DNA of 64,000 nucleotides, taken from the NCBI RefSeq assembly GCF_001695835.1, contig NZ_MBSO01000009.1, forward strand, positions 1-64,000, given 5' to 3'. Position numbers and translations under genes: made by a program. Source of the stretch: Ensifer sp. LC11. Its GTDB lineage: Bacteria > Pseudomonadota > Alphaproteobacteria > Rhizobiales > Rhizobiaceae. Of this stretch, positions 1 through 64,000 are shown in pieces. A model generated the notes under the pieces. It had not been told where the DNA came from and made no database searches. It saw only the letters and a list, made by a program, of their open reading frames with translations. Numbering within the stretch: the stretch's first letter is position 1; each line of letters starts with the position of its first letter.

Positions 1-608
1 ATGCCGACGATCTGGCCGATCTCATCCATGCGCTCGATCTGAACGGCATCTTCCTTGCCGGCTTTTCCACCGGCGGCGGCGAGATCAGCCGCTATATCGG
101 CCGCCATGGCACCGGCCGCATCGCCAAGGCCGGGCTGATCTCGGCGGTGCCGCCGTTGATGGTCAAGACCGACAGCAACCCCGGCGGCCTGCCGAAGGAG
201 GTGTTCGACGGTCTGCAGGCGGCCAGCCTCAAGGATCGCTCGAAGCTCTACCGCGACATCGCCTCGGGTCCGTTCTTCGGCTTCAACCGGCCGGGTGCGG
301 TCGCCTCGCAGGGCATGATCGACAGCTTCTGGCTGCAGGGCATGACGGGCGGTCACAAGAACACCTATGACTCGATCGTCGCCTTCTCCCAGACCGACTT
401 CACCGAGGATCTGAAGAAGTTCGACGTGCCGACGCTGATCATCCATGGCGACGACGACCAGATCGTGCCGATCGACGCGGCGGCGCGCGCCGCGAAGACG
501 CTGGTGCCGCATGCGGACCTCAAGGTCTATGCCGGCGCACCGCATGGCATCACCGACACCCACAAGGACCAGCTCAACGCCGACCTGCTGGCTTTCGCCA
601 GAGCCTGA
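1..608 (+). CDS. Alpha/beta hydrolase, non-heme chloroperoxidase type (5' end outside window)
   Basis: The reading frame is open from position 3 to the stop at 606-608, so about 200 C-terminal residues are seen and the start lies outside the window. The nucleophile elbow GFSTGGGE (Gly-x-Ser-x-Gly) occurs near the left edge. An acidic residue in HGDDDQIVP and a late histidine in APHGI complete the Ser-Asp-His triad. The segment after the elbow (SRYIGRHG) is characteristic of the cofactor-free bacterial chloroperoxidase/perhydrolase branch. These enzymes hydrolyse esters and can make peracids; the natural substrate here is unknown. The next gene, an exported MBL-fold enzyme, begins 74 bp downstream on the same strand. 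Confidence 0.88.
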
Positions 609-681
609 TGCCTGCTCATGCCGGTGCCGCCGCAGGGGGCACCGGTGCACCCTTCAAACGCTTCAGCCAAGGACCAAAACC

Positions 682-1647
682 ATGACCTCTTCCCGCATTT
701 CCACCGGGACATCCGGCCCCGATCGTCGTGAATTCCTTGCTGGTTCCAGCGCGCTTGCTGCCTCCGCCCTCCTGCCGAAAGGTGCCTATGCCGCTGACCT
801 CCATCGCTTTCGGCACGGCGGCTTCGATATTTCCGTCGTCAGCGATGGCTTCATCATGCTGCCGGTGAGCGTGGTGTTGCCGGACGCGACGCCGGAAGAA
901 CGTCCCCAGATCATGCGCCGTCTCGGCGGCACGCCCGAACACGCGCCGTTCCACACCAATATCCCTGTCATACGCACAGGCGGCGATCTGATCGTGGTCG
1001 ACGACGGCTCGGGCAACCATTTCCAGGAAAGCGCCGGCAAACTTCACGCCAATCTCTTGGCGGCGGGCATCGACCCGAGCGAGGTGACGAAGGTGGTGCT
1101 GACACATGCCCATCCCGATCATGCCGGTGGTACCCTCGGCACCGATGGCAAGCTGACCTTTCCGAACGCGCAATATTTCGTCTCGGAGGCGGAATGGCAG
1201 TTCTGGACCGATCCGAACTTTGAAAAGATCATGCCGCAGGTGCTGCATGCTTTTGCCAAGGGGGCGCAGCGCGATCTTTTCGCGGTCAAGGACCGGCTGA
1301 CCCTGGTCAAGCCTGGTGATGAGATCGTCAGCGGCATGGAGGTACTCGACACGCGGGGCCATACGCCCGGACACATCTCTCTCCAGCTTTCCGGCGGCGA
1401 CGGGGCGGGACATGAGGGCCTGGTGATATCAGGCGATGCGGTGACCAGCAATGTCGTCTTCTTCGAGCATCCCGAATGGCATTTCGGTTTCGACACGGAT
1501 GCGGAACTGGCCTTGAAGAACCGCAAGGCCCTGATCGACAGGGCGGCATCGGAGAGGCTGGCGCTGCTTGGTTATCACTGGGCCTATCCGGGGATCGGGC
1601 GGGCCGAGCGAAACGGAGCGGCTTACCGCTTCGTCGCGGCGCTGTGA
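682..1647 (+). CDS. Exported MBL-fold metallo-hydrolase
   Basis: A 321-residue metallo-beta-lactamase-fold protein. The zinc motif is HAHPDHAGG (HxHxDH); later ligands are likely the His in GHTPGH, the Asp in SGDAV and the His in GYHWAYPG. The N-terminus has a Tat-like signal (DRREFLAGSSALAASALL, then an AYA-like cleavage site), so it is probably exported folded. The frame is open much further upstream, but that extension overlaps the preceding hydrolase in another frame; the ATG at 682 puts the signal at the N-terminus. The family includes lactonases, quorum-quenching enzymes and glyoxalase-II-like enzymes, and the substrate cannot be told from sequence. Confidence 0.88.
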   Translation: MTSSRISTGTSGPDRREFLAGSSALAASALLPKGAYAADLHRFRHGGFDISVVSDGFIMLPVSVVLPDATPEERPQIMRRLGGTPEHAPFHTNIPVIRTGGDLIVVDDGSGNHFQESAGKLHANLLAAGIDPSEVTKVVLTHAHPDHAGGTLGTDGKLTFPNAQYFVSEAEWQFWTDPNFEKIMPQVLHAFAKGAQRDLFAVKDRLTLVKPGDEIVSGMEVLDTRGHTPGHISLQLSGGDGAGHEGLVISGDAVTSNVVFFEHPEWHFGFDTDAELALKNRKALIDRAASERLALLGYHWAYPGIGRAERNGAAYRFVAAL

Positions 1648-1687
1648 CCGCGACGGCCGGCTCCAACGAACGAGAGCGATGGAGTTG

Positions 1688-1715
1688 AAAGGCGCGCCTC
1701 CCGGGCGCGCCCTTT
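1688..1715. terminator. Bidirectional hairpin terminator between convergent genes
   Basis: A strong GC stem, AAAGGCGCGCC pairing with GGCGCGCCCTTT around a short loop, sits in the 77-bp gap between the stop codons of the MBL gene (+) and the ene-reductase gene (-). A-rich and T-rich flanks on the two sides suit termination in both directions. Confidence 0.75.
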
Positions 1716-1724
1716 GGTCCTTTG

Positions 1725-2837
1725 TCAGAGAGCGAGTTCGCTGTCCTTGATGTCGCTGATCGGCGCAAGGAACGGCAGTTCGAACGGGCGCAAGCCGCTG
1801 CGTTCGGCGGCAAGCCGCGGCAAGTCGGGGTTGACGAGCGCGCCGCGGCCAAGCGCGATCATGTCCGCACCGGCTTCCACCACCTCCTCGGCCCGAGCGA
1901 GATCGTGCAGGCTACCGTTGGCGATGAGGAACAGGCGTGGCGCGTGCCGGCGGGCAAGGGCCACGAGCGAGGCGTCGCCGCCCGCGAAGGCGGGCTGCCA
2001 GGCTTCGAACTCGGTCACATGGACAAAATCCGCAGGACTTTCAGCCAGGGCCTCGAACACACGTGCAGCACCTTCTTCGCGCTCCGCCCATTTGTGCGTG
2101 AAGTCGTTGACCTTGCCTTGGGAGACGCGCAGACCCAGTGGAACGTCAGGGCCGATCGCCGCGCGCACCGCCTTCAGCACCTCGAGCGACAGGCCGAGGC
2201 GCTGGACGATATCGCCGCCCCAGCGATCGGCGCGCCGGTTGGAGACGTCGGTGAAGAACTGATCGAGCAGATAGCCGTTGGCGCCGTGGATCTCGATGCC
2301 GTCAAAGCCCGAGACCTCGATCGCAAAGCGCGCGGCATTAGCGAAACCCTCGATCGCCACGGCGATTTCGGTCTCGTTGATTTCCCGCGGCAGGGCATAG
2401 GGGCCTTCGCCGTGATAGCCGGTCAGCTGGCTGCCTTTCGGGCGGATGGCGGAAGGGCCCACCGTCTCCGCACGGTATGGGTTGCCTTGCGCGAGCGCGC
2501 CACCGTGCATCAGCTGCGCGAAGATGCGGCCGCCGGCGGAATGGACCGCGTCGGTGATCTGCCGCCAGGCCTCCGCTTGCCGCCGGTCCGTTAAGCCGGG
2601 TTGGTCTTTGTAGGTCTGGGAGTAGGCCTTGTCGGTGTAGATGCCTTCCGTGGCGATCAGGCTGAACCCACCGCGGGCGAAACGCTCGTAGTAGGCAAGC
2701 ATGCGGTCGCCCGGCACGCCGTCCGCTGAAGCGCTGATGCGGGTCATCGGCGCCACCGACAGGCGGTTGGCAAAATCAAGCCCCTTGAGACTTGTGCCGG
2801 TGAACAGGTGAGAAGGGATTGTCAGTGGGGCGTTCAT
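1725..2837 (-). CDS. NADH:flavin oxidoreductase, Old Yellow Enzyme family
   Basis: About 370 residues forming a single FMN-binding TIM barrel. Diagnostic motifs are HGANGYLLDQF, the N-terminal FANRLSVAPMTR, FAQLMHGG, and the C-terminal phosphate-binding IALGRGALVNP. Such enzymes reduce activated C=C bonds (enals, enones, nitro-alkenes, quinones) with NAD(P)H. The ATG at 2835-2837 lies one base after the stop of the upstream RidA gene; an in-frame ATG 18 bp further upstream falls inside that gene and is probably not used. It is the last gene of a three-gene unit with two RidA paralogues, which suggests clean-up of reactive enamine/imine or unsaturated metabolites (inference). Confidence 0.9.
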   Translation of the reverse strand: MNAPLTIPSHLFTGTSLKGLDFANRLSVAPMTRISASADGVPGDRMLAYYERFARGGFSLIATEGIYTDKAYSQTYKDQPGLTDRRQAEAWRQITDAVHSAGGRIFAQLMHGGALAQGNPYRAETVGPSAIRPKGSQLTGYHGEGPYALPREINETEIAVAIEGFANAARFAIEVSGFDGIEIHGANGYLLDQFFTDVSNRRADRWGGDIVQRLGLSLEVLKAVRAAIGPDVPLGLRVSQGKVNDFTHKWAEREEGAARVFEALAESPADFVHVTEFEAWQPAFAGGDASLVALARRHAPRLFLIANGSLHDLARAEEVVEAGADMIALGRGALVNPDLPRLAAERSGLRPFELPFLAPISDIKDSELAL

Positions 2838-2838
2838 G

Positions 2839-3261
2839 TCAGCGGCCTCCGTCAAGCGCGATCGCTTCGATTTCGATCAGTGCATCCGGTGAATAGAGCG
2901 ACGGGATTTCCACCATGCTCTCGGCCGGATAGGGGGCCGACAGCCATTTGCGCCGCAGGTCGACGAGCTTGCTCGCGTTCTCGATCGACCGCAGGAAGAT
3001 GGTGGTCTTGACGACCTTGTCGAGACCGGAGCCGGCGGCCTTCAGTGCCCGCTCGAGATTGCGGAACGCCTGTTCGGCCTGACGGTCGAAATCGCCGATG
3101 CCGACGATTTCGCCGTCGTCGCCGATGGCCGCTTGCCCCGAGACGAACACGAAGCCGTTTGCCTTGATCGCCTGAGAGAGCAGAAAGGGAGCGTAGGGAT
3201 CGGGTTCGGTGACAACCTGCGCCAGTGCCGGCGATGGCCGTCTGCTTGCGGACGCGTCCAT
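2839..3261 (-). CDS. RidA (YjgF/YER057c/UK114) family protein, copy 2
   Basis: About 140 residues with the Rid core LSQAIKANGFVFVSGQAA and LIEIEAIALDGGR. RidA proteins hydrolyse reactive 2-aminoacrylate-like enamines/imines. It is closely similar to the gene immediately upstream (3263-3655), and the last 18 residues are identical. Its own N-terminal extension MDASASRRPSPALAQ differs. Start and stop abut the neighbours by one base on each side, so it is translationally coupled inside an ene-reductase operon. The pair is a clear tandem duplication. Confidence 0.9.
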   Translation of the reverse strand: MDASASRRPSPALAQVVTEPDPYAPFLLSQAIKANGFVFVSGQAAIGDDGEIVGIGDFDRQAEQAFRNLERALKAAGSGLDKVVKTTIFLRSIENASKLVDLRRKWLSAPYPAESMVEIPSLYSPDALIEIEAIALDGGR

Positions 3262-3262
3262 A

Positions 3263-3655
3263 TCAGCGGCCCCCGTCAAGCGCGATCGCTTCGATTTCGA
3301 TCAGCGCGTCGGGCGAATAGAGCGAGGAAACCTCGATGATGCTGTCGGCCGGGTAGGGTGCGGAAAACCACTTGCGGCGCAGTTCGATGATCTTTCCAAA
3401 ATTCTCCATCGAGCGCAGGAAGATCGTAACCTTGACGATGCTGTCGAGGCCGGATCCGGCGGCCTTGAGCGCCCGGTCGAGGTTGCGGAAGGCCTGTTCG
3501 GCCTGGCGGTCGAAGTCGCCTTTGCCGACGAGCTCGCCATCGTCGCCGATCGCGGCCTGGCCGGAGACAAAGACGAAGCCGTTGGCCTTGATCGCCTGGG
3601 AGAGCAGAAACGGCGCATAAGGGTCCGGCTTGGTGACGACCTGTTCGAGAGACAT
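3263..3655 (-). CDS. RidA (YjgF/YER057c/UK114) family protein, copy 1
   Basis: About 130 residues with the Rid fold motifs FVFVSGQAAIGDDGE and ALIEIEAIALDGG. The ATG at 3653-3655 (MSLEQ) has an AAAGGA ribosome-binding site seven bases upstream; an in-frame ATG five codons earlier (MKGHS) is less well placed. It is the promoter-proximal gene of the Rid-Rid-ene-reductase unit and diverges from the LysR-type gene at 3798. Enamine/imine deaminase activity is the family expectation; the substrate is unknown. Confidence 0.9.
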   Translation of the reverse strand: MSLEQVVTKPDPYAPFLLSQAIKANGFVFVSGQAAIGDDGELVGKGDFDRQAEQAFRNLDRALKAAGSGLDSIVKVTIFLRSMENFGKIIELRRKWFSAPYPADSIIEVSSLYSPDALIEIEAIALDGGR

Positions 3656-3797
3656 GGAATGTCCTTTCATGCTTGAGATTTTCTCAGCTTGGCGCTGTTG
3701 CCTTGGCTGTTGAACTCAATATGTTGCGGAGAACCCGCGCTGACAAAGAACGATTTCTCAGCCGATAGATGAATTGTACTCATGCATAGAGGGTGTG

Positions 3798-4739
3798 ATG
3801 AGGAAGTTGCCGCCGCTCGGCGCACTCAGGGTTTTCGAGGCTGCGGCCCGCCGGCTGAGCTTCAAACTGGCGGCCGAGGAGCTGAATGTTTCGGCGACCG
3901 CGATCAGCCACCAGATCCGGCAGCTGGAGGAGATGCTCGAAGTCAAACTCTTCGAGCGCGGGACGCGCCAGGTAAGCCTGACTGCCGCCGGAATGGCGCT
4001 GTTTCCGGTGCTGCGCGATGGTCTCGACCGCTTCGAGCAGGCGATTGCCGATGTGCGCCGTCAACAGGTGGGCAAGGTCGCGCGTCTCACCTCAACCGTC
4101 GCCTTCGTGGCCAAGCGCCTTGCGCCGCTTGCCGGCTCGTTTCGCGAGGCCTATCCGGACTGGACGCTGAGGCTCGACGCCTCCAATCGGACGGTTGACC
4201 TGGAGGCGGATGCGGACGCGGCGATCCGTCTTGGTGGCGGACACTATCCGGGCCTCGTCACGGAGCCGCTGTTTGCGGATCGTTTCGCGCCGGTCTGCGC
4301 GCCGCGCCTGGCGCCGGCGCGTGTTGCCGATCTCAAGCACGTGACGCTCATCCATTACGATTGGGGAACGCTACGTCGCCACGATGCCCGCGCGCCGGTG
4401 TGGCGGCAATGGCTGGCGCGCGCCGGTGCTAAGGATGTTGAGGCGGGCGCGGGCTTATCCTTTACCGATGAGATCCACGCCGTGCAGGCGGTGGTGGCCG
4501 GGCAGGGGATCGGTCTGCTGAGCCTCACACTGGTTGCAGAGGAGCTTGCCTCCGGCATTCTCGTCCAACCTTTCGAACTGACGCTGGAGAGCGACCGCTA
4601 CGATCTCGTCTACAGTCCGCGCATGGCCGAACGGCCGGCAACGAAGGTGCTGCGCGCCTGGGTGACGGAGCAGTTTTGTGGCCCCGACCGTCGCGACCGA
4701 CACCGCGGCGCCGCCGCCAGCACGCCAATCGCCGATTAG
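3798..4739 (+). CDS. LysR-type transcriptional regulator, GcvA-like
   Basis: About 313 residues. The N-terminal winged HTH (LPPLGALRVFEAAARRLSF, then SATAISHQIRQLEE) is the GcvA/AmpR subgroup signature, followed by a periplasmic-binding-like effector domain with the conserved AVVAGQGIGLL. The ATG at 3798 follows a GAGGG site; an upstream in-frame start at 3774 would add eight unusual residues. It is divergent from the RidA/ene-reductase operon across about 140 bp, so it probably controls that operon and itself. The effector is unknown. Confidence 0.88.
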   Translation: MRKLPPLGALRVFEAAARRLSFKLAAEELNVSATAISHQIRQLEEMLEVKLFERGTRQVSLTAAGMALFPVLRDGLDRFEQAIADVRRQQVGKVARLTSTVAFVAKRLAPLAGSFREAYPDWTLRLDASNRTVDLEADADAAIRLGGGHYPGLVTEPLFADRFAPVCAPRLAPARVADLKHVTLIHYDWGTLRRHDARAPVWRQWLARAGAKDVEAGAGLSFTDEIHAVQAVVAGQGIGLLSLTLVAEELASGILVQPFELTLESDRYDLVYSPRMAERPATKVLRAWVTEQFCGPDRRDRHRGAAASTPIAD

Positions 4740-4748
4740 AGACCAAAA

Positions 4749-4808
4749 ACAAGCACTTCAAAGTGCGGCGGCGACCTTTGCGCATCTTGCAAGACGCGCT
4801 GTTCTCGC
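4749..4808 (-). repeat. Dispersed two-hairpin repeat, partial copy D (reverse orientation)
   Basis: Read on the minus strand it contains ACAGCGCGTCTTGCAAGA, TGCGCAAAGGTCGCCG and GCACTTTGAAGTGC. These match the first-hairpin half of the family that is complete at 25937-26043. The second hairpin (CTGCATG...CATGCAG) is missing. It lies between the LysR gene and the SH3 gene. Confidence 0.65.
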
Positions 4809-4949
4809 GATAACCGCCGAGACCGGTTGCTTATCGCGCGAGGGTGATGCGGGTTCCCGTTGAACGGCCGGCGGCTGGACGAACTCTTCGTCGCGGCGTA
4901 ACCTGCCCGCGCTCCTCAAAGTAGAGCTGCATTCAATGAAGAGGCAGCC

Positions 4950-7556
4950 ATGCGCAGAGTGATCTCCTATCTGACGATTGCGTCCTTTTTCTCCACGTCC
5001 GCCTTTGCCGATCCGGCCACCCTGACAGCAAATGTCAATTTCAGAACGGGTCCGGACACCGGGTTCGCCTCGTTGCGGGTCATTCCGCAAGGCGAGGAGG
5101 TCGACATCAAGGAGTGCGATACCGCCGCAACGTGGTGCGCCGTGACCTATTCGGGCGCAAATGGCTTTGTCGCCGGCAGATACCTGCAGCAGTCCGATGC
5201 AGCGACGCCTGCCTGGCCAAAGGTGTACACCTCGGATGCCGGGGCGACCTTGACGCTCTATCAGCCGCAGATTTCCGACTGGGCTGATTTCAAGCAGCTC
5301 GACGGCTTGATTGCGGCGGAGCTGAAGATGTCAGCCGACGCCAAGCCCGCCTATGGCATCATCGCCGTCACCGCCAAGACCGTGGCTGATGATGAAAGCG
5401 GCAACGTGACGCTGAGTGACGTGAAGGTCACGCGCGTTGATTTCTCGACGCTTGGACGCGAGGAACTGTCGGATCTCGCGCTCGAGGTTGGCAAGATCCT
5501 GCCGTCAGATCCGATCGTCGTCTCGCAGGAGCGGTTGACGGCAAGCCTGGCGGACTACAAACGGTTGGCCGACGTCCCTGACATCAAGGCTGACCCGCCG
5601 CCGATCTTCAAGAGCGAGACGCCGGCGATCCTTGTCCAGACCAATGGTGCGGCGGTCACCGCCCCGGTCAAGGGTGTGCAGGGTCTTTCCTTCGTCACCA
5701 ACACGAACTGGGACCTTTTCAAGGTCGATGCGGACAACACCTACTATCTGCGCGACGAGAACAGCTGGCTGAAATCGACCACGCTCGAAAGCGGGTGGGT
5801 CGTGGCCGATACGCTTCCAGGCCCTTTGTCGAGCTTGCCCGACGAGGAAAGCTGGAAGGATGCGAAAGCGGCGGTACCGCCGACGGCCTTCGTCGACAAT
5901 GTCGTGCCGAAGGTATTTTATTCGGACCAGCCCGCAGAGCTGATGATTTTCGACGGAAAACCGGTGCTCGAACCGATCAGGGGCACGGAGCTCGAATGGG
6001 CGTCGAACACGAAAAGCGGCGTGTTTTATCACAAGCCCGGCAAGACCTGGTACACGCTCCTGTCGGGGCGGTGGTTCTCGTCGGGCTCACTTGACGGCCC
6101 CTGGACCTTCGCCACCCCCAATCTGCCAGAGGATTTCCTGAAGCTGCCAAGCGACGCGCCCTATTCGGTCGCGCGTGCTTCCATACCCGGCACGTCGGAA
6201 AGTGCCGAGGCGCGGCTGCGGGCCAGCATCCCGCGAATGGCGCGGGTCGCGACCGATGGCTCCGTCAAGGTGGAACCGAGCTACAGCGGCGAACCGAAAT
6301 TCGTGCCGATCGAAGGCACGTCGATGTTCTATGCGGTCAATTCGAATGAGCGGGTGATCAAGGTCGCTGACAAGTATTTCGTGCTCAAGGACGGGATCTG
6401 GTTCGTCGGCGATACGCCGACGGGACCCTTTGCCGTCGCGCGCGCTGTCGCGCAGGAGATCTATACAATTCCTCCGTCGTCGCCGGTCTACAACGTCACC
6501 TATGTCCGGGTCTATGACACCGAGGACGATGCCGTCTGGTACGGCTATACGCTCGGCTATCTCTACATGTACCTCGCCTGGGACACCGTGGTCTGGGGCT
6601 CAGGCTGGTATTACCCGCCCTATTGGGACTATGACGATGGCGGCGACTGGCCGCCCTATTATCCGCCGCCGATCAGCTATGGCGTCGGCGCGTTCTACAA
6701 TCCCGCCTATGGGACCTTCGGGCGCTATGGCTATGCCTATGGCCCGAACCGGGGGCTTGTCGTCGGTGCCGGCTACAATCCGAAGACCGGTACCTATTTC
6801 CGCGGCGGTGCGGTGGCGGGGCCGGCTGGCGCGAGGGGCTTCGTCGCGGCGTACAATCCGAGCACGGGCAATGCGGCCGTTGCCCGGGGCGGGCAGGGCG
6901 TTTATGGTTCCTGGGGAAGTGTTTCCGTCAAACATGGCGGCGAATTCGCCAAGATCAGTGGCGGCTCTACCGGGACGGCCGGCGGGCTTCGCTGGAAGAA
7001 CACCGGGGGCAATAGCGGCTTTGTCGTCGGCAGCAAGGGCGGCGATGTCTATGCCGGGCGAAACGGCGACGTCTATCGTCGTGAAAACGGGCAGTGGCAG
7101 AAGCATACGCCCGATGGATGGCAGCCTGTGCAGCGCCCCGAGGGGAAGAATCTGAGGACTGCCGCTGAGGGAGCGATAGCCAATCGTCCGCAGGCAACGC
7201 AGCGCAGGCAGGGTGACGCGGTCAACAGGCCGGCTGCGGGCCGCAGCCGGCAACAGGTTCGCGAGCGCGCGCCGGATTATCTCGCGATCGACCGGATTGG
7301 GCGCGAGTTCGGCAACCGGAATGAGTTGAGCCGCAGCTATGGCCGGCGTTTTCCGGACGCGGGCGGAGGCTTCCAGAACTTCGATCGTGGCGGCTATGGC
7401 GGCGGCTTCAGCGGCGGGGGGCATCGTGGCGGCGGAAGCTTCCACGGCGGTGGCGGCAATCGTGGCGGCGGCGGCTTCAGTGGCGGCGGTGGTCGCGGTG
7501 GTGGAGGAGGTTTTCGCGGCGGCGGCGGACGCGGCGGTGGCGGACGCGGGCGATAA
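4950..7556 (+). CDS. Large secreted SH3b-domain protein with three internal repeats and a Gly-rich tail
   Basis: 868 residues. Residues 1-21 are a Sec signal peptide ending STSAFA. Residues about 22-80 are a bacterial SH3 domain (ANVNFRTGPDTGFASLRVIP). I also see three tandem modules of about 80 residues starting near 222, 325 and 435-447. Each has a Pro-(Ile)-x-Gly motif, an aromatic/Asn strand (FVTNTNWDLF, WASNTKSGVF, YAVNSNERVI), a Tyr/Trp strand and a closing GPW/GPF. An aromatic Tyr/Pro/Trp-rich stretch follows (about 550-620), and the last 55 residues are almost pure Gly/Arg/Ser. It is probably anchored in or around the cell wall or surface; the function is unknown. It stands alone in its orientation. 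Confidence 0.85.
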   Translation: MRRVISYLTIASFFSTSAFADPATLTANVNFRTGPDTGFASLRVIPQGEEVDIKECDTAATWCAVTYSGANGFVAGRYLQQSDAATPAWPKVYTSDAGATLTLYQPQISDWADFKQLDGLIAAELKMSADAKPAYGIIAVTAKTVADDESGNVTLSDVKVTRVDFSTLGREELSDLALEVGKILPSDPIVVSQERLTASLADYKRLADVPDIKADPPPIFKSETPAILVQTNGAAVTAPVKGVQGLSFVTNTNWDLFKVDADNTYYLRDENSWLKSTTLESGWVVADTLPGPLSSLPDEESWKDAKAAVPPTAFVDNVVPKVFYSDQPAELMIFDGKPVLEPIRGTELEWASNTKSGVFYHKPGKTWYTLLSGRWFSSGSLDGPWTFATPNLPEDFLKLPSDAPYSVARASIPGTSESAEARLRASIPRMARVATDGSVKVEPSYSGEPKFVPIEGTSMFYAVNSNERVIKVADKYFVLKDGIWFVGDTPTGPFAVARAVAQEIYTIPPSSPVYNVTYVRVYDTEDDAVWYGYTLGYLYMYLAWDTVVWGSGWYYPPYWDYDDGGDWPPYYPPPISYGVGAFYNPAYGTFGRYGYAYGPNRGLVVGAGYNPKTGTYFRGGAVAGPAGARGFVAAYNPSTGNAAVARGGQGVYGSWGSVSVKHGGEFAKISGGSTGTAGGLRWKNTGGNSGFVVGSKGGDVYAGRNGDVYRRENGQWQKHTPDGWQPVQRPEGKNLRTAAEGAIANRPQATQRRQGDAVNRPAAGRSRQQVRERAPDYLAIDRIGREFGNRNELSRSYGRRFPDAGGGFQNFDRGGYGGGFSGGGHRGGGSFHGGGGNRGGGGFSGGGGRGGGGGFRGGGGRGGGGRGR

Positions 7557-7834
7557 AATGCCATTGCGAAACGGCGCTGAGGCAGGACGTGCAACCGCAC
7601 CGATCGGCGGACGCAGAGCCAAGACGGCAATCAGCGGTTTGACCTGGCTCCTGACCGCGTCGGGCGCCAGATGGGGGCAGGACACGGCTGAAAACACATC
7701 GCCGGAGCTTTGGTTTGTTTCGGCCGTGGCTTCACATCCGGGCTGCCGATAGGATCATTTCACCCAAGGCGTGAACGGATCCAACGCTGCGCCATCATGC
7801 TGCGCCAAGGGGCTTCATGGAATGGCATGCGCTG

Positions 7835-8131
7835 TCAGTCGTCGAAGAAGAAGTCTGGCGCCCAGCGGCGGCTGGTCAGGCGCAGGGACCGGTCGGGCTC
7901 GATGATATAGGTCTCGTAGACCTTGCGGCCGTAGGAGTCGATGAACTGGTGCGGCACGATGCTGCCGACTGGCGCCTTTTTCAGCTTGGTGCGCGGCTGC
8001 CCGCCATAGGTGATGCTGCCGGGGATCGGCTCGAGGTTCGGCGAGTAGCCGTAGCTTAGGTGAGGGTCGGGGGTGGCCGTGCAACCGCTGAGAAGCAGAA
8101 CGACGGAGAGGGCGGCAAGGGCGTGTTTCAT
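7835..8131 (-). CDS. Small predicted lipoprotein
   Basis: 98 residues beginning MKHALAALSVVLLLSGC, a lipoprotein signal with lipobox LLSGC, so the mature protein would be lipidated at Cys17. The mature part is short, Pro- and Tyr-rich, and ends in the acidic/aromatic FFFDD. No domain is recognised. It is isolated, with no obvious operon partner. Confidence 0.8.
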   Translation of the reverse strand: MKHALAALSVVLLLSGCTATPDPHLSYGYSPNLEPIPGSITYGGQPRTKLKKAPVGSIVPHQFIDSYGRKVYETYIIEPDRSLRLTSRRWAPDFFFDD

Positions 8132-8696
8132 GTCGGCGATCCTCGGCTGCGGTTACGCTTGCTCTTCGGCGCTGCAGCCGGATTTCCCCTCTTCGGGTCG
8201 GCTCGCAGAACGCGGTGCAACACTTTGATCTATTGTACAATTTCCTGATGCAAATCCAAGAGCGGGCGATTGTGTTGCCAGGCATTGTGGCTGCGGTCGC
8301 GAAAACCCGCTGGCAGGCCGACGGGCAAGGCCGTCCGTCGGCACGCTGGCAGGTGGCGACGTTGCAAATCTTCCATCCCCCTTTTCTCGAATATGGACTG
8401 CCGGCGGTATGGTCCAGATTGGCGCGCGCCTGTGGCTCCGGGCACCCATTTCGTCGTCGTACCCATTTTTGTCGCTTAGCCGAATTCCGATCGACGGAAA
8501 GATGCGCTACCTCTCTACGGCGACGCGCGTCTGTTTGGGCGCGCAAAGGTCGCTGTAGCGCTGTGAATTGCTGCATGTTCCCGTTGCCTGATCGGCGACG
8601 ACCAAGGACCATGCAGTCGTGAACGTTCCGGCGGATCGCGCGTTGTGCTCTTGAGGCTCCGCGCCTTTCCGTTCCCTCGACTTGACCGGGTATCGC
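8132..8696. other. 565-bp intergenic stretch
   Basis: No convincing gene is seen. It carries the upstream regions of the lipoprotein gene (-) and the permease gene (+), and a full copy of the dispersed two-hairpin repeat at 8515-8620, ending about 77 bp before the permease start. Confidence 0.6.
8515..8620 (+). repeat. Dispersed two-hairpin repeat, full copy B
   Basis: The first hairpin is CTACGGCGACGCGCGTCT, a short loop, then GCGCGCAAAGGTCGCTGTAG. About 12 bp later a second hairpin has arms CTGCATG and CATGCAG enclosing about 30 bp. Layout and sequence match copies at 25937-26043 and 61754-61858. Confidence 0.75.
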
Positions 8697-10472
8697 ATGA
8701 CCGCCGAACAGTCTCTCGCGTTTCTTGTTATCGGCGCCATGATGGCCTTCTTCATCTGGGGGCGATTTCGCTACGACGTGATCGCCTGTTCGGCGCTGAT
8801 GCTGGCGGTGGCGGTCGGCATCGTGCCCTATGATCATGCCTTTGATGGTTTCAGCGACGATATCGTCATCATCGTCGGCAGTGCCTTGATCGTCAGCGCC
8901 GGTGTGGCGCGCTCCGGCATCGTCGATGCGGCGATCCAGCGGTTCCTGCCCAACATCTCCTCGGTTCGCGCGCAGCTGGCGCTCCTGGTCATCACCGTCA
9001 CCGTGCTTTCCGCCTTCATCAAGAATATCGGCGCGCTGGCGATCATGCTGCCAGTCGCGTTCCAGTTTGCCCGGCGGTCCAATGTCCAGCCGTCGGTCTT
9101 CCTGATGCCAATGGCCTTCGGCTCGCTGATCGGCGGGCTGATGACGCAGGTCGGCACCTCGCCGAACATCGTCGTCTCGCGCGTGCGGCAGGAGCTCACC
9201 GGCGAGAGCTTCACCATGTTCGACTTCACGCCTGTTGGCGCGACCTTGGCGCTGGTCGGCTGCATCTTCCTGCTCTTTGCCTACAAGCTGGTGCCGCAAC
9301 GCTCCAGCAGCCAAGTCTCGGTACATTCGGCGATCGAGATTACCGACTACACGTCCGAGGCCGTCGTGGCTGCCGGCTCTCCCGCGATCGGCAAGTCGCT
9401 CAGCACCCTGGTCAAGCTCGGCGATGGCGGTGCCGTCGTCATCGCCATTTTTCGCCGCGGCCTGCATCTGGCGCCGCTGCCCGACATCACGCTTGAAGCC
9501 GACGACATCCTGCTGCTTGAAGGCGGGCCGGGGGCGCTCGATCGCATTGTCTCGCAGGCCAGGCTCAAGATCGCCGGGGATCGCTCGCCGGGTAGCCGCG
9601 AGAAGGCCGCCGCCGAAATCGAGGCGGTGGAGGCGGTCGTCGGCAGCGGCTCACCGCTTGAGGGCATGTCGGCGCAGCGTCTGGCGCTCTTCAACACCCA
9701 CAACATCAACCTGCTCGCCGTCAGCCGCCAGGGCGAAAGGCTGAAGCAGCGGCTGGGCAGCATAAGGCTCCGGGCCGGCGATATCATCGTTCTGCAAGGC
9801 GCCCGCCGCGAATTGACGTCCTTCCTGCAGGATTTCGGCTGCCTGCCGCTTGCCCAGCGCGAGATCCTGCTCGGCACCACGCGCAAGGCGCCGCTGCCGC
9901 TCATCGTTCTCGCCGTCGCCATGGGCTCGACGGCGGTCGGTCTCGTGCCGGTGCCGATCGCCTTCTTCGCGGCGGCCCTTGCCATGGTCGTCTTTCGCAT
10001 CATTCCGCTGCGCGACGTCTATCGCTCCATCGACGGCCCGATCCTCGTCATGCTGGCGGCACTGATCCCGGTCAGCGATTCCCTGCGAACGACGGGAGGT
10101 ACGGATGTCATCGCCCAATGGCTCGGCACGGTTGCCGCGGGCCTGCCGCCGGCCGGTGCGCTCACCATCATTCTGCTCGCGGCGATGGCGGTGACGCCGT
10201 TTCTCAACAATGCCGCGACCGTCCTGGTCATGGCGCCGATCGCCGCAAGCTTCGCCGGTGCGCTCGGCTACAAGCCGGAAGCCTTCCTGATGGCGGTCGC
10301 CATCGGGGCCGGCAGCGATTTCCTGACGCCGATCGGCCACCAGTGCAACACGCTGGTGATGGGGCCGGGCGGCTACCGCTTCAGCGACTATCCGCGCCTC
10401 GGCCTGCCGCTGTCGCTGGTGATCGTCATCGTCAGCATTCCGACGCTGATGCTGGTCTGGCCGTTGCATTAG
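8697..10472 (+). CDS. SLC13/DASS-family permease with two RCK_C (TrkA-C) domains
   Basis: About 591 residues. Two blocks of membrane helices (about 1-200 and 390-590) flank a cytosolic middle with two TrkA-C/RCK_C domains. Examples are SPAIGKSLSTLVKLGDGGAV and, after a linker, SPLEGMSAQRLALFNTHNIN. The helical re-entrant motifs typical of DASS/CitM transporters are present (IKNIGALAIMLPVAFQ, QVGTSPNIVVS, FLNNAATVLVMAPIA, DFLTPIGHQCNT). It is likely a cation-coupled carboxylate, sulfate or similar anion importer gated by the RCK domains. The ATG at 8697 was chosen over TTG 8682; neither has a strong ribosome-binding site. Confidence 0.88.
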   Translation: MTAEQSLAFLVIGAMMAFFIWGRFRYDVIACSALMLAVAVGIVPYDHAFDGFSDDIVIIVGSALIVSAGVARSGIVDAAIQRFLPNISSVRAQLALLVITVTVLSAFIKNIGALAIMLPVAFQFARRSNVQPSVFLMPMAFGSLIGGLMTQVGTSPNIVVSRVRQELTGESFTMFDFTPVGATLALVGCIFLLFAYKLVPQRSSSQVSVHSAIEITDYTSEAVVAAGSPAIGKSLSTLVKLGDGGAVVIAIFRRGLHLAPLPDITLEADDILLLEGGPGALDRIVSQARLKIAGDRSPGSREKAAAEIEAVEAVVGSGSPLEGMSAQRLALFNTHNINLLAVSRQGERLKQRLGSIRLRAGDIIVLQGARRELTSFLQDFGCLPLAQREILLGTTRKAPLPLIVLAVAMGSTAVGLVPVPIAFFAAALAMVVFRIIPLRDVYRSIDGPILVMLAALIPVSDSLRTTGGTDVIAQWLGTVAAGLPPAGALTIILLAAMAVTPFLNNAATVLVMAPIAASFAGALGYKPEAFLMAVAIGAGSDFLTPIGHQCNTLVMGPGGYRFSDYPRLGLPLSLVIVIVSIPTLMLVWPLH

Positions 10473-10542
10473 TTGCTTGACGTAGCGGCAGTCCGCAGGG
10501 TGGCGCAACGTCTGCGCCGCGCCGACGGCGGTCACCGAATGT

Positions 10543-12222
10543 CTACCCAAGAACCGTGACGAGCACTGCGCCCCATAGCGCCAGCAGCACATTGCCGATG
10601 GCATAGCCCAGTCCGTAGCCAAGGGTCGGCACCTTGCTTCCAGCCGCTTCCTGCACGGCCGCCAGCGCCGGTGCCGAAGTGCCGGCGCCGCAGCAGGTGC
10701 CGGCGAGCACGCCCTCGTTCATGCGAAAGACGAAGCGGCCGAGCGCAAGTGCGGCGACATGCGAGATCACGCAGATCAGCGCGCTGGCGATCACCAGCGC
10801 CGGGCCGGACTGGACGAGACCCGCGACGAAGCTCGGGCCGGCCGAGATGCCGACGCAGGCGATGAAGGCGCAAAGCCCGACGCTGTCGAAGAACCAGAGG
10901 GTGGCCTCCGGCACGAAACCGAAGGTACGTCTCACGGAACGCAGCCAGCCAGCCACCAGCCCCGCAATCAGCACGCCGACGGCGACGCCGAGGCCGATTT
11001 CGAGCGCGCCGAGCTTCAGAGCCGGAATGCCGATCAGGCCGCCGAGGAAGATGAAGACGCCGACGAAGACCATGTCGGTCGCAGTCGTCTCGCGGTCGGC
11101 ATAACCAAGCAGCGCGGCAGCATCCTCGACATGGCGCCTGGCACCGGCGATCGACATCACGTCGCCGCGGCGGACCGTCAGCCCTGGAAAGATCGGGATC
11201 GGCTGGCCGGCGCGCAGGATGCCGCGCAGGAAGACCGACCGCGCCTCGGGCTGCTGGTTGAGCTGCCACAGGCGCTTGCCGGCGACCTCCTTGTTGGTCA
11301 CGACCACGTCGAGGATTTCGACCGGAATATCGAGAAGCTCGCGATCGTCGATCTCGGTGCCGATCCGGCTCGCATATTCGACGAGAAACCCGCGCAGCCC
11401 GGCAACGGCGATAACGTCACCTGCTTGCAGCCGCTCCTTTGGCTTGGGGGTAATGATCTCGCTGCCCCGCCGGATCTGCTCGATATAGGCCTTTTGCTTC
11501 TCGGGAACGCGCGCTTCCGCCTCCTCGACTGTGAGGCCCACCAGATTGTCGGCAATGGCGAAGGCGCGGGCCTCGATTTCGCGGCGGGCGCTGTTGCCGG
11601 CGTCGTGCGGGGTAATGTTGAGCTCCGCTTCGAGCTCGGCGCAGGCGTCCTTCAGGCTGCGGCCGAACATGCGCGGCGCCAGCTGCGACTGCACAAGGAT
11701 GGCGCTGACGACACCGACAAGATAGGCGACGGCAAAGCCGGTCGCCACGGCGGATTCGAACTGGTTGGCCGCTTCCGGCGTCGGTGCCGTCTTACGGAAG
11801 GTGTCGATGGCAACGCCGACAGTCGCCGATTCCGTTGCGCCACCTGCAAGCACGCCGGCCGCAGTGCCGAGATCGAAGCCGAAGAAGATCGAGAGAACGA
11901 TCGCAACACCGAGTGCAACGACGCAGAGCGTCACGGTAACCGCGATCTGCGGCAGGGCGTCCGCGTTCAGGCTCTGGAAGAATTGCGGGCCGGTGCGATA
12001 GCCGATGGCAAAGAGGAAGAGCAGGAAGAACGCCTGCTTGACGTCGTTGGAGAGAACCGCGCCGGTCTGGCCGATCAGCACGCCCGCCAGCAGGCAGCCG
12101 GTCACAGCCCCGATCGTCACGCCGGCAATGGTGATCTTGCCGATCGCGTAGCCGATGCCGAGTGCCAGAAACAGGGCAAGTTCGGGATGCGCCCGCAAGA
12201 TGCTGAAGATGGTGTCGATCAC
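10543..12222 (-). CDS. aspT: Aspartate:alanine antiporter AspT-like (copy 1)
   Basis: 559 residues with the AspT/YidE/YbjL architecture: N-terminal membrane duplication (LFLALGIGYAIGKI), two central RCK_C domains, and C-terminal membrane duplication ending NVLLALWGAVLV. The GTG start at 12220-12222 has a GGGAGG site upstream. AspT exchanges external aspartate for internal alanine and, with AspD, generates proton-motive force. It is downstream of aspD on the same strand, but a strong hairpin terminator (12418-12447) and a repeat copy lie in the 231-bp gap, so it may be a separate or read-through unit. Confidence 0.88.
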   Translation of the reverse strand: MIDTIFSILRAHPELALFLALGIGYAIGKITIAGVTIGAVTGCLLAGVLIGQTGAVLSNDVKQAFFLLFLFAIGYRTGPQFFQSLNADALPQIAVTVTLCVVALGVAIVLSIFFGFDLGTAAGVLAGGATESATVGVAIDTFRKTAPTPEAANQFESAVATGFAVAYLVGVVSAILVQSQLAPRMFGRSLKDACAELEAELNITPHDAGNSARREIEARAFAIADNLVGLTVEEAEARVPEKQKAYIEQIRRGSEIITPKPKERLQAGDVIAVAGLRGFLVEYASRIGTEIDDRELLDIPVEILDVVVTNKEVAGKRLWQLNQQPEARSVFLRGILRAGQPIPIFPGLTVRRGDVMSIAGARRHVEDAAALLGYADRETTATDMVFVGVFIFLGGLIGIPALKLGALEIGLGVAVGVLIAGLVAGWLRSVRRTFGFVPEATLWFFDSVGLCAFIACVGISAGPSFVAGLVQSGPALVIASALICVISHVAALALGRFVFRMNEGVLAGTCCGAGTSAPALAAVQEAAGSKVPTLGYGLGYAIGNVLLALWGAVLVTVLG

Positions 12223-12284
12223 GCGGCAGGGCCTCCCGTTTGCCGACCGAAGAGGGCGCCTTCAGCCGGATGATGCGCTGGTCG

Positions 12285-12350
12285 CCACAGCGCCGCGCGC
12301 CTTGTGACATGCGCAAAGGTCGCTGTTGCACTTTCAAAAATGCTGGCAAG
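12285..12350 (+). repeat. Dispersed two-hairpin repeat, degenerate copy C
   Basis: Contains ACAGCGCCGCGCGCCTTGTG, GCGCAAAGGTCGCTGT and GCACTTTC, aligning with the first half of the complete copies at 8515 and 25937. The second hairpin is reduced to a TGCTGGCAAGG remnant. It lies about 60 bp upstream of the aspT copy 1 start. Confidence 0.6.
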
Positions 12351-12417
12351 GACTTTCGTGATTGCCGGAAATGCGGGGATGCGTGTGAGCCGGGGAAGCG
12401 CTGGCCAGGCGCAGGTG

Positions 12418-12447
12418 AAAGGCGGCCGGCAGGTTGCCGGCCGCCTT
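12418..12447 (-). terminator. Rho-independent-type hairpin after aspD
   Basis: On the minus strand AAGGCGGCCGGC, a five-base loop, then GCCGGCCGCCTTTC form a perfect 12-bp GC stem about 7 bp past the aspD stop. There is only a short U run. It should reduce read-through from aspD into the downstream antiporter gene. Confidence 0.75.
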
Positions 12448-12453
12448 GCTCTG

Positions 12454-14106
12454 CTAGCTGATCTTCAAGCCCTTGGCCGCCTGGTAGGTCTGGACGTAGC
12501 CGCGCGCGACCGAGCGCACCGCGCGGCCGATCTGCGAATAGGCGTCGTCATTCAGGTTGGCGAAGGAGACGCGCGCCGACCAGCTCGGCGCGTCGAAGCC
12601 CGAACCGTTCAAGAGCACGATGCCGTGGTCCTCGGCAAGCCGGAACGGGATGTCGAGCGGGTGGATGTTGTCCTTCACCCAGGTGACCACGTCCTGGCCG
12701 ACATATTTGCGCAGCCAGAACTCGAAATCGATGATGCCGTAATAGTGGTCGAAATAGACGCCCGGATTGGACTCGACGCCCATGCCCTCGACCAAGTTCC
12801 AGAAGCGCTTCGTGCAGATGGCGATGCAGGCCTTCTGGTAGAGCTTTTCGACATCCATCAGCTCGACAAGGCTGAAGAGCGACATCATCACCTGCTGCGG
12901 CAGCGACAGACCGGCTGTGTGGTTCAGCGCCACGTCACGGCTGTCGGCGACGATGCGGTCGATGAACTTCACGTCGCGCGGCTTCGGGGTCATCGCCTTG
13001 TAGCGTTTTTCGAGCAGCTTCTGGATCGGTTCCGGATGCGCCTTGATCTTCTCGTCGAAGATGTTGTCCTCGGCCACCGCGATGACACCGAGCCGCCAGC
13101 CGGTGCAGCCGAAGTATTTCGAGTAGGAGTAGACGCCGATGGTGTTGCGCGGCAGATGGCCGAGCAGCGACTGGAAGCCCGGAACGAAGGTGCCGTAGAC
13201 GTCGTCGGTGAGGATGATCAGGTCCGGGCGCTTGTTGTTGACGAGGTCGACAAGCCGCTTGATCGAATCCGGATCCATCGCCACGGCAGACGGGTTGCCG
13301 GGGTTGACCAGGAACAGCGCCTTCACTTGCGGGTTTTCCAGCGCCTTGATGTCATCGTCGGTGAACTGGAAGCGGTCTTCCTGCTCGGCGCTGACATTGA
13401 TGGTCTTCAGCGTGTAATCCTCAAGCTGCGGCATTTCGAGGTAGGGCGTGAAGATCGGCGTGCCGAGCGCGATCGTGTCGCCGGCATTCAGGATGCGCGC
13501 GTTCTTCAAGGCCTTGAAGATGTAGCACATGGCGGCGGTGCCGCCCTCGACGGGATAGAGGTCGAACTTCACCTTCGGCCGGTGGCCGGCGCACATCGCC
13601 CACATCAGATATTCGTGGGTAATGATCTCGTTGTGATGCAGGGCGCGATCGGGAACCGGATAGTTGTCGCCGATGATCGAGTCCGTCAGCTCGTGCACGA
13701 ATCCATCAGGATCGAAGCCGAAGGTCTTGATGGCGTAATTGACCGCGTCGGAGAGGGTTTTTGCCGGCGGAATGCCCTCATCCTCCTCGTCCCAATCACC
13801 TGTGTCCTGCAGCAGCTTCTTCGTCCACTTCTGGAACCGGGCATGGGCGCCGTCCTGCGGCGGCATGCCGGCGACGCCGGCCTTCGGGTCGTAGTAGGCA
13901 CGCTTGGCTTCCGTCAGCGCAAACTGGCCGAGCAGGAAGAAGGCCTCGCGGGCGCGCGTCGCCGTCCAGTTGGGGTTGCCGCGGCCGGCATTGAGGAATG
14001 CCTTGGCGGCCTTCTGCGAGCTCGTCCTGGCGAGCTTGATCAGTTCGTCCTTGATTTCGAACGGGCTGAGATCGGAAATGCTGTCGTAGAATTTTCTGTC
14101 CAACAT
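12454..14106 (-). CDS. aspD: Bifunctional aspartate transaminase / aspartate 4-decarboxylase
   Basis: 550 residues, the usual AspD length, fold-type I PLP enzyme. The PLP lysine lies in YSYSKYFGCTGWRLG; other family features include FLVNPGNPSAVAMDP and LTDDVYGTFVPGF. It converts L-aspartate to L-alanine + CO2 in the cytosol, consuming a proton. The ATG at 14104-14106 follows GGGAG; the frame is open about 46 codons upstream but that part overlaps the preceding antiporter gene. It sits between two AspT paralogues, which strongly supports the aspartate-alanine decarboxylation cycle. Confidence 0.94.
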   Translation of the reverse strand: MLDRKFYDSISDLSPFEIKDELIKLARTSSQKAAKAFLNAGRGNPNWTATRAREAFFLLGQFALTEAKRAYYDPKAGVAGMPPQDGAHARFQKWTKKLLQDTGDWDEEDEGIPPAKTLSDAVNYAIKTFGFDPDGFVHELTDSIIGDNYPVPDRALHHNEIITHEYLMWAMCAGHRPKVKFDLYPVEGGTAAMCYIFKALKNARILNAGDTIALGTPIFTPYLEMPQLEDYTLKTINVSAEQEDRFQFTDDDIKALENPQVKALFLVNPGNPSAVAMDPDSIKRLVDLVNNKRPDLIILTDDVYGTFVPGFQSLLGHLPRNTIGVYSYSKYFGCTGWRLGVIAVAEDNIFDEKIKAHPEPIQKLLEKRYKAMTPKPRDVKFIDRIVADSRDVALNHTAGLSLPQQVMMSLFSLVELMDVEKLYQKACIAICTKRFWNLVEGMGVESNPGVYFDHYYGIIDFEFWLRKYVGQDVVTWVKDNIHPLDIPFRLAEDHGIVLLNGSGFDAPSWSARVSFANLNDDAYSQIGRAVRSVARGYVQTYQAAKGLKIS

Positions 14107-14164
14107 GATCCACACTCCCTGTGATCTATGAACTATGAACGATGCCTCAATTCGTCGGCCCGCC

Positions 14165-15853
14165 TCAGGCGAGCATGATGACGATGACGAGGCCGAAGAT
14201 GGTAAGCAGCGTGTTGCCGATGGCGTAGGGCATGCCGTAGCCAAGTGCGGGCACCTTGCTCTTGGCCGCCTCCTGGATCATGCCGAGCGCCGCCGTCGTC
14301 GTCCTGACGCCGGCGCAGGCGCCGAACAGGATCGCCGGGTGAAAGCGGAAGACATAGTGGCCGAGGAGCACCGAGGCGATCATCGGAACGGAGGTTGCAA
14401 CGACCCCCCAGATGAAAAGGGAGATGCCGACCTCCTGCAGGCCTGCGACGAAGCCCGGGCCGGCACCGATGCCGACGACGGCGATGAAGATGTTGAGGCC
14501 GAGCGTGTTCATCAGCCAGAGCGCCGGCGACGGGATCCGGCCGAAGGCGGGGTAGGTGGTGCGCAGCCAGCCAAGCACGAGGCCCGCCAGCAGCGCGCCG
14601 CCTGACGTAGAAAGGCCAATCGGGATGCCGCCGATCGTCAGTGTCAGCGCGCCGATCATCGCGCCGATGAAGAGACCCCAGCCGAGGAAGGCGATGTCGG
14701 TCGTCTCAACGGGGCGATCGGCAAAACCCAGCGCCTTGATCGCCGCTTCGACGTGCCTCCTGGCGCCGCCGATGGTGACGATATCGCCGCGCTCGACGGT
14801 GGTGCCCGGCAGCACCGGGATCTCGACCAGCGAGCGAACGATCTTGCGGGCATAGACGCCGCGCGCCCAATCCTGCGTGCTGACTTCGGCAAGCGTCTTG
14901 CCGGCCAGTGCCTTGCTGGTCACGTAGACGTCGAGGACCTCGGCTTCCGCGTTCAGGAGTTCCTTGTCCTCGACCTCGGTCAGCTTGCTGTCGAGGTTTT
15001 CGACGAGCACGGCCCGCCGGCCGGAGAAGGCGACGACGTCACCCGGCAGCAAGACCGTGTTGCCATCCGCTTCGATGATCTGATCGCCTCTGCGCAGGCG
15101 TTCGACGAAGACGCGGATGCCGGGAAGCAGGTTCTTGACCGGGGTTCCGGTCAGCCCGCTCGCTTCGTCGATGCGATAGGCCCGAAGGCCGAAATCGTGG
15201 TAGGCGCGGGTGATGCCGGGTTCACCGCTCTCGGTGCCACCGCCAAGCTTTGCCTCATATTCCCTGCAGGCCGCCGGAAGATCAATGCCGAGAAGTCTTG
15301 GCCCGAGCTGGGCGAGAATGATCGCCGAGCCGATCGTGCCCCAGATGTAAGTCACCGCATAGGCGATCGGGATCTGGTCGGCGAAGGTCTTGGCCTGCTC
15401 GGGCGTCAATCCGAGTGAGTTGATCTGGTCCGTTGCCACGCCGATCGCAGCCGAGATCGTCTGGGAGCCGGCATACATGCCGGCGCCGTAGCCGAGCGGC
15501 AGCCCGGCGATCAGCGCGCAGAGATAGGGAACGATCAGGCACAGCACCAGGACAGAGAGCGCAAAGGCGATCTGCTTCGGACCATCGGTGCTAAGCCCCC
15601 GCACGAATTGCGGGCCGACGCCGTAACCGACGGCAAAGAGGAAGATCAGGAACAGGGTGGATTTCAGGTCACCGGAAACCTGGATGCCCAGCTGGCCGAT
15701 GAGAACGCCAGCCAGAAGCGTGGCCGTGACATTGCCAAGGTTGAAGCCTGCGACCTTGATGGGGCCGATCAGAAAACCTATGCCGAGGGCGAGGAAGACG
15801 GCGACGGGCGGATGGTTCCGAAGCGTCTCGACGAAAAAATCGATCGGGTTCAC
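14165..15853 (-). CDS. aspT: Aspartate:alanine antiporter AspT-like (copy 2)
   Basis: 562 residues with the same architecture as copy 1: membrane duplications at both ends (VFLALGIGFLIGPIKVAGFN; AIGNTLLTIFGLVIVIML) and two RCK_C domains between. The two copies are clearly diverged paralogues, not a recent duplication. The GTG at 15851-15853 has an AGGGG site six bases upstream; the frame continues 13 codons further but without a better site. It is the first gene of the unit, 58 bp before aspD. Overlapping palindromes at 15999-16023 lie about 150 bp upstream. Confidence 0.88.
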   Translation of the reverse strand: MNPIDFFVETLRNHPPVAVFLALGIGFLIGPIKVAGFNLGNVTATLLAGVLIGQLGIQVSGDLKSTLFLIFLFAVGYGVGPQFVRGLSTDGPKQIAFALSVLVLCLIVPYLCALIAGLPLGYGAGMYAGSQTISAAIGVATDQINSLGLTPEQAKTFADQIPIAYAVTYIWGTIGSAIILAQLGPRLLGIDLPAACREYEAKLGGGTESGEPGITRAYHDFGLRAYRIDEASGLTGTPVKNLLPGIRVFVERLRRGDQIIEADGNTVLLPGDVVAFSGRRAVLVENLDSKLTEVEDKELLNAEAEVLDVYVTSKALAGKTLAEVSTQDWARGVYARKIVRSLVEIPVLPGTTVERGDIVTIGGARRHVEAAIKALGFADRPVETTDIAFLGWGLFIGAMIGALTLTIGGIPIGLSTSGGALLAGLVLGWLRTTYPAFGRIPSPALWLMNTLGLNIFIAVVGIGAGPGFVAGLQEVGISLFIWGVVATSVPMIASVLLGHYVFRFHPAILFGACAGVRTTTAALGMIQEAAKSKVPALGYGMPYAIGNTLLTIFGLVIVIMLA

Positions 15854-16347
15854 TGCTGTCCCCTTCAAAAAGTTGAGTTGCCGCCACTTCAATTCGGGTG
15901 TGCGCGGTTAAGTTGAGCTTGCTTTCGAGGCTTGTCGATGCCCAATCCTAATCTCGCCAATTGTCGCGTCGGCCGTGGATTTTCTCAACTGTCATGGGGT
16001 TACGCGAGCGTAACGTACGTTACATTTCAGCGCCTCTACTTGGAATGACGGTCCGCGGTAGCGGCGGTGCTCCAGCCGCGATCGATGTGCAAGGACGACG
16101 GACCGCCCGGATCCCGTCGGCATTTTAACTCTGACGTTGTAATTTGTTACGCCATCTCATGGCGTCCGGGGGCATGACGCCTTTTCTTCGTCATGCTTGG
16201 GAAGTGGCTGGACGCGCACGGATCGGCGCGCTTTCTTGTTTGCGATAGGGTGAGCAGAACTTTGAGAGGGTGAGGGCATCTCGGACCGAAGGCGGCATCA
16301 TCTCGCCGACCAGCCGGTGCGACGGACGACAACGAGGAGGGGGAGCA
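15854..16347. other. 494-bp divergent intergenic region
   Basis: No gene supported. It separates the divergent aspT copy 2 and Rid-like genes and contains the palindromic candidate operator described at 15999-16023. No riboswitch-like conserved block was recognised. Confidence 0.5.
15999..16023. promoter_or_regulatory. Overlapping palindromes, candidate operator
   Basis: GTTACGC-GA-GCGTAAC (15999-16014) is a perfect inverted repeat and overlaps GTAACGTACGTTAC (16010-16023), a perfect 14-bp palindrome. Together they give three alternating GTTAC/GTAAC half-sites. A weaker GTAATTTGTTAC lies at 16139-16150. It is located in the gap between the aspT-aspD unit (-) and the Rid-like gene (+), so it could control either; the cognate regulator is not evident. 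Confidence 0.5.
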
Positions 16348-16824
16348 ATGATTGATGAGGTCATCCGACGGTTGGAGGCGCTTGGCCTTCGGCTGCCGAC
16401 GCCGCCAAGGCCGCTCGGCGCCTACCGCGCCGTGATCGAGGCGGGTGAAATGCTGCACGTCTCGATGCAGGGGCCGCTGCTTGACGGTCGCTTCGCGTTT
16501 ACGGGCCTGCTTGGGCGCGATGTGACGATCGACGACGGCCGCAAGGCGGCGGAGCTTTCGGTGCTCAACGCGCTCGCGCAGATCCACGAGCATCTCGGCC
16601 GCTTCGAACGCATCCGCCAGATCGTGCGGCTGGAGGGGCATGTCGCGTGTACGGAGGATTTCGTCCAGCACCCGCAGGTGCTCGACGGCGCCTCCGAACT
16701 CCTTGCGGCAGCCTTCGGCGACAGGGCCGGGCATGTCCGCTCCGTCTGCGGCGTGCGCAACCTGCCGGGCAATGTCCCGGTTGCGGTGACGCTGACGGCT
16801 GAACTTTTTCCGCCGGAGTTCTGA
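16348..16824 (+). CDS. RidA/YjgF-like family protein (chorismate-mutase-like fold)
   Basis: 158 residues, longer than classical RidA, of the branch with a pattern like LRLPTPPRPLGAYRAVIEAG, then MLHVSMQGPL and DDGRKAAELSVLNALAQIHE. It ends with a predicted VPVAVTLTAELF strand. The ATG at 16348 follows an excellent GGAGGGGGAG site; more upstream in-frame starts have none. It is the third Rid-superfamily gene in the window, only distantly similar to the tandem pair at 2.8-3.7 kb. The substrate is unknown and it stands alone, divergent from the aspartate unit. Confidence 0.85.
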   Translation: MIDEVIRRLEALGLRLPTPPRPLGAYRAVIEAGEMLHVSMQGPLLDGRFAFTGLLGRDVTIDDGRKAAELSVLNALAQIHEHLGRFERIRQIVRLEGHVACTEDFVQHPQVLDGASELLAAAFGDRAGHVRSVCGVRNLPGNVPVAVTLTAELFPPEF

Positions 16825-17039
16825 AAGAGGCGGGCGTTCCCGGCAACGGCGCTCCCCGGCAACAAGGGGGCGACCGTTTTTCGAGGTGGGATGCGGCCGC
16901 ATGCTGCCGCGACCTTGCGCTCGGGAAGATTTTTCGGCTTGCACTATGTAATGTTATTTTATAACAGAAGCGCATGACGAAACGCCGCATGTTGATAGAA
17001 CCCGAAGGAGATGCCCGCGCGGTTGTCTCGCCTCGCGAT

Positions 17040-17245
17040 TCATGCGAGGAAGAGGGTGATGGTGCTGCGTCCGCGGAAATGCGGAGGCGGCTGAAAAGGG
17101 AACACGGAACGGACGACCCTGACGGGACCGAGACCGTGGCTGCCCCCGCAACTGTGAGCGGAAAGCGCATTCACACCATGTCACTGGCCAAAGGCCGGGA
17201 AGACGTGGATGCGCCGCGACCCGCGAGCCAGGAGACCTGCCATCG
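17040..17245 (+). ncRNA. Cobalamin (AdoCbl) riboswitch
   Basis: The conserved core elements occur in order: GGTGCTGCG, GGCTGAAAAGGGAAC, GGCTGCCCCCGCAACTGTGA followed by GCGGAAAGC, a CACTGGCC arm, GGGAAGACG, and the B12-box AGCCAGGAGACCTGCC near 17226-17241. Boundaries are approximate. It lies upstream of the DUF1636 gene and the ABC importer, so these genes are probably repressed when intracellular adenosylcobalamin is high. A short GACGG-tttt-CCGTC hairpin at 17302-17315 may be part of the expression platform. Confidence 0.95.
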
Positions 17246-17363
17246 AACCGATCAACCACAACGGACGGGGTGTTCCGATGGAAAAGAACTGGCTTCCAAG
17301 CGACGGTTTTCCGTCATTCTGCCGCTTCGCCATCTCCTGCCGTCAGTCCGGCGGAGTAAGAAG

Positions 17364-17777
17364 ATGGCTGAGCCGAATTCCCGACAGCACAAGATAACGG
17401 TCTGCACCGATTGCCGCTTCACGGGCGGACCCTGCACGCCCGGTACCGAGCTGATCAAGCGCCTCAACCGCAGCATTGCCACGCTTGGCGAGCCGCTCGA
17501 CCGGGATTTCTCGATTGCCGGCACCGTGTGCATGGCAGCCTGCACGCGGCCCTGCACCATCGCTTTCCAGGCAACCGGCAAGGCGACCTATCTCTTCGGC
17601 GACATCTCGCCGGAAGAGGACATCGACGATCTCGTCAGCTTTGCCACCACCTATGCCGAGCGCGGCGACGGCATGACGCGCGCCGCCGAGCGTCCGCGCG
17701 GGCTCAAGGGCAAGACGCTCGCCCGCATTCCCGCGGCGATGCTCGTCTCCGAAGACGTTGCGGGCCACTTCCAATGA
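17364..17777 (+). CDS. DUF1636 metal/Fe-S-like small protein of the cobalamin operon
   Basis: 137 residues. Cys-rich N-terminal half: VCTDCRFTGGPCTPG and GTVCMAACTRPCTIAF, a thioredoxin-like [2Fe-2S]-ferredoxin-style pattern seen in DUF1636 proteins. The family is commonly found beside cobalt/cobalamin genes; its role is not established. The ATG at 17364 has GGAGTAAGAAG just upstream, so the longer upstream frame, which runs through the riboswitch, is not used. First gene of a riboswitch-controlled operon, 22 bp before the ATPase gene. Confidence 0.88.
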   Translation: MAEPNSRQHKITVCTDCRFTGGPCTPGTELIKRLNRSIATLGEPLDRDFSIAGTVCMAACTRPCTIAFQATGKATYLFGDISPEEDIDDLVSFATTYAERGDGMTRAAERPRGLKGKTLARIPAAMLVSEDVAGHFQ

Positions 17778-17799
17778 CGGTGCGGGGAGGGATGAGACC

Positions 17800-18591
17800 A
17801 TGACCTGCACCGCAACAGGCGCGGCCCTTCGGGTCGAGGGACTGCATTGGGGCCCACGGCCGGGGCTGACCCTGGTTGAAGACATCGACTTTTCGATCGC
17901 GGCCGGCAGCCGGCTCGCCATCCTCGGGCCGAACGGCGCCGGCAAGACCTCTCTTCTGCGCTGCCTCTACCGGGCGGTGCAGCCGAATGCGGGCCGTATC
18001 GCCGTCGACGGGGTCGATCTCTGGTCGATCACCGCGCGCGAAGCGGCGAAAACGATCGCCGTCGTGCTGCAGGAAATGCCCGGCGATTTTCCCTTCAGCG
18101 TGCGCGACGTCGTCATGATGGGGCGCATTCCCCGAAGAGAGGGCCTGAACGGCTGGACGGAACTCGACCGCGAGCGTGTGCTGCATGCGCTGTCGCATCT
18201 TGATCTCGCCCATCTCGCCGGCCGGCAGTTCGCGACGCTTTCGGGTGGCGAAAAGCAACGGGTGCTGATCGCCCGGGCGCTCGCCCAGGAGCCGCGCATC
18301 ATCATCCTCGATGAGCCCACCAACCATCTCGACATCCGCCACCAGCTCGAAATCCTGGAGCTGTTGCAGACGCTGAAGCTGACGATCGTTTCGACGCTGC
18401 ACGACATCAACCTTGCCGCCGAGTTCGCGACCGATGTGGCGATCATCACGGAGGGCCGGCTGACGGCGTTCGGGTCGCCGGACGAGGTGTTGAGCCCACG
18501 CGAACTCTCCGCCGCCTTCGGCGTCACGGCCACCGTTCATTCGACTGCCGCAGCCGGCAGCGCCCGTTTCTCCTTCTCACTTCCCCGATAG
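17800..18591 (+). CDS. ABC transporter ATP-binding protein, cobalamin/Fe-siderophore type (BtuD-like)
   Basis: 263 residues. Walker A GPNGAGKTS, Q-loop VVLQEMPGD, signature LSGGEKQRV, Walker B IIILDEPTNHLD and the H-loop HDINLA are all present. It belongs to the FepC/BtuD/HmuV class that pairs with FecCD permeases. The ATG at 17800 follows GGGGAGGG. The cobalamin riboswitch upstream points to vitamin B12 or another corrinoid as substrate rather than iron (inference from regulation). Confidence 0.93.
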   Translation: MTCTATGAALRVEGLHWGPRPGLTLVEDIDFSIAAGSRLAILGPNGAGKTSLLRCLYRAVQPNAGRIAVDGVDLWSITAREAAKTIAVVLQEMPGDFPFSVRDVVMMGRIPRREGLNGWTELDRERVLHALSHLDLAHLAGRQFATLSGGEKQRVLIARALAQEPRIIILDEPTNHLDIRHQLEILELLQTLKLTIVSTLHDINLAAEFATDVAIITEGRLTAFGSPDEVLSPRELSAAFGVTATVHSTAAAGSARFSFSLPR

Positions 18592-18601
18592 GACCCATTT
18601 C

Positions 18602-19555
18602 ATGAAGATCAATATTGCCTCCTCTGCTTTCCTGCTCCTGCTTGCGGCCGCAACGCCGGCGCTTGGCCATCCGGTCACCGTCAAGAGCTGCAACCGCGAG
18701 GTGACCTTCGATGCGGTGCCGAAGCGGGCGATCGCCAACGACGTCAATCTCGTGGAAATGATGCTGGCGCTGAGGCTCCAGGACCGCATGGTCGGCTATA
18801 CCGGTGTTTCCGGCTGGAAGACGCTGGACGAAAAGCTGCGCGAGGGTGTCAAGGAACTGCCGGAGCTCTCGGAGAAATATCCGACCAAGGAAGTGCTGCT
18901 CAACGCCGATGCCGATTTCTTCTTCGCCGGCTGGAACTACGGCATGAAAGTCGGCGGCGAGGTGACGCCCGAGACGCTCGCGCCGTTCAAGATCAACGTC
19001 TACGAACTGACCGAATCCTGCATCCACGTGATGGCCAAGGAAAAGCCTACGATGGACGACATGTTCGTCGACCTCCTCAACCTCGGCCGTATCTTCGGCG
19101 TCGAGGATCGCGCCGAAGCCCTGGTCGACGGCTATCGCCGCCAACTCCAGGACATCACCAAGGCCTCTGCCGGCCAGGAGAAGCTGACCCGCGTCTTCGT
19201 CTATGATTCCGGCGAGGAGAAGCCGTTCACCTCAGGCCGCTTCGGCATTCCGACGGCGATGATCGAGGCTGCCGGCGGCGCCAACATCATGGACGACGTG
19301 GAAAAGAGCTGGGTGGAAGTGTCCTGGGAGCCGGTGATCGAGCGCAACCCGGAGGTCGTGGTGATCGTCAACTACGGCGAGGTGAAGGCGGAAGACAAGA
19401 TCGCCTTCATGAAGAACAACGCCGCCTTCAAGAATGTCGACGCCGTCAAGAACGACCGTTTCGTCGTGCTCGAATACGTCGAGGCGACGCCGGGGCCGCG
19501 CAACGTCGATGCGATCGCCCGGCTTGCCAAGGCCTTTCACGGCGAAGGCCTGTAA
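18602..19555 (+). CDS. ABC transporter substrate-binding protein, corrinoid type (BtuF-like)
   Basis: 317 residues. Sec signal peptide (MKINIASSAFLLLLAAATPA, cleavage near ALG-HP), then a Peripla_BP_2 (TroA-like/class III) fold: KRAIANDVNLVEMMLALRL, ADADFFFAGWNYG and EVVVIVNYGE. It starts 10 bp after the ATPase gene and ends 3 bp before the permease gene. It binds the imported ligand in the periplasm. Cobalamin is inferred from the riboswitch; heme or siderophore is the alternative for this fold. Confidence 0.92.
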   Translation: MKINIASSAFLLLLAAATPALGHPVTVKSCNREVTFDAVPKRAIANDVNLVEMMLALRLQDRMVGYTGVSGWKTLDEKLREGVKELPELSEKYPTKEVLLNADADFFFAGWNYGMKVGGEVTPETLAPFKINVYELTESCIHVMAKEKPTMDDMFVDLLNLGRIFGVEDRAEALVDGYRRQLQDITKASAGQEKLTRVFVYDSGEEKPFTSGRFGIPTAMIEAAGGANIMDDVEKSWVEVSWEPVIERNPEVVVIVNYGEVKAEDKIAFMKNNAAFKNVDAVKNDRFVVLEYVEATPGPRNVDAIARLAKAFHGEGL

Positions 19556-19558
19556 ACG

Positions 19559-20626
19559 ATGCTGGCTGAGGATGCGTCGCCTGGTTCCGTCACCGTTTCA
19601 CGCCTAGGGTCGGTGCGGGGGCTGAAAGTCGGTGCCGGCCTGCTGGCGGCCCTGCTGCTGCTCACCTTCACCATCACCGCCGGCGTGTCACTCGGCTCGG
19701 CGCCGATCCCGGTTGCGACGGTCTGGTCGATCGTCGTGAGCAAGATCGCGCCCGGCAGTATCGAGGCCTTCTGGTCGGCCGGGCGCGAAAGCATCGTCTG
19801 GGACGTGCGGCTGCCGCGCGTCATCCTGGCAGGGCTCGTTGGCGCCGGCCTGGCGCTGACCGGCGCCGTGCTGCAGTCGGTGACGCGCAATCCGCTCGCC
19901 GATCCGCATCTGCTCGGCGTTTCCTCCGGCGGCGCGCTCGGCGCCATCATCGCGCTGCTCCACACCGGCCTGATCCTCGGGCTTGCAACGGTGCCGCTTT
20001 TCGCCTTTGTCGGGGCGCTTGCGGCGACGATGCTCGTCGCCTTCGTTTCCCGCGCGCTCGGCTCGAGCGCCGATCGCCTCGTACTGGCCGGCGTCGCCGT
20101 TGCCTTCGTCTTAACATCCATCGGCAACCTCATGATTTTCCTCGGGGATCCAAGAGCGACGCATACCGTGATCTTCTGGATGCTCGGCGGTCTCGGGCTG
20201 GCGCAATGGTCGCAGCTCCTCTATCCGGGGCTGGTGCTTTTCGCCTCGCTCGGCTGGCTCAGCATCCGGGCGCGCGAGATCAATGCGCTCGCCATGGGCG
20301 ACGAGACGGCCATGACGCTCGGCGTCCCCGTGCGCCGCTTCCGCCTGACGCTGTTCGTCGTCACGGCGCTTCTGACCGGGGTGATGGTGGCCTTTTCGGG
20401 CGCGATCGGCTTCATCGGGCTGATGGTGCCGCATTTCGTGCGGCTTCTGGCTGGCAGCGACAATGTCCGGGTAATTCCGCTCTCGGCCTTCTTCGGGGCG
20501 CTGGCGCTGATCCTTGCCGATCTCGTGGCGCGCGTCATCATGGCGCCCGAGGACATGCCGATCGGCGTCGTCACCGGGCTCGTCGGCGGCATCGCCTTCG
20601 TTGCCATCCTGAAGCGACGCGCGTAA
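19559..20626 (+). CDS. ABC transporter permease, FecCD/BtuC family
   Basis: 355 residues, about 9-10 membrane helices. FecCD hallmarks: RLPRVILAGLVGAGLALTGA, NPLADPHLLGVSSGGALGAI, IFWMLGGLGLA and VAFSGAIGFIGLMVPHFVRL. The ATG at 19559 follows the substrate-binding protein stop by 3 bp. It is the last gene of the riboswitch operon (DUF1636-ATPase-binding protein-permease). Confidence 0.93.
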   Translation: MLAEDASPGSVTVSRLGSVRGLKVGAGLLAALLLLTFTITAGVSLGSAPIPVATVWSIVVSKIAPGSIEAFWSAGRESIVWDVRLPRVILAGLVGAGLALTGAVLQSVTRNPLADPHLLGVSSGGALGAIIALLHTGLILGLATVPLFAFVGALAATMLVAFVSRALGSSADRLVLAGVAVAFVLTSIGNLMIFLGDPRATHTVIFWMLGGLGLAQWSQLLYPGLVLFASLGWLSIRAREINALAMGDETAMTLGVPVRRFRLTLFVVTALLTGVMVAFSGAIGFIGLMVPHFVRLLAGSDNVRVIPLSAFFGALALILADLVARVIMAPEDMPIGVVTGLVGGIAFVAILKRRA

Positions 20627-20733
20627 AGCGCGCATGAACAGGAACGCGCGCATGGACATGGACCGATCCGGACCTATGTCTTAGCCGGACACGGGAGCCG
20701 AACAGATCGGCACTTGAGCCGCATGAGGAGCCA

Positions 20734-21294
20734 ATGGCGAACGAAGCTGAAATCTGCACGCCGGAAGACGTTCTGAACTTCTGGTTCGGCGAACTTACCT
20801 ACGACGACTGGTTCGGGACGAGCCACGAGGTCGACCAGACCTGCATTCGCCGCTTCCACGCGTCGCACCTGGCGCTTGCCCGCGGTGTCGGGGAGATCTG
20901 GCGCGCAACGCCGGAAAACCGGCTGGCGGCGATCCTGCTGCTCGACCAGATGCCGCGCAACATGTTTCGCGGCACGCCGCTCGCCTTTGCCACCGATTGC
21001 CTGGCGCTCCACGAGGCCAAGCTCGCCGTCGGCGCTGGCGCCGACATGGCGATCAGGCCCGAATGGCGCGCCTTCGTCTATCTGCCCTTTGAGCACTCGG
21101 AAAACCTGACCGACCAGACGATGTCGGTGAAGCTTTTTACCGAGCTCGGCGATCCCTCCTATCTCGACTACGCCATCCGCCATCGCGAGGTGATCGAGAC
21201 GTTCGGCCGCTTTCCGCATCGCAATGCCTTTCTGGCGCGCCCCTCGACGGAGGCCGAACTGACCTATCTGGCGACGCCCGGCGCCGGCTTTTAA
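20734..21294 (+). CDS. DUF924 family protein
   Basis: 186 residues with the DUF924 layout: EDVLNFWFGE at the N-terminus, LAAILLLDQMPRNMFRGTPL in the middle, then FVYLPFEHSEN and RFPHRNAFLARPSTEAE. It is a mainly helical TPR-like fold; the function is not established. A GAGGAG site precedes the ATG at 20734. It could be a separate unit, 107 bp after the permease gene. Confidence 0.88.
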   Translation: MANEAEICTPEDVLNFWFGELTYDDWFGTSHEVDQTCIRRFHASHLALARGVGEIWRATPENRLAAILLLDQMPRNMFRGTPLAFATDCLALHEAKLAVGAGADMAIRPEWRAFVYLPFEHSENLTDQTMSVKLFTELGDPSYLDYAIRHREVIETFGRFPHRNAFLARPSTEAELTYLATPGAGF

Positions 21295-21420
21295 CGGAAA
21301 AGCGGGCGCCGGCGGGCATTTATCGCTGTTCTTTGCATCTTTCCGCCGTCTTTCGTATTCACATCAAAATGTGATGACAGCCGGAGCGATTCCGGGCCAC
21401 GGTCTCAACCTGCAAGGATC

Positions 21421-24204
21421 ATGAAATTGCGTTCTGTCGGAAAATTGCCCGCCATTCTCCTCTGCCTGCTGGCGCTTGCCGCCACCGGCCCGGTCATGGC
21501 CCAGAAGGCGGCGCAGCCGGCACAGGCAACGACGCAGGCCGGGCAGAAATCGGCGCAATCTCCGCAGTCGGCCCAGACCGCTACACAGCCTGCGACCGGC
21601 AAGCCGGCGCAGGAGGCCGCTCAGCCCGCAGACAACGCGGCGACACCCGGTGCCGCAGAGCCTGCAGCGACCGCCACCCAGCAGCCGGCAGTAAATGCGG
21701 CCCAGCCGGCTGCGGATGCGGTGCCGGCGGATGCCACGCCGCCGGCCCAGAGCCAGGCGGCCGAACAGCTTGCCAAGGCCGGCGAGGAGCTGAGGGCGCT
21801 GACCGAGCGCGTCGAGAAGGCGAAAGACGACGACATCGTGCTTGCCGACATCAAGGTTCAGGTCGATGCGCTGGCCAAGCAGATCATCGGCGTTTCGGTC
21901 TCGACCCGCCCGCGTCTTGACGAGATCAAGGCCCGGCTCACCGAACTTGGCGACCCGCCGGGCGAGGGGCAGCCGCCCGAAGCCGATATCGTGACGGCTG
22001 AGCGCAAACGGCTGATGGCCGAGCGCGGCGCCATCAACGCGCTGACCGGCGAGGCAGAGGGCCTCTCGATACAGGCGACGAAGCTTTCAAACACCATCAC
22101 GGCGACGCGACGGGCGCTGTTTTCCAATACGCTGCTGAAGAACACCGAAGTCTCGGGCGACATGTTCAATGATGCCCTGTCGGCGACGGCAGATGAGACC
22201 CGTGTGCTGACGCGCAGCGTCACCAGCTGGCTGAGCTTTGCCTGGAACTACAAGCGGATACCGCTACTGACGGCGCTGTTCCTGTCGCTGCTGGCGGCGC
22301 TCGTGTTCCTCGCCGGCAGCCGCAGGCTCTTTCGCCCGCTGATCCAGCATGACATCACCGACGAGGAGCCGAGCTACTTCCGCCGCCTTTCGGTTGCCTT
22401 CTGGTCGACGATGATCCCGACGATCGCCTCGGCCGCCTTTGCGATCTCGAGCTTCCTGTTCCTGCGTGGCTTCAACGTTCTGCGCTCCGACATCGCGCCG
22501 ATCATCGCCATTACGCTCGGCGTGGCGGTGGTGGTGTTCTTTATCACAAGGCTTGCCCAGGCGGTGCTGTCGCCGCGCGATTCACGCTGGCGGCTCGTCA
22601 GGGTGTCCGACCGCGGCGCAAGGATGCTGATGGTCGCGATCTTCGCCATGGCGCTGGTCAACGGTCTTGATTACCTCTTCGGCGGCGTCAGCGAGGCGCT
22701 CGGCTCGCCGGTGGTCCTCACCGTCGTCAAGAGCTACATCGCCTCCATCGTCATCGGCCTCATCATCATGGCGTCGGCCTGGATAAAGCCGACGCTCAGG
22801 AAGGATGAATCCTTCGACGCCCATGGCCGCGCCTGGCCGCGGGTGGTGTCGTTCGCGTTGCTGGCGACCGGTGCCTTGCTGATCATTGCCGCCGTATCGG
22901 GCTATGTCGGTCTTGCCCGCTTCATCGCCACGCAGATGATCATCACCGGCGCGATCGTGGTGACGATGTATATCGGCATTCTCACCGGCCGGGCGGTGGC
23001 AAAGCAGAACGCCTTCGCGGAGACGGCGGTCGGGCGTTATCTCGAGCGGCGCTACGATCTGGAACAGGTGGCGCTCGACCAAGTCGGGCTTGCCGCGGGC
23101 TTGAGCATCTATGTGCTGGTGGTGCTGTTCTTCATCCCGCTGGTCCTTCTGCTGTGGGGATTCCAGATCGCCGACATCGAGTCCTGGGCCTACCGCGCCG
23201 TGACCGAGATCAAGATCGGCTCGATCACCATTTCGCTGGTCGGAATTCTTGCGGGCATCCTGTTCTTTGCGCTCGGCTATGTCGTCACCCGTTTCGTGCA
23301 GCGCTGGATCGACGGCAACATCATGGCGCGCAGCCGCGTCGACGCCGGCGTGCGCAACTCGATCCGCACCGGCATCGGCTATATCGGCGTCGGTCTTGCC
23401 GGCCTCATCGGCCTGTCGGCGGCGGGCATCGATCTCTCCAACCTAGCTCTCGTCGCCGGTGCCCTCTCGCTCGGCGTCGGTTTCGGCCTGCAGAACATCG
23501 TCTCGAACTTCGTCTCGGGGCTGATCCTGCTTGTCGAACGGCCGTTCAAGGTGGGTGACTGGATCGTCAGCGGCACGACCGAAGGCTTCGTCAAGCGCAT
23601 CTCGGTGCGCGCGACCGAGATCGAGACTTTCCAGCACCAGTCGATCATGATGCCGAACTCGCTGTTGATCAACGCGTCGGTCGGCAACTGGACGCACCGC
23701 AACAAGCTCGGCCGCTCCGAGATTGCCGTCACCGTCACCTATGCCAGCGAGCCGCGTCGGATCATGGACCTGCTTTCCGAAATCGCCGCCGCCCATCCGA
23801 TGGTGCTGAAAAACCCGTCGCCGAGCGTCGGCTTTACCGCCTTTGGCGACGAGCGCATGACCTTCGAGCTCAGGATCTATGTCGCCGACGTCCTGACCGG
23901 TGGCGGCGTGCGCAACGACCTGCGGGTCTCCATCTACGAGCGCTTCCGGGACGAGGGCATCGGCGCGCCGTTCCCGGTGAAGATCGAGGACGTGCCGGTC
24001 GAGGACCAGACCGGCATCGAAAGCCACGAGCCGGAGAAGGTGGGCGAGCCGAAGGGTGCCACCTCGGCCGAGGCAAGGGCCTCTGCCAAGGCGACCGCTT
24101 CGGACAGGAAGATCGCGTCCGCAGCACCGCTCGATGACGACCGAGAGGCGGAAGACGCCGGCAATCGTCGGGCCGCCAGCCGCCGCGCGAATCCAAACCG
24201 CTGA
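21421..24204 (+). CDS. MscS-family mechanosensitive channel with DUF3772 periplasmic domain
   Basis: 927 residues. Signal peptide, then a Gln/Ala/Pro-rich low-complexity stretch (about 27-115), DUF3772 (about 120-240), and several membrane helices (from about 280). The C-terminal MscS core includes the pore helix and beta domain (LVAGALSLGVGFGLQNIVSN, FVSGLILLVERPFKVGDWI). The C-terminal tail is Ala/Glu/Arg-rich. It is an inner-membrane tension-gated channel for osmotic downshock, of the large multi-helix class. No operon partner. Confidence 0.93.
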   Translation: MKLRSVGKLPAILLCLLALAATGPVMAQKAAQPAQATTQAGQKSAQSPQSAQTATQPATGKPAQEAAQPADNAATPGAAEPAATATQQPAVNAAQPAADAVPADATPPAQSQAAEQLAKAGEELRALTERVEKAKDDDIVLADIKVQVDALAKQIIGVSVSTRPRLDEIKARLTELGDPPGEGQPPEADIVTAERKRLMAERGAINALTGEAEGLSIQATKLSNTITATRRALFSNTLLKNTEVSGDMFNDALSATADETRVLTRSVTSWLSFAWNYKRIPLLTALFLSLLAALVFLAGSRRLFRPLIQHDITDEEPSYFRRLSVAFWSTMIPTIASAAFAISSFLFLRGFNVLRSDIAPIIAITLGVAVVVFFITRLAQAVLSPRDSRWRLVRVSDRGARMLMVAIFAMALVNGLDYLFGGVSEALGSPVVLTVVKSYIASIVIGLIIMASAWIKPTLRKDESFDAHGRAWPRVVSFALLATGALLIIAAVSGYVGLARFIATQMIITGAIVVTMYIGILTGRAVAKQNAFAETAVGRYLERRYDLEQVALDQVGLAAGLSIYVLVVLFFIPLVLLLWGFQIADIESWAYRAVTEIKIGSITISLVGILAGILFFALGYVVTRFVQRWIDGNIMARSRVDAGVRNSIRTGIGYIGVGLAGLIGLSAAGIDLSNLALVAGALSLGVGFGLQNIVSNFVSGLILLVERPFKVGDWIVSGTTEGFVKRISVRATEIETFQHQSIMMPNSLLINASVGNWTHRNKLGRSEIAVTVTYASEPRRIMDLLSEIAAAHPMVLKNPSPSVGFTAFGDERMTFELRIYVADVLTGGGVRNDLRVSIYERFRDEGIGAPFPVKIEDVPVEDQTGIESHEPEKVGEPKGATSAEARASAKATASDRKIASAAPLDDDREAEDAGNRRAASRRANPNR

Positions 24205-24370
24205 TAAACGGAGCATTCAGCGCCCATTCAGCCGACCTGCCATAAAAAGCATGCAATTCTTCTGGTGACCGATTACGTTGTCATCGGCTGAAGAGGTGGC
24301 CGGCGCAGCGTCGCGAAACCGACGGGGCGGCCGGGCCGGCAGAGGGCGGCGCGTCTGGCGCCGATGGGCG

Positions 24371-24649
24371 ATGAAGAAATTTGTGATTGCTTTGCTTTCC
24401 GGCGTGCTGGTGACCGGCGTCCTTACGGCAGCGGCAGCGTCTGCCGCGACCGTCACGAACAAGGACGGCGAGACCGCCGTCCTGATCGTCGTCGAAGGCG
24501 AGAGCCGCGTGGAAGTGGCGATCGCAGCCGGAGCGACCGAAATGATCTGCCCCAGCGGCTGTTTCGTCACCGCGCCGAGCGGTGACCGCATCGGCCTGCA
24601 GGGTGACGAGAACGTCGAGATCGTCAACGGCAACGTCGTCGTCAAGTAA
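24371..24649 (+). CDS. Small secreted hypothetical protein
   Basis: 92 residues. Signal peptide MKKFVIALLSGVLVTGVLT to an ASA-like site, then a short beta-rich mature part with a single Cys pair (MICPSGCFV). The frame is open further upstream, but the ATG at 24371 places the signal sequence first. No family is recognised with confidence. Confidence 0.7.
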   Translation: MKKFVIALLSGVLVTGVLTAAAASAATVTNKDGETAVLIVVEGESRVEVAIAAGATEMICPSGCFVTAPSGDRIGLQGDENVEIVNGNVVVK

Positions 24650-25085
24650 CCCTCCATCGATCGGCAATGGTGCAACCGGCTTTGCGCCGTTGCCGAGCAG
24701 CAATCCCCAAGCGTACCACCCATCCGCTCGCTGAAGCGGCGAGCCGCCTGGAGCATCCGGCTCTCAGGTGAAGGCACAGCCAGCGCAAAGGCCGCCCCAG
24801 CATCGAAGTCCTGCGGTGCCAGGTATCCGAAGCCGTGGTGACGATTACCGCGACGCATTCCTGCGGCCGCGCCTTTGCCTGCCATCGGACGGCGCGGGGG
24901 CAGCCGTGGGACTGCGGTTGGCGGTGAAAGCCACCCTTCGTCTGGCGATAGCGCGCGCGATTTCTAAATCTGGATCTTTCCGACCGTTGCCGGCGCCAGG
25001 CTGCATTTCAGGGCTTGCTTTCATCGCGGCATGCGCAACGATCAACACAACGTTCAATGCCGCTTTCCGATAAGGGAGGACTCCC
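24650..25085. other. 436-bp intergenic stretch
   Basis: Apart from the hairpin at 24663-24694 and the AGGGAGGA ribosome-binding region just before 25086, I see no gene or recognised element. Confidence 0.45.
24663..24694 (+). terminator. Hairpin after the small secreted protein
   Basis: GGCAATGGTGCAA pairs with TTGCGCCGTTGCC around a six-base loop, with two G-T wobbles, starting 13 bp past the stop at 24649. There is no U run, so terminator function is only probable. Confidence 0.45.
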
Positions 25086-25847
25086 ATGAAACTCCAGCTT
25101 ATCCGCAACGCAACCCTGAAGCTCGACTATGCCGGGCACACCGTGCTGGTCGATCCCTTCCTCGGGCCGAAACACAGTCTGCCGTCCTTTGCCGGACGTT
25201 CGCCCAACCCGCTGGTCGAGCTTCTCGTTGACATCGATACAATCCTCGCCGGCGTCGAACTGGTGATCATTTCGCACCTGCACGAGGATCACTTTGACGA
25301 CACCGCCAAAGAGCGGGTGCCGAAGGGCCTGCCGATCTTCTGCCAGCCGGGCGACGAGCAGGCGATCCGCGCCGCCGGCTTTCGCGACGTGACGCCGCTC
25401 TCGGACAACGCGAGCTGGCAGGGTCTGACGCTGACCCGGCGCGATGGCAGCCACGGGCTCGGCCCGGTGGTCCAGGACATGGGGCCGGTCATCGGCTTCA
25501 GCCTCGAGGCCAAGGGCGAGCCGACGGTCTATTGGGCCGGCGACACGGTCTTCTATCCGCCGGTGGAAAAGACGATCGGCGACATGAGGCCGGATATCGT
25601 CGTCACCCACTCCTGTGGGGCAAAGTGGAACGGTGACCTTATCGTCATGGACGCCGAGCAGACGATCAAGGTCTGCGAGACCGCAAAGAACAGCCTCGTC
25701 GTCGCCACCCACATGGAAGCGCTCGACCACGCCACGGTCAGCCGGAGCGAACTGCGCGCCGCCGCCGACGCCCATGGCATACCCTTGACGAAGTTGGTGA
25801 TCCCTGACGACGGCGAGGTGCTGACGCTGATACCGCCTGTTGTCTAG
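25086..25847 (+). CDS. MBL-fold metal-dependent hydrolase, UlaG/UPF0173-like
   Basis: 253 residues. Starts with the compact NATLKLDYAGHTVLVDPFLG, and has the zinc motif SHLHEDHFD (HxHxDH), a later THSCGAKW segment and a final ATHMEALDH histidine. This is the lactonase-like UlaG/YtkL/UPF0173 branch. It is cytosolic (no signal). The ATG at 25086 follows AGGGAGGA. The substrate is unknown. Confidence 0.87.
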   Translation: MKLQLIRNATLKLDYAGHTVLVDPFLGPKHSLPSFAGRSPNPLVELLVDIDTILAGVELVIISHLHEDHFDDTAKERVPKGLPIFCQPGDEQAIRAAGFRDVTPLSDNASWQGLTLTRRDGSHGLGPVVQDMGPVIGFSLEAKGEPTVYWAGDTVFYPPVEKTIGDMRPDIVVTHSCGAKWNGDLIVMDAEQTIKVCETAKNSLVVATHMEALDHATVSRSELRAAADAHGIPLTKLVIPDDGEVLTLIPPVV

Positions 25848-25936
25848 GGTGAAAGCCCGATCGAAGGCCGCAGTTTTGGGTGGAAAGCGGACATTCCCAT
25901 CCATCGCTTTAAGTCGCCGCAACTGAGCGGCGGACC

Positions 25937-26043
25937 TACAGCGCCGCGCGTCTTATCAGACGCGCGAAGGTCGCTGTAGCACTTTGATTTGCTGCATGTC
26001 TTCGTCCTCAAATCGAGGTCGATTTAAGGAGACATGCAGTAGC
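25937..26043 (+). repeat. Dispersed two-hairpin repeat, full copy A
   Basis: The best-preserved copy. Outer arms CTACAGCG/CGCTGTAG enclose inner arms GCGCGTCT/AGACGCGC around TATC, with AAGGT on the 3' side. Eleven bases later GCTGCATGTCT and AGACATGCAG-T-AGC form a second long-loop hairpin. It lies between convergent genes ending at 25847 (+) and 26087 (-). Confidence 0.8.
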
Positions 26044-26086
26044 ACTCGTTTTCGGCTTGGCGGGACGGGGGGCGATGGCAGAGCTT

Positions 26087-26482
26087 TCAGGCCAGAGTCT
26101 CGGCGGCGAACACCTTCTGGACGATCTGCCAGCGCCCGTTGAGGTAAAAGCATGACAGCAGGTCGGTCACCTCGCGGGGCGGGATCCGCAGGCGGAGCTT
26201 GAGCAGCGCCATGTCATGGGTAATGGCGATGGAGAGGATTTGGTCTGCGCGCAGGCTGCCGGCATGCTGCGGTGAGACTAGGCTCCGGACCGCATCGAGC
26301 CAGGCGGCAACAGGGGTAACCACCACGCTGTTGCCATCGCCGCGCCGGGTGACCAAGGCGGCGGGGTCGAAAATGGTTGCGAACTTGTCAGCGTCCATCG
26401 CATAGGCGGCATCGAAGTAGGTTTTCGCTAAGCCGACCAATCCATCTATGTTTCCTGTCGAGGGCGTGTACTGCGGCGTCAT
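26087..26482 (-). CDS. NTF2-like (SnoaL-type) small protein
   Basis: 131 residues of the SnoaL/NTF2-like fold: an N-terminal helix with VGLAKTYFDAAYAMDADKFA, a central IFDPAALV, and a C-terminal strand RWQIVQKVFAAE. The family includes lumazine-like binding proteins, isomerases and scaffold proteins, so activity cannot be assigned. The ATG at 26480-26482 follows a GGGAA site; the longer open frame runs under the divergent LysR gene and is rejected. It is divergent from that LysR gene, its likely regulator. Confidence 0.85.
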   Translation of the reverse strand: MTPQYTPSTGNIDGLVGLAKTYFDAAYAMDADKFATIFDPAALVTRRGDGNSVVVTPVAAWLDAVRSLVSPQHAGSLRADQILSIAITHDMALLKLRLRIPPREVTDLLSCFYLNGRWQIVQKVFAAETLA

Positions 26483-26594
26483 GGTGGTTCCCTTCAAATC
26501 TAGCGTCCAGCAGACTATAAAGATGGAGGCGGCAATGTTTAATCTGCGTGCACTAATCAACCTTATAAGCTGAGCTAAGCAATCGAAGGCGATC

Positions 26595-27578
26595 ATGAAA
26601 TCTTCCCTTTTGTCTGCCGGAGACTTCAACCAGCTCCGCGCCTTCGTGGCCGTCGCCGGTTCGCTGAACTTCAGCCGGGCGGCCGAAAGCCTCGGTGTGT
26701 CATCCTCGGCGCTCAGCCAGATGGTCCGAGCGCTCGAGGAGCGGGTCGGGGTCAGCTTGTTCAACCGCACCACCCGCAGCGTCTCCCTGACCGAGGCGGG
26801 GGCCAAGCTGTTCGAACGGGTACAGCCCGCCGTCGAGGAGCTGGCGGGGGCGCTGGGCGAGACCCGCGAGCGCCGCGCCCATCCCGCCGGGACTGTGCGG
26901 ATGCACTGCTTCCGGGCGGCGGCGGACCTCTATCTGACGCCGATCCTCCGTGCTTTCAGCGACGCCTATCCGCAGGTAGTGCTCGACGTCACACTCGACG
27001 ACGCCGTCGTGAACATCGTGGCCGAGGGCTATGACGTCGCCATCCGCCTCGGCGAGGTGATCGACAAGGACCTCATTGCGGTGAAACTCGGTCCGGACCT
27101 ACGCCAGACCGCGGTCGCCTCGCCCGACTATCTCGCCCGGCACGGGACGCCGGCCCATCCGCGCGACCTTCTCGCCCATCGCTGCATCGGCTGGCGATGG
27201 CCGGGCCAGAAGACGCCATACAAATGGGAGTTCATGGAAAACGGCAAGTGGTTCGAGGTCGCCATCGACGGGCCCCTGATCTCCAACATGAAGGACTTCG
27301 GGGTGCAGGCGGCGGTCGACGGAGTCGGCGTCGCATTCGCCAGCCAGCAGCTGATCGCGCCTCACGTCGCTGAAGGCCGCCTTGTCGCGCTGCTCGAGAC
27401 CTGGTCCGCTCCCTTCCCCGGCTACTACCTCTGCTATCCGGCCCAACGGCAGATGGCGCCGCCGCTTCGCGCCGTGATCGACACTATCCGTGGCGGCCGG
27501 CGCGAAAGGAACGGCGTCGAGACGGCGGCGGCGATCGGCGCGGCCATGGCGGCGCTGGCGCCAGCGTCTTTGGGCTGA
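26595..27578 (+). CDS. LysR-type transcriptional regulator
   Basis: 327 residues. HTH in the first 65 residues (FNQLRAFVAVAGSLNFSRAA, then SSSALSQMVRALEERVG). The effector domain has VAEGYDVAIRLGEVIDKDLI, typical of the CrgA/DsdC-like group. It is divergent from the SnoaL-like gene with a 112-bp gap, so that gene is the likely target. The C-terminal 30 residues are an Ala/Arg-rich extension. Confidence 0.9.
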   Translation: MKSSLLSAGDFNQLRAFVAVAGSLNFSRAAESLGVSSSALSQMVRALEERVGVSLFNRTTRSVSLTEAGAKLFERVQPAVEELAGALGETRERRAHPAGTVRMHCFRAAADLYLTPILRAFSDAYPQVVLDVTLDDAVVNIVAEGYDVAIRLGEVIDKDLIAVKLGPDLRQTAVASPDYLARHGTPAHPRDLLAHRCIGWRWPGQKTPYKWEFMENGKWFEVAIDGPLISNMKDFGVQAAVDGVGVAFASQQLIAPHVAEGRLVALLETWSAPFPGYYLCYPAQRQMAPPLRAVIDTIRGGRRERNGVETAAAIGAAMAALAPASLG

Positions 27579-27603
27579 TCGACGCTGGTTCGCGGAGGGC
27601 GCC

Positions 27604-27789
27604 CATGGCCACCTTCTCGCAGGTGGCCGAGGCCAGGGGATCAACGCGGCCGCACGCCGCATAGGACTGCTCAAAACCACGGTGAGCCGCCGGATAGCGC
27701 GGCCGGAGGCCGAGCTGGGCGCGCGTCTGTTCCAGCGCTCGACCCGCCAACTGCGGCTGGCGGGCCTCTCATGTCCCGTCGGCAGTTAG
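27604..27789 (+). pseudogene. Decayed LysR-type regulator fragment
   Basis: MATFSQVAEARG starts in one frame at 27605 and is continued one frame over by NAAARRIGLLKTTVSRRIA, then RPEAELGARLFQRSTRQLRL. This is a recognisable LysR helix-turn-helix split by a frameshift near 27640. Nothing of an effector domain follows; the sequence runs into a stop at 27789. It sits 26 bp after an intact LysR gene but is not a copy of it. A relic of a lost regulator. Confidence 0.75.
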
Positions 27790-27798
27790 TCAGCGGGC

Positions 27799-29208
27799 TC
27801 AAGGGATCGAAAAGATGCTGATCTCGTTGGTGATGCCGCGCAGTGCTACATTGTGTGACTGCGGGTTGAGGCCGCGGTTGGTCAAAAGGCTCGATGCGCG
27901 CGGGTCCTCGAGCACGGCACTGGTGGCGAAGATTTCGCGCGAGGTGGCGAGATGCTGGACGCGCGAGGCGATGTTGACCGTCTGGCCGAAATAATCCTGG
28001 CGTTCGTTGAGGTTGACGGCGATGCACGGACCTTCGTGAATGCCGATCTTCAAGAGCAGGTCTTCCGCACCGCGCGCCTCGTTCAGATCGCGCATCGCGT
28101 CGCGCATGCGCATGGCGGCGGCAACCGCCCGATCCGGGGTCGGGAAGGTCGCCATGACCGCATCGCCGATCGTTTTCACCACCGCGCCGGCTTCGGCCGC
28201 GACGATCTCGTTGACGACGCTGAAATGGGTTTTTACCAGATCGAAGGCGGCGAGATCGCCGACCCGCTCATAAAGCTCGGTCGAGCCGCGCAGATCGGTG
28301 AACAGGAAGGTGAGGCTGGTGATCTTCAGCCGCTGGTCCACGTCGATCGTGTCAGCGCGGTAAATGTCGCGGAAGGTCTGGTTGGAAAGCAGCCGCTTGG
28401 CGGTGAGAAACGGCCGCCTCCGACCGAGAATTTCGTGCAGCGTGTCGTTGGCGACGCAGACGGAGGGCAGGGTACGCACATCCGTGTGGTTTTCCACCTG
28501 GATGCGTAAGGGCCCCGGCTGCATGGTCAGCGCGTCGTCGTGGCGGTGGCCGCGGTCAAAGACCAGAGACAGGGTGCGCCGCTCCTTGGTCGGCTCGCCC
28601 TTGACGTCGATGAACTGCGCCGCGTGGGTCACCGGCTCGAAGACGATGATGAATTCCGCCGGCAATTGCAGCGAGATGACAGCCTTTTCGCCGGGCGGCA
28701 GTTCCAGCGCCTCCAGCACGAAATCATCGATCCGGGCCTCGTAGTCCTCTTCCGGCAGCTCGATGCCAGAGCCCCAATAGACCTGCCGGAAATATTCAAA
28801 CGGCGGCAGCTCGTGCGGGTTGTGGGCCTCGATGTGCCTGACGCGCGGGCTCACGGTGAAGGTGACCTCCACCATCTCGTCCAGCGTCGGCTCATAGCCG
28901 GCGGCGCAAAGCGAGCAGGTATAGGTATCGCTCTGCACGGTCTTCAGCGAGGTATTGGAATCAAGCACACCGCCGCAGCCGGGGCAAAGCACATTCCACG
29001 ACATCTCGAAGAGGCCGAGCCGTGAGGCATGCAGGAAGGCGGCGATGACCTTTTCTTCGTCGAGCCGATGCTCGGCGGCAAAGGCGAGCGCATTGATGCG
29101 GCCGAGCTTGCGGTCCGGCGCTTCCCGGACAAATTGCTCCAATACGCCGGTGATTTCAGGCTGCACGGCTTGGCGCAGCATGTCGAAGAGAGGCTGGGCT
29201 TCACTCAT
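27799..29208 (-). CDS. Class III adenylate/guanylate cyclase with N-terminal DUF5939-like and zinc-ribbon region
   Basis: 469 residues. The N-terminal half resembles DUF5939, with a zinc-ribbon pair CPGCGG...CSLC near residues 75-105. The C-terminal class III cyclase domain (about 290-450) retains both metal Asp residues (LFTDLRGST; KTIGDAV), the adenine-selecting Lys in VVKTIGD and Asp in RQDYFGQTV, and the transition-state Asn/Arg (NIASRV). It is therefore probably an active adenylate cyclase. It is soluble, with no membrane helices. A cyclic-nucleotide-gated K+ channel lies 3.1 kb away. Confidence 0.9.
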   Translation of the reverse strand: MSEAQPLFDMLRQAVQPEITGVLEQFVREAPDRKLGRINALAFAAEHRLDEEKVIAAFLHASRLGLFEMSWNVLCPGCGGVLDSNTSLKTVQSDTYTCSLCAAGYEPTLDEMVEVTFTVSPRVRHIEAHNPHELPPFEYFRQVYWGSGIELPEEDYEARIDDFVLEALELPPGEKAVISLQLPAEFIIVFEPVTHAAQFIDVKGEPTKERRTLSLVFDRGHRHDDALTMQPGPLRIQVENHTDVRTLPSVCVANDTLHEILGRRRPFLTAKRLLSNQTFRDIYRADTIDVDQRLKITSLTFLFTDLRGSTELYERVGDLAAFDLVKTHFSVVNEIVAAEAGAVVKTIGDAVMATFPTPDRAVAAAMRMRDAMRDLNEARGAEDLLLKIGIHEGPCIAVNLNERQDYFGQTVNIASRVQHLATSREIFATSAVLEDPRASSLLTNRGLNPQSHNVALRGITNEISIFSIP

Positions 29209-29374
29209 GATTGCATCCTACACCGAAAATCGCCGGTGGGGCAGGGGGTTGTCTGCGCCGATCTGACGGGCAAAGAGCGGCCCGGCCGCCGGTCACGCCA
29301 CCGCGACGCGTCTGGCGATGCGGCAGAAAATCGACGCGCCGCTCCTCGCGGCCGTTTGCGCGCGCCTGCGCGTG

Positions 29375-29791
29375 CTATGCCGCCTTGCGGTCGCGACCGA
29401 AGGGATCGCCTAGTACCGATTCCGTATGCAGCGAAGCCAGCCACCCACCATCTTTGCGGACCCAGGTGGTGGCATCGGCCGCCTTGATCGTCAAAGGCTC
29501 GCCCTCGACCTCCATCTCTTCCGTCACCGTGTAGGCGATGACGGCGACGTCGTCGTTCGGGAAGAGGACGCTGACGTCGTCGAGGCGGAACGATTTGAGT
29601 TTCCACGATTCTTCGGCCTGTTCGGACATCCGGCGATAGTCGTCGGGGGTCAGCACCGCCGCCCCTTGCGCCCCCACGACGATCGACCGCTCCGGCAGCA
29701 TCGCCACCGACGCCTCGGTATCCTTCTCCAGAATGGTTCGCCAGAATTCCTGCTCGAGATCGATGATCTCCTGTTCATCGGCATGGGCCAT
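29375..29791 (-). CDS. NTF2-like / DUF4440 family protein
   Basis: 138 residues. DUF4440/SnoaL pattern: QEIIDLEQEFWRTILEKDTE, a central VLTPDDYRRM, then AVIAYTVTEE and a C-terminal TTWVRKDGGWLASLHTES. A probable small-molecule-binding or ketosteroid-isomerase-like fold; the ligand is unknown. The ATG at 29789-29791 was chosen. It is transcribed toward the cyclase gene with a 166-bp gap and need not be co-transcribed. Confidence 0.83.
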   Translation of the reverse strand: MAHADEQEIIDLEQEFWRTILEKDTEASVAMLPERSIVVGAQGAAVLTPDDYRRMSEQAEESWKLKSFRLDDVSVLFPNDDVAVIAYTVTEEMEVEGEPLTIKAADATTWVRKDGGWLASLHTESVLGDPFGRDRKAA

Positions 29792-30010
29792 GGTTCATAA
29801 CCTCCATTTGGAATACCAGCAGAAGACGTGGGACGGCCAAAGGTTCCGACGAAACTGCACCGGCGGACAATGTGCACTTTGGGCGCCCTGTGGCGCGACC
29901 GTGTGCCGAAGGAAGCGCGCCACGGGTATTGGTCACGGAACCCGCAGCGGAACCCAACGCCCGCGTTCGTCGTTTTGCCGATTCAGCATGTGCAAGCGAG
30001 GATGGGAGCG

Positions 30011-30421
30011 ATGTCGATCTTGACGGGAAAATGCCTTTGCGGCCGGGTGCAGGTTTCGGTCCGCGGTGAACCGCTGCGGGTTGGCATTTGCCACTGCATG
30101 GATTGCCGCAAGGAAAGCGGCTCTGCCTTTACCTTCTATGGCATCTGGCCCGCTGGCCAGTTCGAGCGTCGGGGCGAAACTGCGGAGTTTCAGGGGCGGT
30201 GCTTCTGCCCGGGGTGCGGCTCGCGGGTGTTTTCGGTCGATGAGCGGGAAGCGGAAGTGAAGCTCGGCATCCTCTCCGAGGCCCCGACGTCGCTTGCGCC
30301 GAGCTACGAACTCTGGGTCAAGCGGCGCGAGCCATGGCTCATACCCGTGGAAGGCGCGGAACAATTTGAGGAGGATCGGGTGCGAGAGGCTGGCGGCGTA
30401 CCGGACGACACGCGCTATTAG
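30011..30421 (+). CDS. GFA (glutathione-dependent formaldehyde-activating / CENP-V) family protein
   Basis: 136 residues with the zinc Cys pattern of the family: KCLCG near the start, ICHCMDCRKESGSAFTFYG, and CFCPGCGSRVFS. A GGGAGC site precedes the ATG at 30011; the longer open frame upstream lacks support. Many members are not formaldehyde enzymes, so only the family is assigned. Confidence 0.88.
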   Translation: MSILTGKCLCGRVQVSVRGEPLRVGICHCMDCRKESGSAFTFYGIWPAGQFERRGETAEFQGRCFCPGCGSRVFSVDEREAEVKLGILSEAPTSLAPSYELWVKRREPWLIPVEGAEQFEEDRVREAGGVPDDTRY

Positions 30422-30754
30422 AGGGACGCGTCTGCCCGGAAAGGAACTCCGGCATGGTCCAGCAACGCTGGATGGTGGAAGGGTGTCAAAGAAAACGCCC
30501 GGCGCGCTGCAGGGTGGTCTGAAAATGGTTGTGTTCCGGTGTATATGTGTTTTTATGTTGTTATCCTAATTCAATCTATAGTATAAAATCGCAGGAAACG
30601 ATGTCGATACTCCCGCTTGGCGGGGCGCTGCGGTGAGCTCTTTCTGTGAGGACTGCGAGTGACTTGAGCGACGCGACGAGCGTCGGCTCCGAGGGGGGCT
30701 GCGTGTTGCGCAAGTTCCGCCGTCCAGGTGGGGTGAGCTTGCGGGGAGGGGCGA
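30422..30754. other. 333-bp intergenic stretch
   Basis: No gene supported. A local AT-rich patch occurs around 30530-30600, in contrast to the surroundings, and could hold the promoter of the membrane-protein gene that starts at 30755. No repeats recognised. Confidence 0.4.
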
Positions 30755-32176
30755 TTGTCGAATTCCGATAACTTGAAGGACGAGCTCTCCCGAGCTCGCG
30801 AAGCCATCCTGCAGGCGATCAAGCTGGCCGAGAAATCGGTCCAGAAGGTCGCGATCGGCGTGGCGGCAATCATCGTGCTGATCGCGCTCTCCCACAGCCT
30901 GACAGGCAATGAGACGTCGACCGCCACCGGTCTGTTTCTGAGGGCGTTGGCAACGTCAGGCGCTGCAGTCTTTGCTGCATCGTGCGCCGGCTATGCAATC
31001 GGCTTCCTGTTCGGCATTCCCAAGTTGCTGCAAAGGGGCACAGACAAGATAGCTGGTGCACGCGACGATATCGATCGCTCATCGAAGAAGCTCTTCTACA
31101 CCAACACAAGTTTGGAGGAGATTTCCGATTGGCTGACGAAAATCATAATCGGCCTCGGCCTCGTACAGTTCGACAAGCTCATCTACTACATAAAATATGC
31201 CTCGGACGTGCTGGCTGCATTTGCCTTTGGCAACGGGACCGACGCGTGCCCGCCGCGCCAACAGCCCTGCACGGACCCGGCGGCTGCGTTCTTTTTTTCT
31301 TTGATTGTCGGCTGTCTTATCCTGGCGCTTATCCTCGGGTACCTGCAGACCCGGACGCGTCTAACTTTGATGTTCCTTGGGGTTGAAGGGGTCAATATGC
31401 ACGCCGCTGCCGAATTCGAGAAAGCGGCGATGACCCCGTTGGTCGTTCCCAATGAGCCAACGGCGACGCGGCAGCGCCAACCAGGCACGCTGTCGCAACC
31501 TTCGGATGAAGATAAGAAGCTGGCGCAGTTTTCGATCGAAAACCTCAGGTCGCCGATGCAGATCGCGGGCTGGGCGTCGGCGTTGGTGCGCACAGGAGGG
31601 AGCCCGCAAATCAGTGAGGATGCCTTGCGCACGGCGTTGCAGAGCGATCCGACCAATCCCGAAATTCTCATGCGGCTTGCGGAAGTCCGCAAGCTGACCA
31701 GCAATTATCCGGGTTACGTCTCCACCGCGGTCGATCTCGTTCACAGTCCGCGGGCGAACAAATCCGAAATCAGCGCGTTGGTCATGGACGCGCTGCTCGA
31801 CGCACTCTACCTCAAGGCGCCATTCGGCTACGAAAAGGCAATTGTCCTGGCCAATTATCTCTTGGACACAGGTCCGGAAATGCGGCTGGCCGATCGCCCG
31901 ATCGTCCTGTTGTGGCGCGCCACCGCTTACGCCCAGAAGTACGAACACCTCACGTCGCAAGGATCGGCCGATGCAGCGGGCGCTAGACGAAATGCGCTTG
32001 CGGAGGCACGCAAGTTGGTCGACTTGGTCCCGGATCGCAACGCGGAAACCCGTCGCTTGTTGAGAGAGATGTACGACCCGGAGACCTACGGGGGCCTGCA
32101 GACGGACAACGACTTTGAAGTCTTCAAAGGTGATCCCGACTTCGAGCGGGTAATCGTGCAGGGCAAACTGGACTAG
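30755..32176 (+). CDS. Membrane protein with C-terminal helical repeats, function unknown
   Basis: 473 residues, TTG start with a strong GGGGAGGGG site. A short N-terminal helix is followed by two membrane segments (about 30-52, 62-92), then FLFGIPKLLQRG, a linker with NTSLEEISDWLTKIIIGLGL, and two more membrane segments (about 125-150, 172-195). The C-terminal 240 residues are soluble, helical and TPR-like (ALRTALQSDPTNPEILMRLA). From memory, the GIP...EEISDWLTK membrane module recurs in uncharacterised and putative immunity proteins; not verified. Isolated gene. Confidence 0.75.
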   Translation: MSNSDNLKDELSRAREAILQAIKLAEKSVQKVAIGVAAIIVLIALSHSLTGNETSTATGLFLRALATSGAAVFAASCAGYAIGFLFGIPKLLQRGTDKIAGARDDIDRSSKKLFYTNTSLEEISDWLTKIIIGLGLVQFDKLIYYIKYASDVLAAFAFGNGTDACPPRQQPCTDPAAAFFFSLIVGCLILALILGYLQTRTRLTLMFLGVEGVNMHAAAEFEKAAMTPLVVPNEPTATRQRQPGTLSQPSDEDKKLAQFSIENLRSPMQIAGWASALVRTGGSPQISEDALRTALQSDPTNPEILMRLAEVRKLTSNYPGYVSTAVDLVHSPRANKSEISALVMDALLDALYLKAPFGYEKAIVLANYLLDTGPEMRLADRPIVLLWRATAYAQKYEHLTSQGSADAAGARRNALAEARKLVDLVPDRNAETRRLLREMYDPETYGGLQTDNDFEVFKGDPDFERVIVQGKLD

Positions 32177-32335
32177 CTTACTGGTTCACATCCGAGTGCT
32201 TACATCCTTGCCGATGGGATGTTCTATTTAAGCGTCGATTCATCAATGGAATTGTGCTTAAGATCAGGGTGTTACTGCGCCGCTTGCATGTCCCGAAGGA
32301 CATCGCGGCAGGGCGCGGGACGGTTGGGGGCGTGA

Positions 32336-33409
32336 ATGAAGGCACGGCCTTTCCTGAAAATCTCGGCGCCGCTGAACGGGCTTTTGGCGGCGGCTGGGCT
32401 CGTTGCGGTCGCGGCGCTGACGGCGCGGGATATCGGTGCTGCGGTGAAGCTGTCGCTGGAGCTTCTGCTCGCCGGCATCTGGGCCGTCTATGTGCTGCAA
32501 CTGGTTGATACGCTGATCCGGCAGCCGGCCAAGGACGATCGCGTCCGCACGCCCGAACTCGTCATCGATCTTCTTGCGGTGGTGGTTCCGCTTGCAGGGT
32601 TCCTCCTTGCCGGCCCGCGCGACCAGAGCCTCTACTGCGGCATCTGGCTGTTGAAGCCGCTGCGCCATTCCACCTTCTTCCGGCTGCTTGGCCGGGTAGT
32701 GATGCGCGCCGCGCCCAATCTCGTCGGCGTCACCTCGGTCTTCGGCATCGTTCTCTTCGGCGCATCGCTGATTGCCTATCTGCTCGAGCGCGACATCCAG
32801 CCGGACAAGTTCGGCAGCATTCCCCAGGCGATGTGGTGGGCGGTGGTGACGCTCTCGACCACCGGCTATGGCGACGTGATCCCGCAAAGCTTTGCCGCCC
32901 GGGTGCTGGCGGGTCTCGTGATGATGTGCGGCATCGGCATCTTCGCGCTCTGGGCCGGCATTCTTGCCACCGGCTTCTTCGAGGAGGTGCGCCGCCAGGA
33001 TTTCGTGCGCAACTGGCAGCTGGTGGCGGCGGTGCCGCTGTTTGAGAAGCTCGGCTCGGCCGCCTTCGTCGAGATCGTCAGGGCGCTCCGGCCGCGCGTG
33101 GTGCCGGCGGGCGCCGTCATCTGTCGCAAGGGCGAGCCGGGCGACCAGATGTTCTTCATCGTCGAGGGACGCGTCTCGATCGCGACCCCTTCGCCGGTGC
33201 CGATCGAACTCGGCCCTGGAAGCTTCTTCGGCGAAATGGCGCTGATCACGGGCGAGCCGCGCTCGGCGACCGTCAGCGCGGCCACGGACGTCTCGCTGCT
33301 GTCGCTCTTTTCGGAGGACTTCCAGATGCTGTCGAGCAGCAATCCGGAGATTGCCGAGGTCATCCGCAAGACGGCGGAGGCGCGGCGTGGCCAGGCGCCG
33401 ACACATTGA
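32336..33409 (+). CDS. Cyclic-nucleotide-gated potassium channel, MloK1-like
   Basis: 357 residues. A compact six-helix channel without a voltage-sensor Arg ladder, selectivity filter TLSTTGYGD (about 180-190), and a C-terminal cyclic-nucleotide-binding domain (about 225-345). The phosphate-binding cassette GSFFGEMALITGEPRSATVS contains the Glu and Arg that bind cAMP/cGMP. Very like the rhizobial MloK1 channel. Inner membrane; opens on cAMP binding in that family. A cyclase gene at 27.8-29.2 kb could supply the ligand. Confidence 0.93.
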   Translation: MKARPFLKISAPLNGLLAAAGLVAVAALTARDIGAAVKLSLELLLAGIWAVYVLQLVDTLIRQPAKDDRVRTPELVIDLLAVVVPLAGFLLAGPRDQSLYCGIWLLKPLRHSTFFRLLGRVVMRAAPNLVGVTSVFGIVLFGASLIAYLLERDIQPDKFGSIPQAMWWAVVTLSTTGYGDVIPQSFAARVLAGLVMMCGIGIFALWAGILATGFFEEVRRQDFVRNWQLVAAVPLFEKLGSAAFVEIVRALRPRVVPAGAVICRKGEPGDQMFFIVEGRVSIATPSPVPIELGPGSFFGEMALITGEPRSATVSAATDVSLLSLFSEDFQMLSSSNPEIAEVIRKTAEARRGQAPTH

Positions 33410-33586
33410 GGGCGCAGCGGCCGACCGTCTGCTTCAGCGCCTCATGCCGGCACAGGGTGTCGTTATTTCGCCGGTCGCTCATTAACATCAGCGAAAGCCT
33501 TTCTCCTCTAGCATGGCCCCCGTTGCAGCACTGTGGCTGACGAGCGCGCGGGGCTGTCGGGGGACACTCTTACTGATGGGCTTTCA

Positions 33587-34432
33587 ATGTCATTTTTCGG
33601 CGTTTCCGGGATGTATTATTCCGGTGAATCTCTGGCCGAGCACCGGATCGTGCTTGCCGAGGACTCCAACCTTTTTTCATCGATGGTCTCGAAGCGGCTG
33701 AAAGAGCTGTTCGATATCGATGTGATCGTCTGCCGGGACTATGACGACCTGCAGTTTGCCGTCGAGAATGCAACCTTTCCCGCCTCGCTCGCGATTTCCA
33801 ACATCAACCTTCCGGGCGCGGAAAACGGCGAAGCGCTCAACTATCTGATCGAGATGAGCGTGCCGACGGTCGTCTTCACCGGCTCGTTCCAGGAATCAAC
33901 GCGCGAGAAGATCCTCGCCAAGGAGATCGTCGACTATGTCATCAAGGACAGCGTCTTTGCCGTCGACATGCTGGCGGAATCGGTCTGCCGCTTCCTCACC
34001 AACCACAAGCACCATGTGCTGATCGTCGATGACAGCCCGACGGCGCGCGCGCTCTTGACGACGCAGCTGAAGCGCTACAACTTCCGCACCAGCTCGGCCG
34101 AAAACGGCGCGGCGGCTCTGGAGATCCTCAAGAACAATCCGGATATCGGCCTCGTCATCACCGACTACAACATGCCCGATATCGACGGCTTCGAGCTGAC
34201 ACGGCGCATTCGCGGCTCCTATGGCCCGCACCAGTTGCGCATCATCGGCGTTTCGTCCTCCACCAACCGGCTGCTCTCGGCGCGGTTCCTCAAGGCCGGC
34301 GGCAACGACTTCGTCGTTCGTCCCTTCGTCAACGAGGAGTTCTACTGCCGCGTCAACCAGAACCTCGACACGCTGACGAAGATCCGCACGCTCAGCGAAA
34401 AGGTTGGGGTTCCGGCGAAGGCTTCGGCCTGA
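33587..34432 (+). CDS. Double-receiver response regulator without output domain
   Basis: About 281 residues from the ATG at 33587 (GTG 33533 and ATG 33611 are alternatives). Two REC domains. REC1 (about 19-135) starts IVLAEDSNLF, but the phospho-acceptor position in AISNINLPG is Asn (N72). REC2 (about 143-265) has LIVDDSPTA and the acceptor D193 in ITDYNMPD, but the usual KP is RP (DFVVRPF). No effector domain. It is paralogous to the REC-REC part of the diguanylate cyclase 240 bp downstream. Confidence 0.88.
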   Translation: MSFFGVSGMYYSGESLAEHRIVLAEDSNLFSSMVSKRLKELFDIDVIVCRDYDDLQFAVENATFPASLAISNINLPGAENGEALNYLIEMSVPTVVFTGSFQESTREKILAKEIVDYVIKDSVFAVDMLAESVCRFLTNHKHHVLIVDDSPTARALLTTQLKRYNFRTSSAENGAAALEILKNNPDIGLVITDYNMPDIDGFELTRRIRGSYGPHQLRIIGVSSSTNRLLSARFLKAGGNDFVVRPFVNEEFYCRVNQNLDTLTKIRTLSEKVGVPAKASA

Positions 34433-34672
34433 TCCGAGAACAAACCCGTAATTATTTGGGGTCGGATGCGCGAATTCCCGCGCTCAGGTTGCTGCATTAA
34501 CGAAATTGCAATCCGATCGGTCTTCAATCCGCCGCAACAGGAGCGGGGAACCCGGTCACACCAGATCGCGCCGGCCGAAGGGCCGGTGCGGTCGTGACGG
34601 GTTTAATCATATTCGGAGCCAGCGTTACCCTAGCGGGAAGCACGCCTGCGGCTCGAGAGGGGTTGCAGAGAC

Positions 34673-36001
34673 GTGAGATTGCGCCGCACGCCGGGCCGGG
34701 TGAATTCTGTGCAAAAGCACAGCGACAAGCGCATGCTGCTCGTCGAAGATTCCCGGATGTTCGCGACGGCGCTGAAATACGGCCTTGAATCGGTACACGG
34801 CATTCGTGTCACCCATTGCAACTCGCTTGCGGCACTGCGCGAAGCGCTTGGCGAGGCGCCGGGAAGCTTCTCTCTGGCAGTTCTCGATCTCAACCTGCCT
34901 GACGCGCCCAATTGCGAGGCGCTCGATTTCATCCTTTCCCATCAGGTGCCGGCCGTCGTCTTCACCGCCGCCTTCAACGACCATACGCGCGAAGAAATCC
35001 TTGGGCGCGGCGTGCTCGATTGCGTCATCAAGCACCAGCCGGAATCGATCAACCTGCTGATCGGCGCCGTCGACAGGGCGCTCACCAATGGCAAGACGAC
35101 CGTGCTGCTGGCCGATTCCGACGACGCCTCGCGCAGCGAGCTTGCCGGCATCCTCCGGCGAAAGCGGATCTCCGTCCTGGAGGTGGAGTCGGCTGCCGAT
35201 GCGCTGCAGGTGCTCGACAGCGGCGAGGCGGTCGATCTGGTTATCACCGACCTCGACCTTGCGGACATGACCGGTGCCGCGCTGCTTGCCGAGGTGGAAC
35301 GCCGGCAGGGCGATGGCGCACTTCCGGTGATCGCGCTTTCCGACAGCGGCGACCGGCGGGCGGGCGCCCGGTTCCTCGAAGCCGGCGGCACGGATTTCAT
35401 CCAGAAACCGTTCCTCGAAGCGGAGTTCAACGGCCGGATCGCGCAAGCCGCCGGTGTCCAGAAGCGTTTGCAGACGCTGCAGCGGCAGGCGGCGAGCGAC
35501 TATCTCACCGATCTCTACAACCGCCGTCACTTCTTCGTTGCCGGGCCGCGGCTTGTCGACCAGTGCCTGAGACGCGGCGAACCGACGGCGATCGCCGTGC
35601 TCGACATCGACCATTTCAAGCGGCTCAACGATACCTATGGCCACGAGATCGGCGACATCGTGCTGAAGCACGTGGCCAAGCGCCTCTCGGTGCTGGTGGG
35701 CGAGGAGCATCTGCTCGCCCGTCTCGGCGGCGAGGAGTTCGGCATCCTCTTCAACGGTTGCGACGTCCGGCGCGCTTTTGCCTTCTGCGATGCGCTTAGA
35801 GTGGAGCTGGCAAAGTCACGCATCGTCGCCGACGACGAGGAGCTGACGATCACCGTCTCGATCGGTCTTGCGACCATCGTAAGCTCAGAAGCCTTCGAAA
35901 ACTACCTGCACGCCGCCGACCAGTTTCTCTATATGGCGAAACATGCGGGTCGGAACCGGGTCATTTCCGAGTTGGCGCTGCTGGACGCGCTGGCATCTTA
36001 G
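34673..36001 (+). CDS. PleD-like diguanylate cyclase (REC-REC-GGDEF)
   Basis: 442 residues, start uncertain (GTG 34673; later GTGs at 34700 and 34709). REC1 acceptor D72 in VLDLNLPD, REC2 acceptor D193 in ITDLDLAD with the KP pair DFIQKPF, and a GGDEF domain with active motif GGEEF (352-356) and LYNRRHF/DIDHFKRLND. The RxxD inhibitory I-site expected just before GGEEF is absent (GEEHLLARL). It makes c-di-GMP on phosphorylation. It probably works with the upstream double-receiver protein. Confidence 0.9.
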   Translation: MRLRRTPGRVNSVQKHSDKRMLLVEDSRMFATALKYGLESVHGIRVTHCNSLAALREALGEAPGSFSLAVLDLNLPDAPNCEALDFILSHQVPAVVFTAAFNDHTREEILGRGVLDCVIKHQPESINLLIGAVDRALTNGKTTVLLADSDDASRSELAGILRRKRISVLEVESAADALQVLDSGEAVDLVITDLDLADMTGAALLAEVERRQGDGALPVIALSDSGDRRAGARFLEAGGTDFIQKPFLEAEFNGRIAQAAGVQKRLQTLQRQAASDYLTDLYNRRHFFVAGPRLVDQCLRRGEPTAIAVLDIDHFKRLNDTYGHEIGDIVLKHVAKRLSVLVGEEHLLARLGGEEFGILFNGCDVRRAFAFCDALRVELAKSRIVADDEELTITVSIGLATIVSSEAFENYLHAADQFLYMAKHAGRNRVISELALLDALAS

Positions 36002-36208
36002 GTGATCTCTCTTGAGGCGCGACGACGGCCTGCCGATCACCAATATCCAAGGTGAATTCAGCTTCGCCCTCAAATATGACAAGGCGAGGCGCTTGCGCGG
36101 CCGGGCGGCAGCGGCATGAGAAAGATCGCCCGCATTGTCGGTTTGCGACAAAGTCGAACGTCCTTGGGTCGCTGGGCATCGTCCAGCACGAAAAGGAGGA
36201 GCCGACAG

Positions 36209-36691
36209 ATGACGAATGTTGTTTCAAATCTCTGGTTTGCGAAGGAGGCGCGCGCAGCCGTCGACTTCTATGTCTCGCTTGTTCCCAATTCGGCGATCAC
36301 CCGCATCACCACGTTGCCGGCGGAGAGCCCGAGCGGCCCGCCCGGCAGCGTGCAGGTCATCGAGTTCACGCTTGGCAAGCAAGAGTTCATGGCGCTCGAA
36401 GCCGGGCCGCTCGATCCGTTCAACCATGCCTTCTCGATCATGATCCAATGCGACACCCAGGAAGAGATCGACCGGCTTTGGAGCGCAATCAGCGACAATG
36501 GCGGGGAGGTCGAGCAATGCGGCTGGATCCGGGATCGCTGGGGCCTTTGCTGGCAGATCGCCCCCAGGGTGCTCGGCGACATGATCGCCCATTCCGACCG
36601 CGAGCGTGCCAAACGCGCGACGGAGGCGATGCTCGGGATGATCAAGCTCGATATTGCCGCGCTCGAACGGGCTTTTCACGGTGAGGGATAG
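36209..36691 (+). CDS. VOC-superfamily protein, PhnB-like
   Basis: 160 residues, beginning MTNVVSNLWFAKEARAAVDF and containing FNHAFSIMIQCDTQEEIDRL and DRWGLCWQIAP, the '3-demethylubiquinone-9 3-methyltransferase-like' (PhnB) branch of VOC proteins. An AAAGGAGGA site precedes the ATG at 36209; the longer upstream frame is not needed. Metabolic role unknown. Confidence 0.88.
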   Translation: MTNVVSNLWFAKEARAAVDFYVSLVPNSAITRITTLPAESPSGPPGSVQVIEFTLGKQEFMALEAGPLDPFNHAFSIMIQCDTQEEIDRLWSAISDNGGEVEQCGWIRDRWGLCWQIAPRVLGDMIAHSDRERAKRATEAMLGMIKLDIAALERAFHGEG

Positions 36692-36748
36692 GCATCGCCG
36701 GCGTCTGCTTTGGCCGCTGCCGCGGCGCAGGAAGGACGGGAAGCCGCT

Positions 36749-37348
36749 TCACTTTTTCCCCTGCGGATAGATCGTCTCGCCGCGTTTCAGCATGTCGACG
36801 AAGGTCTCGATCTTCTTTTTGCGACCCGCCTCGGTCTTCATGTTGTGGGTGCGGAAGGCAAGCGCAAAGCGGTTCTGGGCGCTGAGCCTGGCGAGCATTT
36901 CGCGGGCCTCGGGTACGGCGTCGATGGCCGCCTGCAGATCGTCCGGGATTTTCATGTCCTTGCCGCTGCCATAGGCCCGGTCCCAGCGGCCATCAGCCTT
37001 GGCAGCCTCCACCTGGCGCAGCCCGTGCTCGGTCATGCGGCCTTCCGCAATCAGTCGCGCGACATTGTCGACGTTGATCTGGCTCCAGATGCTCTTCTTG
37101 CCGCGCGGCGTGTAGCGCTGCAGAAAGCTCTTCTCGTCGAACGCCTTGCGCAAGCCGTCGATCCAGCCCCAGCAGAGCACCACGTCGATCGCTTCCTTCG
37201 GCGTGATCGAGGCAAGGCCGGAGCCGGTCTTGTGGGTCTTGATCCAGACCTCGTCTTCGGCCTGATGGTGGACGGCGAGCCAGTCGTAGAAACTCTTGAA
37301 ATCCTTGAATTCATGGACCTTGGCAGGATTGATCTCGACCGGCGCCAT
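36749..37348 (-). CDS. YdeI/OmpD-associated family protein
   Basis: 199 residues. Family pattern: SFYDWLAVHHQAEDEVWIK, ALDVV-like AIDVVLCWGWIDGLRKAFDE, RYTPRGKKSIWSQIN and a C-terminal RTHNMKTEAGRKKKIETF. Members are small cytosolic proteins of unclear function. The ATG at 37346-37348 has GGAG eight bases upstream. Convergent with the VOC gene. Confidence 0.85.
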   Translation of the reverse strand: MAPVEINPAKVHEFKDFKSFYDWLAVHHQAEDEVWIKTHKTGSGLASITPKEAIDVVLCWGWIDGLRKAFDEKSFLQRYTPRGKKSIWSQINVDNVARLIAEGRMTEHGLRQVEAAKADGRWDRAYGSGKDMKIPDDLQAAIDAVPEAREMLARLSAQNRFALAFRTHNMKTEAGRKKKIETFVDMLKRGETIYPQGKK

Positions 37349-37456
37349 ATGTCTTGCTCCTGCTTTGCTGAAGTGTCCGCCATTCAACCCAAATGCGCGT
37401 TGTGCGCAAGGGGGCGCCGCCGCCTCAGCCAGAGCCGTGGCGACATCGCGAAGCGG

Positions 37457-38410
37457 TCATGATCGCGAGCGGACGAGCACGGAACCAACGGGCGCGGGGC
37501 GGGCAAGGGACTTCTGACGCGAGGAGCCCGTCGCGAATGTAACGAAACCGATGGCAGCCAGAGCGACCACGACCCCGGCGATGACGTCGACGACGTAGTG
37601 GTTTGCCCCCGGTATCGCCGAGAAACCCATGGCGAGGTTCAGAGCGAGCGCGGGATAGCGCAGGATACGCATGGGCCACAGCGCCCATGCGCAGAGTGCC
37701 GCGACCGCAGCGTGCACTGACGGAAAGGTCAGAATGCCCGCGCTGTCTTCCAGTCGCCAGATGAAATCGGGATCGTTTCGCACCGCGTGGAACTGCTCAA
37801 GGAAGAAGTATCCATAGGTCGGGTCGATGTTCTGCAGGCTGCTCGCGTCGAACTGGTAGTAGGAATAGGTTCCAAGCGCCGGGAAGAAGATGGAGATGGC
37901 GCTTGATAGAAAGCACAGGAGCCCGTAGGTGGCGACCATCTGATAGGCTCTGCCGTGATGGCCGGCCAACGCCAGCAGGGCCGGGCAGAGCAAGAGCTGG
38001 TAGCCGAAAGATCGATAGGCCTTGTTCAGCGCCTCGGAGAGAAGCGGGTGCTGATCGATCCATCCCATCATCGCGGTCCAATTGACCCCAAGCCACTTGT
38101 CCCACCTGGAGAGCTGATTGTCCGCCAAGGGGAAATTCAGCCACGTGGACAAGTAGGTTGAAATCGTGATCGGGACGACCAGGAGCAGGCCGCATCCGCA
38201 GCATTCGATCATTGATCGAAGCGTGAGAAAATTGAAACACGTGGCAAGAGCGCTCGCCAGAAAGAACACCAGTGCGGCAATCGGAACGATGTCCAGCCCA
38301 CCTTCAACGCTCACCTGAAAGCCGGTGAGGGATGTCATGAAAAAGATCAGGCCGTAGGAAACGATCGTTCCCGCAATCAGGAAAATACGAGCTTGAGAAA
38401 AGTCATTCAT
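37457..38410 (-). CDS. PAP2-superfamily membrane phosphatase/transferase
   Basis: 317 residues, about 6-8 membrane helices. PAP2 motifs of the Aur1/Ipt1-like branch: the middle signature FPSVHAAVAA and the final signature GANHYVVDVIAG. The ATG at 38408-38410 (MNDFSQAR) fits the first membrane helix. An inner-membrane enzyme acting on lipid phosphates or transferring phospho-headgroups; the substrate cannot be told. Confidence 0.88.
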   Translation of the reverse strand: MNDFSQARIFLIAGTIVSYGLIFFMTSLTGFQVSVEGGLDIVPIAALVFFLASALATCFNFLTLRSMIECCGCGLLLVVPITISTYLSTWLNFPLADNQLSRWDKWLGVNWTAMMGWIDQHPLLSEALNKAYRSFGYQLLLCPALLALAGHHGRAYQMVATYGLLCFLSSAISIFFPALGTYSYYQFDASSLQNIDPTYGYFFLEQFHAVRNDPDFIWRLEDSAGILTFPSVHAAVAALCAWALWPMRILRYPALALNLAMGFSAIPGANHYVVDVIAGVVVALAAIGFVTFATGSSRQKSLARPAPVGSVLVRSRS

Positions 38411-38652
38411 ATTGAAAACTCCACGCAATAGACGGGGAGCTTTAACGTGCACTGGTTGTATTTCCGTAAAAAAAACCCGTAAGTTGCTGCGTGCGCGCCT
38501 GCAACTGACGTTCGGCGCCATCGTCGCCCCGGCCGCCATCGATCGGCCGTCGGCCGGCGGGCCACTACGGCAGCCGGTGCAAGACCTTCTATCGCAGCGC
38601 TGGCTTCCTCTGGCGACCGGGAACGCTCAAAGCTTGAGCGATCGGCAAAACG

Positions 38653-38682
38653 AAAGGAGGGCGGAAAACTCCACCCTCCATT
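38653..38682 (-). terminator. Rho-independent terminator after the GlxA-family gene
   Basis: On the minus strand GGAGGGTGG, a short loop, then CCGCCCTCC and TTTCGTTTT, about 30 bp past the regulator stop at 38708. Good stem plus U-rich tail. Confidence 0.75.
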
Positions 38683-38707
38683 CGCTTGTCTGTCGCTGGC
38701 TATGCCT

Positions 38708-39712
38708 CTACCGCGCCATCTGCAGCGTCAGCTTGCGGTCGGCGCGCTCCTGCTGCGGCGAGCGGTTGTAGAGTTCGCGATAACACTTGGAGAAGTGCGA
38801 GGCGGAGACGAAGCCGCAGGCAACGGCCACTTCGACCACCGGCATCGACGACTGGATCAAGAGGTGCCGGGCGCGGTCGAGGCGGATCTCCAGATAGTAG
38901 CGGGCGGGTGACCGGCCCATTTCCTGCCGGAACAGCCGCTCGATCTGGCGGCGCGAAAGATCCGCGCCCTCGGCGATTTCCAGAAGCGACAGCGGCTCGG
39001 CTAGATTGGCCTCCATCAGCTCGATGATAGACAGCACCTTGGCATTCTGCACGCCGAGGCGGGCCCGAAGCGGCAGACGCTGGCGGTCATGCGGTCCGCG
39101 CACGCGGTCGGTCAGTGCCTGTTCGCAGACGCGGTTGACGAGGTTCTCGCCGAAATCCTGGTCGATCAGGTTCAGCATCATGTCGAGCGAGGCGGTGCCA
39201 CCGGCGCAGGTGTAGATGTTGCTGTCGATCTCGTAGAGGTCGGCATAGACCTCGGCCTGCGGGAACGCCTCGGAAAAGCCCGGCAGGTTTTCCCAGTGGA
39301 TGGCGCAGCGCTTGCCCGTCAGCAGGCCGGCGGACGCCAGCACATGGGCGCCCGTACAGAGGCTGCCGACGGCGACGCCGCGGTTATAGACCTCGCGCAG
39401 CCAGGCATTGACCGACTTGTTGTTGAAGTCCTCGACATAGATGCCGGAACAGACCAGCACCATCGACGGGCGGTTCTCGCCGCCGAGAAACTTGCGCTCG
39501 TCGGCAAGCGACGAATTGACCTCGAGCGCGATGCCGCTCGACGACAGGACCTTTTCGCCGTCCGACGAGGCGAGGCGCCAGGTATAGGCCTCGTAGCCGA
39601 GCATGCGGTTGGCGATGCGGAGCGTTTCGATCGCCGCCGAAAAGGGCAGCATGGAAAAGTTCGGCACCAGGAAGAAAACGAGAGAACGCTTTTTGGTCAG
39701 TGGCTTGTTCAT
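38708..39712 (-). CDS. GlxA-family AraC-type regulator (DJ-1/PfpI domain + AraC HTH)
   Basis: About 334 residues from ATG 39710-39712; an ATG four codons earlier (39724) is possible. N-terminal DJ-1/PfpI-like domain (about 8-180), with FFLVPNFSMLPFSAAIETLR and AVGSLCTGAHVLASAG, and a C-terminal double HTH (about 220-330), with LSLLEIAEGADLSRRQIERL and VAVACGFVSASHFSKCYRE. Same architecture as GbdR, ArgR and CdhR, regulators of choline/betaine or amino acid catabolism, but the target here is unknown. Confidence 0.9.
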   Translation of the reverse strand: MNKPLTKKRSLVFFLVPNFSMLPFSAAIETLRIANRMLGYEAYTWRLASSDGEKVLSSSGIALEVNSSLADERKFLGGENRPSMVLVCSGIYVEDFNNKSVNAWLREVYNRGVAVGSLCTGAHVLASAGLLTGKRCAIHWENLPGFSEAFPQAEVYADLYEIDSNIYTCAGGTASLDMMLNLIDQDFGENLVNRVCEQALTDRVRGPHDRQRLPLRARLGVQNAKVLSIIELMEANLAEPLSLLEIAEGADLSRRQIERLFRQEMGRSPARYYLEIRLDRARHLLIQSSMPVVEVAVACGFVSASHFSKCYRELYNRSPQQERADRKLTLQMAR

Positions 39713-40244
39713 GAGGCTTCCCATGCTTGGCGATGCGGCTATATTCGTCGCTTGGAAGATACTCTTCGGCTTGTCTGTTTGCGACATTGGCATGGAAAGC
39801 AGCGACCGCAAAGAGATTTCGCATTGCGACATCGCGCGGCAAAAGGCGATTTCGCCGGGCTTTCAGGTCTTTGTAAGGAAAGCGACAGTTTTCACCGCGC
39901 CGCTGACGTTATCTGACAAGAACCGCCATAGATACGCAACAATCACAAACTGCGCTCCAAGGTTGTGTTTGCCGATTGCGACCTTCTGAGCGGTCTGAGG
40001 CGGTGTCGGTCTGAGACAAGTGACGCTGGACGCCAGGGGCGGCGCCGGGCTGGCGGGGAACACAATCGGTTCCAGGAAAACCGGGGGCAGCCTTGCGGAT
40101 ATCCCACACGTCTTGCGGCCAACGTTTTCCGTATTACATGCAAGTCTGTCGGCACTTCAGAAAGGTGATCTTCGCGTGAAGTAGGACGGAGCAACAGACA
40201 ATCGCCGCTTGGTCTCGCTGTGCAAGATCCTGTGGGGCGTGTCA
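39713..40244. other. 532-bp intergenic stretch
   Basis: No gene supported; predicted peptides in any frame look like compositional artefacts. It holds the regulator's promoter on the left and the upstream region of the small membrane ORF on the right. Confidence 0.4.
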
Positions 40245-40388
40245 ATGATGACGGCAGCAACCGCTGTCGGAGCTTACATTGGCTGGGAGAGGCACGGCGT
40301 CGTGGGAGCGCTGGCACTCGGATTTGTGGGACTGGTCGCCGGCGGCTTCCTCAGTCAGCCGTCGCTGCTCCTGCAACTGGTGACCTAA
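40245..40388 (+). CDS. Predicted very small membrane protein
   Basis: 47 residues from the ATG at 40245 (a second ATG follows directly). The protein is strongly hydrophobic with two Gly-rich segments, AVGAYIGWERHG and VVGALALGFVGLVAGGF. An in-frame TTG at 40209 with GGACGGAG upstream would give 59 residues and a better ribosome-binding site. It ends at a TAA just before a hairpin terminator. Too short for family assignment; supported by composition, length and terminator only. Confidence 0.5.
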   Translation: MMTAATAVGAYIGWERHGVVGALALGFVGLVAGGFLSQPSLLLQLVT

Positions 40389-40429
40389 GCTTGTTCTCCG
40401 CAAGGATGGCGGGCGGAAGTGGTCGCTGC

Positions 40430-40466
40430 AAAGAGCAAGGGCACCGCCTCCTCGGCGATGCCCTTC
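40430..40466. terminator. Hairpin terminator, probably bidirectional
   Basis: GGGCACCGCC (40439-40448) pairs with GGCGATGCCC (40454-40463) with one wobble. On the minus strand it is followed by TTGCTCTTT. It lies between the small membrane ORF (+) and the DUF1127 gene (-), so it can serve both. Confidence 0.7.
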
Positions 40467-40515
40467 ACTGTTCCGGCTGCTTCGACCTGCCTTTGGGGGC
40501 AGGCCGTAGCACCAT

Positions 40516-40719
40516 TCATTGCTCGGTCTTGTGCACCGCATCGTCTACCGACGGGAAGCCGATGTCCTTCAGCGTGTCATAGGACAGGTCTTCCAGCGCC
40601 CGTTCCTGACGGTAGCGCTTCCACGCTGCCCAGGCACGAACCTGCAGGTTGAAGAGACCCGGAAGGGACGAGTGGGAGGATGCCCGTTCCGAGGCCGATG
40701 AAAACTGAGTATTGGACAT
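40516..40719 (-). CDS. DUF1127 (YjiS-like) protein
   Basis: 67 residues with the DUF1127 core AWKRYRQERALEDLSYDTLKDIGF. An AGGAG site lies upstream of the ATG at 40717-40719. In alphaproteobacteria, small Arg-rich DUF1127 proteins are linked to phosphate and carbon stress and RNA binding; the precise role here is unknown. Confidence 0.87.
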   Translation of the reverse strand: MSNTQFSSASERASSHSSLPGLFNLQVRAWAAWKRYRQERALEDLSYDTLKDIGFPSVDDAVHKTEQ

Positions 40720-40818
40720 TTCATGGCTCCTTCTGAGTGTCTCAGCAGGTCGCGACCATGATGGTAGTTATGACGCAACCTGATCTATCATTCCAACGAA
40801 TATGTTTGATATCATTCA

Positions 40819-41097
40819 TCAAACATGGTGATTGATTAGCGGGTCTGCAAACATCACGTCGTCGCGAACCCGCTTTGGCAGTTTCGCAAGTTCGCGCCGG
40901 GCTTCCACCCGATTTCGTGCGATCTGCTTTTCGCGTCGCTGCCGGACTACGCCGTCGAGTACGGCGATCATTTGGGTAAGGGCGTTGAGGACCATGTCGT
41001 TGCTCCTTCGATGCGGACTTTGTACCACTGCCTGCGACAGGGAGTTGTTACACAGGGAACTCCCGGGAGCGGCGACTGCGAGCTGGGCGGCGGACAT
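40819..41097 (-). CDS. Small DUF1127-like basic protein
   Basis: 92 residues. The second half, VVRQRREKQIARNRVEARRE then LAKLPKRVRDDVMFAD, resembles a degenerate DUF1127 domain (basic helix plus 'L-x-x-L-x-D' pattern) but lacks the terminal IG. AAGGAG precedes the ATG at 41095-41097. It lies 100 bp upstream of, and is co-oriented with, the DUF1127 gene, and is divergent from the LysR gene. Confidence 0.65.
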   Translation of the reverse strand: MSAAQLAVAAPGSSLCNNSLSQAVVQSPHRRSNDMVLNALTQMIAVLDGVVRQRREKQIARNRVEARRELAKLPKRVRDDVMFADPLINHHV

Positions 41098-41209
41098 GGG
41101 CTTCTCCTTCCTTCGTCGTCCTTGAGCTTGACTATCGGTCATTGCTGATGTTCAATCAAACGAAATGAAGTGAACTAATCTTTCAGTTTTTTTGAATGAG
41201 GATGTCGCC

Positions 41210-42100
41210 ATGAACATGCTGATGCGCCATGCGCTTCCGCTTCTCGAAATGGATGTACTGAAGACATTCATCGCCATTGCCGAGACCGGCAACTTCACCA
41301 CGGCCGCCGAGACCGTCTATCGCACGCCGTCCGCCGTCTCGATGCAGATCAAGAAGCTCGAGGAGATGCTCGGATGCACGCTCTTCCTGCGTGACGCGCG
41401 CTCGGTCACCTTGACGCCGAAGGGGGAGATGCTGCTCGGCTTTGCCCGCCGGCTGCTGTCGCTCAACAATGAAACGGTATCGCGCTTCCTGCTGCCGGAT
41501 ATGAACGGCGTCGTGCGCGTCGGGGCGCCGGAGGATGTCGGCGAGCGCATCCTGCCTGAGGTTTTGAAGCGCTTCGGCGATTCCTATCCGAACGTGACCG
41601 TCGACGTGTCGATCGGCATGAGCAACGCCATGCGCAAGAAGGTCGACGAGCATCGGCTCGACATCGCCATCTTCAACAGCCTGACCGAGGGAACGCCGAA
41701 AAACGGCGAAATCCTGATGCAGGAGAAGCTCGTCTGGGCCGGCGCCAAATGCGGCAATGCCCATCTGAAGGATCCTCTGCCGGTCTCGATGTGGGAGGAT
41801 GGCTGCGTCTGGCGGGCGGATGCGGTGGAAAAGCTCGCGCGCGCGGGCCGCAAGTTCCGCATCGCTTTCCTCAGCGCCTATACCACCGGCCAGCGTGCCG
41901 CCGTGCTTGCCGGCCTCGCGATCGCGCCGCTGCCGCGTTATCTCGTCCAGGGAGAAATGGTGCAGCTTGGCGAGCGCGACGGCCTGCCGGATCTCGGTCA
42001 CTACAATATCGGCCTGCAGGTGATCACCGATGCGCCGGCGCCGGTGCTGGCCGTCGCCGACCATGTGCGCGACGCCTTCGCCGACCTGCAGGCGCAATAG
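41210..42100 (+). CDS. LysR-type transcriptional regulator
   Basis: 296 residues from the ATG at 41210 (GAGGAT site). N-terminal HTH PLLEMDVLKTFIAIAETGNF, TPSAVSMQIKKLEEMLG; effector domain with GVVRVGAPEDVGERILPEVL and TTGQRAAVLAGLAIAPLP. Targets unknown; the VIT-family gene 81 bp downstream and the divergent DUF1127-like gene are the nearest candidates. Confidence 0.9.
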   Translation: MNMLMRHALPLLEMDVLKTFIAIAETGNFTTAAETVYRTPSAVSMQIKKLEEMLGCTLFLRDARSVTLTPKGEMLLGFARRLLSLNNETVSRFLLPDMNGVVRVGAPEDVGERILPEVLKRFGDSYPNVTVDVSIGMSNAMRKKVDEHRLDIAIFNSLTEGTPKNGEILMQEKLVWAGAKCGNAHLKDPLPVSMWEDGCVWRADAVEKLARAGRKFRIAFLSAYTTGQRAAVLAGLAIAPLPRYLVQGEMVQLGERDGLPDLGHYNIGLQVITDAPAPVLAVADHVRDAFADLQAQ

Positions 42101-42181
42101 GGGGGACTGCTTGGCGTTGCGCTGCCCCCGATCGCAGCCGGCCACGGTTTTCTCCGCGCCCGTATCGCGGAAGGAGCGGCC

Positions 42182-42829
42182 TTGAGCGGTCAATCGCGTG
42201 CAGTCCTCGACCCCATCGATCGCCTGTCGGAGATCATCTTCGGCCTGCTGATGGCGTTGTCCTTCACCGGAACGATGAGCACGGTCACGGGTGGCGAAGG
42301 TGGGGTCAATGCGGTGCTTGCCGCCGCCTTCGGCTGCAACATCGCCTGGGGCATCGTCGACGGCGTCATGTATATGCTGACGACCGTGGTCGAGCGGACG
42401 CGCCGCCGTGGCTTCATCGATGCGCTCAGGCGCGAGCCGCTTGAGCGCGCGCGAGAGATGTTTCTGGAAAACCTGCCGGATGACGTGCGCCGTGTTTCCT
42501 CGCCCAAGGAGACCGAGGCCTTGCTTTTGCGGGTGAGGGCGCTTGGCTCCGATCCCCGGCACAGGGCTATCACCGGCCGCGATTTCAAGGCGGCGTTCGC
42601 CATCTTCCTGCTGGTCGTCACCTCGACCTTGCCGCCCAGCATCCCGTTTCTTCTGACCGATGATGTTGCCCTGGCGATGCGCGCTTCAAACGGCATCGCG
42701 CTCGTCATGCTCTTCGTCATCGGCGCACGGCTCGGCCGCTACATGGGCCGCAGCCCCTGGCCGATGGCTTTCGCCATGGCAGCGATCGGCGCCGTTCTGG
42801 TAGCCGTCACGATCGCGCTCGGCGGATAA
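42182..42829 (+). CDS. VIT1/CCC1-family membrane transporter
   Basis: 215 residues, TTG start with AAGGAG six bases upstream. VIT features: DRLSEIIFGLLMALSFTGTM at the N-terminus, AAFGCNIAWGIVDGVMYML, then a soluble linker and three C-terminal helices ending VAVTIALGG. VIT proteins move Fe2+/Mn2+ out of the cytosol; bacterial short forms are poorly characterised. A decayed second copy of its 3' end occurs at 43432-43487. Confidence 0.85.
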   Translation: MSGQSRAVLDPIDRLSEIIFGLLMALSFTGTMSTVTGGEGGVNAVLAAAFGCNIAWGIVDGVMYMLTTVVERTRRRGFIDALRREPLERAREMFLENLPDDVRRVSSPKETEALLLRVRALGSDPRHRAITGRDFKAAFAIFLLVVTSTLPPSIPFLLTDDVALAMRASNGIALVMLFVIGARLGRYMGRSPWPMAFAMAAIGAVLVAVTIALGG

Positions 42830-42942
42830 GATTGAGAGACTGGAACGACCCGCAGGTTAGGCCACAAGACCCCTGTCGGAGCACAGCAGACTCTCTTGTT
42901 TTCTATCAATCTATAGGGTTGCCTTCTCACCAGGACAGCCAC

Positions 42943-43155
42943 ATGAAGCTTGCTCACATAGCCCGCGACGCCGAAGCGCTCGCCGCGTTTTGCGTGAACG
43001 TCTTGAAATACGAGCACTCGTTCCTGGTCTGCTTCTGGTGCCGCATTTTCGAAAGCGGACGCGATGCTCCAATCCATCGTCACCCATTGACGTCGGCATT
43101 TTTCTTCACAATAGGGTCAAGCCGACGAATGTGGCGAGCGCCAGCCACGCAATAA
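42943..43155 (+). pseudogene. Possible truncated VOC/glyoxalase gene remnant
   Basis: The reading frame starts MKLAHIARDAEALAAFCVNV, which looks like the first beta-alpha unit of a VOC protein. It then loses family resemblance and stops after 70 codons. It lies in the 339-bp stretch between the VIT gene and the 77-residue ORF, which holds nothing else I can support. Confidence 0.35.
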
Positions 43156-43168
43156 CAGGAGTGTAGTC

Positions 43169-43402
43169 GTGAGCGAACCGACCGTAGCAGATGCAACAAA
43201 CCGCATTTATGAATCGCTTCAGGCGGACAATGCCGACATTGACGTGCATATTGCGACCCTCAAGGCAGCGTTGACGCGGGCGGGTTTGAAAGAAGCCGTA
43301 TTCGACCCGGCTAGGCTCGTGCAGAACAACCGTTCTGGCAGGAAGCTCATGCAGGCATACTTTCGGCAACGCGGCGTGACGGTGAAATTCGCGGCTGAGT
43401 GA
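43169..43402 (+). CDS. Small hypothetical protein
   Basis: 77 residues, GTG start with AACAGGAG upstream. Mostly helical, with a basic C-terminus (NNRSGRKLMQAYFRQRGVTV). No domain recognised. It lies between the VIT gene and the decayed copy of its 3' end, so it is probably part of an inserted segment. Confidence 0.6.
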   Translation: MSEPTVADATNRIYESLQADNADIDVHIATLKAALTRAGLKEAVFDPARLVQNNRSGRKLMQAYFRQRGVTVKFAAE

Positions 43403-43431
43403 AGCCTTCGCATGACGTCAAACGGGCCGCA

Positions 43432-43487
43432 GCATGGCGCCGATCGGCGCCGTGCTGGTGGAGGTGACGATCCTGTTTGGTGGCTAG
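43432..43487 (+). pseudogene. Decayed second copy of the VIT gene 3' end
   Basis: The last 56 bases of the VIT gene (42774-42829) reappear with about 15 differences and encode MAPIGAVLVEVTILFGG plus stop, versus MAAIGAVLVAVTIALGG. The short GGGCCGCAG upstream and an AGATTGAG(A/G)G(A/G)CTGGA block downstream (42829 on; 43549 on) are shared as well. The similarity is therefore not limited to coding sequence. Confidence 0.75.
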
Positions 43488-43605
43488 CTTCCGCGTTGGG
43501 CGCTTCGCCCGGCTAATCAATTTATCCTCTTCGCCCGTCCATGAAGGCAGATTGAGGGGCTGGAGCTACCTTGCAAAGTGGTGCGTCCAAGGACCCCAGC
43601 CGGTT

Positions 43606-45462
43606 CTACGACGACTTCTCCTCCGCAGACGGTCTATGCGCCACACTGAACCGCAGCACCTCTTCGAAGACCAGATTTCGCGCCTTTGCGTCGGCAATCA
43701 ACGATGAGGCGGGCATAACATACAGATGAAGCGGAATACTGTCCGATGATCCGATAACGAAATCATCATAGACAACTCGCTCGCTCAATGAGAACACGTC
43801 TTTAAAGCCAGTTCTCTTCATGTCCTTGTAAAATTCGTCGTCAATCTCAACAATAGAGAATGCAAAGACTTCCCGTACAGTGTCGATCCGGTCAACGAGT
43901 TCAGACGCATACAAGCGGCATTGAAGGAGCGCCTTATTGTTCTCAAATATATCTGCTCCGGGCTTCTTGAATTCGATGATGACCAGCTTATTGGGATGGC
44001 CTTCACTGTTCTTAGAAAAAAACGCCGCAACGTCAGGCTTGCGCTGCTGTTTAGATTCTGTCTCCGCGCCAACTTCACGGACGATCTTCGCCAAGGTCTC
44101 ATCACTGTAAATGCTACTGTACGACAGGAATTTATCGTCCACGATCCAAACGTTATTCTCGCGGATATCGCTTCCGTCGCTGTTCTTGCGCAGGATGGCA
44201 TTATGGAGGACGTCTTCTGCCGATTCACGGGGCATTTTGGAAAGTGAATCGATCAGCAACGCGCGATGAATGATGAAGCGCGCCAAGTCGTCACTGGCGA
44301 GGTGGGAGATATCATCGAAATTGACTTTTCGGCCTTCTTCCATCGCCTCGACGAGTTGGTCTTCGCGTCTCGCTTGCTGCGCTCTGTAGGTCTTTACGAT
44401 CTCGTCCGCGTCCAGCATGGCGGCGTTCCCGTTCGTTGCGTCAATCGTGATGAACGGGTAGTATTTCTTCAGCTTGTTAATGTTGGCGAGTTTGAACGCG
44501 CCTATATCACCTTCCGCCGCCTCGTTGATCATGGCCAGGCATTCGTCGTGGATCCGCGGGATGAGTTTTTCGCGGCTAAGTGGCGATACTAGATCGGTAT
44601 CTGCATCAGTCTTAGGTAACTCCAGCTTCTGGCGTTCGATATTGGAGCTTCGATTCAGATAAGTCGAAGTTATAGAAATCAGATAGCGGCAGACGTCGAA
44701 CCGCTTGCTAATCTGGTATTCCTCTACGCAAAGTTCGTCGGCGCACAGCATTGCGATGATGCCTTTTCGAGGTGCATCTTCCCGAAAAAGATAACAATCG
44801 AAAATCTCACCGTTGACCTCGAAGGTTTTCGTCCTCAATGCCTCGATTTGCTCGCCTGAAAATACGAAATCCTCGGCGAACGGCTGCTTGGAGTTGTGGG
44901 TGAACTTGATCGATATGATCTGGCCGGCCTGTTTCTTCACGAACAGCAGGAGCCGCAAGTCGTCGCACATCGAGTTGACGAGCTTAGCGACCTGCGTGTT
45001 AATCTTCTCCTTCAGATCGGAGATGGTGATCGTCGTTTCCTGAGACCCCGATGTGGTTGTTCGCTTGACGTCTTCCAGTGTGAAGTCAGGTGTGTAACGA
45101 AATTCGACTAAATGTGTCGAAAGCTGGCTTCGGATGTCGACCCGATTGGCATACTTGAGAAACGCAAGGCGACCAACACCCTTACCGCCGATATCGTCTT
45201 TGTGGCCGGTGCAAATCTCGTCAAAGTAGTTGAGATTGTCCTGCGTGAAACCTTCTCCGTCGTCGGAGATAGTAATCTTGTCGAGGACTTTACGCTCTTC
45301 GTCGCCGAACAGTCCGGATTGCTTCTCAAACCAGAGATCAACTGAAATGGACTTTGCGCCGGCGTGGATAGAATTTGTTACACCTTCGCGGATGACGTCC
45401 CGCGCAGTGACGCCACCCTTGTAATGTTCAGCGATAAACTTCTTGAGATTGATCCGTGCCAT
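43606..45462 (-). CDS. GHKL (HSP90-like) ATPase with nuclease-like C-terminus; candidate defence protein
   Basis: 618 residues. The N-terminal GHKL ATPase has an N-box (EGVTNSIHAGA, E26/N30), a G1 box (ISDDGEGF, D67) and a G2 box (GGKGVGRLAFL, 92-97). The middle is long and helical. In the C-terminal 150 residues, KPDVAAFF (about 475) and LVIIEFKKPG (about 497) give the D...ExK pattern of PD-(D/E)xK nucleases. It is not MutL, HSP90 or gyrase-like in length. Base composition is visibly more AT-rich than the neighbours, suggesting acquisition. Stand-alone; the fold resembles GHKL-nuclease phage-defence proteins (inference). Confidence 0.8.
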   Translation of the reverse strand: MARINLKKFIAEHYKGGVTARDVIREGVTNSIHAGAKSISVDLWFEKQSGLFGDEERKVLDKITISDDGEGFTQDNLNYFDEICTGHKDDIGGKGVGRLAFLKYANRVDIRSQLSTHLVEFRYTPDFTLEDVKRTTTSGSQETTITISDLKEKINTQVAKLVNSMCDDLRLLLFVKKQAGQIISIKFTHNSKQPFAEDFVFSGEQIEALRTKTFEVNGEIFDCYLFREDAPRKGIIAMLCADELCVEEYQISKRFDVCRYLISITSTYLNRSSNIERQKLELPKTDADTDLVSPLSREKLIPRIHDECLAMINEAAEGDIGAFKLANINKLKKYYPFITIDATNGNAAMLDADEIVKTYRAQQARREDQLVEAMEEGRKVNFDDISHLASDDLARFIIHRALLIDSLSKMPRESAEDVLHNAILRKNSDGSDIRENNVWIVDDKFLSYSSIYSDETLAKIVREVGAETESKQQRKPDVAAFFSKNSEGHPNKLVIIEFKKPGADIFENNKALLQCRLYASELVDRIDTVREVFAFSIVEIDDEFYKDMKRTGFKDVFSLSERVVYDDFVIGSSDSIPLHLYVMPASSLIADAKARNLVFEEVLRFSVAHRPSAEEKSS

Positions 45463-45698
45463 AGAGACTGTCTAGTGAAACGAGGAAAGGCAAACAAGCG
45501 CGCTGCCAATGCTGCAAGATAAAATTATTAAGTTTCAGAGGTATGTGATCATGCCAAGAGCGCACGAACCTTGGCGGGAAGTCAAGACCCGCGCCGACTG
45601 CCGATAGGGGTGACACCTTCACCTGGCCGGCGCAATATTGCCATTCGTGGGATGGCGAAGAGATTGCCTGACAGGCGAAGCGCCGAAAGGCCAGAGTT

Positions 45699-46343
45699 TC
45701 ACGCCCTGATCGGCGCCTGGCGGATATGGATTTCGATCAGGCGCTTCAGCTCGGCCAGGTCCCTGGCTTCCAGCGCATCGACCATCAGGTGATGCTCGCG
45801 GGCCGATTGTTCGATGCGGGCGCGCGTGCGCCATTGCGAGACCGGGGCCGAGGCTGTCCGCTGGCGGATTTCGGCGATGATGTTCACGAGTTCGGTGTTG
45901 CCCGCCAGCATGAGCAGGGCGCGGTGGAAGGCGAGGTTCGCGTCGTAGTGCTCCATGATCGAGCCGCGAAACGACATCTCGTCGAAGGCCCTGGCGAGGT
46001 CCCGCAACGCCCTGACGGATTCCGGCGTCACGTTCGCCACAATCCGGTCGGCGATGCCGGTCTCGAGGATCACGCGGATGTCGCTGATTTCCTGCGTGCG
46101 CTGGTCGTCGAGCTCGTAGACCTGGTAGCCGCGGTTGGGATTGTGCTGCACCAGGCGCTTTTGCGACAGGCGATCGAGTGCGCGTCGAACCTCGGGCCGG
46201 GTGCAATCATAGCGGCGTTCCAGGTCGATCTGCTTGAGCCAGGTGCCGGCGGGAAGGGTTCCGGTCAGGATGTCGTGCAGCAAAAGCTCGGTCACGTCCT
46301 TCTTGTCCGTGGACGCTTCCGTTTCCATCAGATCGTCGCTCAT
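45699..46343 (-). CDS. GntR-family regulator, FCD type
   Basis: 214 residues. Winged HTH (ELLLHDILTGTLPAGTWLKQ, TRPEVRRALDRLSQKRLVQ) and an FCD domain with ISDIRVILETGIADRIVA, NLAFHRALLMLAGN and REHHLMVDALEARD. The His residues of the FCD domain suggest a metal-assisted carboxylate effector. The ATG at 46341-46343 (MSDDL) follows AGGA; an upstream start would add 19 residues. It is divergent from the M20 peptidase/ABC operon, which it probably controls. Confidence 0.9.
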   Translation of the reverse strand: MSDDLMETEASTDKKDVTELLLHDILTGTLPAGTWLKQIDLERRYDCTRPEVRRALDRLSQKRLVQHNPNRGYQVYELDDQRTQEISDIRVILETGIADRIVANVTPESVRALRDLARAFDEMSFRGSIMEHYDANLAFHRALLMLAGNTELVNIIAEIRQRTASAPVSQWRTRARIEQSAREHHLMVDALEARDLAELKRLIEIHIRQAPIRA

Positions 46344-46656
46344 CGCCGGTCCTGTTTTTCTCGTGTCCACTGTCCGATCCCTTCCAGGAATTGGTTCCAT
46401 TTTTGGAGAAACTATGATGACGCCCGCGACAATTCAATGCGGGCGGGGGGATTTTCTCGGCCAGTTTCAACGCCTTGGGGCCGAGACCGCGTCACCGTGA
46501 CGGCCGGCTCAAAGCCGCCGCCGATTGCCGTGATCGACCGCTGAGGCGCTCTCCACGCCAACCGAAATAATTCATCGCGCCTCTCTTGTGTATCCAAAAA
46601 TGATTCCGTAAATTGGCGCCAATAATGGATACTATTATTGGGGGCGCCGGTAAACC
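46344..46656. other. 313-bp divergent intergenic region
   Basis: Contains the promoters of the GntR gene and the M20/ABC operon and the inverted repeats described at 46590-46641. No gene supported. Confidence 0.5.
46590..46641. promoter_or_regulatory. Candidate GntR operator region
   Basis: Within the divergent GntR/M20 gap, GTATCCA (46590-46596) and TGGATAC (46626-46632) form an inverted pair. Overlapping it, CCAATAAT (46619-46626) and ATTATTGG (46634-46641) form a perfect inverted repeat around GGATACT. It ends 15 bp before the M20 start, a position suited to repression. Confidence 0.5.
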
Positions 46657-48081
46657 ATGAAGAATTCGCATGCCGTCTGGGAACTGCTCGAGACCAAGCG
46701 CGAAGCATTCTTTGCGCTCAGCGACCGGGTCTGGGATACGCCGGAAACCAACTATGAGGAGTTTTCTTCGTCCGCCGAACATGCGGCACTGCTCGAAGCC
46801 GAGGGCTTTCGCGTGTCGCGTGGCATCGCCGGCATGCCGACGGCGGTCATGGGCGAGGCAGGTGAGGGCGGGCCTGTTATCGCCATCCTCGGCGAGTTCG
46901 ATGCGCTGCCGGGCTTGAGCCAGGCGGCCGGCATTGCCGAGGAGCGGCCGCTCACCGAAGGCGGCAACGGCCATGGCTGCGGCCACAACCTGCTCGGCGC
47001 CGGCTCGATGATGGCGGCCACCGCCGTCAAGGACTATCTCGCTGCCAACGGCATCGAGGGGCGGGTCCGCTATTACGGCTGCCCGGCGGAAGAGGGCGGT
47101 TCGTCCAAGGGCTTCATGGTGCGCGCCGGCGTGTTCGACGATGTCGATATCGCGATCTCCTGGCACCCGGCACCCTTTGCCGGTGTCAACAACCCGATCT
47201 CGCTTGCCTGCAACGAACTCGACTTCCGCTTCAGCGGTCGGGCGTCGCACGCTTCGGCGGCTCCCCACCTGGGCCGCAGTGCGCTCGACGCGCTTGAACT
47301 GATGAATGTCGGCGTCAACTATCTGCGCGAGCACATGCCGTCGTCGGCGCGGATCCACTATGCGGTCACTGACACGGGCGGCAACGCGCCGAACGTCGTG
47401 CAGGCACGCGCGAAGGCGCGCTATCTCGTTCGCGCCCGCAGCCTGCCGGAGCTTCTGGACCTCGTCGAACGGGTCCGCAGCGTCTCCAAGGGCGCGGCGC
47501 TGATGACCGGCACCTCGGTCAGCGACGAGATCGTCAGCGGCGACGCCAATCTGATCGGCAACACGCCGCTCGAAGCGCTGATGCATCGCCAGCTCGAGCA
47601 TCTGGGGCCGCCTCGGTTCGATGAGGACGACCGCAGGATGGCTGCAAGGTTCCAGGAGACCTTCACAAATGAGGATATCGCGTCTGCCTTCGAGCGCTTC
47701 GGCCTGAAGCTGCGCCGCGGTGTTTCCCTCTGCGACACGATCTTCCCGCCCGAGAACGGCGCCGGCACGCTTGTCGGCTCCACCGATGTCGGAACGGTCA
47801 GCTGGGTGGTGCCGACCGTGCAGATGCGCGGCGCCACTTACGCCATCGGCACGCCCGGCCACTCCTGGCAGCTGGTTGCGCAAGGCAAGCTTCCGGCCGC
47901 CCATAAGGGCATGGAACATGCGGCCAAGGTGATGGCGAGCACGGCGATCGAGCTGATCCTCGATCCGGCGCTGATTGCCGCGGCCAAGGCCGACCATGCC
48001 GCGAGGCTGGAGGGCACGCCGTTCGTCAATCCCATTCCTGACAATGTTGACCCACCGATCCCCGGCGTGAGCCATGGTTAG
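46657..48081 (+). CDS. M20-family amidohydrolase/metallopeptidase, AbgB-like
   Basis: 474 residues. Di-zinc ligands in GNGHGCGHNLLG, YGCPAEEGGSSKG and AISWHPAP; the dimerisation lid includes FRFSGRASHASAAPHLGRSA. The late GTPGHSWQ histidine is present. This is the AbgB (p-aminobenzoyl-glutamate hydrolase subunit B-like) branch. It is likely an intracellular hydrolase of an N-acylated amino acid or opine-like conjugate taken up by the ABC importer encoded directly downstream (inference). Confidence 0.9.
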   Translation: MKNSHAVWELLETKREAFFALSDRVWDTPETNYEEFSSSAEHAALLEAEGFRVSRGIAGMPTAVMGEAGEGGPVIAILGEFDALPGLSQAAGIAEERPLTEGGNGHGCGHNLLGAGSMMAATAVKDYLAANGIEGRVRYYGCPAEEGGSSKGFMVRAGVFDDVDIAISWHPAPFAGVNNPISLACNELDFRFSGRASHASAAPHLGRSALDALELMNVGVNYLREHMPSSARIHYAVTDTGGNAPNVVQARAKARYLVRARSLPELLDLVERVRSVSKGAALMTGTSVSDEIVSGDANLIGNTPLEALMHRQLEHLGPPRFDEDDRRMAARFQETFTNEDIASAFERFGLKLRRGVSLCDTIFPPENGAGTLVGSTDVGTVSWVVPTVQMRGATYAIGTPGHSWQLVAQGKLPAAHKGMEHAAKVMASTAIELILDPALIAAAKADHAARLEGTPFVNPIPDNVDPPIPGVSHG

Positions 48082-48114
48082 GTCATCGATCGACAAGCGA
48101 AGGGAGGCGCTGCG

Positions 48115-48834
48115 ATGACTGAGCCCGGTTTCCTTGACATCATCAGCTTCGGGCCGGACGGCTGGGGGCCGGCGCTTGCGGCCGGCGCGTGGATGACGAT
48201 CCTGATCGCGATATCAGGTTTTGCGATCGGCGGCCTCATCGGCACCTTCGGCGCCTGGGCGAAGATCGCCGGCGGTCCGGTCGTCCGTGCTTGCGCCGAG
48301 GCCTACACCACCATCCTTCGCGGCATTCCCGACCTGCTGGTCATCTATCTCTTCTATTTCGGCGGCAGCGCCGTGGTGACGGCGGTCGGCCAGCTGTTCG
48401 GCGCGGAGGGCTTCGTCAGCTTTCCCGGCTTCATCGCCGGCGCGCTTGCGGTCGGCATCACCTCCGGCGCCCAGCAGACCGAGGTCTATCGCGGCGCCTT
48501 TCGTGCCGTGCATCCGGGGGAACTGGAGGCGGCGACCGCCTGCGGCATGGGGCGGCTCCTCAAGTTCCGCCGCATCACCGCGCCCTTGACGCTGCGTTAT
48601 GCGCTGCCAGGTCTCGGCAACGTCTGGCAGGTGGTGCTGAAGGAATCCGCACTGGTCTCGGTCACGGGCGTCGTAGAACTCCTGCGCCAGGCGCAGATCG
48701 GCGCCGGATCGACCAGCCGTCCCTTCGATTTCTTCTTTATCGCAGCGATGATCTATCTCGCGATTTCCACGGTCTCGGGCCTGATCCTTCAGGTCACTGA
48801 GCGCCGCTTCCAGCGCGGCGTCAGGAGGGGCTGA
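48115..48834 (+). CDS. Polar amino acid/opine ABC transporter permease (HisQ/OccQ-like)
   Basis: 239 residues, HisM/HisQ family: LRGIPDLLVIYLFYFGGSAV, then EVYRGAFRAVHPGELEAATACGM-type EAA loop and FRRITAPLTLRYALPGLGN. AAGGGAGG precedes the ATG at 48115. It overlaps the next permease gene by one base. Inner membrane; pairs with the second permease. Confidence 0.92.
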   Translation: MTEPGFLDIISFGPDGWGPALAAGAWMTILIAISGFAIGGLIGTFGAWAKIAGGPVVRACAEAYTTILRGIPDLLVIYLFYFGGSAVVTAVGQLFGAEGFVSFPGFIAGALAVGITSGAQQTEVYRGAFRAVHPGELEAATACGMGRLLKFRRITAPLTLRYALPGLGNVWQVVLKESALVSVTGVVELLRQAQIGAGSTSRPFDFFFIAAMIYLAISTVSGLILQVTERRFQRGVRRG

Positions 48835-49556
48835 TGGATATCAAATTTGCCCTTGAAACCTTCTGGAGCCTGGCGGCGGCGCTGCCGTTGACGCTGGAGC
48901 TTGCCGTGACCTCGATCGCGCTCGGCTCGGTTCTCGCTCTCGCTCTCGCGCTTTCCCGCCTCTCGGGCATTCTCGCACTCGATCTCTTTGCTCGCACTTA
49001 TGTGTTCCTGTTTCGGGGAACGCCGCTGCTCGTGCAGATCTTCCTGATCTATTACGGTCTCAGCCAGTTTCCGGCCGTGCGCCACAGCATCTTCTGGCCG
49101 CTGCTGAGAGAACCCTACTGGTGCGCGGTGCTGGCGCTGATGCTGAACACGGCCGCCTATGCCAGCGAAATCATCCGCGGCGGGCTCATTTCGGTGCCGC
49201 ACGGGCAGGTGGAGGCAGCGCGCGCCTGCGGCATGGGTCGCTTCATGATCTTCCGCCGCATCGTCATGCCGCAAGCGCTGCGCCAGGCGCTGCCCGGTTA
49301 CGGCAACGAGATGATCTCCATGGTCAAGGCGACCTCGCTCGCCTCGATCATCACGCTGATGGAAATCACCGGCGTCGCCGCCAAGCTCATTTCGGAGAGC
49401 TACCGGGTGATCGAGGTCTTCGTCGTCGCCGGGTTCATCTATCTCGCCATCAACTTCGCGCTGACCCGGCTCGTCGCCTTCGCCGAAGCCAGGCTGAACC
49501 CGCACCTGCGCGCGCCGCTGGCGATTTCCGCAGAACTCAAGGGAGAAACGCATTGA
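48834..49556 (+). CDS. Polar amino acid/opine ABC transporter permease (HisM/OccM-like)
   Basis: 240 residues. FRGTPLLVQIFLIYYGLSQF, AAYASEIIRGGLISVPHGQV, EAARACGMGRFMIFRRIVMP and a C-terminal YLAINFALTRLV helix, all diagnostic of the HisM family. The start overlaps the stop of the upstream permease, and the stop overlaps the TTG start of the ATPase, so translation is coupled. Confidence 0.92.
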   Translation: MDIKFALETFWSLAAALPLTLELAVTSIALGSVLALALALSRLSGILALDLFARTYVFLFRGTPLLVQIFLIYYGLSQFPAVRHSIFWPLLREPYWCAVLALMLNTAAYASEIIRGGLISVPHGQVEAARACGMGRFMIFRRIVMPQALRQALPGYGNEMISMVKATSLASIITLMEITGVAAKLISESYRVIEVFVVAGFIYLAINFALTRLVAFAEARLNPHLRAPLAISAELKGETH

Positions 49557-50335
49557 ACATCTCCGCCGCCGTCACCACTCCGGTCGCCATCCGCGTGCAC
49601 GACCTACACAAGAGCTTCGGGCCCATCGAGGTGCTGAAAGGCGTGTCGCTCGAGGCGCGCGAGGGCGAAGTGATTTCCATTCTTGGATCGTCCGGCTCCG
49701 GCAAGTCGACGCTGCTTCGCTGCATCAACATGCTGGAGGTGCCGAATTCGGGCACGATCGAGGTCGCCGGTGAGGCCATCCGGCTGAAAACTTCGAGCGA
49801 CGGGCGCAGCCGCCCAGCCGACCAGAAACAGGTGGACCGTATCCGCTCCGAACTCGGCATGGTGTTCCAGAGCTTCAATCTCTGGTCCCACAAGACCGTA
49901 CTCGAAAATGTCATCGAGGCGCCGGTGCATGTGCTGAAGCGCCCGCGCGCCGAGGCGATCGAGGAGGCTGAAGCGCTGCTTGCCAAGGTCGGCATCGCCG
50001 ACAAGCGCAACCACTACCCCTCGCATCTTTCGGGCGGCCAGCAGCAGCGTGCCGCAATCGCCCGCGCGCTTGCGATGCGCCCGAAGGCGATGCTCCTCGA
50101 CGAACCGACCTCGGCGCTCGACCCGGAGCTGGTCGGCGAGGTGCTGCGCGTCATGCGCGGGCTCGCCGAGGAGGGGCGCACCATGCTGGTCGTGACCCAT
50201 GAAATGGGCTTTGCCCGCGATGTCTCCAGCCGCGTCGTCTTCGTGCACAAGGGAACGATCGAGGAGGAAGGGCCGCCGCACGAGGTCTTCACCCGCTCGA
50301 AGTCCGAGCGGTTCCGCCAATTCATCAAGAGTTGA
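49553..50335 (+). CDS. Polar amino acid/opine ABC transporter ATP-binding protein (HisP/OccP-like)
   Basis: 260 residues, TTG start overlapping the permease stop (GGGAG site). Walker A GSSGSGKST, Q-loop MVFQSFNLWSHKTVLENV, signature LSGGQQQRA, Walker B MLLDEPTSALDPE, H-loop VVTHEMGFA. The frame is open far upstream but that part lies inside the permease gene. Energises import of the HisMQ permease pair. Confidence 0.93.
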   Translation: MNISAAVTTPVAIRVHDLHKSFGPIEVLKGVSLEAREGEVISILGSSGSGKSTLLRCINMLEVPNSGTIEVAGEAIRLKTSSDGRSRPADQKQVDRIRSELGMVFQSFNLWSHKTVLENVIEAPVHVLKRPRAEAIEEAEALLAKVGIADKRNHYPSHLSGGQQQRAAIARALAMRPKAMLLDEPTSALDPELVGEVLRVMRGLAEEGRTMLVVTHEMGFARDVSSRVVFVHKGTIEEEGPPHEVFTRSKSERFRQFIKS

Positions 50336-50401
50336 GGCGCCAGCTACGGCCGGCCGCCAACACGCATACCAATCAACATCCACAAAAAGGGGAATGCTGT
50401 A

Positions 50402-51259
50402 ATGAAGAAGACCACCGCAATCATCGCCTCGGCGCTTGCCGTTGCCGCGGGGCTGATGTCCGTGCCGGCCAAGGCCGAAGACAAGAAGTGGACGAAGGTG
50501 ACGATCGCCACCGAAGGCGCCTTTCCGCCCTATAACCTCACCAAGGCAGACGGCACGCTCGACGGCTACGAGATCGAGCTCAGCAAAATTCTCTGTGACC
50601 ACATGAAGGTCGAATGCACCGTCATCGCCCAGTCCTTCGACGGCATGATCCCGGCGCTCAACGCCGGCAAGTTCGACGCCATCATGGCCGGCATGTCGGC
50701 GACCGAGAAGCGCAAGGAAGTCATCGACTTCTCGACGTCCTACGGCAGCACCGGCCAGGCCTTCGCGACGCTGAAGGGTGGCGATCTCGAAACGCTGCCG
50801 ATGAAGGGCGAACTGTTCTCGCTCGCCTCCAACGAGGCGGGCGCGCGCAAGGCGGTAGACGAACTGAAGCCGCTGATCGAGGGCAAGACCATCGGCGTCC
50901 AGACCGCGTCGATCGCGGCGCGCTTCATCGACGAATATCTGAAGGACGTGGTCGAGGTGCGCGAATACAAGACGACCGAGCAGCACGATCTCGACCTCGT
51001 CGCCGGCCGCGTCGATTTCGTCATGGCCTCGATGGGTTATTTGAAGACCACGGTCGAAAAGCCCGCCAACAGCGATATGGTCATCACGGGCCCGCGCTTC
51101 CAGGGCGGCTTCCTTGGCGCCGGTAGCTCCGTCGGGCTGCGCAAGAGCGACCCGGAACTGAAGGTGCTGTTCGACGACGCCGTCGCCGCGGCCAAGGCCG
51201 ACGGCACCATCAAGCGCCTTTCTGAAAAGTGGTTCGGCTTCGATCTGACGCCGCAATAA
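50402..51259 (+). CDS. Polar amino acid/opine ABC transporter substrate-binding protein (HisJ/OccT-like)
   Basis: 285 residues. Signal peptide MKKTTAIIASALAVAAGLMS to AKA, then an SBP_bac_3 fold: VTIATEGAFPPYNLTKADGT, AGKFDAIMAGMSATEKRKEV, and DFVMASMGYL. The binding-site Arg (R in TEKRKE) and Asp (D in DLVAGRVDF) of basic amino acid/octopine-type members are present. Last gene of the importer; the ligand is probably a basic amino acid or its conjugate (inference). Confidence 0.91.
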   Translation: MKKTTAIIASALAVAAGLMSVPAKAEDKKWTKVTIATEGAFPPYNLTKADGTLDGYEIELSKILCDHMKVECTVIAQSFDGMIPALNAGKFDAIMAGMSATEKRKEVIDFSTSYGSTGQAFATLKGGDLETLPMKGELFSLASNEAGARKAVDELKPLIEGKTIGVQTASIAARFIDEYLKDVVEVREYKTTEQHDLDLVAGRVDFVMASMGYLKTTVEKPANSDMVITGPRFQGGFLGAGSSVGLRKSDPELKVLFDDAVAAAKADGTIKRLSEKWFGFDLTPQ

Positions 51260-51286
51260 GCCTCGGGCGACACCGCTATCAACTCA

Positions 51287-51320
51287 AGCGCCGCGTGTTC
51301 CACCGAACGCGCGGCGCTCT
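51287..51320 (+). terminator. Terminator of the M20/ABC operon
   Basis: AGCGCCGCGTGTTC (51287-51300) pairs with GAACGCGCGGCGCT (51305-51318), one wobble, loop CACC, followed by CTT. It lies 28 bp past the substrate-binding protein stop. Confidence 0.75.
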
Positions 51321-51369
51321 TGCGCCTGGGGCGAGGTTGACTTTCATAAGTGATCAATTATGATAAGTC

Positions 51370-51681
51370 ATGACTTATGAAGCGAGGGCATTGGTGGCTC
51401 TGGCCGATCCGACCCGGCGTGCCATCTTCGAGAAACTGGCGGAAGGTCGCCTTTCAGTGGCGGAGCTGGCACGCGTGATGCCGGTGTCGCAGCCGGCGAT
51501 CTCACAACATCTGAAAGTGCTGAAGGAGGCGCGCCTGGTCGTTGACCAGCCGGCCGGCGCGCGCAGGATCTATTCGATCGATCCGAGTGGCCTTGGGCCC
51601 TTGCGCCAATGGCTGGACCGTTTCTGGGACGAGCAGCTTGCGGCTTTCAAGACGCTCGCCGACGGCGACGAGACGGAGTGA
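51370..51681 (+). CDS. ArsR-family regulator (SRPBCC-associated type)
   Basis: 103 residues, winged HTH: LADPTRRAIFEKLAEGRLSV, PVSQPAISQHLKVLKEARLV, then RRIYSIDPSGLGPLRQWLD. No arsenic Cys motif. This is the subgroup that precedes AHSA1/SRPBCC genes, as it does here (33-bp gap). It likely autoregulates the pair. Confidence 0.9.
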   Translation: MTYEARALVALADPTRRAIFEKLAEGRLSVAELARVMPVSQPAISQHLKVLKEARLVVDQPAGARRIYSIDPSGLGPLRQWLDRFWDEQLAAFKTLADGDETE

Positions 51682-51714
51682 TCAAAGGCGGCAACCGTTG
51701 AGCGGAGGAAGAGC

Positions 51715-52182
51715 ATGCATAGGATCGAACCGGCCCCGGTGCTGAAATCCGTCACCGTCAGCGCGCCGCCTGAGCGCGCCTTCGAGATCTTCGCGACGCA
51801 GATGGGCGACTGGTGGCTGAAGACCCACAGCCTGACGGCAAGCGGACAGAAGACCATTGTCGTCGAGCCCCGCGCCGGCGGGCGCTGGTATGAGATCGGC
51901 GTGTCAGGTGAGGAAAGGGAGTGGGGCCGGGTGCTTGCCTACGAGCCGCCGAAGCGCATCCTTTTTGCCTGGCAGCTCAATGCCGACTGGACCTTCGATC
52001 CAGAATTCCGGACCGAAGTGGAAGTCACCTTCGAACCGACAGCCGACGGCGGCACGACCGTGCGGCTCGAGCATCGCAACCTCGCGAACTATGGCGCCAA
52101 GGCGGAGGAAGCGCGGCGCGCGCTCGATTCCGAAGGCGGCTGGGCCGGGTTGCTCGCGGCGTTTGCGGCGAGGGCGGCGTGA
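51715..52182 (+). CDS. AHSA1/SRPBCC domain protein
   Basis: 155 residues, SRPBCC fold (VTVSAPPERAFEIFATQMGD, WQLNADWTFDP, TVRLEHRNLANYG). A hydrophobic-ligand-binding START-like fold. Cotranscribed with the ArsR gene. The ligand is unknown. Confidence 0.9.
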   Translation: MHRIEPAPVLKSVTVSAPPERAFEIFATQMGDWWLKTHSLTASGQKTIVVEPRAGGRWYEIGVSGEEREWGRVLAYEPPKRILFAWQLNADWTFDPEFRTEVEVTFEPTADGGTTVRLEHRNLANYGAKAEEARRALDSEGGWAGLLAAFAARAA

Positions 52183-52213
52183 AGCGTGGCCAGATTGCCT
52201 GCGCAAGCAGCCC

Positions 52214-52897
52214 TTACCTAGAGGGGGTTTCCAGTGCGCGGGCGTCTTTTCTGACGTCATAGAGAAACTTCAGGATCGTGATGACCGAAGACGCAATGCC
52301 AGCCACGGCAGTTATGTGCTGCCAAGTTACCTGATCGGCCGCGGACTTATCGATCATGCCGATGGCATACATGGCCCAAACCGCGGTGTACAAGGCCGGC
52401 GCCAGTACGGCCGAGGCCAGGATAAGCACGATTGCCAAGGCCTTCGCAATCCGGGCGTCGACCGCCGAAACGTCCATTGTCCACGTCACTGCGACGATCA
52501 CCAATCCGCAAAAAATGGTCGCCATGTTAACGACGGCCTGAAGCGGCGCGCCTAAAACGACATCACCCTGGCCATAGTTGAACAAGTTGAGCGGGAGCAG
52601 GATGGCCAGCACCACGGCATAGACGAAGCTTCTTGTTTTCAGCGCAAAGTCAAAAAGCAGGCAATATGCAAAGCCAGCAGCACCGATGATCGGGGCCAGG
52701 AGCAGCACGAGATAGAAAGGGTAGGCCGCTCTATCGTAGGCGTCCGGCCTTGGACCTGTTGCCTGTGACAATGGTCCACCTTGGTTCAAATGAGAAAATG
52801 CGATGTATCTGGAAATGAAGGTGCCCGCTTCTATCATCCACCAAACGGCCAACAGCGCGGTTGCTAAGGCGAGACAAACCCCGACAGCTCTTCGCAT
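52214..52897 (-). CDS. Hypothetical membrane protein
   Basis: 227 residues, about 5-6 membrane segments (AVGVCLALATALLAVWWMIE; FYLVLLLAPIIGAAGFAYCL; FVYAVVLAILLPLNLF). AGGAA precedes the ATG at 52895-52897. The long external loop near residue 35-60 is soluble. No family recognised; convergent with the SRPBCC gene. Confidence 0.7.
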   Translation of the reverse strand: MRRAVGVCLALATALLAVWWMIEAGTFISRYIAFSHLNQGGPLSQATGPRPDAYDRAAYPFYLVLLLAPIIGAAGFAYCLLFDFALKTRSFVYAVVLAILLPLNLFNYGQGDVVLGAPLQAVVNMATIFCGLVIVAVTWTMDVSAVDARIAKALAIVLILASAVLAPALYTAVWAMYAIGMIDKSAADQVTWQHITAVAGIASSVITILKFLYDVRKDARALETPSR

Positions 52898-53182
52898 CAC
52901 ACAGTTCCTGCCCCATCCCCGTACTGACAACCATCAGAGATTGCATCGGCAAGCGACGTGAGTCGAGAGGGACTGATCTGCTGGCACCTTTTCGCCGCCT
53001 TCTCTCCCGGTTTCCGGTCGTATGGGCAAGCGACGATGGGCGATTCAACGTGCCCGGCACAGGCTGTGGACGCCAAATCAGGTCATGGTTTAGACAAGCT
53101 GCTGTGCCAAGCCGCGCACGTTCATCCGACATTCATGGCGGATTGCGGAAAATGGCCCGATGAAAAACAGTTGGATGATGCG

Positions 53183-53668
53183 ATGAAAAGAATAGGTGCA
53201 GTACTCGTGGCCGCCGCTACGGCGCTGTCGGCGGTCTCGGCGCAGGCCGTGCCCATGTCCCCCGTTTCCGTTGGGCAGTCGGCTTCCCAGCCGGTCGAGT
53301 TGATCCACCACAAGCCAGGCCACTACGGCGGCCCGCGACACAAGCGCGGGTACGACGGCTACCGCTACAACGGCAACCGCTACAATGCGGGCCCACGATA
53401 CGGCTATTACAATGGCTACGAGGGCTACCGCTACCGTCGCGACGGCTACCGCAGGCACAGCGATGGCTGGTGGTATCCTCTGGCTGCATTCGGAGCAGGC
53501 GTGGTTATCGGTGGCGCCATCGCGTCGCCACCCCGCAGGGTCTATTCCAATGCGCCGTCCGCGCATGTCGAATGGTGCTATGACCGCTATCGCTCATACA
53601 GAGCCTACGACAATAGTTTCCAGCCCCATTATGGGCCGCGCCAGGAATGCGTGTCGCCGTATTATTGA
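53183..53668 (+). CDS. BA14K-family secreted protein
   Basis: 161 residues. Signal peptide [20 protein letters not shown], a Tyr/Gly/Arg-rich middle, a membrane-like [13 protein letters not shown], and the BA14K C-terminal signature [14 protein letters not shown]...RQEC. The two Cys flank the signature as in the Brucella 14-kDa immunoreactive/lectin-like protein. Surface-exposed or periplasmic. Confidence 0.85.
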
Positions 53669-53699
53669 GCGTCCATTGGACGACGGCCGTCGGGTTGAA

Positions 53700-53830
53700 A
53701 CCTCGATGACCGTCGTCGATGCGGCAGCATGGTCTCCGCCGTCACCTTGCTCTCCGGCAATGACCGTGGCGGAAAGCTTCGGAAAGGCGTGCACCTGTCG
53801 GGCATCGCCCGCCGTGTCACCTTCCGAGCA
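53700..53830 (-). pseudogene. Decayed second copy of the corrinoid-activator gene 3' end
   Basis: The minus-strand reading DARQVHAFPKLSATVIAGEQ, then GDGGDH aligns with the C-terminus of the intact gene at 55961-58033 (AMPNKVDTFPKLSTVVTLPE, then GDDGEGG). At DNA level TCACCTTGC(T/G)CTCCGGCA and AGCTTCGG(A/G)AAGG are shared. Similarity spans roughly 100-130 bp in the same orientation. It marks the far side of the accessory segment carrying the HEPN and SinR-like genes. Confidence 0.7.
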
Positions 53831-53902
53831 TCCTGACAATTGATCGATCGCGCGCGAGGAACGGCAGCGTCGGCCGCGGCCAGCCTTCGGACGTCGCTGT
53901 TG

Positions 53903-54208
53903 TTACTTGGTCGGCCGCACGAGCGTGACAACCCGCGGCTTTGATGGCGCGTCGAGCCATTCGATCCACTTGTCCCGTTCCTCGATCGTGTCGAAGAACC
54001 GCCAGAGCTTGTAATCCTCTTCCGTGGTCTGCAGCATCTCGCCGATCGAAACGAGCTCCATCGGCAGCTCCACCTCGTTGCCGTCGTAGCGAATGAAATA
54101 GATGCCTTCGGCGGCAAGGCGGACAACCTGGCCGGTGCCGTAGGTTCCATCGGGATCGTCGACCGTGAAATACATGCCGGTCAGGGTGTCGAGAATTTTG
54201 TTGTTCAT
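53903..54208 (-). CDS. Small hypothetical protein
   Basis: 101 residues from ATG 54206-54208. Beta-rich N-terminus (GMYFTVDDPDGTYGTGQVVR, IYFIRYDGNEVELPMELVSI) and a C-terminal amphipathic WRFFDTIEERDKWIEWLD. No recognised domain. The longer open frame (to 54373) has no better start. It lies in the segment between the two copies of the corrinoid-activator 3' end. Confidence 0.6.
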   Translation of the reverse strand: MNNKILDTLTGMYFTVDDPDGTYGTGQVVRLAAEGIYFIRYDGNEVELPMELVSIGEMLQTTEEDYKLWRFFDTIEERDKWIEWLDAPSKPRVVTLVRPTK

Positions 54209-54497
54209 CGGTGTCGAATGCCAGTTCACGAAGATGCGGTTGAGGAGACGTTCGCCCGCCGCCGGGATTAAGGCAAGCTGAAATCTCCAGTTTCCACGTC
54301 TGCTGAAGAGTGAGGCACTGCCAGTGCGACTACTCAATGATTGCCGGCCATGCCGTACGTTCGTTGCCTTCACTTCACGAGTTCGGGAAGAGGGCTGAGT
54401 AGACCAAGCGATAGCGTCCGGCGCTGCTCTGGGATTGCGGCCGCCGTGCTAGACCGAGTGTCTCCATCCTCCCGCGGTATAGAGCAGCCCGGTAGCT

Positions 54498-55049
54498 TCA
54501 ATTTAACCCAGGCGCAGATAGCGCTGGATGATTGAACAACGCAATTTGCTCGTGCGGCGAGCCTTCGCCATCCGCGGTCAATATCTTCGCCGCGTGATTA
54601 TGTGCGAAGCAAAGATGTCGCGCGACCAAGATGACGTAGGCCCCGAAATTGATCCCTATATCGTCCTCATAGGGGCATCCTAGCACTGTATCACCAAACG
54701 CTATGCCGTTCACTTTGCCACTGAAAACATTCATCGACATGCGTCCGGCATTTTGCTCGAAGTTTTTGATTTCGGTCGTTGACGTGTGGGCATATGCATT
54801 TCTGAACCGCTTTATTAGGTCGGCTACAGAACTCACCCCTGGGCCTGTCAGGTCATGAGCGCCCGAAATTGGCATTCCGACATTCTCGCAATACTTGTTC
54901 AGTTCATAAGAATTTATCGAAAGCTCGATTAACGCCGATTCTCTGAAAGGGCTGGCGCTTTCGATCACTCCACTCAAAATGAGCTGCGTGTTACGTTTCA
55001 GCATGTGAACGGCTTCGTGGCGTCGGAACCACTTCAGTTGATCTGCCAT
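54498..55049 (-). CDS. HEPN-motif protein, possible RNase or toxin
   Basis: 183 residues, ATG with AGGAA upstream. Predicted all-helical. LIKRFRNAYAHTST contains RxxxxH (R83-H88), the HEPN ribonuclease motif, at the expected end of a long helix. No other domain. AT-richer than its neighbours. 114 bp downstream of, and co-oriented with, a Cas2-like SinR-family gene. A HEPN nuclease/toxin is a reasonable hypothesis, but a single short motif is weak proof. Confidence 0.6.
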   Translation of the reverse strand: MADQLKWFRRHEAVHMLKRNTQLILSGVIESASPFRESALIELSINSYELNKYCENVGMPISGAHDLTGPGVSSVADLIKRFRNAYAHTSTTEIKNFEQNAGRMSMNVFSGKVNGIAFGDTVLGCPYEDDIGINFGAYVILVARHLCFAHNHAAKILTADGEGSPHEQIALFNHPALSAPGLN

Positions 55050-55163
55050 GCGAGTTTCCTGTTTCTGATTGCTTTGGCTGATCCCGATATTCGAGGTGGG
55101 GACTAGACCCAGTATTTGGTTCGCTGATGTCTCAAGTTGCCACTCATGCGGGAGCAGGGTTCG

Positions 55164-55445
55164 TCACCTTCTTGGGGAATTATCGCGGATCCAATCGTTG
55201 GTGCCTTTGAAGTTCCTGTCCTGTTTATGGTTGTTAGTGAGTTCGGACACCATCAACTTGTCGTTCGCATCGAGGAACTGTCGGTAGTGGGCGTGAACCT
55301 CGTCGGAGGTATTGTTAAGGTTTACGAGCCAGCACGAGAGCTGGTATTTGTGTCCACCTCTCTCCTTCAAGTCATCGATAAGAGGTTTGTAGTCAGCGGA
55401 CGTTTCTTCTTTCACTAGATCGTATGTGATGATGAATGGTGGCAT
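55164..55445 (-). CDS. SinR-family (Cas2-like fold) small protein
   Basis: 93 residues from ATG 55443-55445, with GGAGA upstream. The pattern PPFIITYDL, then KPLIDDLKERGGHKYQLSCW, FLDANDKLMVSEL matches stand-alone Cas2-like 'SinR' proteins: a first strand ending YDL, a helix, a Trp-containing strand, and a second strand. There are no CRISPR repeats or Cas1 in the window. Upstream partner of the HEPN-motif gene. The function of SinR proteins is not settled; some Cas2-fold proteins are endoribonucleases. Confidence 0.7.
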   Translation of the reverse strand: MPPFIITYDLVKEETSADYKPLIDDLKERGGHKYQLSCWLVNLNNTSDEVHAHYRQFLDANDKLMVSELTNNHKQDRNFKGTNDWIRDNSPRR

Positions 55446-55960
55446 TCCGTTCTCCGTTTCTAGTTGCATAAGCAAGAAACGATGAATTACCTTGAGTCGC
55501 AAGATCGTTTGCGATCCGTTGGTAGCCGTGCCCCTTAATTCACAACGACCTGGGGATAACGGGGATGATGAGACGGCAACGACTATCGCCGATGTTCGAC
55601 GACATCACCTCGCCAGCCGAAGACATGGAAGAAATGCCAGATTGGGTAGAGGCAACGCGCCCATGCCGCCATCGGCTTCCGCTGGGCCACATTGGGCAAC
55701 AACACGAAGGGCCGCAGCGTCACCGATCGATGCGAGACAGGATCTCTGCAGGGTGCCGTAGGTAGGTAGTCCCGCGTCCAGGCAGAAATGCAGGCCAAGC
55801 AGTGGCTCGGCCACGTCCGCTCAGCGCTCGGCAGTTACTAGGGAGCTGAGCTTGACGATGGCGGGCGAGGCCGAGATCTATCCCGCCGCCCGGGACTTCG
55901 ATGCTTTTAACGCAGACAACGACGGACCCAAATATCACGCGTCTTTTCGCCGACGTCGTT
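55446..55960. other. 515-bp intergenic stretch
   Basis: No gene I can support. Short open frames (for example 55565-55762) lack a ribosome-binding site and family resemblance. It lies just past the 3' end of the corrinoid activator and upstream of the SinR-like gene, probably the residue of the inserted segment. Confidence 0.4.
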
Positions 55961-58033
55961 CTACTCGCGGCTGCGCCTGCGCCGTCTGCCGCCACCCTCA
56001 CCATCGTCGCCGCTCACCTTGCGCTCCGGCAGTGTCACCACCGTAGAGAGCTTCGGGAAGGTGTCGACCTTGTTTGGCATCGCCATGGCGTTGACGAAGT
56101 GCTCCTGAAACTTTGATTCAAGCGCCGTCTCTATCTTCTCGATTTTGCTGACGGTTTGCTCGATTTCACGGCGGTGGCCGCGGTTCAGCAGTGCCATCAG
56201 CGCGCCGGTGCCGGCGGCGTTGCCGACGGCTTTCACCTCGTCGAGGTCGCAGTCGGGGATGAGGCCCAGCACCATGGCGTATTTCGGGTCGATGAAGGAG
56301 CCGAAGGCGCCGGCGAAGCGGATGGTGTCGACGTGCTCGATGTCGAGCTTTTCCATCAAGAGCTTGATGCCGGCGTAAAGTGCTGCCTTGGCAAGCTGGA
56401 TGGCGCGGATGTCGTTCTGCGTCACCGTGATGCGCTGTTCGCCCTCGTGCAGCAGGTAGGAGAAGGTGCGGCCGTTCGGGATGATGCGCGGGCTTTTGGC
56501 TGCCATCGCGCCATCGACGACGCCGTCCTCAGAGATAATGCCGGAAAGATACATCTCGGCGACGATCTCGATGATCGCCGAGCCGCAGATGCCGGTGACG
56601 CCCACGGAGGCGGCGGCTTCAGTAAAGCCTTCCTCGTCCGACCACTTGTCGACGCCGATCACGCGGAAGCGCGGCTCCAGCGTTTCCGGATCGATGCGTA
56701 CGCGCTCGATCGCGCCGGGGGCGGCGCGCTGGCCGGAGGAGATTTCCGCACCCTCGAAGGCGGGGCCGGTGGGCGAGGAGGCGGCGACGACGCGGTCCTT
56801 GTTGCCGAGCACGATCTCGGCATTGGTGCCGACATCGACGAGCAGCATCATCTTGTCCTGGCGGTAGGGACCTTCCGACAGCGTGGCACCGGCCGCATCG
56901 GCGCCGACATGGCCGGCGATGCAGGGCAGCATGTAGAGCCTGGCGCCGCGGTTGACGTCGATGTCGAGCTCGTGTGCCCAGTATTGCAGCGCGCCGGAAA
57001 CGGCGAGCGCAAACGGCGCCTGGCCGAGTTCCGTCGGGTCGATGCCGAGGAACAGGTGGTGCATGATCGGATTGCCGACGAAGACCATGTCGAGAATATC
57101 GTGGCGGTCGACTTCGCCTTCGGCGCAGACCTTGCCGATCAGCCCATTGACCGCCTCGCGCACCGCCTTGGTCATGGCCTCGCGGCCATCCGGGTTCATC
57201 ATCACATAGGAGACGCGGCTCATCAGGTCTTCGCCGAAGCGGATCTGCGGGTTGGAGGCGCCCGAGGAGCCGACGATGCGGCCGGAAAGCAGCGAGACCA
57301 GATGCATGGCGATCGTGGTCGAGCCGATGTCGCAGGCAACGCCATAGGCCTCGTTCTTCAGACCCGGCCACAGGCCGACGATGAAGGGGCGCGATGAATC
57401 CATGTCGCGGTGGATGGCCGCGGTGACGGCCCAGTTGCCCTTGCGCAGGATGCCCTGCACCTGCGGGATCAGATGCGGCGCGATGAGCAGATCCTTCCAG
57501 CCCCAGTCCTTTTCCAGCATCACCTTCAGCCGGTCGAGATCGCCGAGCGGCTTGTGCATGTCGGGCTCGTCCACCTCGACATAGCAGAGCTGGACGGCGG
57601 CGTTGCGCTCGATGACGCGATCGGTCGCAGCCTTGCGCACGACCTGCGCATTGATGACGGTGTCCTGCGGCACGTCGATGACGAGATCGCCGAGGATCTG
57701 GGCGGAACAGGAGAGGCGGCGGCCATCGGGAAGACCGCGGATCTTCTCATAGCGCTCCTCCTTGGCACCCTTATCCGAGATGTGCTCGTTGGAGGAAATG
57801 ATCTTGTGCTTGGCGAAATTGCCTTCCTGCACCTCGATCTGACAGCGCCCGCAGGTGGCGCGGCCACCGCAGACGCTTTCGACATAGACGCCGAGCTTGC
57901 GGGCGGCATCGAGAACAGGGGTCCCGACCGGGAAGCGGCCGCGCTTGCCCGAAGGCATGAACAGCACCAGAGGATCTTTTTGCGCGGCTTCGGTCATGTT
58001 GGTCTCGATCTCGGAGGTGCCTTCGATGCGCAT
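55961..58033 (-). CDS. Reductive activator of corrinoid enzymes (ASKHA ATPase with [2Fe-2S], DUF4445)
   Basis: 690 residues. An N-terminal plant-type ferredoxin domain with Cys ligands C55, C61, C64 (VCGGRATCGRC) and C109 (RRLSCSAQ) is followed by an ASKHA ATPase-like domain with CDIGSTTIAMHLV, VFVGNPIMHHLFLG, LLVDVGTNAEIV and FAGAFGSFIDP. It uses ATP and a low-potential electron to return inactive Co(II)-corrinoid to Co(I) (RACE/RamA class). The start at 58031-58033 was used; ATG 57995-57997 is an alternative. It is the last gene of the C1-transfer operon, with a Gly/Arg-rich C-terminus. Confidence 0.9.
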   Translation of the reverse strand: MRIEGTSEIETNMTEAAQKDPLVLFMPSGKRGRFPVGTPVLDAARKLGVYVESVCGGRATCGRCQIEVQEGNFAKHKIISSNEHISDKGAKEERYEKIRGLPDGRRLSCSAQILGDLVIDVPQDTVINAQVVRKAATDRVIERNAAVQLCYVEVDEPDMHKPLGDLDRLKVMLEKDWGWKDLLIAPHLIPQVQGILRKGNWAVTAAIHRDMDSSRPFIVGLWPGLKNEAYGVACDIGSTTIAMHLVSLLSGRIVGSSGASNPQIRFGEDLMSRVSYVMMNPDGREAMTKAVREAVNGLIGKVCAEGEVDRHDILDMVFVGNPIMHHLFLGIDPTELGQAPFALAVSGALQYWAHELDIDVNRGARLYMLPCIAGHVGADAAGATLSEGPYRQDKMMLLVDVGTNAEIVLGNKDRVVAASSPTGPAFEGAEISSGQRAAPGAIERVRIDPETLEPRFRVIGVDKWSDEEGFTEAAASVGVTGICGSAIIEIVAEMYLSGIISEDGVVDGAMAAKSPRIIPNGRTFSYLLHEGEQRITVTQNDIRAIQLAKAALYAGIKLLMEKLDIEHVDTIRFAGAFGSFIDPKYAMVLGLIPDCDLDEVKAVGNAAGTGALMALLNRGHRREIEQTVSKIEKIETALESKFQEHFVNAMAMPNKVDTFPKLSTVVTLPERKVSGDDGEGGGRRRRRSRE

Positions 58034-58207
58034 GCTATCGGTTCTTTCGTCTGGTCCGCTCTCCAGAGTGAAGTACCGGTAAGGTGTTTCATCTCAAGAG
58101 CGAAGCACGGGTAAACGATTTCAGACTGCACCGGAACCCCGCCCGATAGTTGTCCAATCCCGACATGGGCCGATCTGTTTCAAACAGTTAGGCTGCGGCA
58201 GACAGGA

Positions 58208-58540
58208 TCACTTGCGCTGCAGACGCCGGGCGTTGCTGCGCACCCGCTTGCCATAGGGCCTCAGCGCCGCGGACGCAATCGCCGTACCGTGGCCCGAGGC
58301 GGTGCCGCCGGTCATCAGCCGTATTGTATTGTCGAAGGCGGCCTTCCAGAGCGCGACATTGACAGCGACGACACTCTCGGCCGTAGCGGCAATCTTCTCG
58401 GAAACCATGCGGTGAAGCTCGGTCACATCCTGCGTCTTGCCCATCAGCGCCGCCATCTGCATTTCCTGCAGCCGGACGGCAATCACGAAGGGCGCTTCAA
58501 ACCAGAGCGTTGCGGCATCGAGGCGAAGGCGGCGTGTCAT
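58208..58540 (-). CDS. Phasin-like small protein
   Basis: 110 residues, helical: DAATLWFEAPFVIAVRLQEM, TELHRMVSEKIAATAESVVA, then AVNVALWKAAFDN and a basic tail VRSNARRLQRK. Resembles phasin-type helical proteins, but too short for firm assignment. It lies inside the C1-transfer operon between the methyltransferase and activator genes, with a role there unknown. Confidence 0.65.
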   Translation of the reverse strand: MTRRLRLDAATLWFEAPFVIAVRLQEMQMAALMGKTQDVTELHRMVSEKIAATAESVVAVNVALWKAAFDNTIRLMTGGTASGHGTAIASAALRPYGKRVRSNARRLQRK

Positions 58541-58703
58541 GGGAAGTCTCCACGTTTGCGTTGCCGGATGTCAATCTCGAAGTCGCAATCCGGGCATGGA
58601 TGGCCGGCTTCTCGATGACTAAAGGGAGAAAGACGGAAAAGAGGCTGAGATGCCTTTTAACGCCGTTCTCCCTTTTTCGTTCAGCCTGGCGCCGAAACAG
58701 AAC

Positions 58704-59666
58704 CTATTCGCTTGCAGCGGCTCCGCCGGTGCGGGCCGCGCGACCGCCGCGGCGTCCGCCACCGGCGGCAGCTGGTGCGGCGGCAACCACGTGGCCGCCT
58801 TCGGCCGGCTTGTGGTCGCGATAGGTCTTGATCCAGTGGGTGCAGTTCGGGTCGGTGCCGTTGAGCACGTTGGCCGCACGCACCGCTTCCATTTCCTGCG
58901 GGCGGCAGGGGTTCATGATCGCAGACGTCATGCCGGCGCCGATGACCATCGGGATGAAGCCGGCATTGATGCCGTGGCGGTGCGGCAGGCCGAAGGAGAT
59001 GTTGGAAAGGCCGCAGGTGGTGTTGACCTTCAGCTCTTCGCGCAGACGACGCAGCAGCGCGAAGACCTGCTGGCCGGCGGTGCCCATGGCGCCGATCGGC
59101 ATCACCAGCGGGTCGACGACGATGTCGTGCGGCTTGATGCCAAAGTCGGCGGCGCGCTCGACGATCTTCTTGGCGACGGCGAAGCGCACATCCGGATCCT
59201 CCGAAATGCCGGTCTCGTCGTTGGAGATCGCGACAACAGGCACGTCGTATTTCTTGCAGAGCGGCAGGATCGCTTCGAGCTTCTCCTCCTCGCCGGTGAC
59301 GGAGTTGACGAGCGGGCGGCCCTTGGCGACGCGCAGCGCCGCCTCGATCGCGGCCGTGACCGAGCTGTCGATCGACAGCGGCACGTCGACGAGGCCCTGG
59401 ACGATCTCAAGCGTCTTGACGAGCAGCGGCGGCTCGGTCTCGTTCGGGTTGACGGCGGTAACGCCGGCATTGACGTCGAGCATCGTGGCGCCCGCCGCGA
59501 CCTGTTCCAGCGCATCCTTGATGACAGTGTCGAAGTTGCCCTCGATCATTTCGGCGGCGAGCTTCTTGCGGCCGGTCGGGTTGATGCGCTCACCAATGAC
59601 GCAGAACGGCTGGTCAAAGCCGATGATGATCTCGCGGGTGGCGGAAGCGACGATGGTCCGGGTCAT
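58704..59666 (-). CDS. Methyltetrahydrofolate:corrinoid methyltransferase (pterin-binding)
   Basis: 320 residues. Pterin-binding TIM barrel: CVIGERINPTGRKKLAAEMI, GATMLDVNAGVTAVNP, VPLSIDSSVTAAIEAAL, PLVNSVTGEEEKL and LSNISFGLPHR. This is the AcsE/MtgA/MtvA-like class. It moves a methyl group from methyl-corrinoid protein to H4folate, or the reverse. An Ala/Gly/Arg-rich low-complexity tail follows the barrel (about 285-320). Part of the 61.7-56.0 kb operon, 83 bp after metF. Confidence 0.92.
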   Translation of the reverse strand: MTRTIVASATREIIIGFDQPFCVIGERINPTGRKKLAAEMIEGNFDTVIKDALEQVAAGATMLDVNAGVTAVNPNETEPPLLVKTLEIVQGLVDVPLSIDSSVTAAIEAALRVAKGRPLVNSVTGEEEKLEAILPLCKKYDVPVVAISNDETGISEDPDVRFAVAKKIVERAADFGIKPHDIVVDPLVMPIGAMGTAGQQVFALLRRLREELKVNTTCGLSNISFGLPHRHGINAGFIPMVIGAGMTSAIMNPCRPQEMEAVRAANVLNGTDPNCTHWIKTYRDHKPAEGGHVVAAAPAAAGGGRRGGRAARTGGAAASE

Positions 59667-59748
59667 TAAGGGTCCTTTGTCCTGGCGGGGGCAATGTAAT
59701 CATGCCCGTGAAATCGATGATAGGCGTCGAGTGCTCGACGCCGGTTGG

Positions 59749-60840
59749 TCAATGCGGGTGATGGGCCGCGGCTTCGGCCATCTGCTGCTGGTTTTCTTCC
59801 TTGCCCTCGCGAATATGCTCCAGCCGCTCGGCAACCATCGCATCCTCGGGCAGCGTTTCGTGCTTCCAGGGCTTGCGGCCCTTCAATACGCCCGATTCAT
59901 GCACGATTTCTGCGACATATTCTTCCTGGCGGTAGGCCATGACGTGGATGCCGGAGACGCCTTCGATCTCCTTCACCTCGTTGATGATGTCGATGCAGAG
60001 CTGCTTGCCTTCCTTCTTCTGGTCCTGCGCGCCTTCAAGACGCGCAACCACGCTGTCGGGAATATGGATGCCCGGCACGTTGGAGCGGATCCAGCGGGCG
60101 GTCTTGGCGGATGCCATCGGCCCGACGCCGACGAGGATGTAGCATTTCTCGTGCAGTCCGAGGTCGCGCACCTTCTTCATGTATTCGCGGAACATCGGCA
60201 CGTCGAAACAGTACTGGCTCTGCACGAATTGCGCGCCCGCCTCGATCTTCTTGGCAAGACGATAGGGGCGGAAATCGTAAGGCGGCGCAAAGGGGTTGAT
60301 CGCAGCGCCGAGGAAGACCTGCGGCGGCGTCGTCAGCTTGCGGCCCGAGAGGAACTTCGCGTTGTCGCGCATGATGCGCACGGTTTCGAGCAGCGACATG
60401 CAGTCGAGGTCGAAGACGGGCTTGGCGCCCGGCTGGTCGCCGGCCTGCACGCCGTCGCCGGTCAGGCACATGATGTTCTGTACACCCATGGCAGACGCGC
60501 CGAGCACGTCGCCCTGGATGGCGATGCGGTTCTTGTCGCGGCAGGCGATCTGCATGATCGGGGCATAGCCCATGCGCGTTAAGAGCGCGCAGATGCCGAC
60601 CGAGGACATGTGGCAGTTGGCGCCTGAGGCATCGACCGCGTTGATGCCGTCGACCCAACCGTCGAAGATTGCCGCACGCTCATAGACGTCCTGCGGGTTG
60701 GCGCTGTCGGGCGGGTTGAGCTCGGCGGTGACGGCGAACTCGCCGCGGCGCAGAACACGCTCCAGACGGCCGCGGGAGGAATGGCCGGGCAGGGGCTCAA
60801 GCGGCGCGCCGGGATCGAAGGGATTGATGTCGGGGCTCAT
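59749..60840 (-). CDS. metF: Methylenetetrahydrofolate reductase (MetF-like)
   Basis: 363 residues, FAD-dependent MTHFR fold: VTAELNPPDSANPQDVYERA, MSSVGICALLTRMGYAPIMQ, MCLTGDGVQAGDQPG, FVQSQYCFDVPMFREYMKKV. Slightly longer than E. coli MetF. It interconverts methyl- and methylene-H4folate; in this operon it likely runs in the oxidative direction, passing methyl groups from the corrinoid methyltransferase toward methylene-H4folate (inference). The ATG overlaps the stop of the upstream gene (ATGA). Confidence 0.92.
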   Translation of the reverse strand: MSPDINPFDPGAPLEPLPGHSSRGRLERVLRRGEFAVTAELNPPDSANPQDVYERAAIFDGWVDGINAVDASGANCHMSSVGICALLTRMGYAPIMQIACRDKNRIAIQGDVLGASAMGVQNIMCLTGDGVQAGDQPGAKPVFDLDCMSLLETVRIMRDNAKFLSGRKLTTPPQVFLGAAINPFAPPYDFRPYRLAKKIEAGAQFVQSQYCFDVPMFREYMKKVRDLGLHEKCYILVGVGPMASAKTARWIRSNVPGIHIPDSVVARLEGAQDQKKEGKQLCIDIINEVKEIEGVSGIHVMAYRQEEYVAEIVHESGVLKGRKPWKHETLPEDAMVAERLEHIREGKEENQQQMAEAAAHHPH

Positions 60841-61439
60841 GCCTGGCCTTCCTTGGATGCCGCTTCACGGCGCGCTGCGGCTTCCGCCGTCACGCGCAGC
60901 CAGGACGAGGTTTCGCGCAGCGACTGGTTGACCGGCTTCTGCACGTTCATGATCGCGTTGCCCTTCTCCATGTTCTGCGAGCCCTTCCAGGCCTGCACCC
61001 AGACGCAGGGCATATCCGGCTCGACCTCGCAATTGCCGTTGGCGCGAACGCCGCCGCAGGGGCCATTGCGCAGCTGCTTCGGACAGTTCATCGGGCAGGA
61101 CATGCCGGTCGACGACAGCGCGCACTGGCCGCACATGCGACAGTCGAAGAGGAAGCCCTTGACGTGACGCTCGACGAAGGTGATGGGCCGCTCCACCCGG
61201 CCATAGCCAAGGGCGTTCCACAGCGGATGAAGCAGCAGGAACATATCGGCGAAGCGGTTGTAGAACCATTCGAGGAAACGGGAGTTGCGCACGGCCCAGA
61301 GGCGGACCGTATACTTGTGGCGCGACCGACGGCTCGGAGAAACTCCGGTCGGGGTATAGGCGCCGGTCGCAGCCTTTGCCGCGGGCGCGGCATTGCCCTT
61401 CATGATCTTCGGTTCGCTCGGCGGTTTGGCATCAGCCAT
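60837..61439 (-). CDS. Methylenetetrahydrofolate reductase C-terminal-domain-like, Cys-rich partner
   Basis: 200 residues. The C-terminal half is Cys-rich: FLFDCRMCGQCALSSTGMSC, then CPKQLRNGPCGG...CEVEPDMPCVW, the MTHFR_C/MetV-type zinc or Fe-S domain that partners MetF in acetogens. The N-terminus has Lys/Arg-rich linker segments. It overlaps metF by 4 bp and the upstream gene by 8 bp. It likely forms a complex with MetF and could supply electrons (inference). Confidence 0.88.
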   Translation of the reverse strand: MADAKPPSEPKIMKGNAAPAAKAATGAYTPTGVSPSRRSRHKYTVRLWAVRNSRFLEWFYNRFADMFLLLHPLWNALGYGRVERPITFVERHVKGFLFDCRMCGQCALSSTGMSCPMNCPKQLRNGPCGGVRANGNCEVEPDMPCVWVQAWKGSQNMEKGNAIMNVQKPVNQSLRETSSWLRVTAEAAARREAASKEGQA

Positions 61440-61734
61440 TGTCGCGGCCTCCGGCCTTGACCAGTGCGACGAGCCGCTCGCGGTCATAGGCCGCTTCGAG
61501 TTCGGCCGCGGCCTGATCCGCTTCCGTTTCCAGATCGTCGGAGACCGGCACCGCATCGGCCTTGCGCCATTCGGCAAGATAATCGTCGGTTTCCGCCGCA
61601 CCGGTGCGCATGGCGCACATGTCGATCGCTTCGGTGAAGCGCAGCGATAGCTCGCGCTTTGCCGTCGTGCGGCCCTTCTTGATGATGACCTGGGCCGGTA
61701 TGTCGCGCCAGTAGACGATAATGCGATCTGCCAT
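61432..61734 (-). CDS. 'Virulence factor' family small protein (PF13769-type)
   Basis: 100 residues from ATG 61732-61734: DRIIVYWRDIPAQVIIKKGR, TTAKRELSLRFTEAIDMCAM, then a Glu/Asp-rich C-terminus. I recognise the arrangement in which this small protein precedes the MTHFR_C-MetF genes of Rhizobiales. The longer frame upstream runs through the repeat at 61754-61858 and is not used. A GGGAGGAG site lies upstream. First gene of the C1-transfer operon; biochemical role unknown. Confidence 0.8.
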   Translation of the reverse strand: MADRIIVYWRDIPAQVIIKKGRTTAKRELSLRFTEAIDMCAMRTGAAETDDYLAEWRKADAVPVSDDLETEADQAAAELEAAYDRERLVALVKAGGRDNG

Positions 61735-62073
61735 CGGTTGTTGATCTCCTCCCCTGCATGTTTCCTTTGATCGGTACCGATCGAAGGCCAAAAACATGCA
61801 GCACTCTAAAGCGCTACAGCGAACTTTGCGCGTCTGACAGGACGCGCGGCGCTGTAGTGCGACAATGCGCATCAACCGGCGTCCGGGCTCATCTCGCCAC
61901 GACGTTGGATATGTCCAAAAACGACGCTCGACAACGAGCCGCGACGGCCGTGCTTTTGGAGACGCGCGAGCGTCGGTCGAGCGGGCGGGCGTGTCAATGC
62001 AGTTCGCAGCGGATTGCCCGCAGTTTCAGGCTTTTAAGTCGCGGCCCGCCGGGGCGACAAGCCTTTGTTCCAC
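61735..62073. other. 339-bp intergenic region
   Basis: Promoter/leader of the C1-transfer operon (-) and downstream region of the formyltransferase-like gene (-). Apart from the repeat at 61754-61858, no gene or element is supported. Confidence 0.45.
61754..61858 (-). repeat. Dispersed two-hairpin repeat, full copy E (reverse orientation)
   Basis: CTGCATGTTT...AAACATGCAG (second hairpin) then CTACAGCG-aactt-TGCGCGTC-TGACAG-GACGCGCGG-CGCTGTAG (first hairpin) on the plus strand, i.e. the family in reverse. It ends 20 bp before the first codon of the C1-transfer operon, so it probably lies in that operon's 5' leader or promoter region. Confidence 0.78.
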
Positions 62074-62877
62074 CTACCAGATGCGGCGCGTCAGGCCGTT
62101 CCACAGCCAGGTCCAGATCGGCGGGTGGTACCATTGCCGTGACGGGCCTGCGACATCGACCGGGCGCAGATTTCCGGCAAGCGCATCCTCAATTGCAGCG
62201 ACCACAATTTCGGTGGAGGCGGCGGTCTGCAGCAGCGGATAGGTGTGCATCGTGTCGTTTCGGGCGGGCTTCTGCCGCGATTGATAGAGCACGCCGCCGG
62301 TGTCGACGCCGGCATCGACCAGATGCACGGTCGCGCCGAAGTTTTCCGCGCCACCATTGACCCGCGCCCAGTAGCCGCCCATCAGGCCGCGATAGGCCGG
62401 GTTGATGCCCGCATGAAAATTGAGAACCGGGCAGGAGATGGCGGTCAAAGTCCCGGCCTTCAGCATACGGCAGCTAATGAGGAAGACGACATCGGGTTCC
62501 AGCGCGTGGATTTGCGCGATGGCCTCTGCATCGTTGATCGACGAGACCGATGTGAGCGGGATCAACGGTTCGGGTGTTCCCGAGACCTTGTAGGTGGCGA
62601 GGATTTCTTCTGCGCGGTTCCGGGTAAAACGCTTGCCGAAGCGCGAGGCGATCATGGTGGCAAGCTGGCCGAGTGCCGTCAGCCAGCCGAGCTTGCGCGC
62701 GCGGCGGCGCAGAAAAAGCCCCTTCGCTTCCGGCTGCTCCTTGATGACGGTGATATCGGCAAACCGCGCCGCGAGCGCGTTGATCATGATCCACGGGTTT
62801 TCGCCGCCGGCGGTGACCACGACGATGCGGCCGGGGCGCTTGCCGGCGGCTTGATTCGGACTGGCGATGTCGGTCAT
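62074..62877 (-). CDS. Formyltransferase-family protein
   Basis: 267 residues from ATG 62875-62877. Formyl-transferase fold: LNFHAGINPAYRGLMGGYWA (the HPS/HAG-x-x-P-x-YRG loop), GATVHLVDAGVDTGGVLYQS, then NDTMHTYPLLQ. Related to methionyl-tRNA or PurN-type formyltransferases, but the substrate is not determined. Possibly uses 10-formyl-H4folate; the folate-linked operon next door is consistent. Confidence 0.88.
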   Translation of the reverse strand: MTDIASPNQAAGKRPGRIVVVTAGGENPWIMINALAARFADITVIKEQPEAKGLFLRRRARKLGWLTALGQLATMIASRFGKRFTRNRAEEILATYKVSGTPEPLIPLTSVSSINDAEAIAQIHALEPDVVFLISCRMLKAGTLTAISCPVLNFHAGINPAYRGLMGGYWARVNGGAENFGATVHLVDAGVDTGGVLYQSRQKPARNDTMHTYPLLQTAASTEIVVAAIEDALAGNLRPVDVAGPSRQWYHPPIWTWLWNGLTRRIW

Positions 62878-62922
62878 GGCGGCCCCGCGCGTGAACAGGG
62901 CCAAGATATGCAGGCTCGTCTG

Positions 62923-63102
62923 TTACCGGCGGCTTAACTGGTTCCAGTACCATTCGGCCACACCGCCGCCGAGCACGACGAGAGCAACGGATTCGACCAG
63001 CTTCACATCATCGGAGAGGCCGCAGACCGCACCGATCAACAGCGCCAGGAGCAGGCCGGCAGCGCAGCCGATGGCGTAGGGCAGGTATTCGAGGACTTTC
63101 AC
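62923..63102 (-). CDS. Small membrane protein
   Basis: 59 residues with one or two membrane segments (YLPYAIGCAAGLLLALLIGA; LVESVALVVLGGGVAEWYW). The GTG at 63100-63102 has GGGAGG six bases upstream; a TTG one codon earlier is less well placed. Located directly upstream of the formyltransferase gene on the same strand. Confidence 0.6.
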   Translation of the reverse strand: MKVLEYLPYAIGCAAGLLLALLIGAVCGLSDDVKLVESVALVVLGGGVAEWYWNQLSRR

Positions 63103-63270
63103 CAAATGCCTCCCGTTCCCTCTCAGCTTCGGCCGTTTGCAAAGCGAGATGAAACGCAGCGTAGCGCAGAACGCAGCTTTAGGAAGGGCTTATTTTTGTT
63201 GCCGTCGCGAGAGCGCAGGGGGCGCTCTTCAGCCCTACCTTGGGCGAGGCTGCGCCGGATCCTCGCGGAC

Positions 63271-63345
63271 GTGGTTGCCCCTCTCCTCGGGTTTAACCCG
63301 AGGACTAACCCTCTCCCCGCAGGCGGGAAGAGGGGACGCGGACAG
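63271..63345. repeat. RIME-like palindromic element, left part
   Basis: CCTCGGGTTTAACCCGAGG (63285-63303) is a perfect 9+1+9 palindrome, followed by CCCTCTCCCCGC...GGCGGGAAGAGGGG (63310-63334). The combination of 'CCCTCTCC...GAGGGG' arms is typical of the rhizobial intergenic mosaic elements as I remember them. Confidence 0.7.
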
Positions 63346-63392
63346 CCTGCAGCGTCGCTATGTGGCGCTGTTTCGATAGGGGATTCGATGCC

Positions 63393-63483
63393 TCTCTTGT
63401 TAGGCGAGCGAGCGCCACTGGGTTCCTTCTCCCCGTCAGAATGGGGAGAAGGTGGCCGGCAGGCCGGATGAGGGGCATTCTTC
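63393..63483. repeat. RIME-like palindromic element, right part
   Basis: CCTTCTCCCC (63425-63434) pairs with GGGGAGAAGG (63443-63452), flanked by GGCCGGCAGGCCGGATGAGGGGC. The same style of palindrome as the left part, about 50 bp apart, forming a composite element between the small membrane gene and the truncated reductase gene. Confidence 0.7.
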
Positions 63484-63500
63484 AGGCGCGTCTGAAAACC

Positions 63501-64000
63501 TCAAGACGCGGCGGTGATGCGCCTGTGGATGCCGTCGAGACTTTCCCTGAACTGCTCGAAGGTCCCGTGCTCCGTCAGTTCGCGCAGCACCTGTTCGTTG
63601 ATGCCGCCGCGCGTTGCGTAGTCCTCTGCCAGATGCGCGAAGCTTAAATCCGGTGTTGTCTCCGGTGCCTGACCCAATGCCGCAAACAGCGAGGCCACAT
63701 AATCGCGCCCCTTGGCGTCATCCACGCCGTGATCCTTTAGCCAGCTATGGATCGTTTCGAGATACTTGAAATAGCTGGCATAGGTGGCGGTCGCGACGCT
63801 CAGCGCATCGAACTCGCTTTCGCTCGCGACCTCGATCGCCTGGCCAAGCCGGCCGAAGAAGGCCGCAACGTCCGGATCAGGCGGGAAGAGGATCGTCGGC
63901 CCCTGGCGAATCGCGATCATCGGCATCGGCAGCGCCTTGGTGACGCGCTTGACCGGGCCGACCATTTCGGCGATCTCGTCACGGGAGAAGGTCGCGATCA
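63501..64000 (-). CDS. Pyrroline-5-carboxylate reductase-family protein (5' end outside window)
   Basis: The reading frame stays open to the right edge, so 166 C-terminal residues are visible. Middle segment EMVGPVKRVTKALPMPMIAI and the dimerisation-domain pattern ATRGGINEQVLRELTEHGTF are those of ProC-type P5C reductases (normally PGGTNEQ). The TRGG instead of PGG and the C-terminal FEQFRESLDGIHRRI suggest a paralogue rather than the housekeeping ProC. The N-terminal NAD(P) domain is outside the window. Confidence 0.75.
   Translation of the reverse strand, partial: IATFSRDEIAEMVGPVKRVTKALPMPMIAIRQGPTILFPPDPDVAAFFGRLGQAIEVASESEFDALSVATATYASYFKYLETIHSWLKDHGVDDAKGRDYVASLFAALGQAPETTPDLSFAHLAEDYATRGGINEQVLRELTEHGTFEQFRESLDGIHRRITAAS

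Follow-up and report, generated by a model that had tools for sequence, protein, structure and literature searches.

A single gene joins a GHKL ATPase to a nuclease domain

The window, as we call the whole 64,000-nucleotide stretch of DNA analysed, carries at 43606..45462 on the minus strand a single gene of the paraMORC3 type, whose ORF begins with ATG and encodes a 618-aa product made up of a GHKL ATPase, a transducer, a helical middle segment and a PD-(D/E)xK-type nuclease. The GHKL ATPase and S5-like transducer module (44512..45462, minus strand; residues 1–317) is followed by the helical middle segment (44239..44511, minus strand; residues 318–408), which is shortened in the compact clade described below, and by the nuclease domain (43639..44238, minus strand; residues 409–608). 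The GHKL boxes are intact and lie where the first-pass annotation had placed them (E26/N30, D67-G69, GGKGVG 92–97), with G71 extending the second box, and the same module holds R277. For the C-terminus, that annotation had given an Asp near 475 and an ExK near 497; the ExK is indeed E497-F498-K499, the catalytic Asp is D477 instead, and together with E416, a Glu further upstream, these residues form an E-D-ExK set in a domain that also holds H420. The gene was said to be lower in G+C, and it is: its G+C is 0.504 vs. 0.625 for the window, and its GC3 is 0.628 vs. 0.816–0.840 in six neighbouring genes. Its own genome contains one match to the protein.

Profile searches identified the N-terminal half more readily than the rest. 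Pfam HATPase_c_3 matched residues 22–120 above its cut-off (E = 6.1e-9), and the C-terminus matched HSDR_N (E = 0.003) and SduA_C (E = 0.094; 13.3 bits vs. a cut-off of 27), both under cut-off. NCBIfam gave weak N-terminal matches only, no PADLOC family matched the protein, and a phmmer search of the PDB with it returned no match; of two PDB profile searches, one gave three weak GHKL matches (E = 0.038–0.28) and the other none.

The predicted structure points in the same direction for both ends. In the model, the N-terminal half resembles MORC, Hsp90, gyrase and MutL modules: residues 1–321 align to MORC3, and similar ranges align to the ATPase-transducer modules of Hsp90, GyrB and MutL. An S5-type transducer after the GHKL domain is thus indicated by the model together with the conserved R277. 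Against a viral structure library, the named matches listed for the full model were mostly Hsp90-, topoisomerase- and RIIA-like. Because the fold search with the full-length model was filled by the GHKL half, we predicted and searched the C-terminus separately; its four best VIA matches were all Shedu (SduA) nucleases, and Foldseek found no PDB match to it below E = 0.001. The C-terminal model therefore appears to have the PD-(D/E)xK nuclease fold of the SduA type rather than one unrelated to nucleases, and the fusion of a GHKL ATPase with an ExK nuclease-like domain in one gene, first proposed from motifs, is supported by the motifs, by their conservation and by the predicted folds alike.

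The gene was acquired alone at a variable site

The inserted piece of DNA at 43495..45665 holds only this gene and has no blastn match (E <= 1e-3) in eight sister loci. Each flank of the gene is matched in all 16 of the 16 genus genomes; eight of the 15 sisters have both flanks together and were compared, and the other seven, with their best flank matches on different contigs, are uninformative. Three genomes (G825, G922 and G925) join window positions 42814–42829 to 45699 within 25–39 bases. DNA likeness to nine full-length homologues starts no more than 14 bases upstream of the gene and stops 35–43 bases short of its end. The gene was acquired as one gene.

The flanks had been described as duplicated or decayed, and both descriptions hold. 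The 3′ end of gene 42182–42829 is present a second time at 43433..43494 on the plus strand, where it is 80.7–89.7% like copies in seven of the eight sister loci, G916 being the one that has no match to it; within its own genome, 43433–43486 is a 76% copy of 42775–42828. The segment at 42866..43425 is decayed, the matching DNA of sister genomes holding longer ORFs, which we take to be glyoxalase-like. The spot as a whole (42829–45699, between genes 42182–42829 and 45699–46400) is variable in the genus, with other ORFs in sister genomes; in G919 it is occupied by a 796-aa ORF, presumably sulfatase-like.

Both active sites are invariant in a compact, long-branched clade

We aligned the window protein with its homologues in 46 rows (a 17-row and a 32-row alignment minus three duplicates, the window protein included). 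Thirteen positions are invariant in all 46: E26, N30, D67, G69, G71, G95, G97, R277, E416, H420, D477, E497 and K499. The spacing between them separates a compact clade of 10 rows from the 36 rows of the wider family: E26 to K499 spans 473–475 residues vs. 501–577, G97 to R277 spans 180 vs. 193–231, and R277 to E416 spans 139 vs. 152–182. In the tree of the 46 rows, a branch with 100/100 support separates the compact clade from the other rows. Its stem measures 4.12 changes per column, in a tree that carries a long-branch warning, so function may have drifted along it; the joining of L033 and L038 to the clade is a meeting of long branches, and we do not rely on it.

In two of the window gene's eight comparisons, the remaining ones being saturated, dN was 0.095 and 0.096 vs. 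dS of 2.36 and 2.30 (dN/dS = 0.040 and 0.042), and the gene is under purifying selection. Existing profiles touch the family unevenly: among the 32 aligned rows, SduA_C matched one and HSDR_N matched 10 at E <= 0.01, and of the PADLOC models, SduA touched two rows (best E = 0.026) and TmtA six (best E = 0.00075).

Close copies are sparse and scattered over several orders

Within the genus (16 genomes), the only close match is in the window's own genome, G926 having a distant one. At the level of the order, 17 of 297 genomes have a match, two of them close: the window's own genome and G023, which belongs to the same family as the host and has a protein 68% identical. A match was found in 13 of 247 genomes of the family sample and, at E <= 1e-20, in 11 of 398 of the phylum sample. 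In the class sample, 79 of 385 genomes have a profile match, mostly to the N-terminal part only; eight of the 79 have family-like matches, and the rest of the matches listed are confined to the N-terminal part of the profile.

A scan of genome contigs seeded with two close sequences, which finds close relatives only, returned 12 loci at 67–89% identity over the matched part: three in Sphingomonas, one each in Komagataeibacter, a Caulobacterales MAG, a MAG labelled Mesoflavibacter (a label that we consider doubtful), Xanthobacter, Paraburkholderia and Rhizobium ecuadorense, and three fragments. The window protein is 84–85% identical to those of Sphingomonas vs. 67% to that of Rhizobium, and this greater nearness to Sphingomonas indicates lateral transfer. 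No homologue was found in viral contigs scanned with the window protein alone; four scans of viral contigs gave 28 locus rows (1, 14, 4 and 9) on 27 contigs, L158 and L165 being the same place on one contig.

Two partial relatives deserve mention. In Mesorhizobium silamurunense (L081:9591-10034), a decayed clade copy lies inside a contig with approximately the last 130 residues left. On plasmid pBSY19_1 of Bosea sp. RAC05 (L023:8010-8687), a standalone protein matches the C-terminal nuclease part only, at 39% identity, and lacks the Asp and Lys at the positions of D477 and K499; it is possibly a dead nuclease relative.

No partner gene and no defence enrichment beside the compact clade

No gene is common to the neighbourhoods of the compact clade, with few exceptions (two Sphingomonas loci, L071 and L073, and the duplicate record L027/L079); a partial match between L071 and L072 overlaps the start of the clade gene. 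The gene has no conserved partner, the first-pass annotation having said that it stands alone, and its homologues show no consistent context, housekeeping or other. The same annotation had proposed a neighbourhood survey for defence-gene enrichment, and none appeared: at E <= 1e-8, the 121 neighbour proteins from 12 clade loci (the window's own neighbours not among them) matched 28 PADLOC families vs. 97 families for 107 control proteins, taken from wider-family genomes at least about 25 kb from the family gene. The clade set stands for 138 listed proteins with a few ORFs swapped for alternatives, and the control set for 124, the last control loci being left out. The control matches were led by mad2/mad3/mad8, GajB-like and methyltransferase models, and are probably two-component, UvrD-like and orphan-methylase look-alikes; with more families matched in the control, we did not count the mad, BrxH-like and DpdJ labels beside clade genes as evidence of defence. 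Ten large clade neighbours matched nothing in PADLOC. A HEPN/Toprim-N gene and a dual-OB gene lie close by in clade locus L072.

For the wider family, a set of 107 neighbour proteins, out of 143, gave 352 PADLOC families. There is redundancy among the models, 13 of which matched a single protein, and the output is not tallied by protein, so from this set we drew on the named systems of L024, L026 and L033 alone. The family member of L024 adjoins CBASS-type genes and overlaps a DUF3800 gene, and that of L026 adjoins a type I restriction-modification (RM) system. In L033 (4425-9459), a DNA methylase gene and a gene for a ResIII-type helicase with an endonuclease domain precede the family member with a 4-base overlap, in what is apparently a type III RM operon with a GHKL-nuclease.

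Other wider-family loci differ again. The start of the family member is overlapped by 4 bases by a T5orf172/MUG113 gene in L031 (7684-9048) and by the gene of a 236-aa protein with no Pfam match in L039 (7999-8709), and these genes are possible partners. In phage vB_RanS_PJN03 (L025:2485-4509), a family member lies near an integrase and is annotated as an N-acetylmuramoyl-L-alanine amidase, which looks like a misannotation. On the viral contig L152, a 2295-aa ORF (38-6925) lies upstream of the family member; the idea that this locus is VcSduA itself (its catalytic residues fall at 27 and 557) is not suggested by its two upstream ORFs, as judged by eye.

Proposed function and alternatives

The probable product of the gene is a paraMORC3-type enzyme (GHKL plus Shedu-like nuclease) that works on its own, cuts DNA under the control of ATP and so restricts phages or other DNA entering the cell. 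The suggestion that this is a single-gene defence system draws support, by analogy, from VcSduA, which has the same plan and is experimentally anti-phage according to the excerpted text of PMC12137116. On binding ATP, two copies of the protein would pair by their GHKL modules and shut around DNA as a MORC/MutL-like clamp. Together with the middle segment, this clamp might then sense some property of the incoming DNA; free ends are one candidate, in keeping with the report that E. coli SduA binds DNA ends and nicks near them (review PMC12904381, excerpt). ATP hydrolysis, with the transducer (R277), would license paired C-terminal nuclease domains to cut by means of E416, D477, E497 and K499. 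Since no methyltransferase or other partner accompanies the gene, the choice between self and non-self should reside in the protein itself. Several results count against this reading: the compact clade shows no defence enrichment in its neighbourhoods, PADLOC does not pick up the protein, the Shedu sequence signatures stay under their cut-offs, the C-terminal model has no PDB match by Foldseek below E = 0.001, and the long stem leaves room for a drift in function.

The resemblance of the modelled GHKL half to MutL and MORC, and the action of GHKL-nuclease pairs in mismatch repair (PMC2292703, excerpt), could instead suggest a repair or mismatch-type factor that acts for the host chromosome and unites a MutL-like ATPase and a nuclease in one polypeptide. 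Repair genes with a housekeeping role are expected to be conserved, so the sparse distribution (the window's 15 sister genomes in the genus have no close copy, and two of 297 order genomes have one) counts against it, as does the score of TIGR00585 mutl, which reaches 16.4 bits vs. a cut-off of 180 and covers residues 22–78 rather than the whole protein; we regard this reading as unlikely. A BbrUII/HgiDII-like type II restriction enzyme, ATP-dependent and reliant on an unlinked or lost methyltransferase, seems improbable to us. The restrict_BbrUII profile (NCBIfam NF050001) weakly matches the GHKL part (E = 0.0038), and in L033 a wider-family member apparently shares an operon with genes for a DNA methylase and a ResIII helicase-endonuclease; however, that match scores 15.8 bits vs. 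a cut-off of 550 and is limited to residues 23–134, and because the clade loci share no neighbour gene beyond the two Sphingomonas loci and the duplicate record, no methyltransferase travels with the gene.

A role within mobile elements, aimed mainly at competing plasmids or other mobile elements rather than phages, is brought to mind by the clade member of L074, which adjoins a plasmid replication initiator gene, by integrase, ParA-like and transposase families among the pooled clade neighbours, and by 13 plasmid records with a match (one to the C-terminal part only). VcSduA, the tested protein of like plan, acts on phages in the excerpt cited above, and plasmid and phage exclusion are mutually compatible, so that as a main function this seems improbable. 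That the gene is degenerating and functionless in this genome, as its decayed flanks and the Mesorhizobium remnant might hint, is scarcely credible given its full open frame, the intactness of all its catalytic residues and the low dN/dS.

Returning to the ATP-gated restriction nuclease, a more specific version is tentative and, in our judgment, rather doubtful: the clade may be a distinct compact class of single-gene enzymes in which the shortened transducer and middle segment carry a sensor unlike that of VcSduA, one that responds to some other property of foreign DNA and tells self apart with no modification enzyme, and the gene may be moving by itself between orders of alpha- and betaproteobacteria. 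In the literature surveyed, VcSduA is the one tested example of single-gene defence by a GHKL-nuclease. A natural protein that is compact yet keeps every catalytic residue would be of use in defining the minimal ATPase-nuclease machine and its DNA-reading part. Because the clades differ in the transducer and middle segment, they can be compared for target range. The defence catalogues PADLOC 2023 and Pfam SduA_C miss this compact branch.

Comparison with known systems

Eukaryotic MORC2/3/4 ATPases are 9–12% identical to the window protein in the structural-match rows, and MORCs are not known to carry a nuclease domain. The window protein has the plan of paraMORC3, described, in the excerpt considered, as GHKL and S5 followed by a C-terminal E-D-ExK domain, some of its genes standing alone with no neighbours conserved (Iyer, Abhiman, Aravind 2008, PMC2292703). 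The two have in common the N-terminal GHKL with S5 and a C-terminal restriction-endonuclease-fold domain with E-D-ExK, and every paraMORC3 feature that we tested was found: the GHKL motifs, the S5-type transducer and the E-D-ExK nuclease fold (the last two on the predicted model), and a sporadic distribution suggestive of lateral transfer (close copies in two of 297 order genomes, and 12 loci spread over several orders). The likening rests on the 2008 description, and the window's clade differs in being more compact than the wider family and long-branched. Titles and abstract openings on related families yielded no paper that we recognised as dealing with the compact clade.

The Shedu SduA proteins of Bacillus cereus and E. 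coli (8ti8, 8ti9, 8ps4, 8ps5) have no counterpart in a profile match of the window protein at curated cut-offs, and the Shedu DUF4263/SduA_C signature is likewise absent from it at cut-off level and from its PADLOC results. VcSduA of Vibrio cholerae, a Shedu of type I-D with a GHKL ATPase N-terminal domain, restricts phages, and E27A and K557A each abolish restriction, both active sites being needed (PMC12137116, 2025; excerpt). It and the window gene are alike in being a single gene with a GHKL N-terminus (E27 vs. E26) and a PD-(D/E)xK C-terminus (K557 vs. K499); in this comparison, made by residue positions and not by sequence, the window protein is 57 residues shorter between those catalytic positions. 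By analogy, the window protein most likely works like the GHKL-type Shedu VcSduA, and its predicted fold supports kinship with Shedu; it is not classed as Shedu because the sequence signature fails the cut-offs. The GHKL-nuclease kind is already known, and the window protein is a compact, distant member of it.
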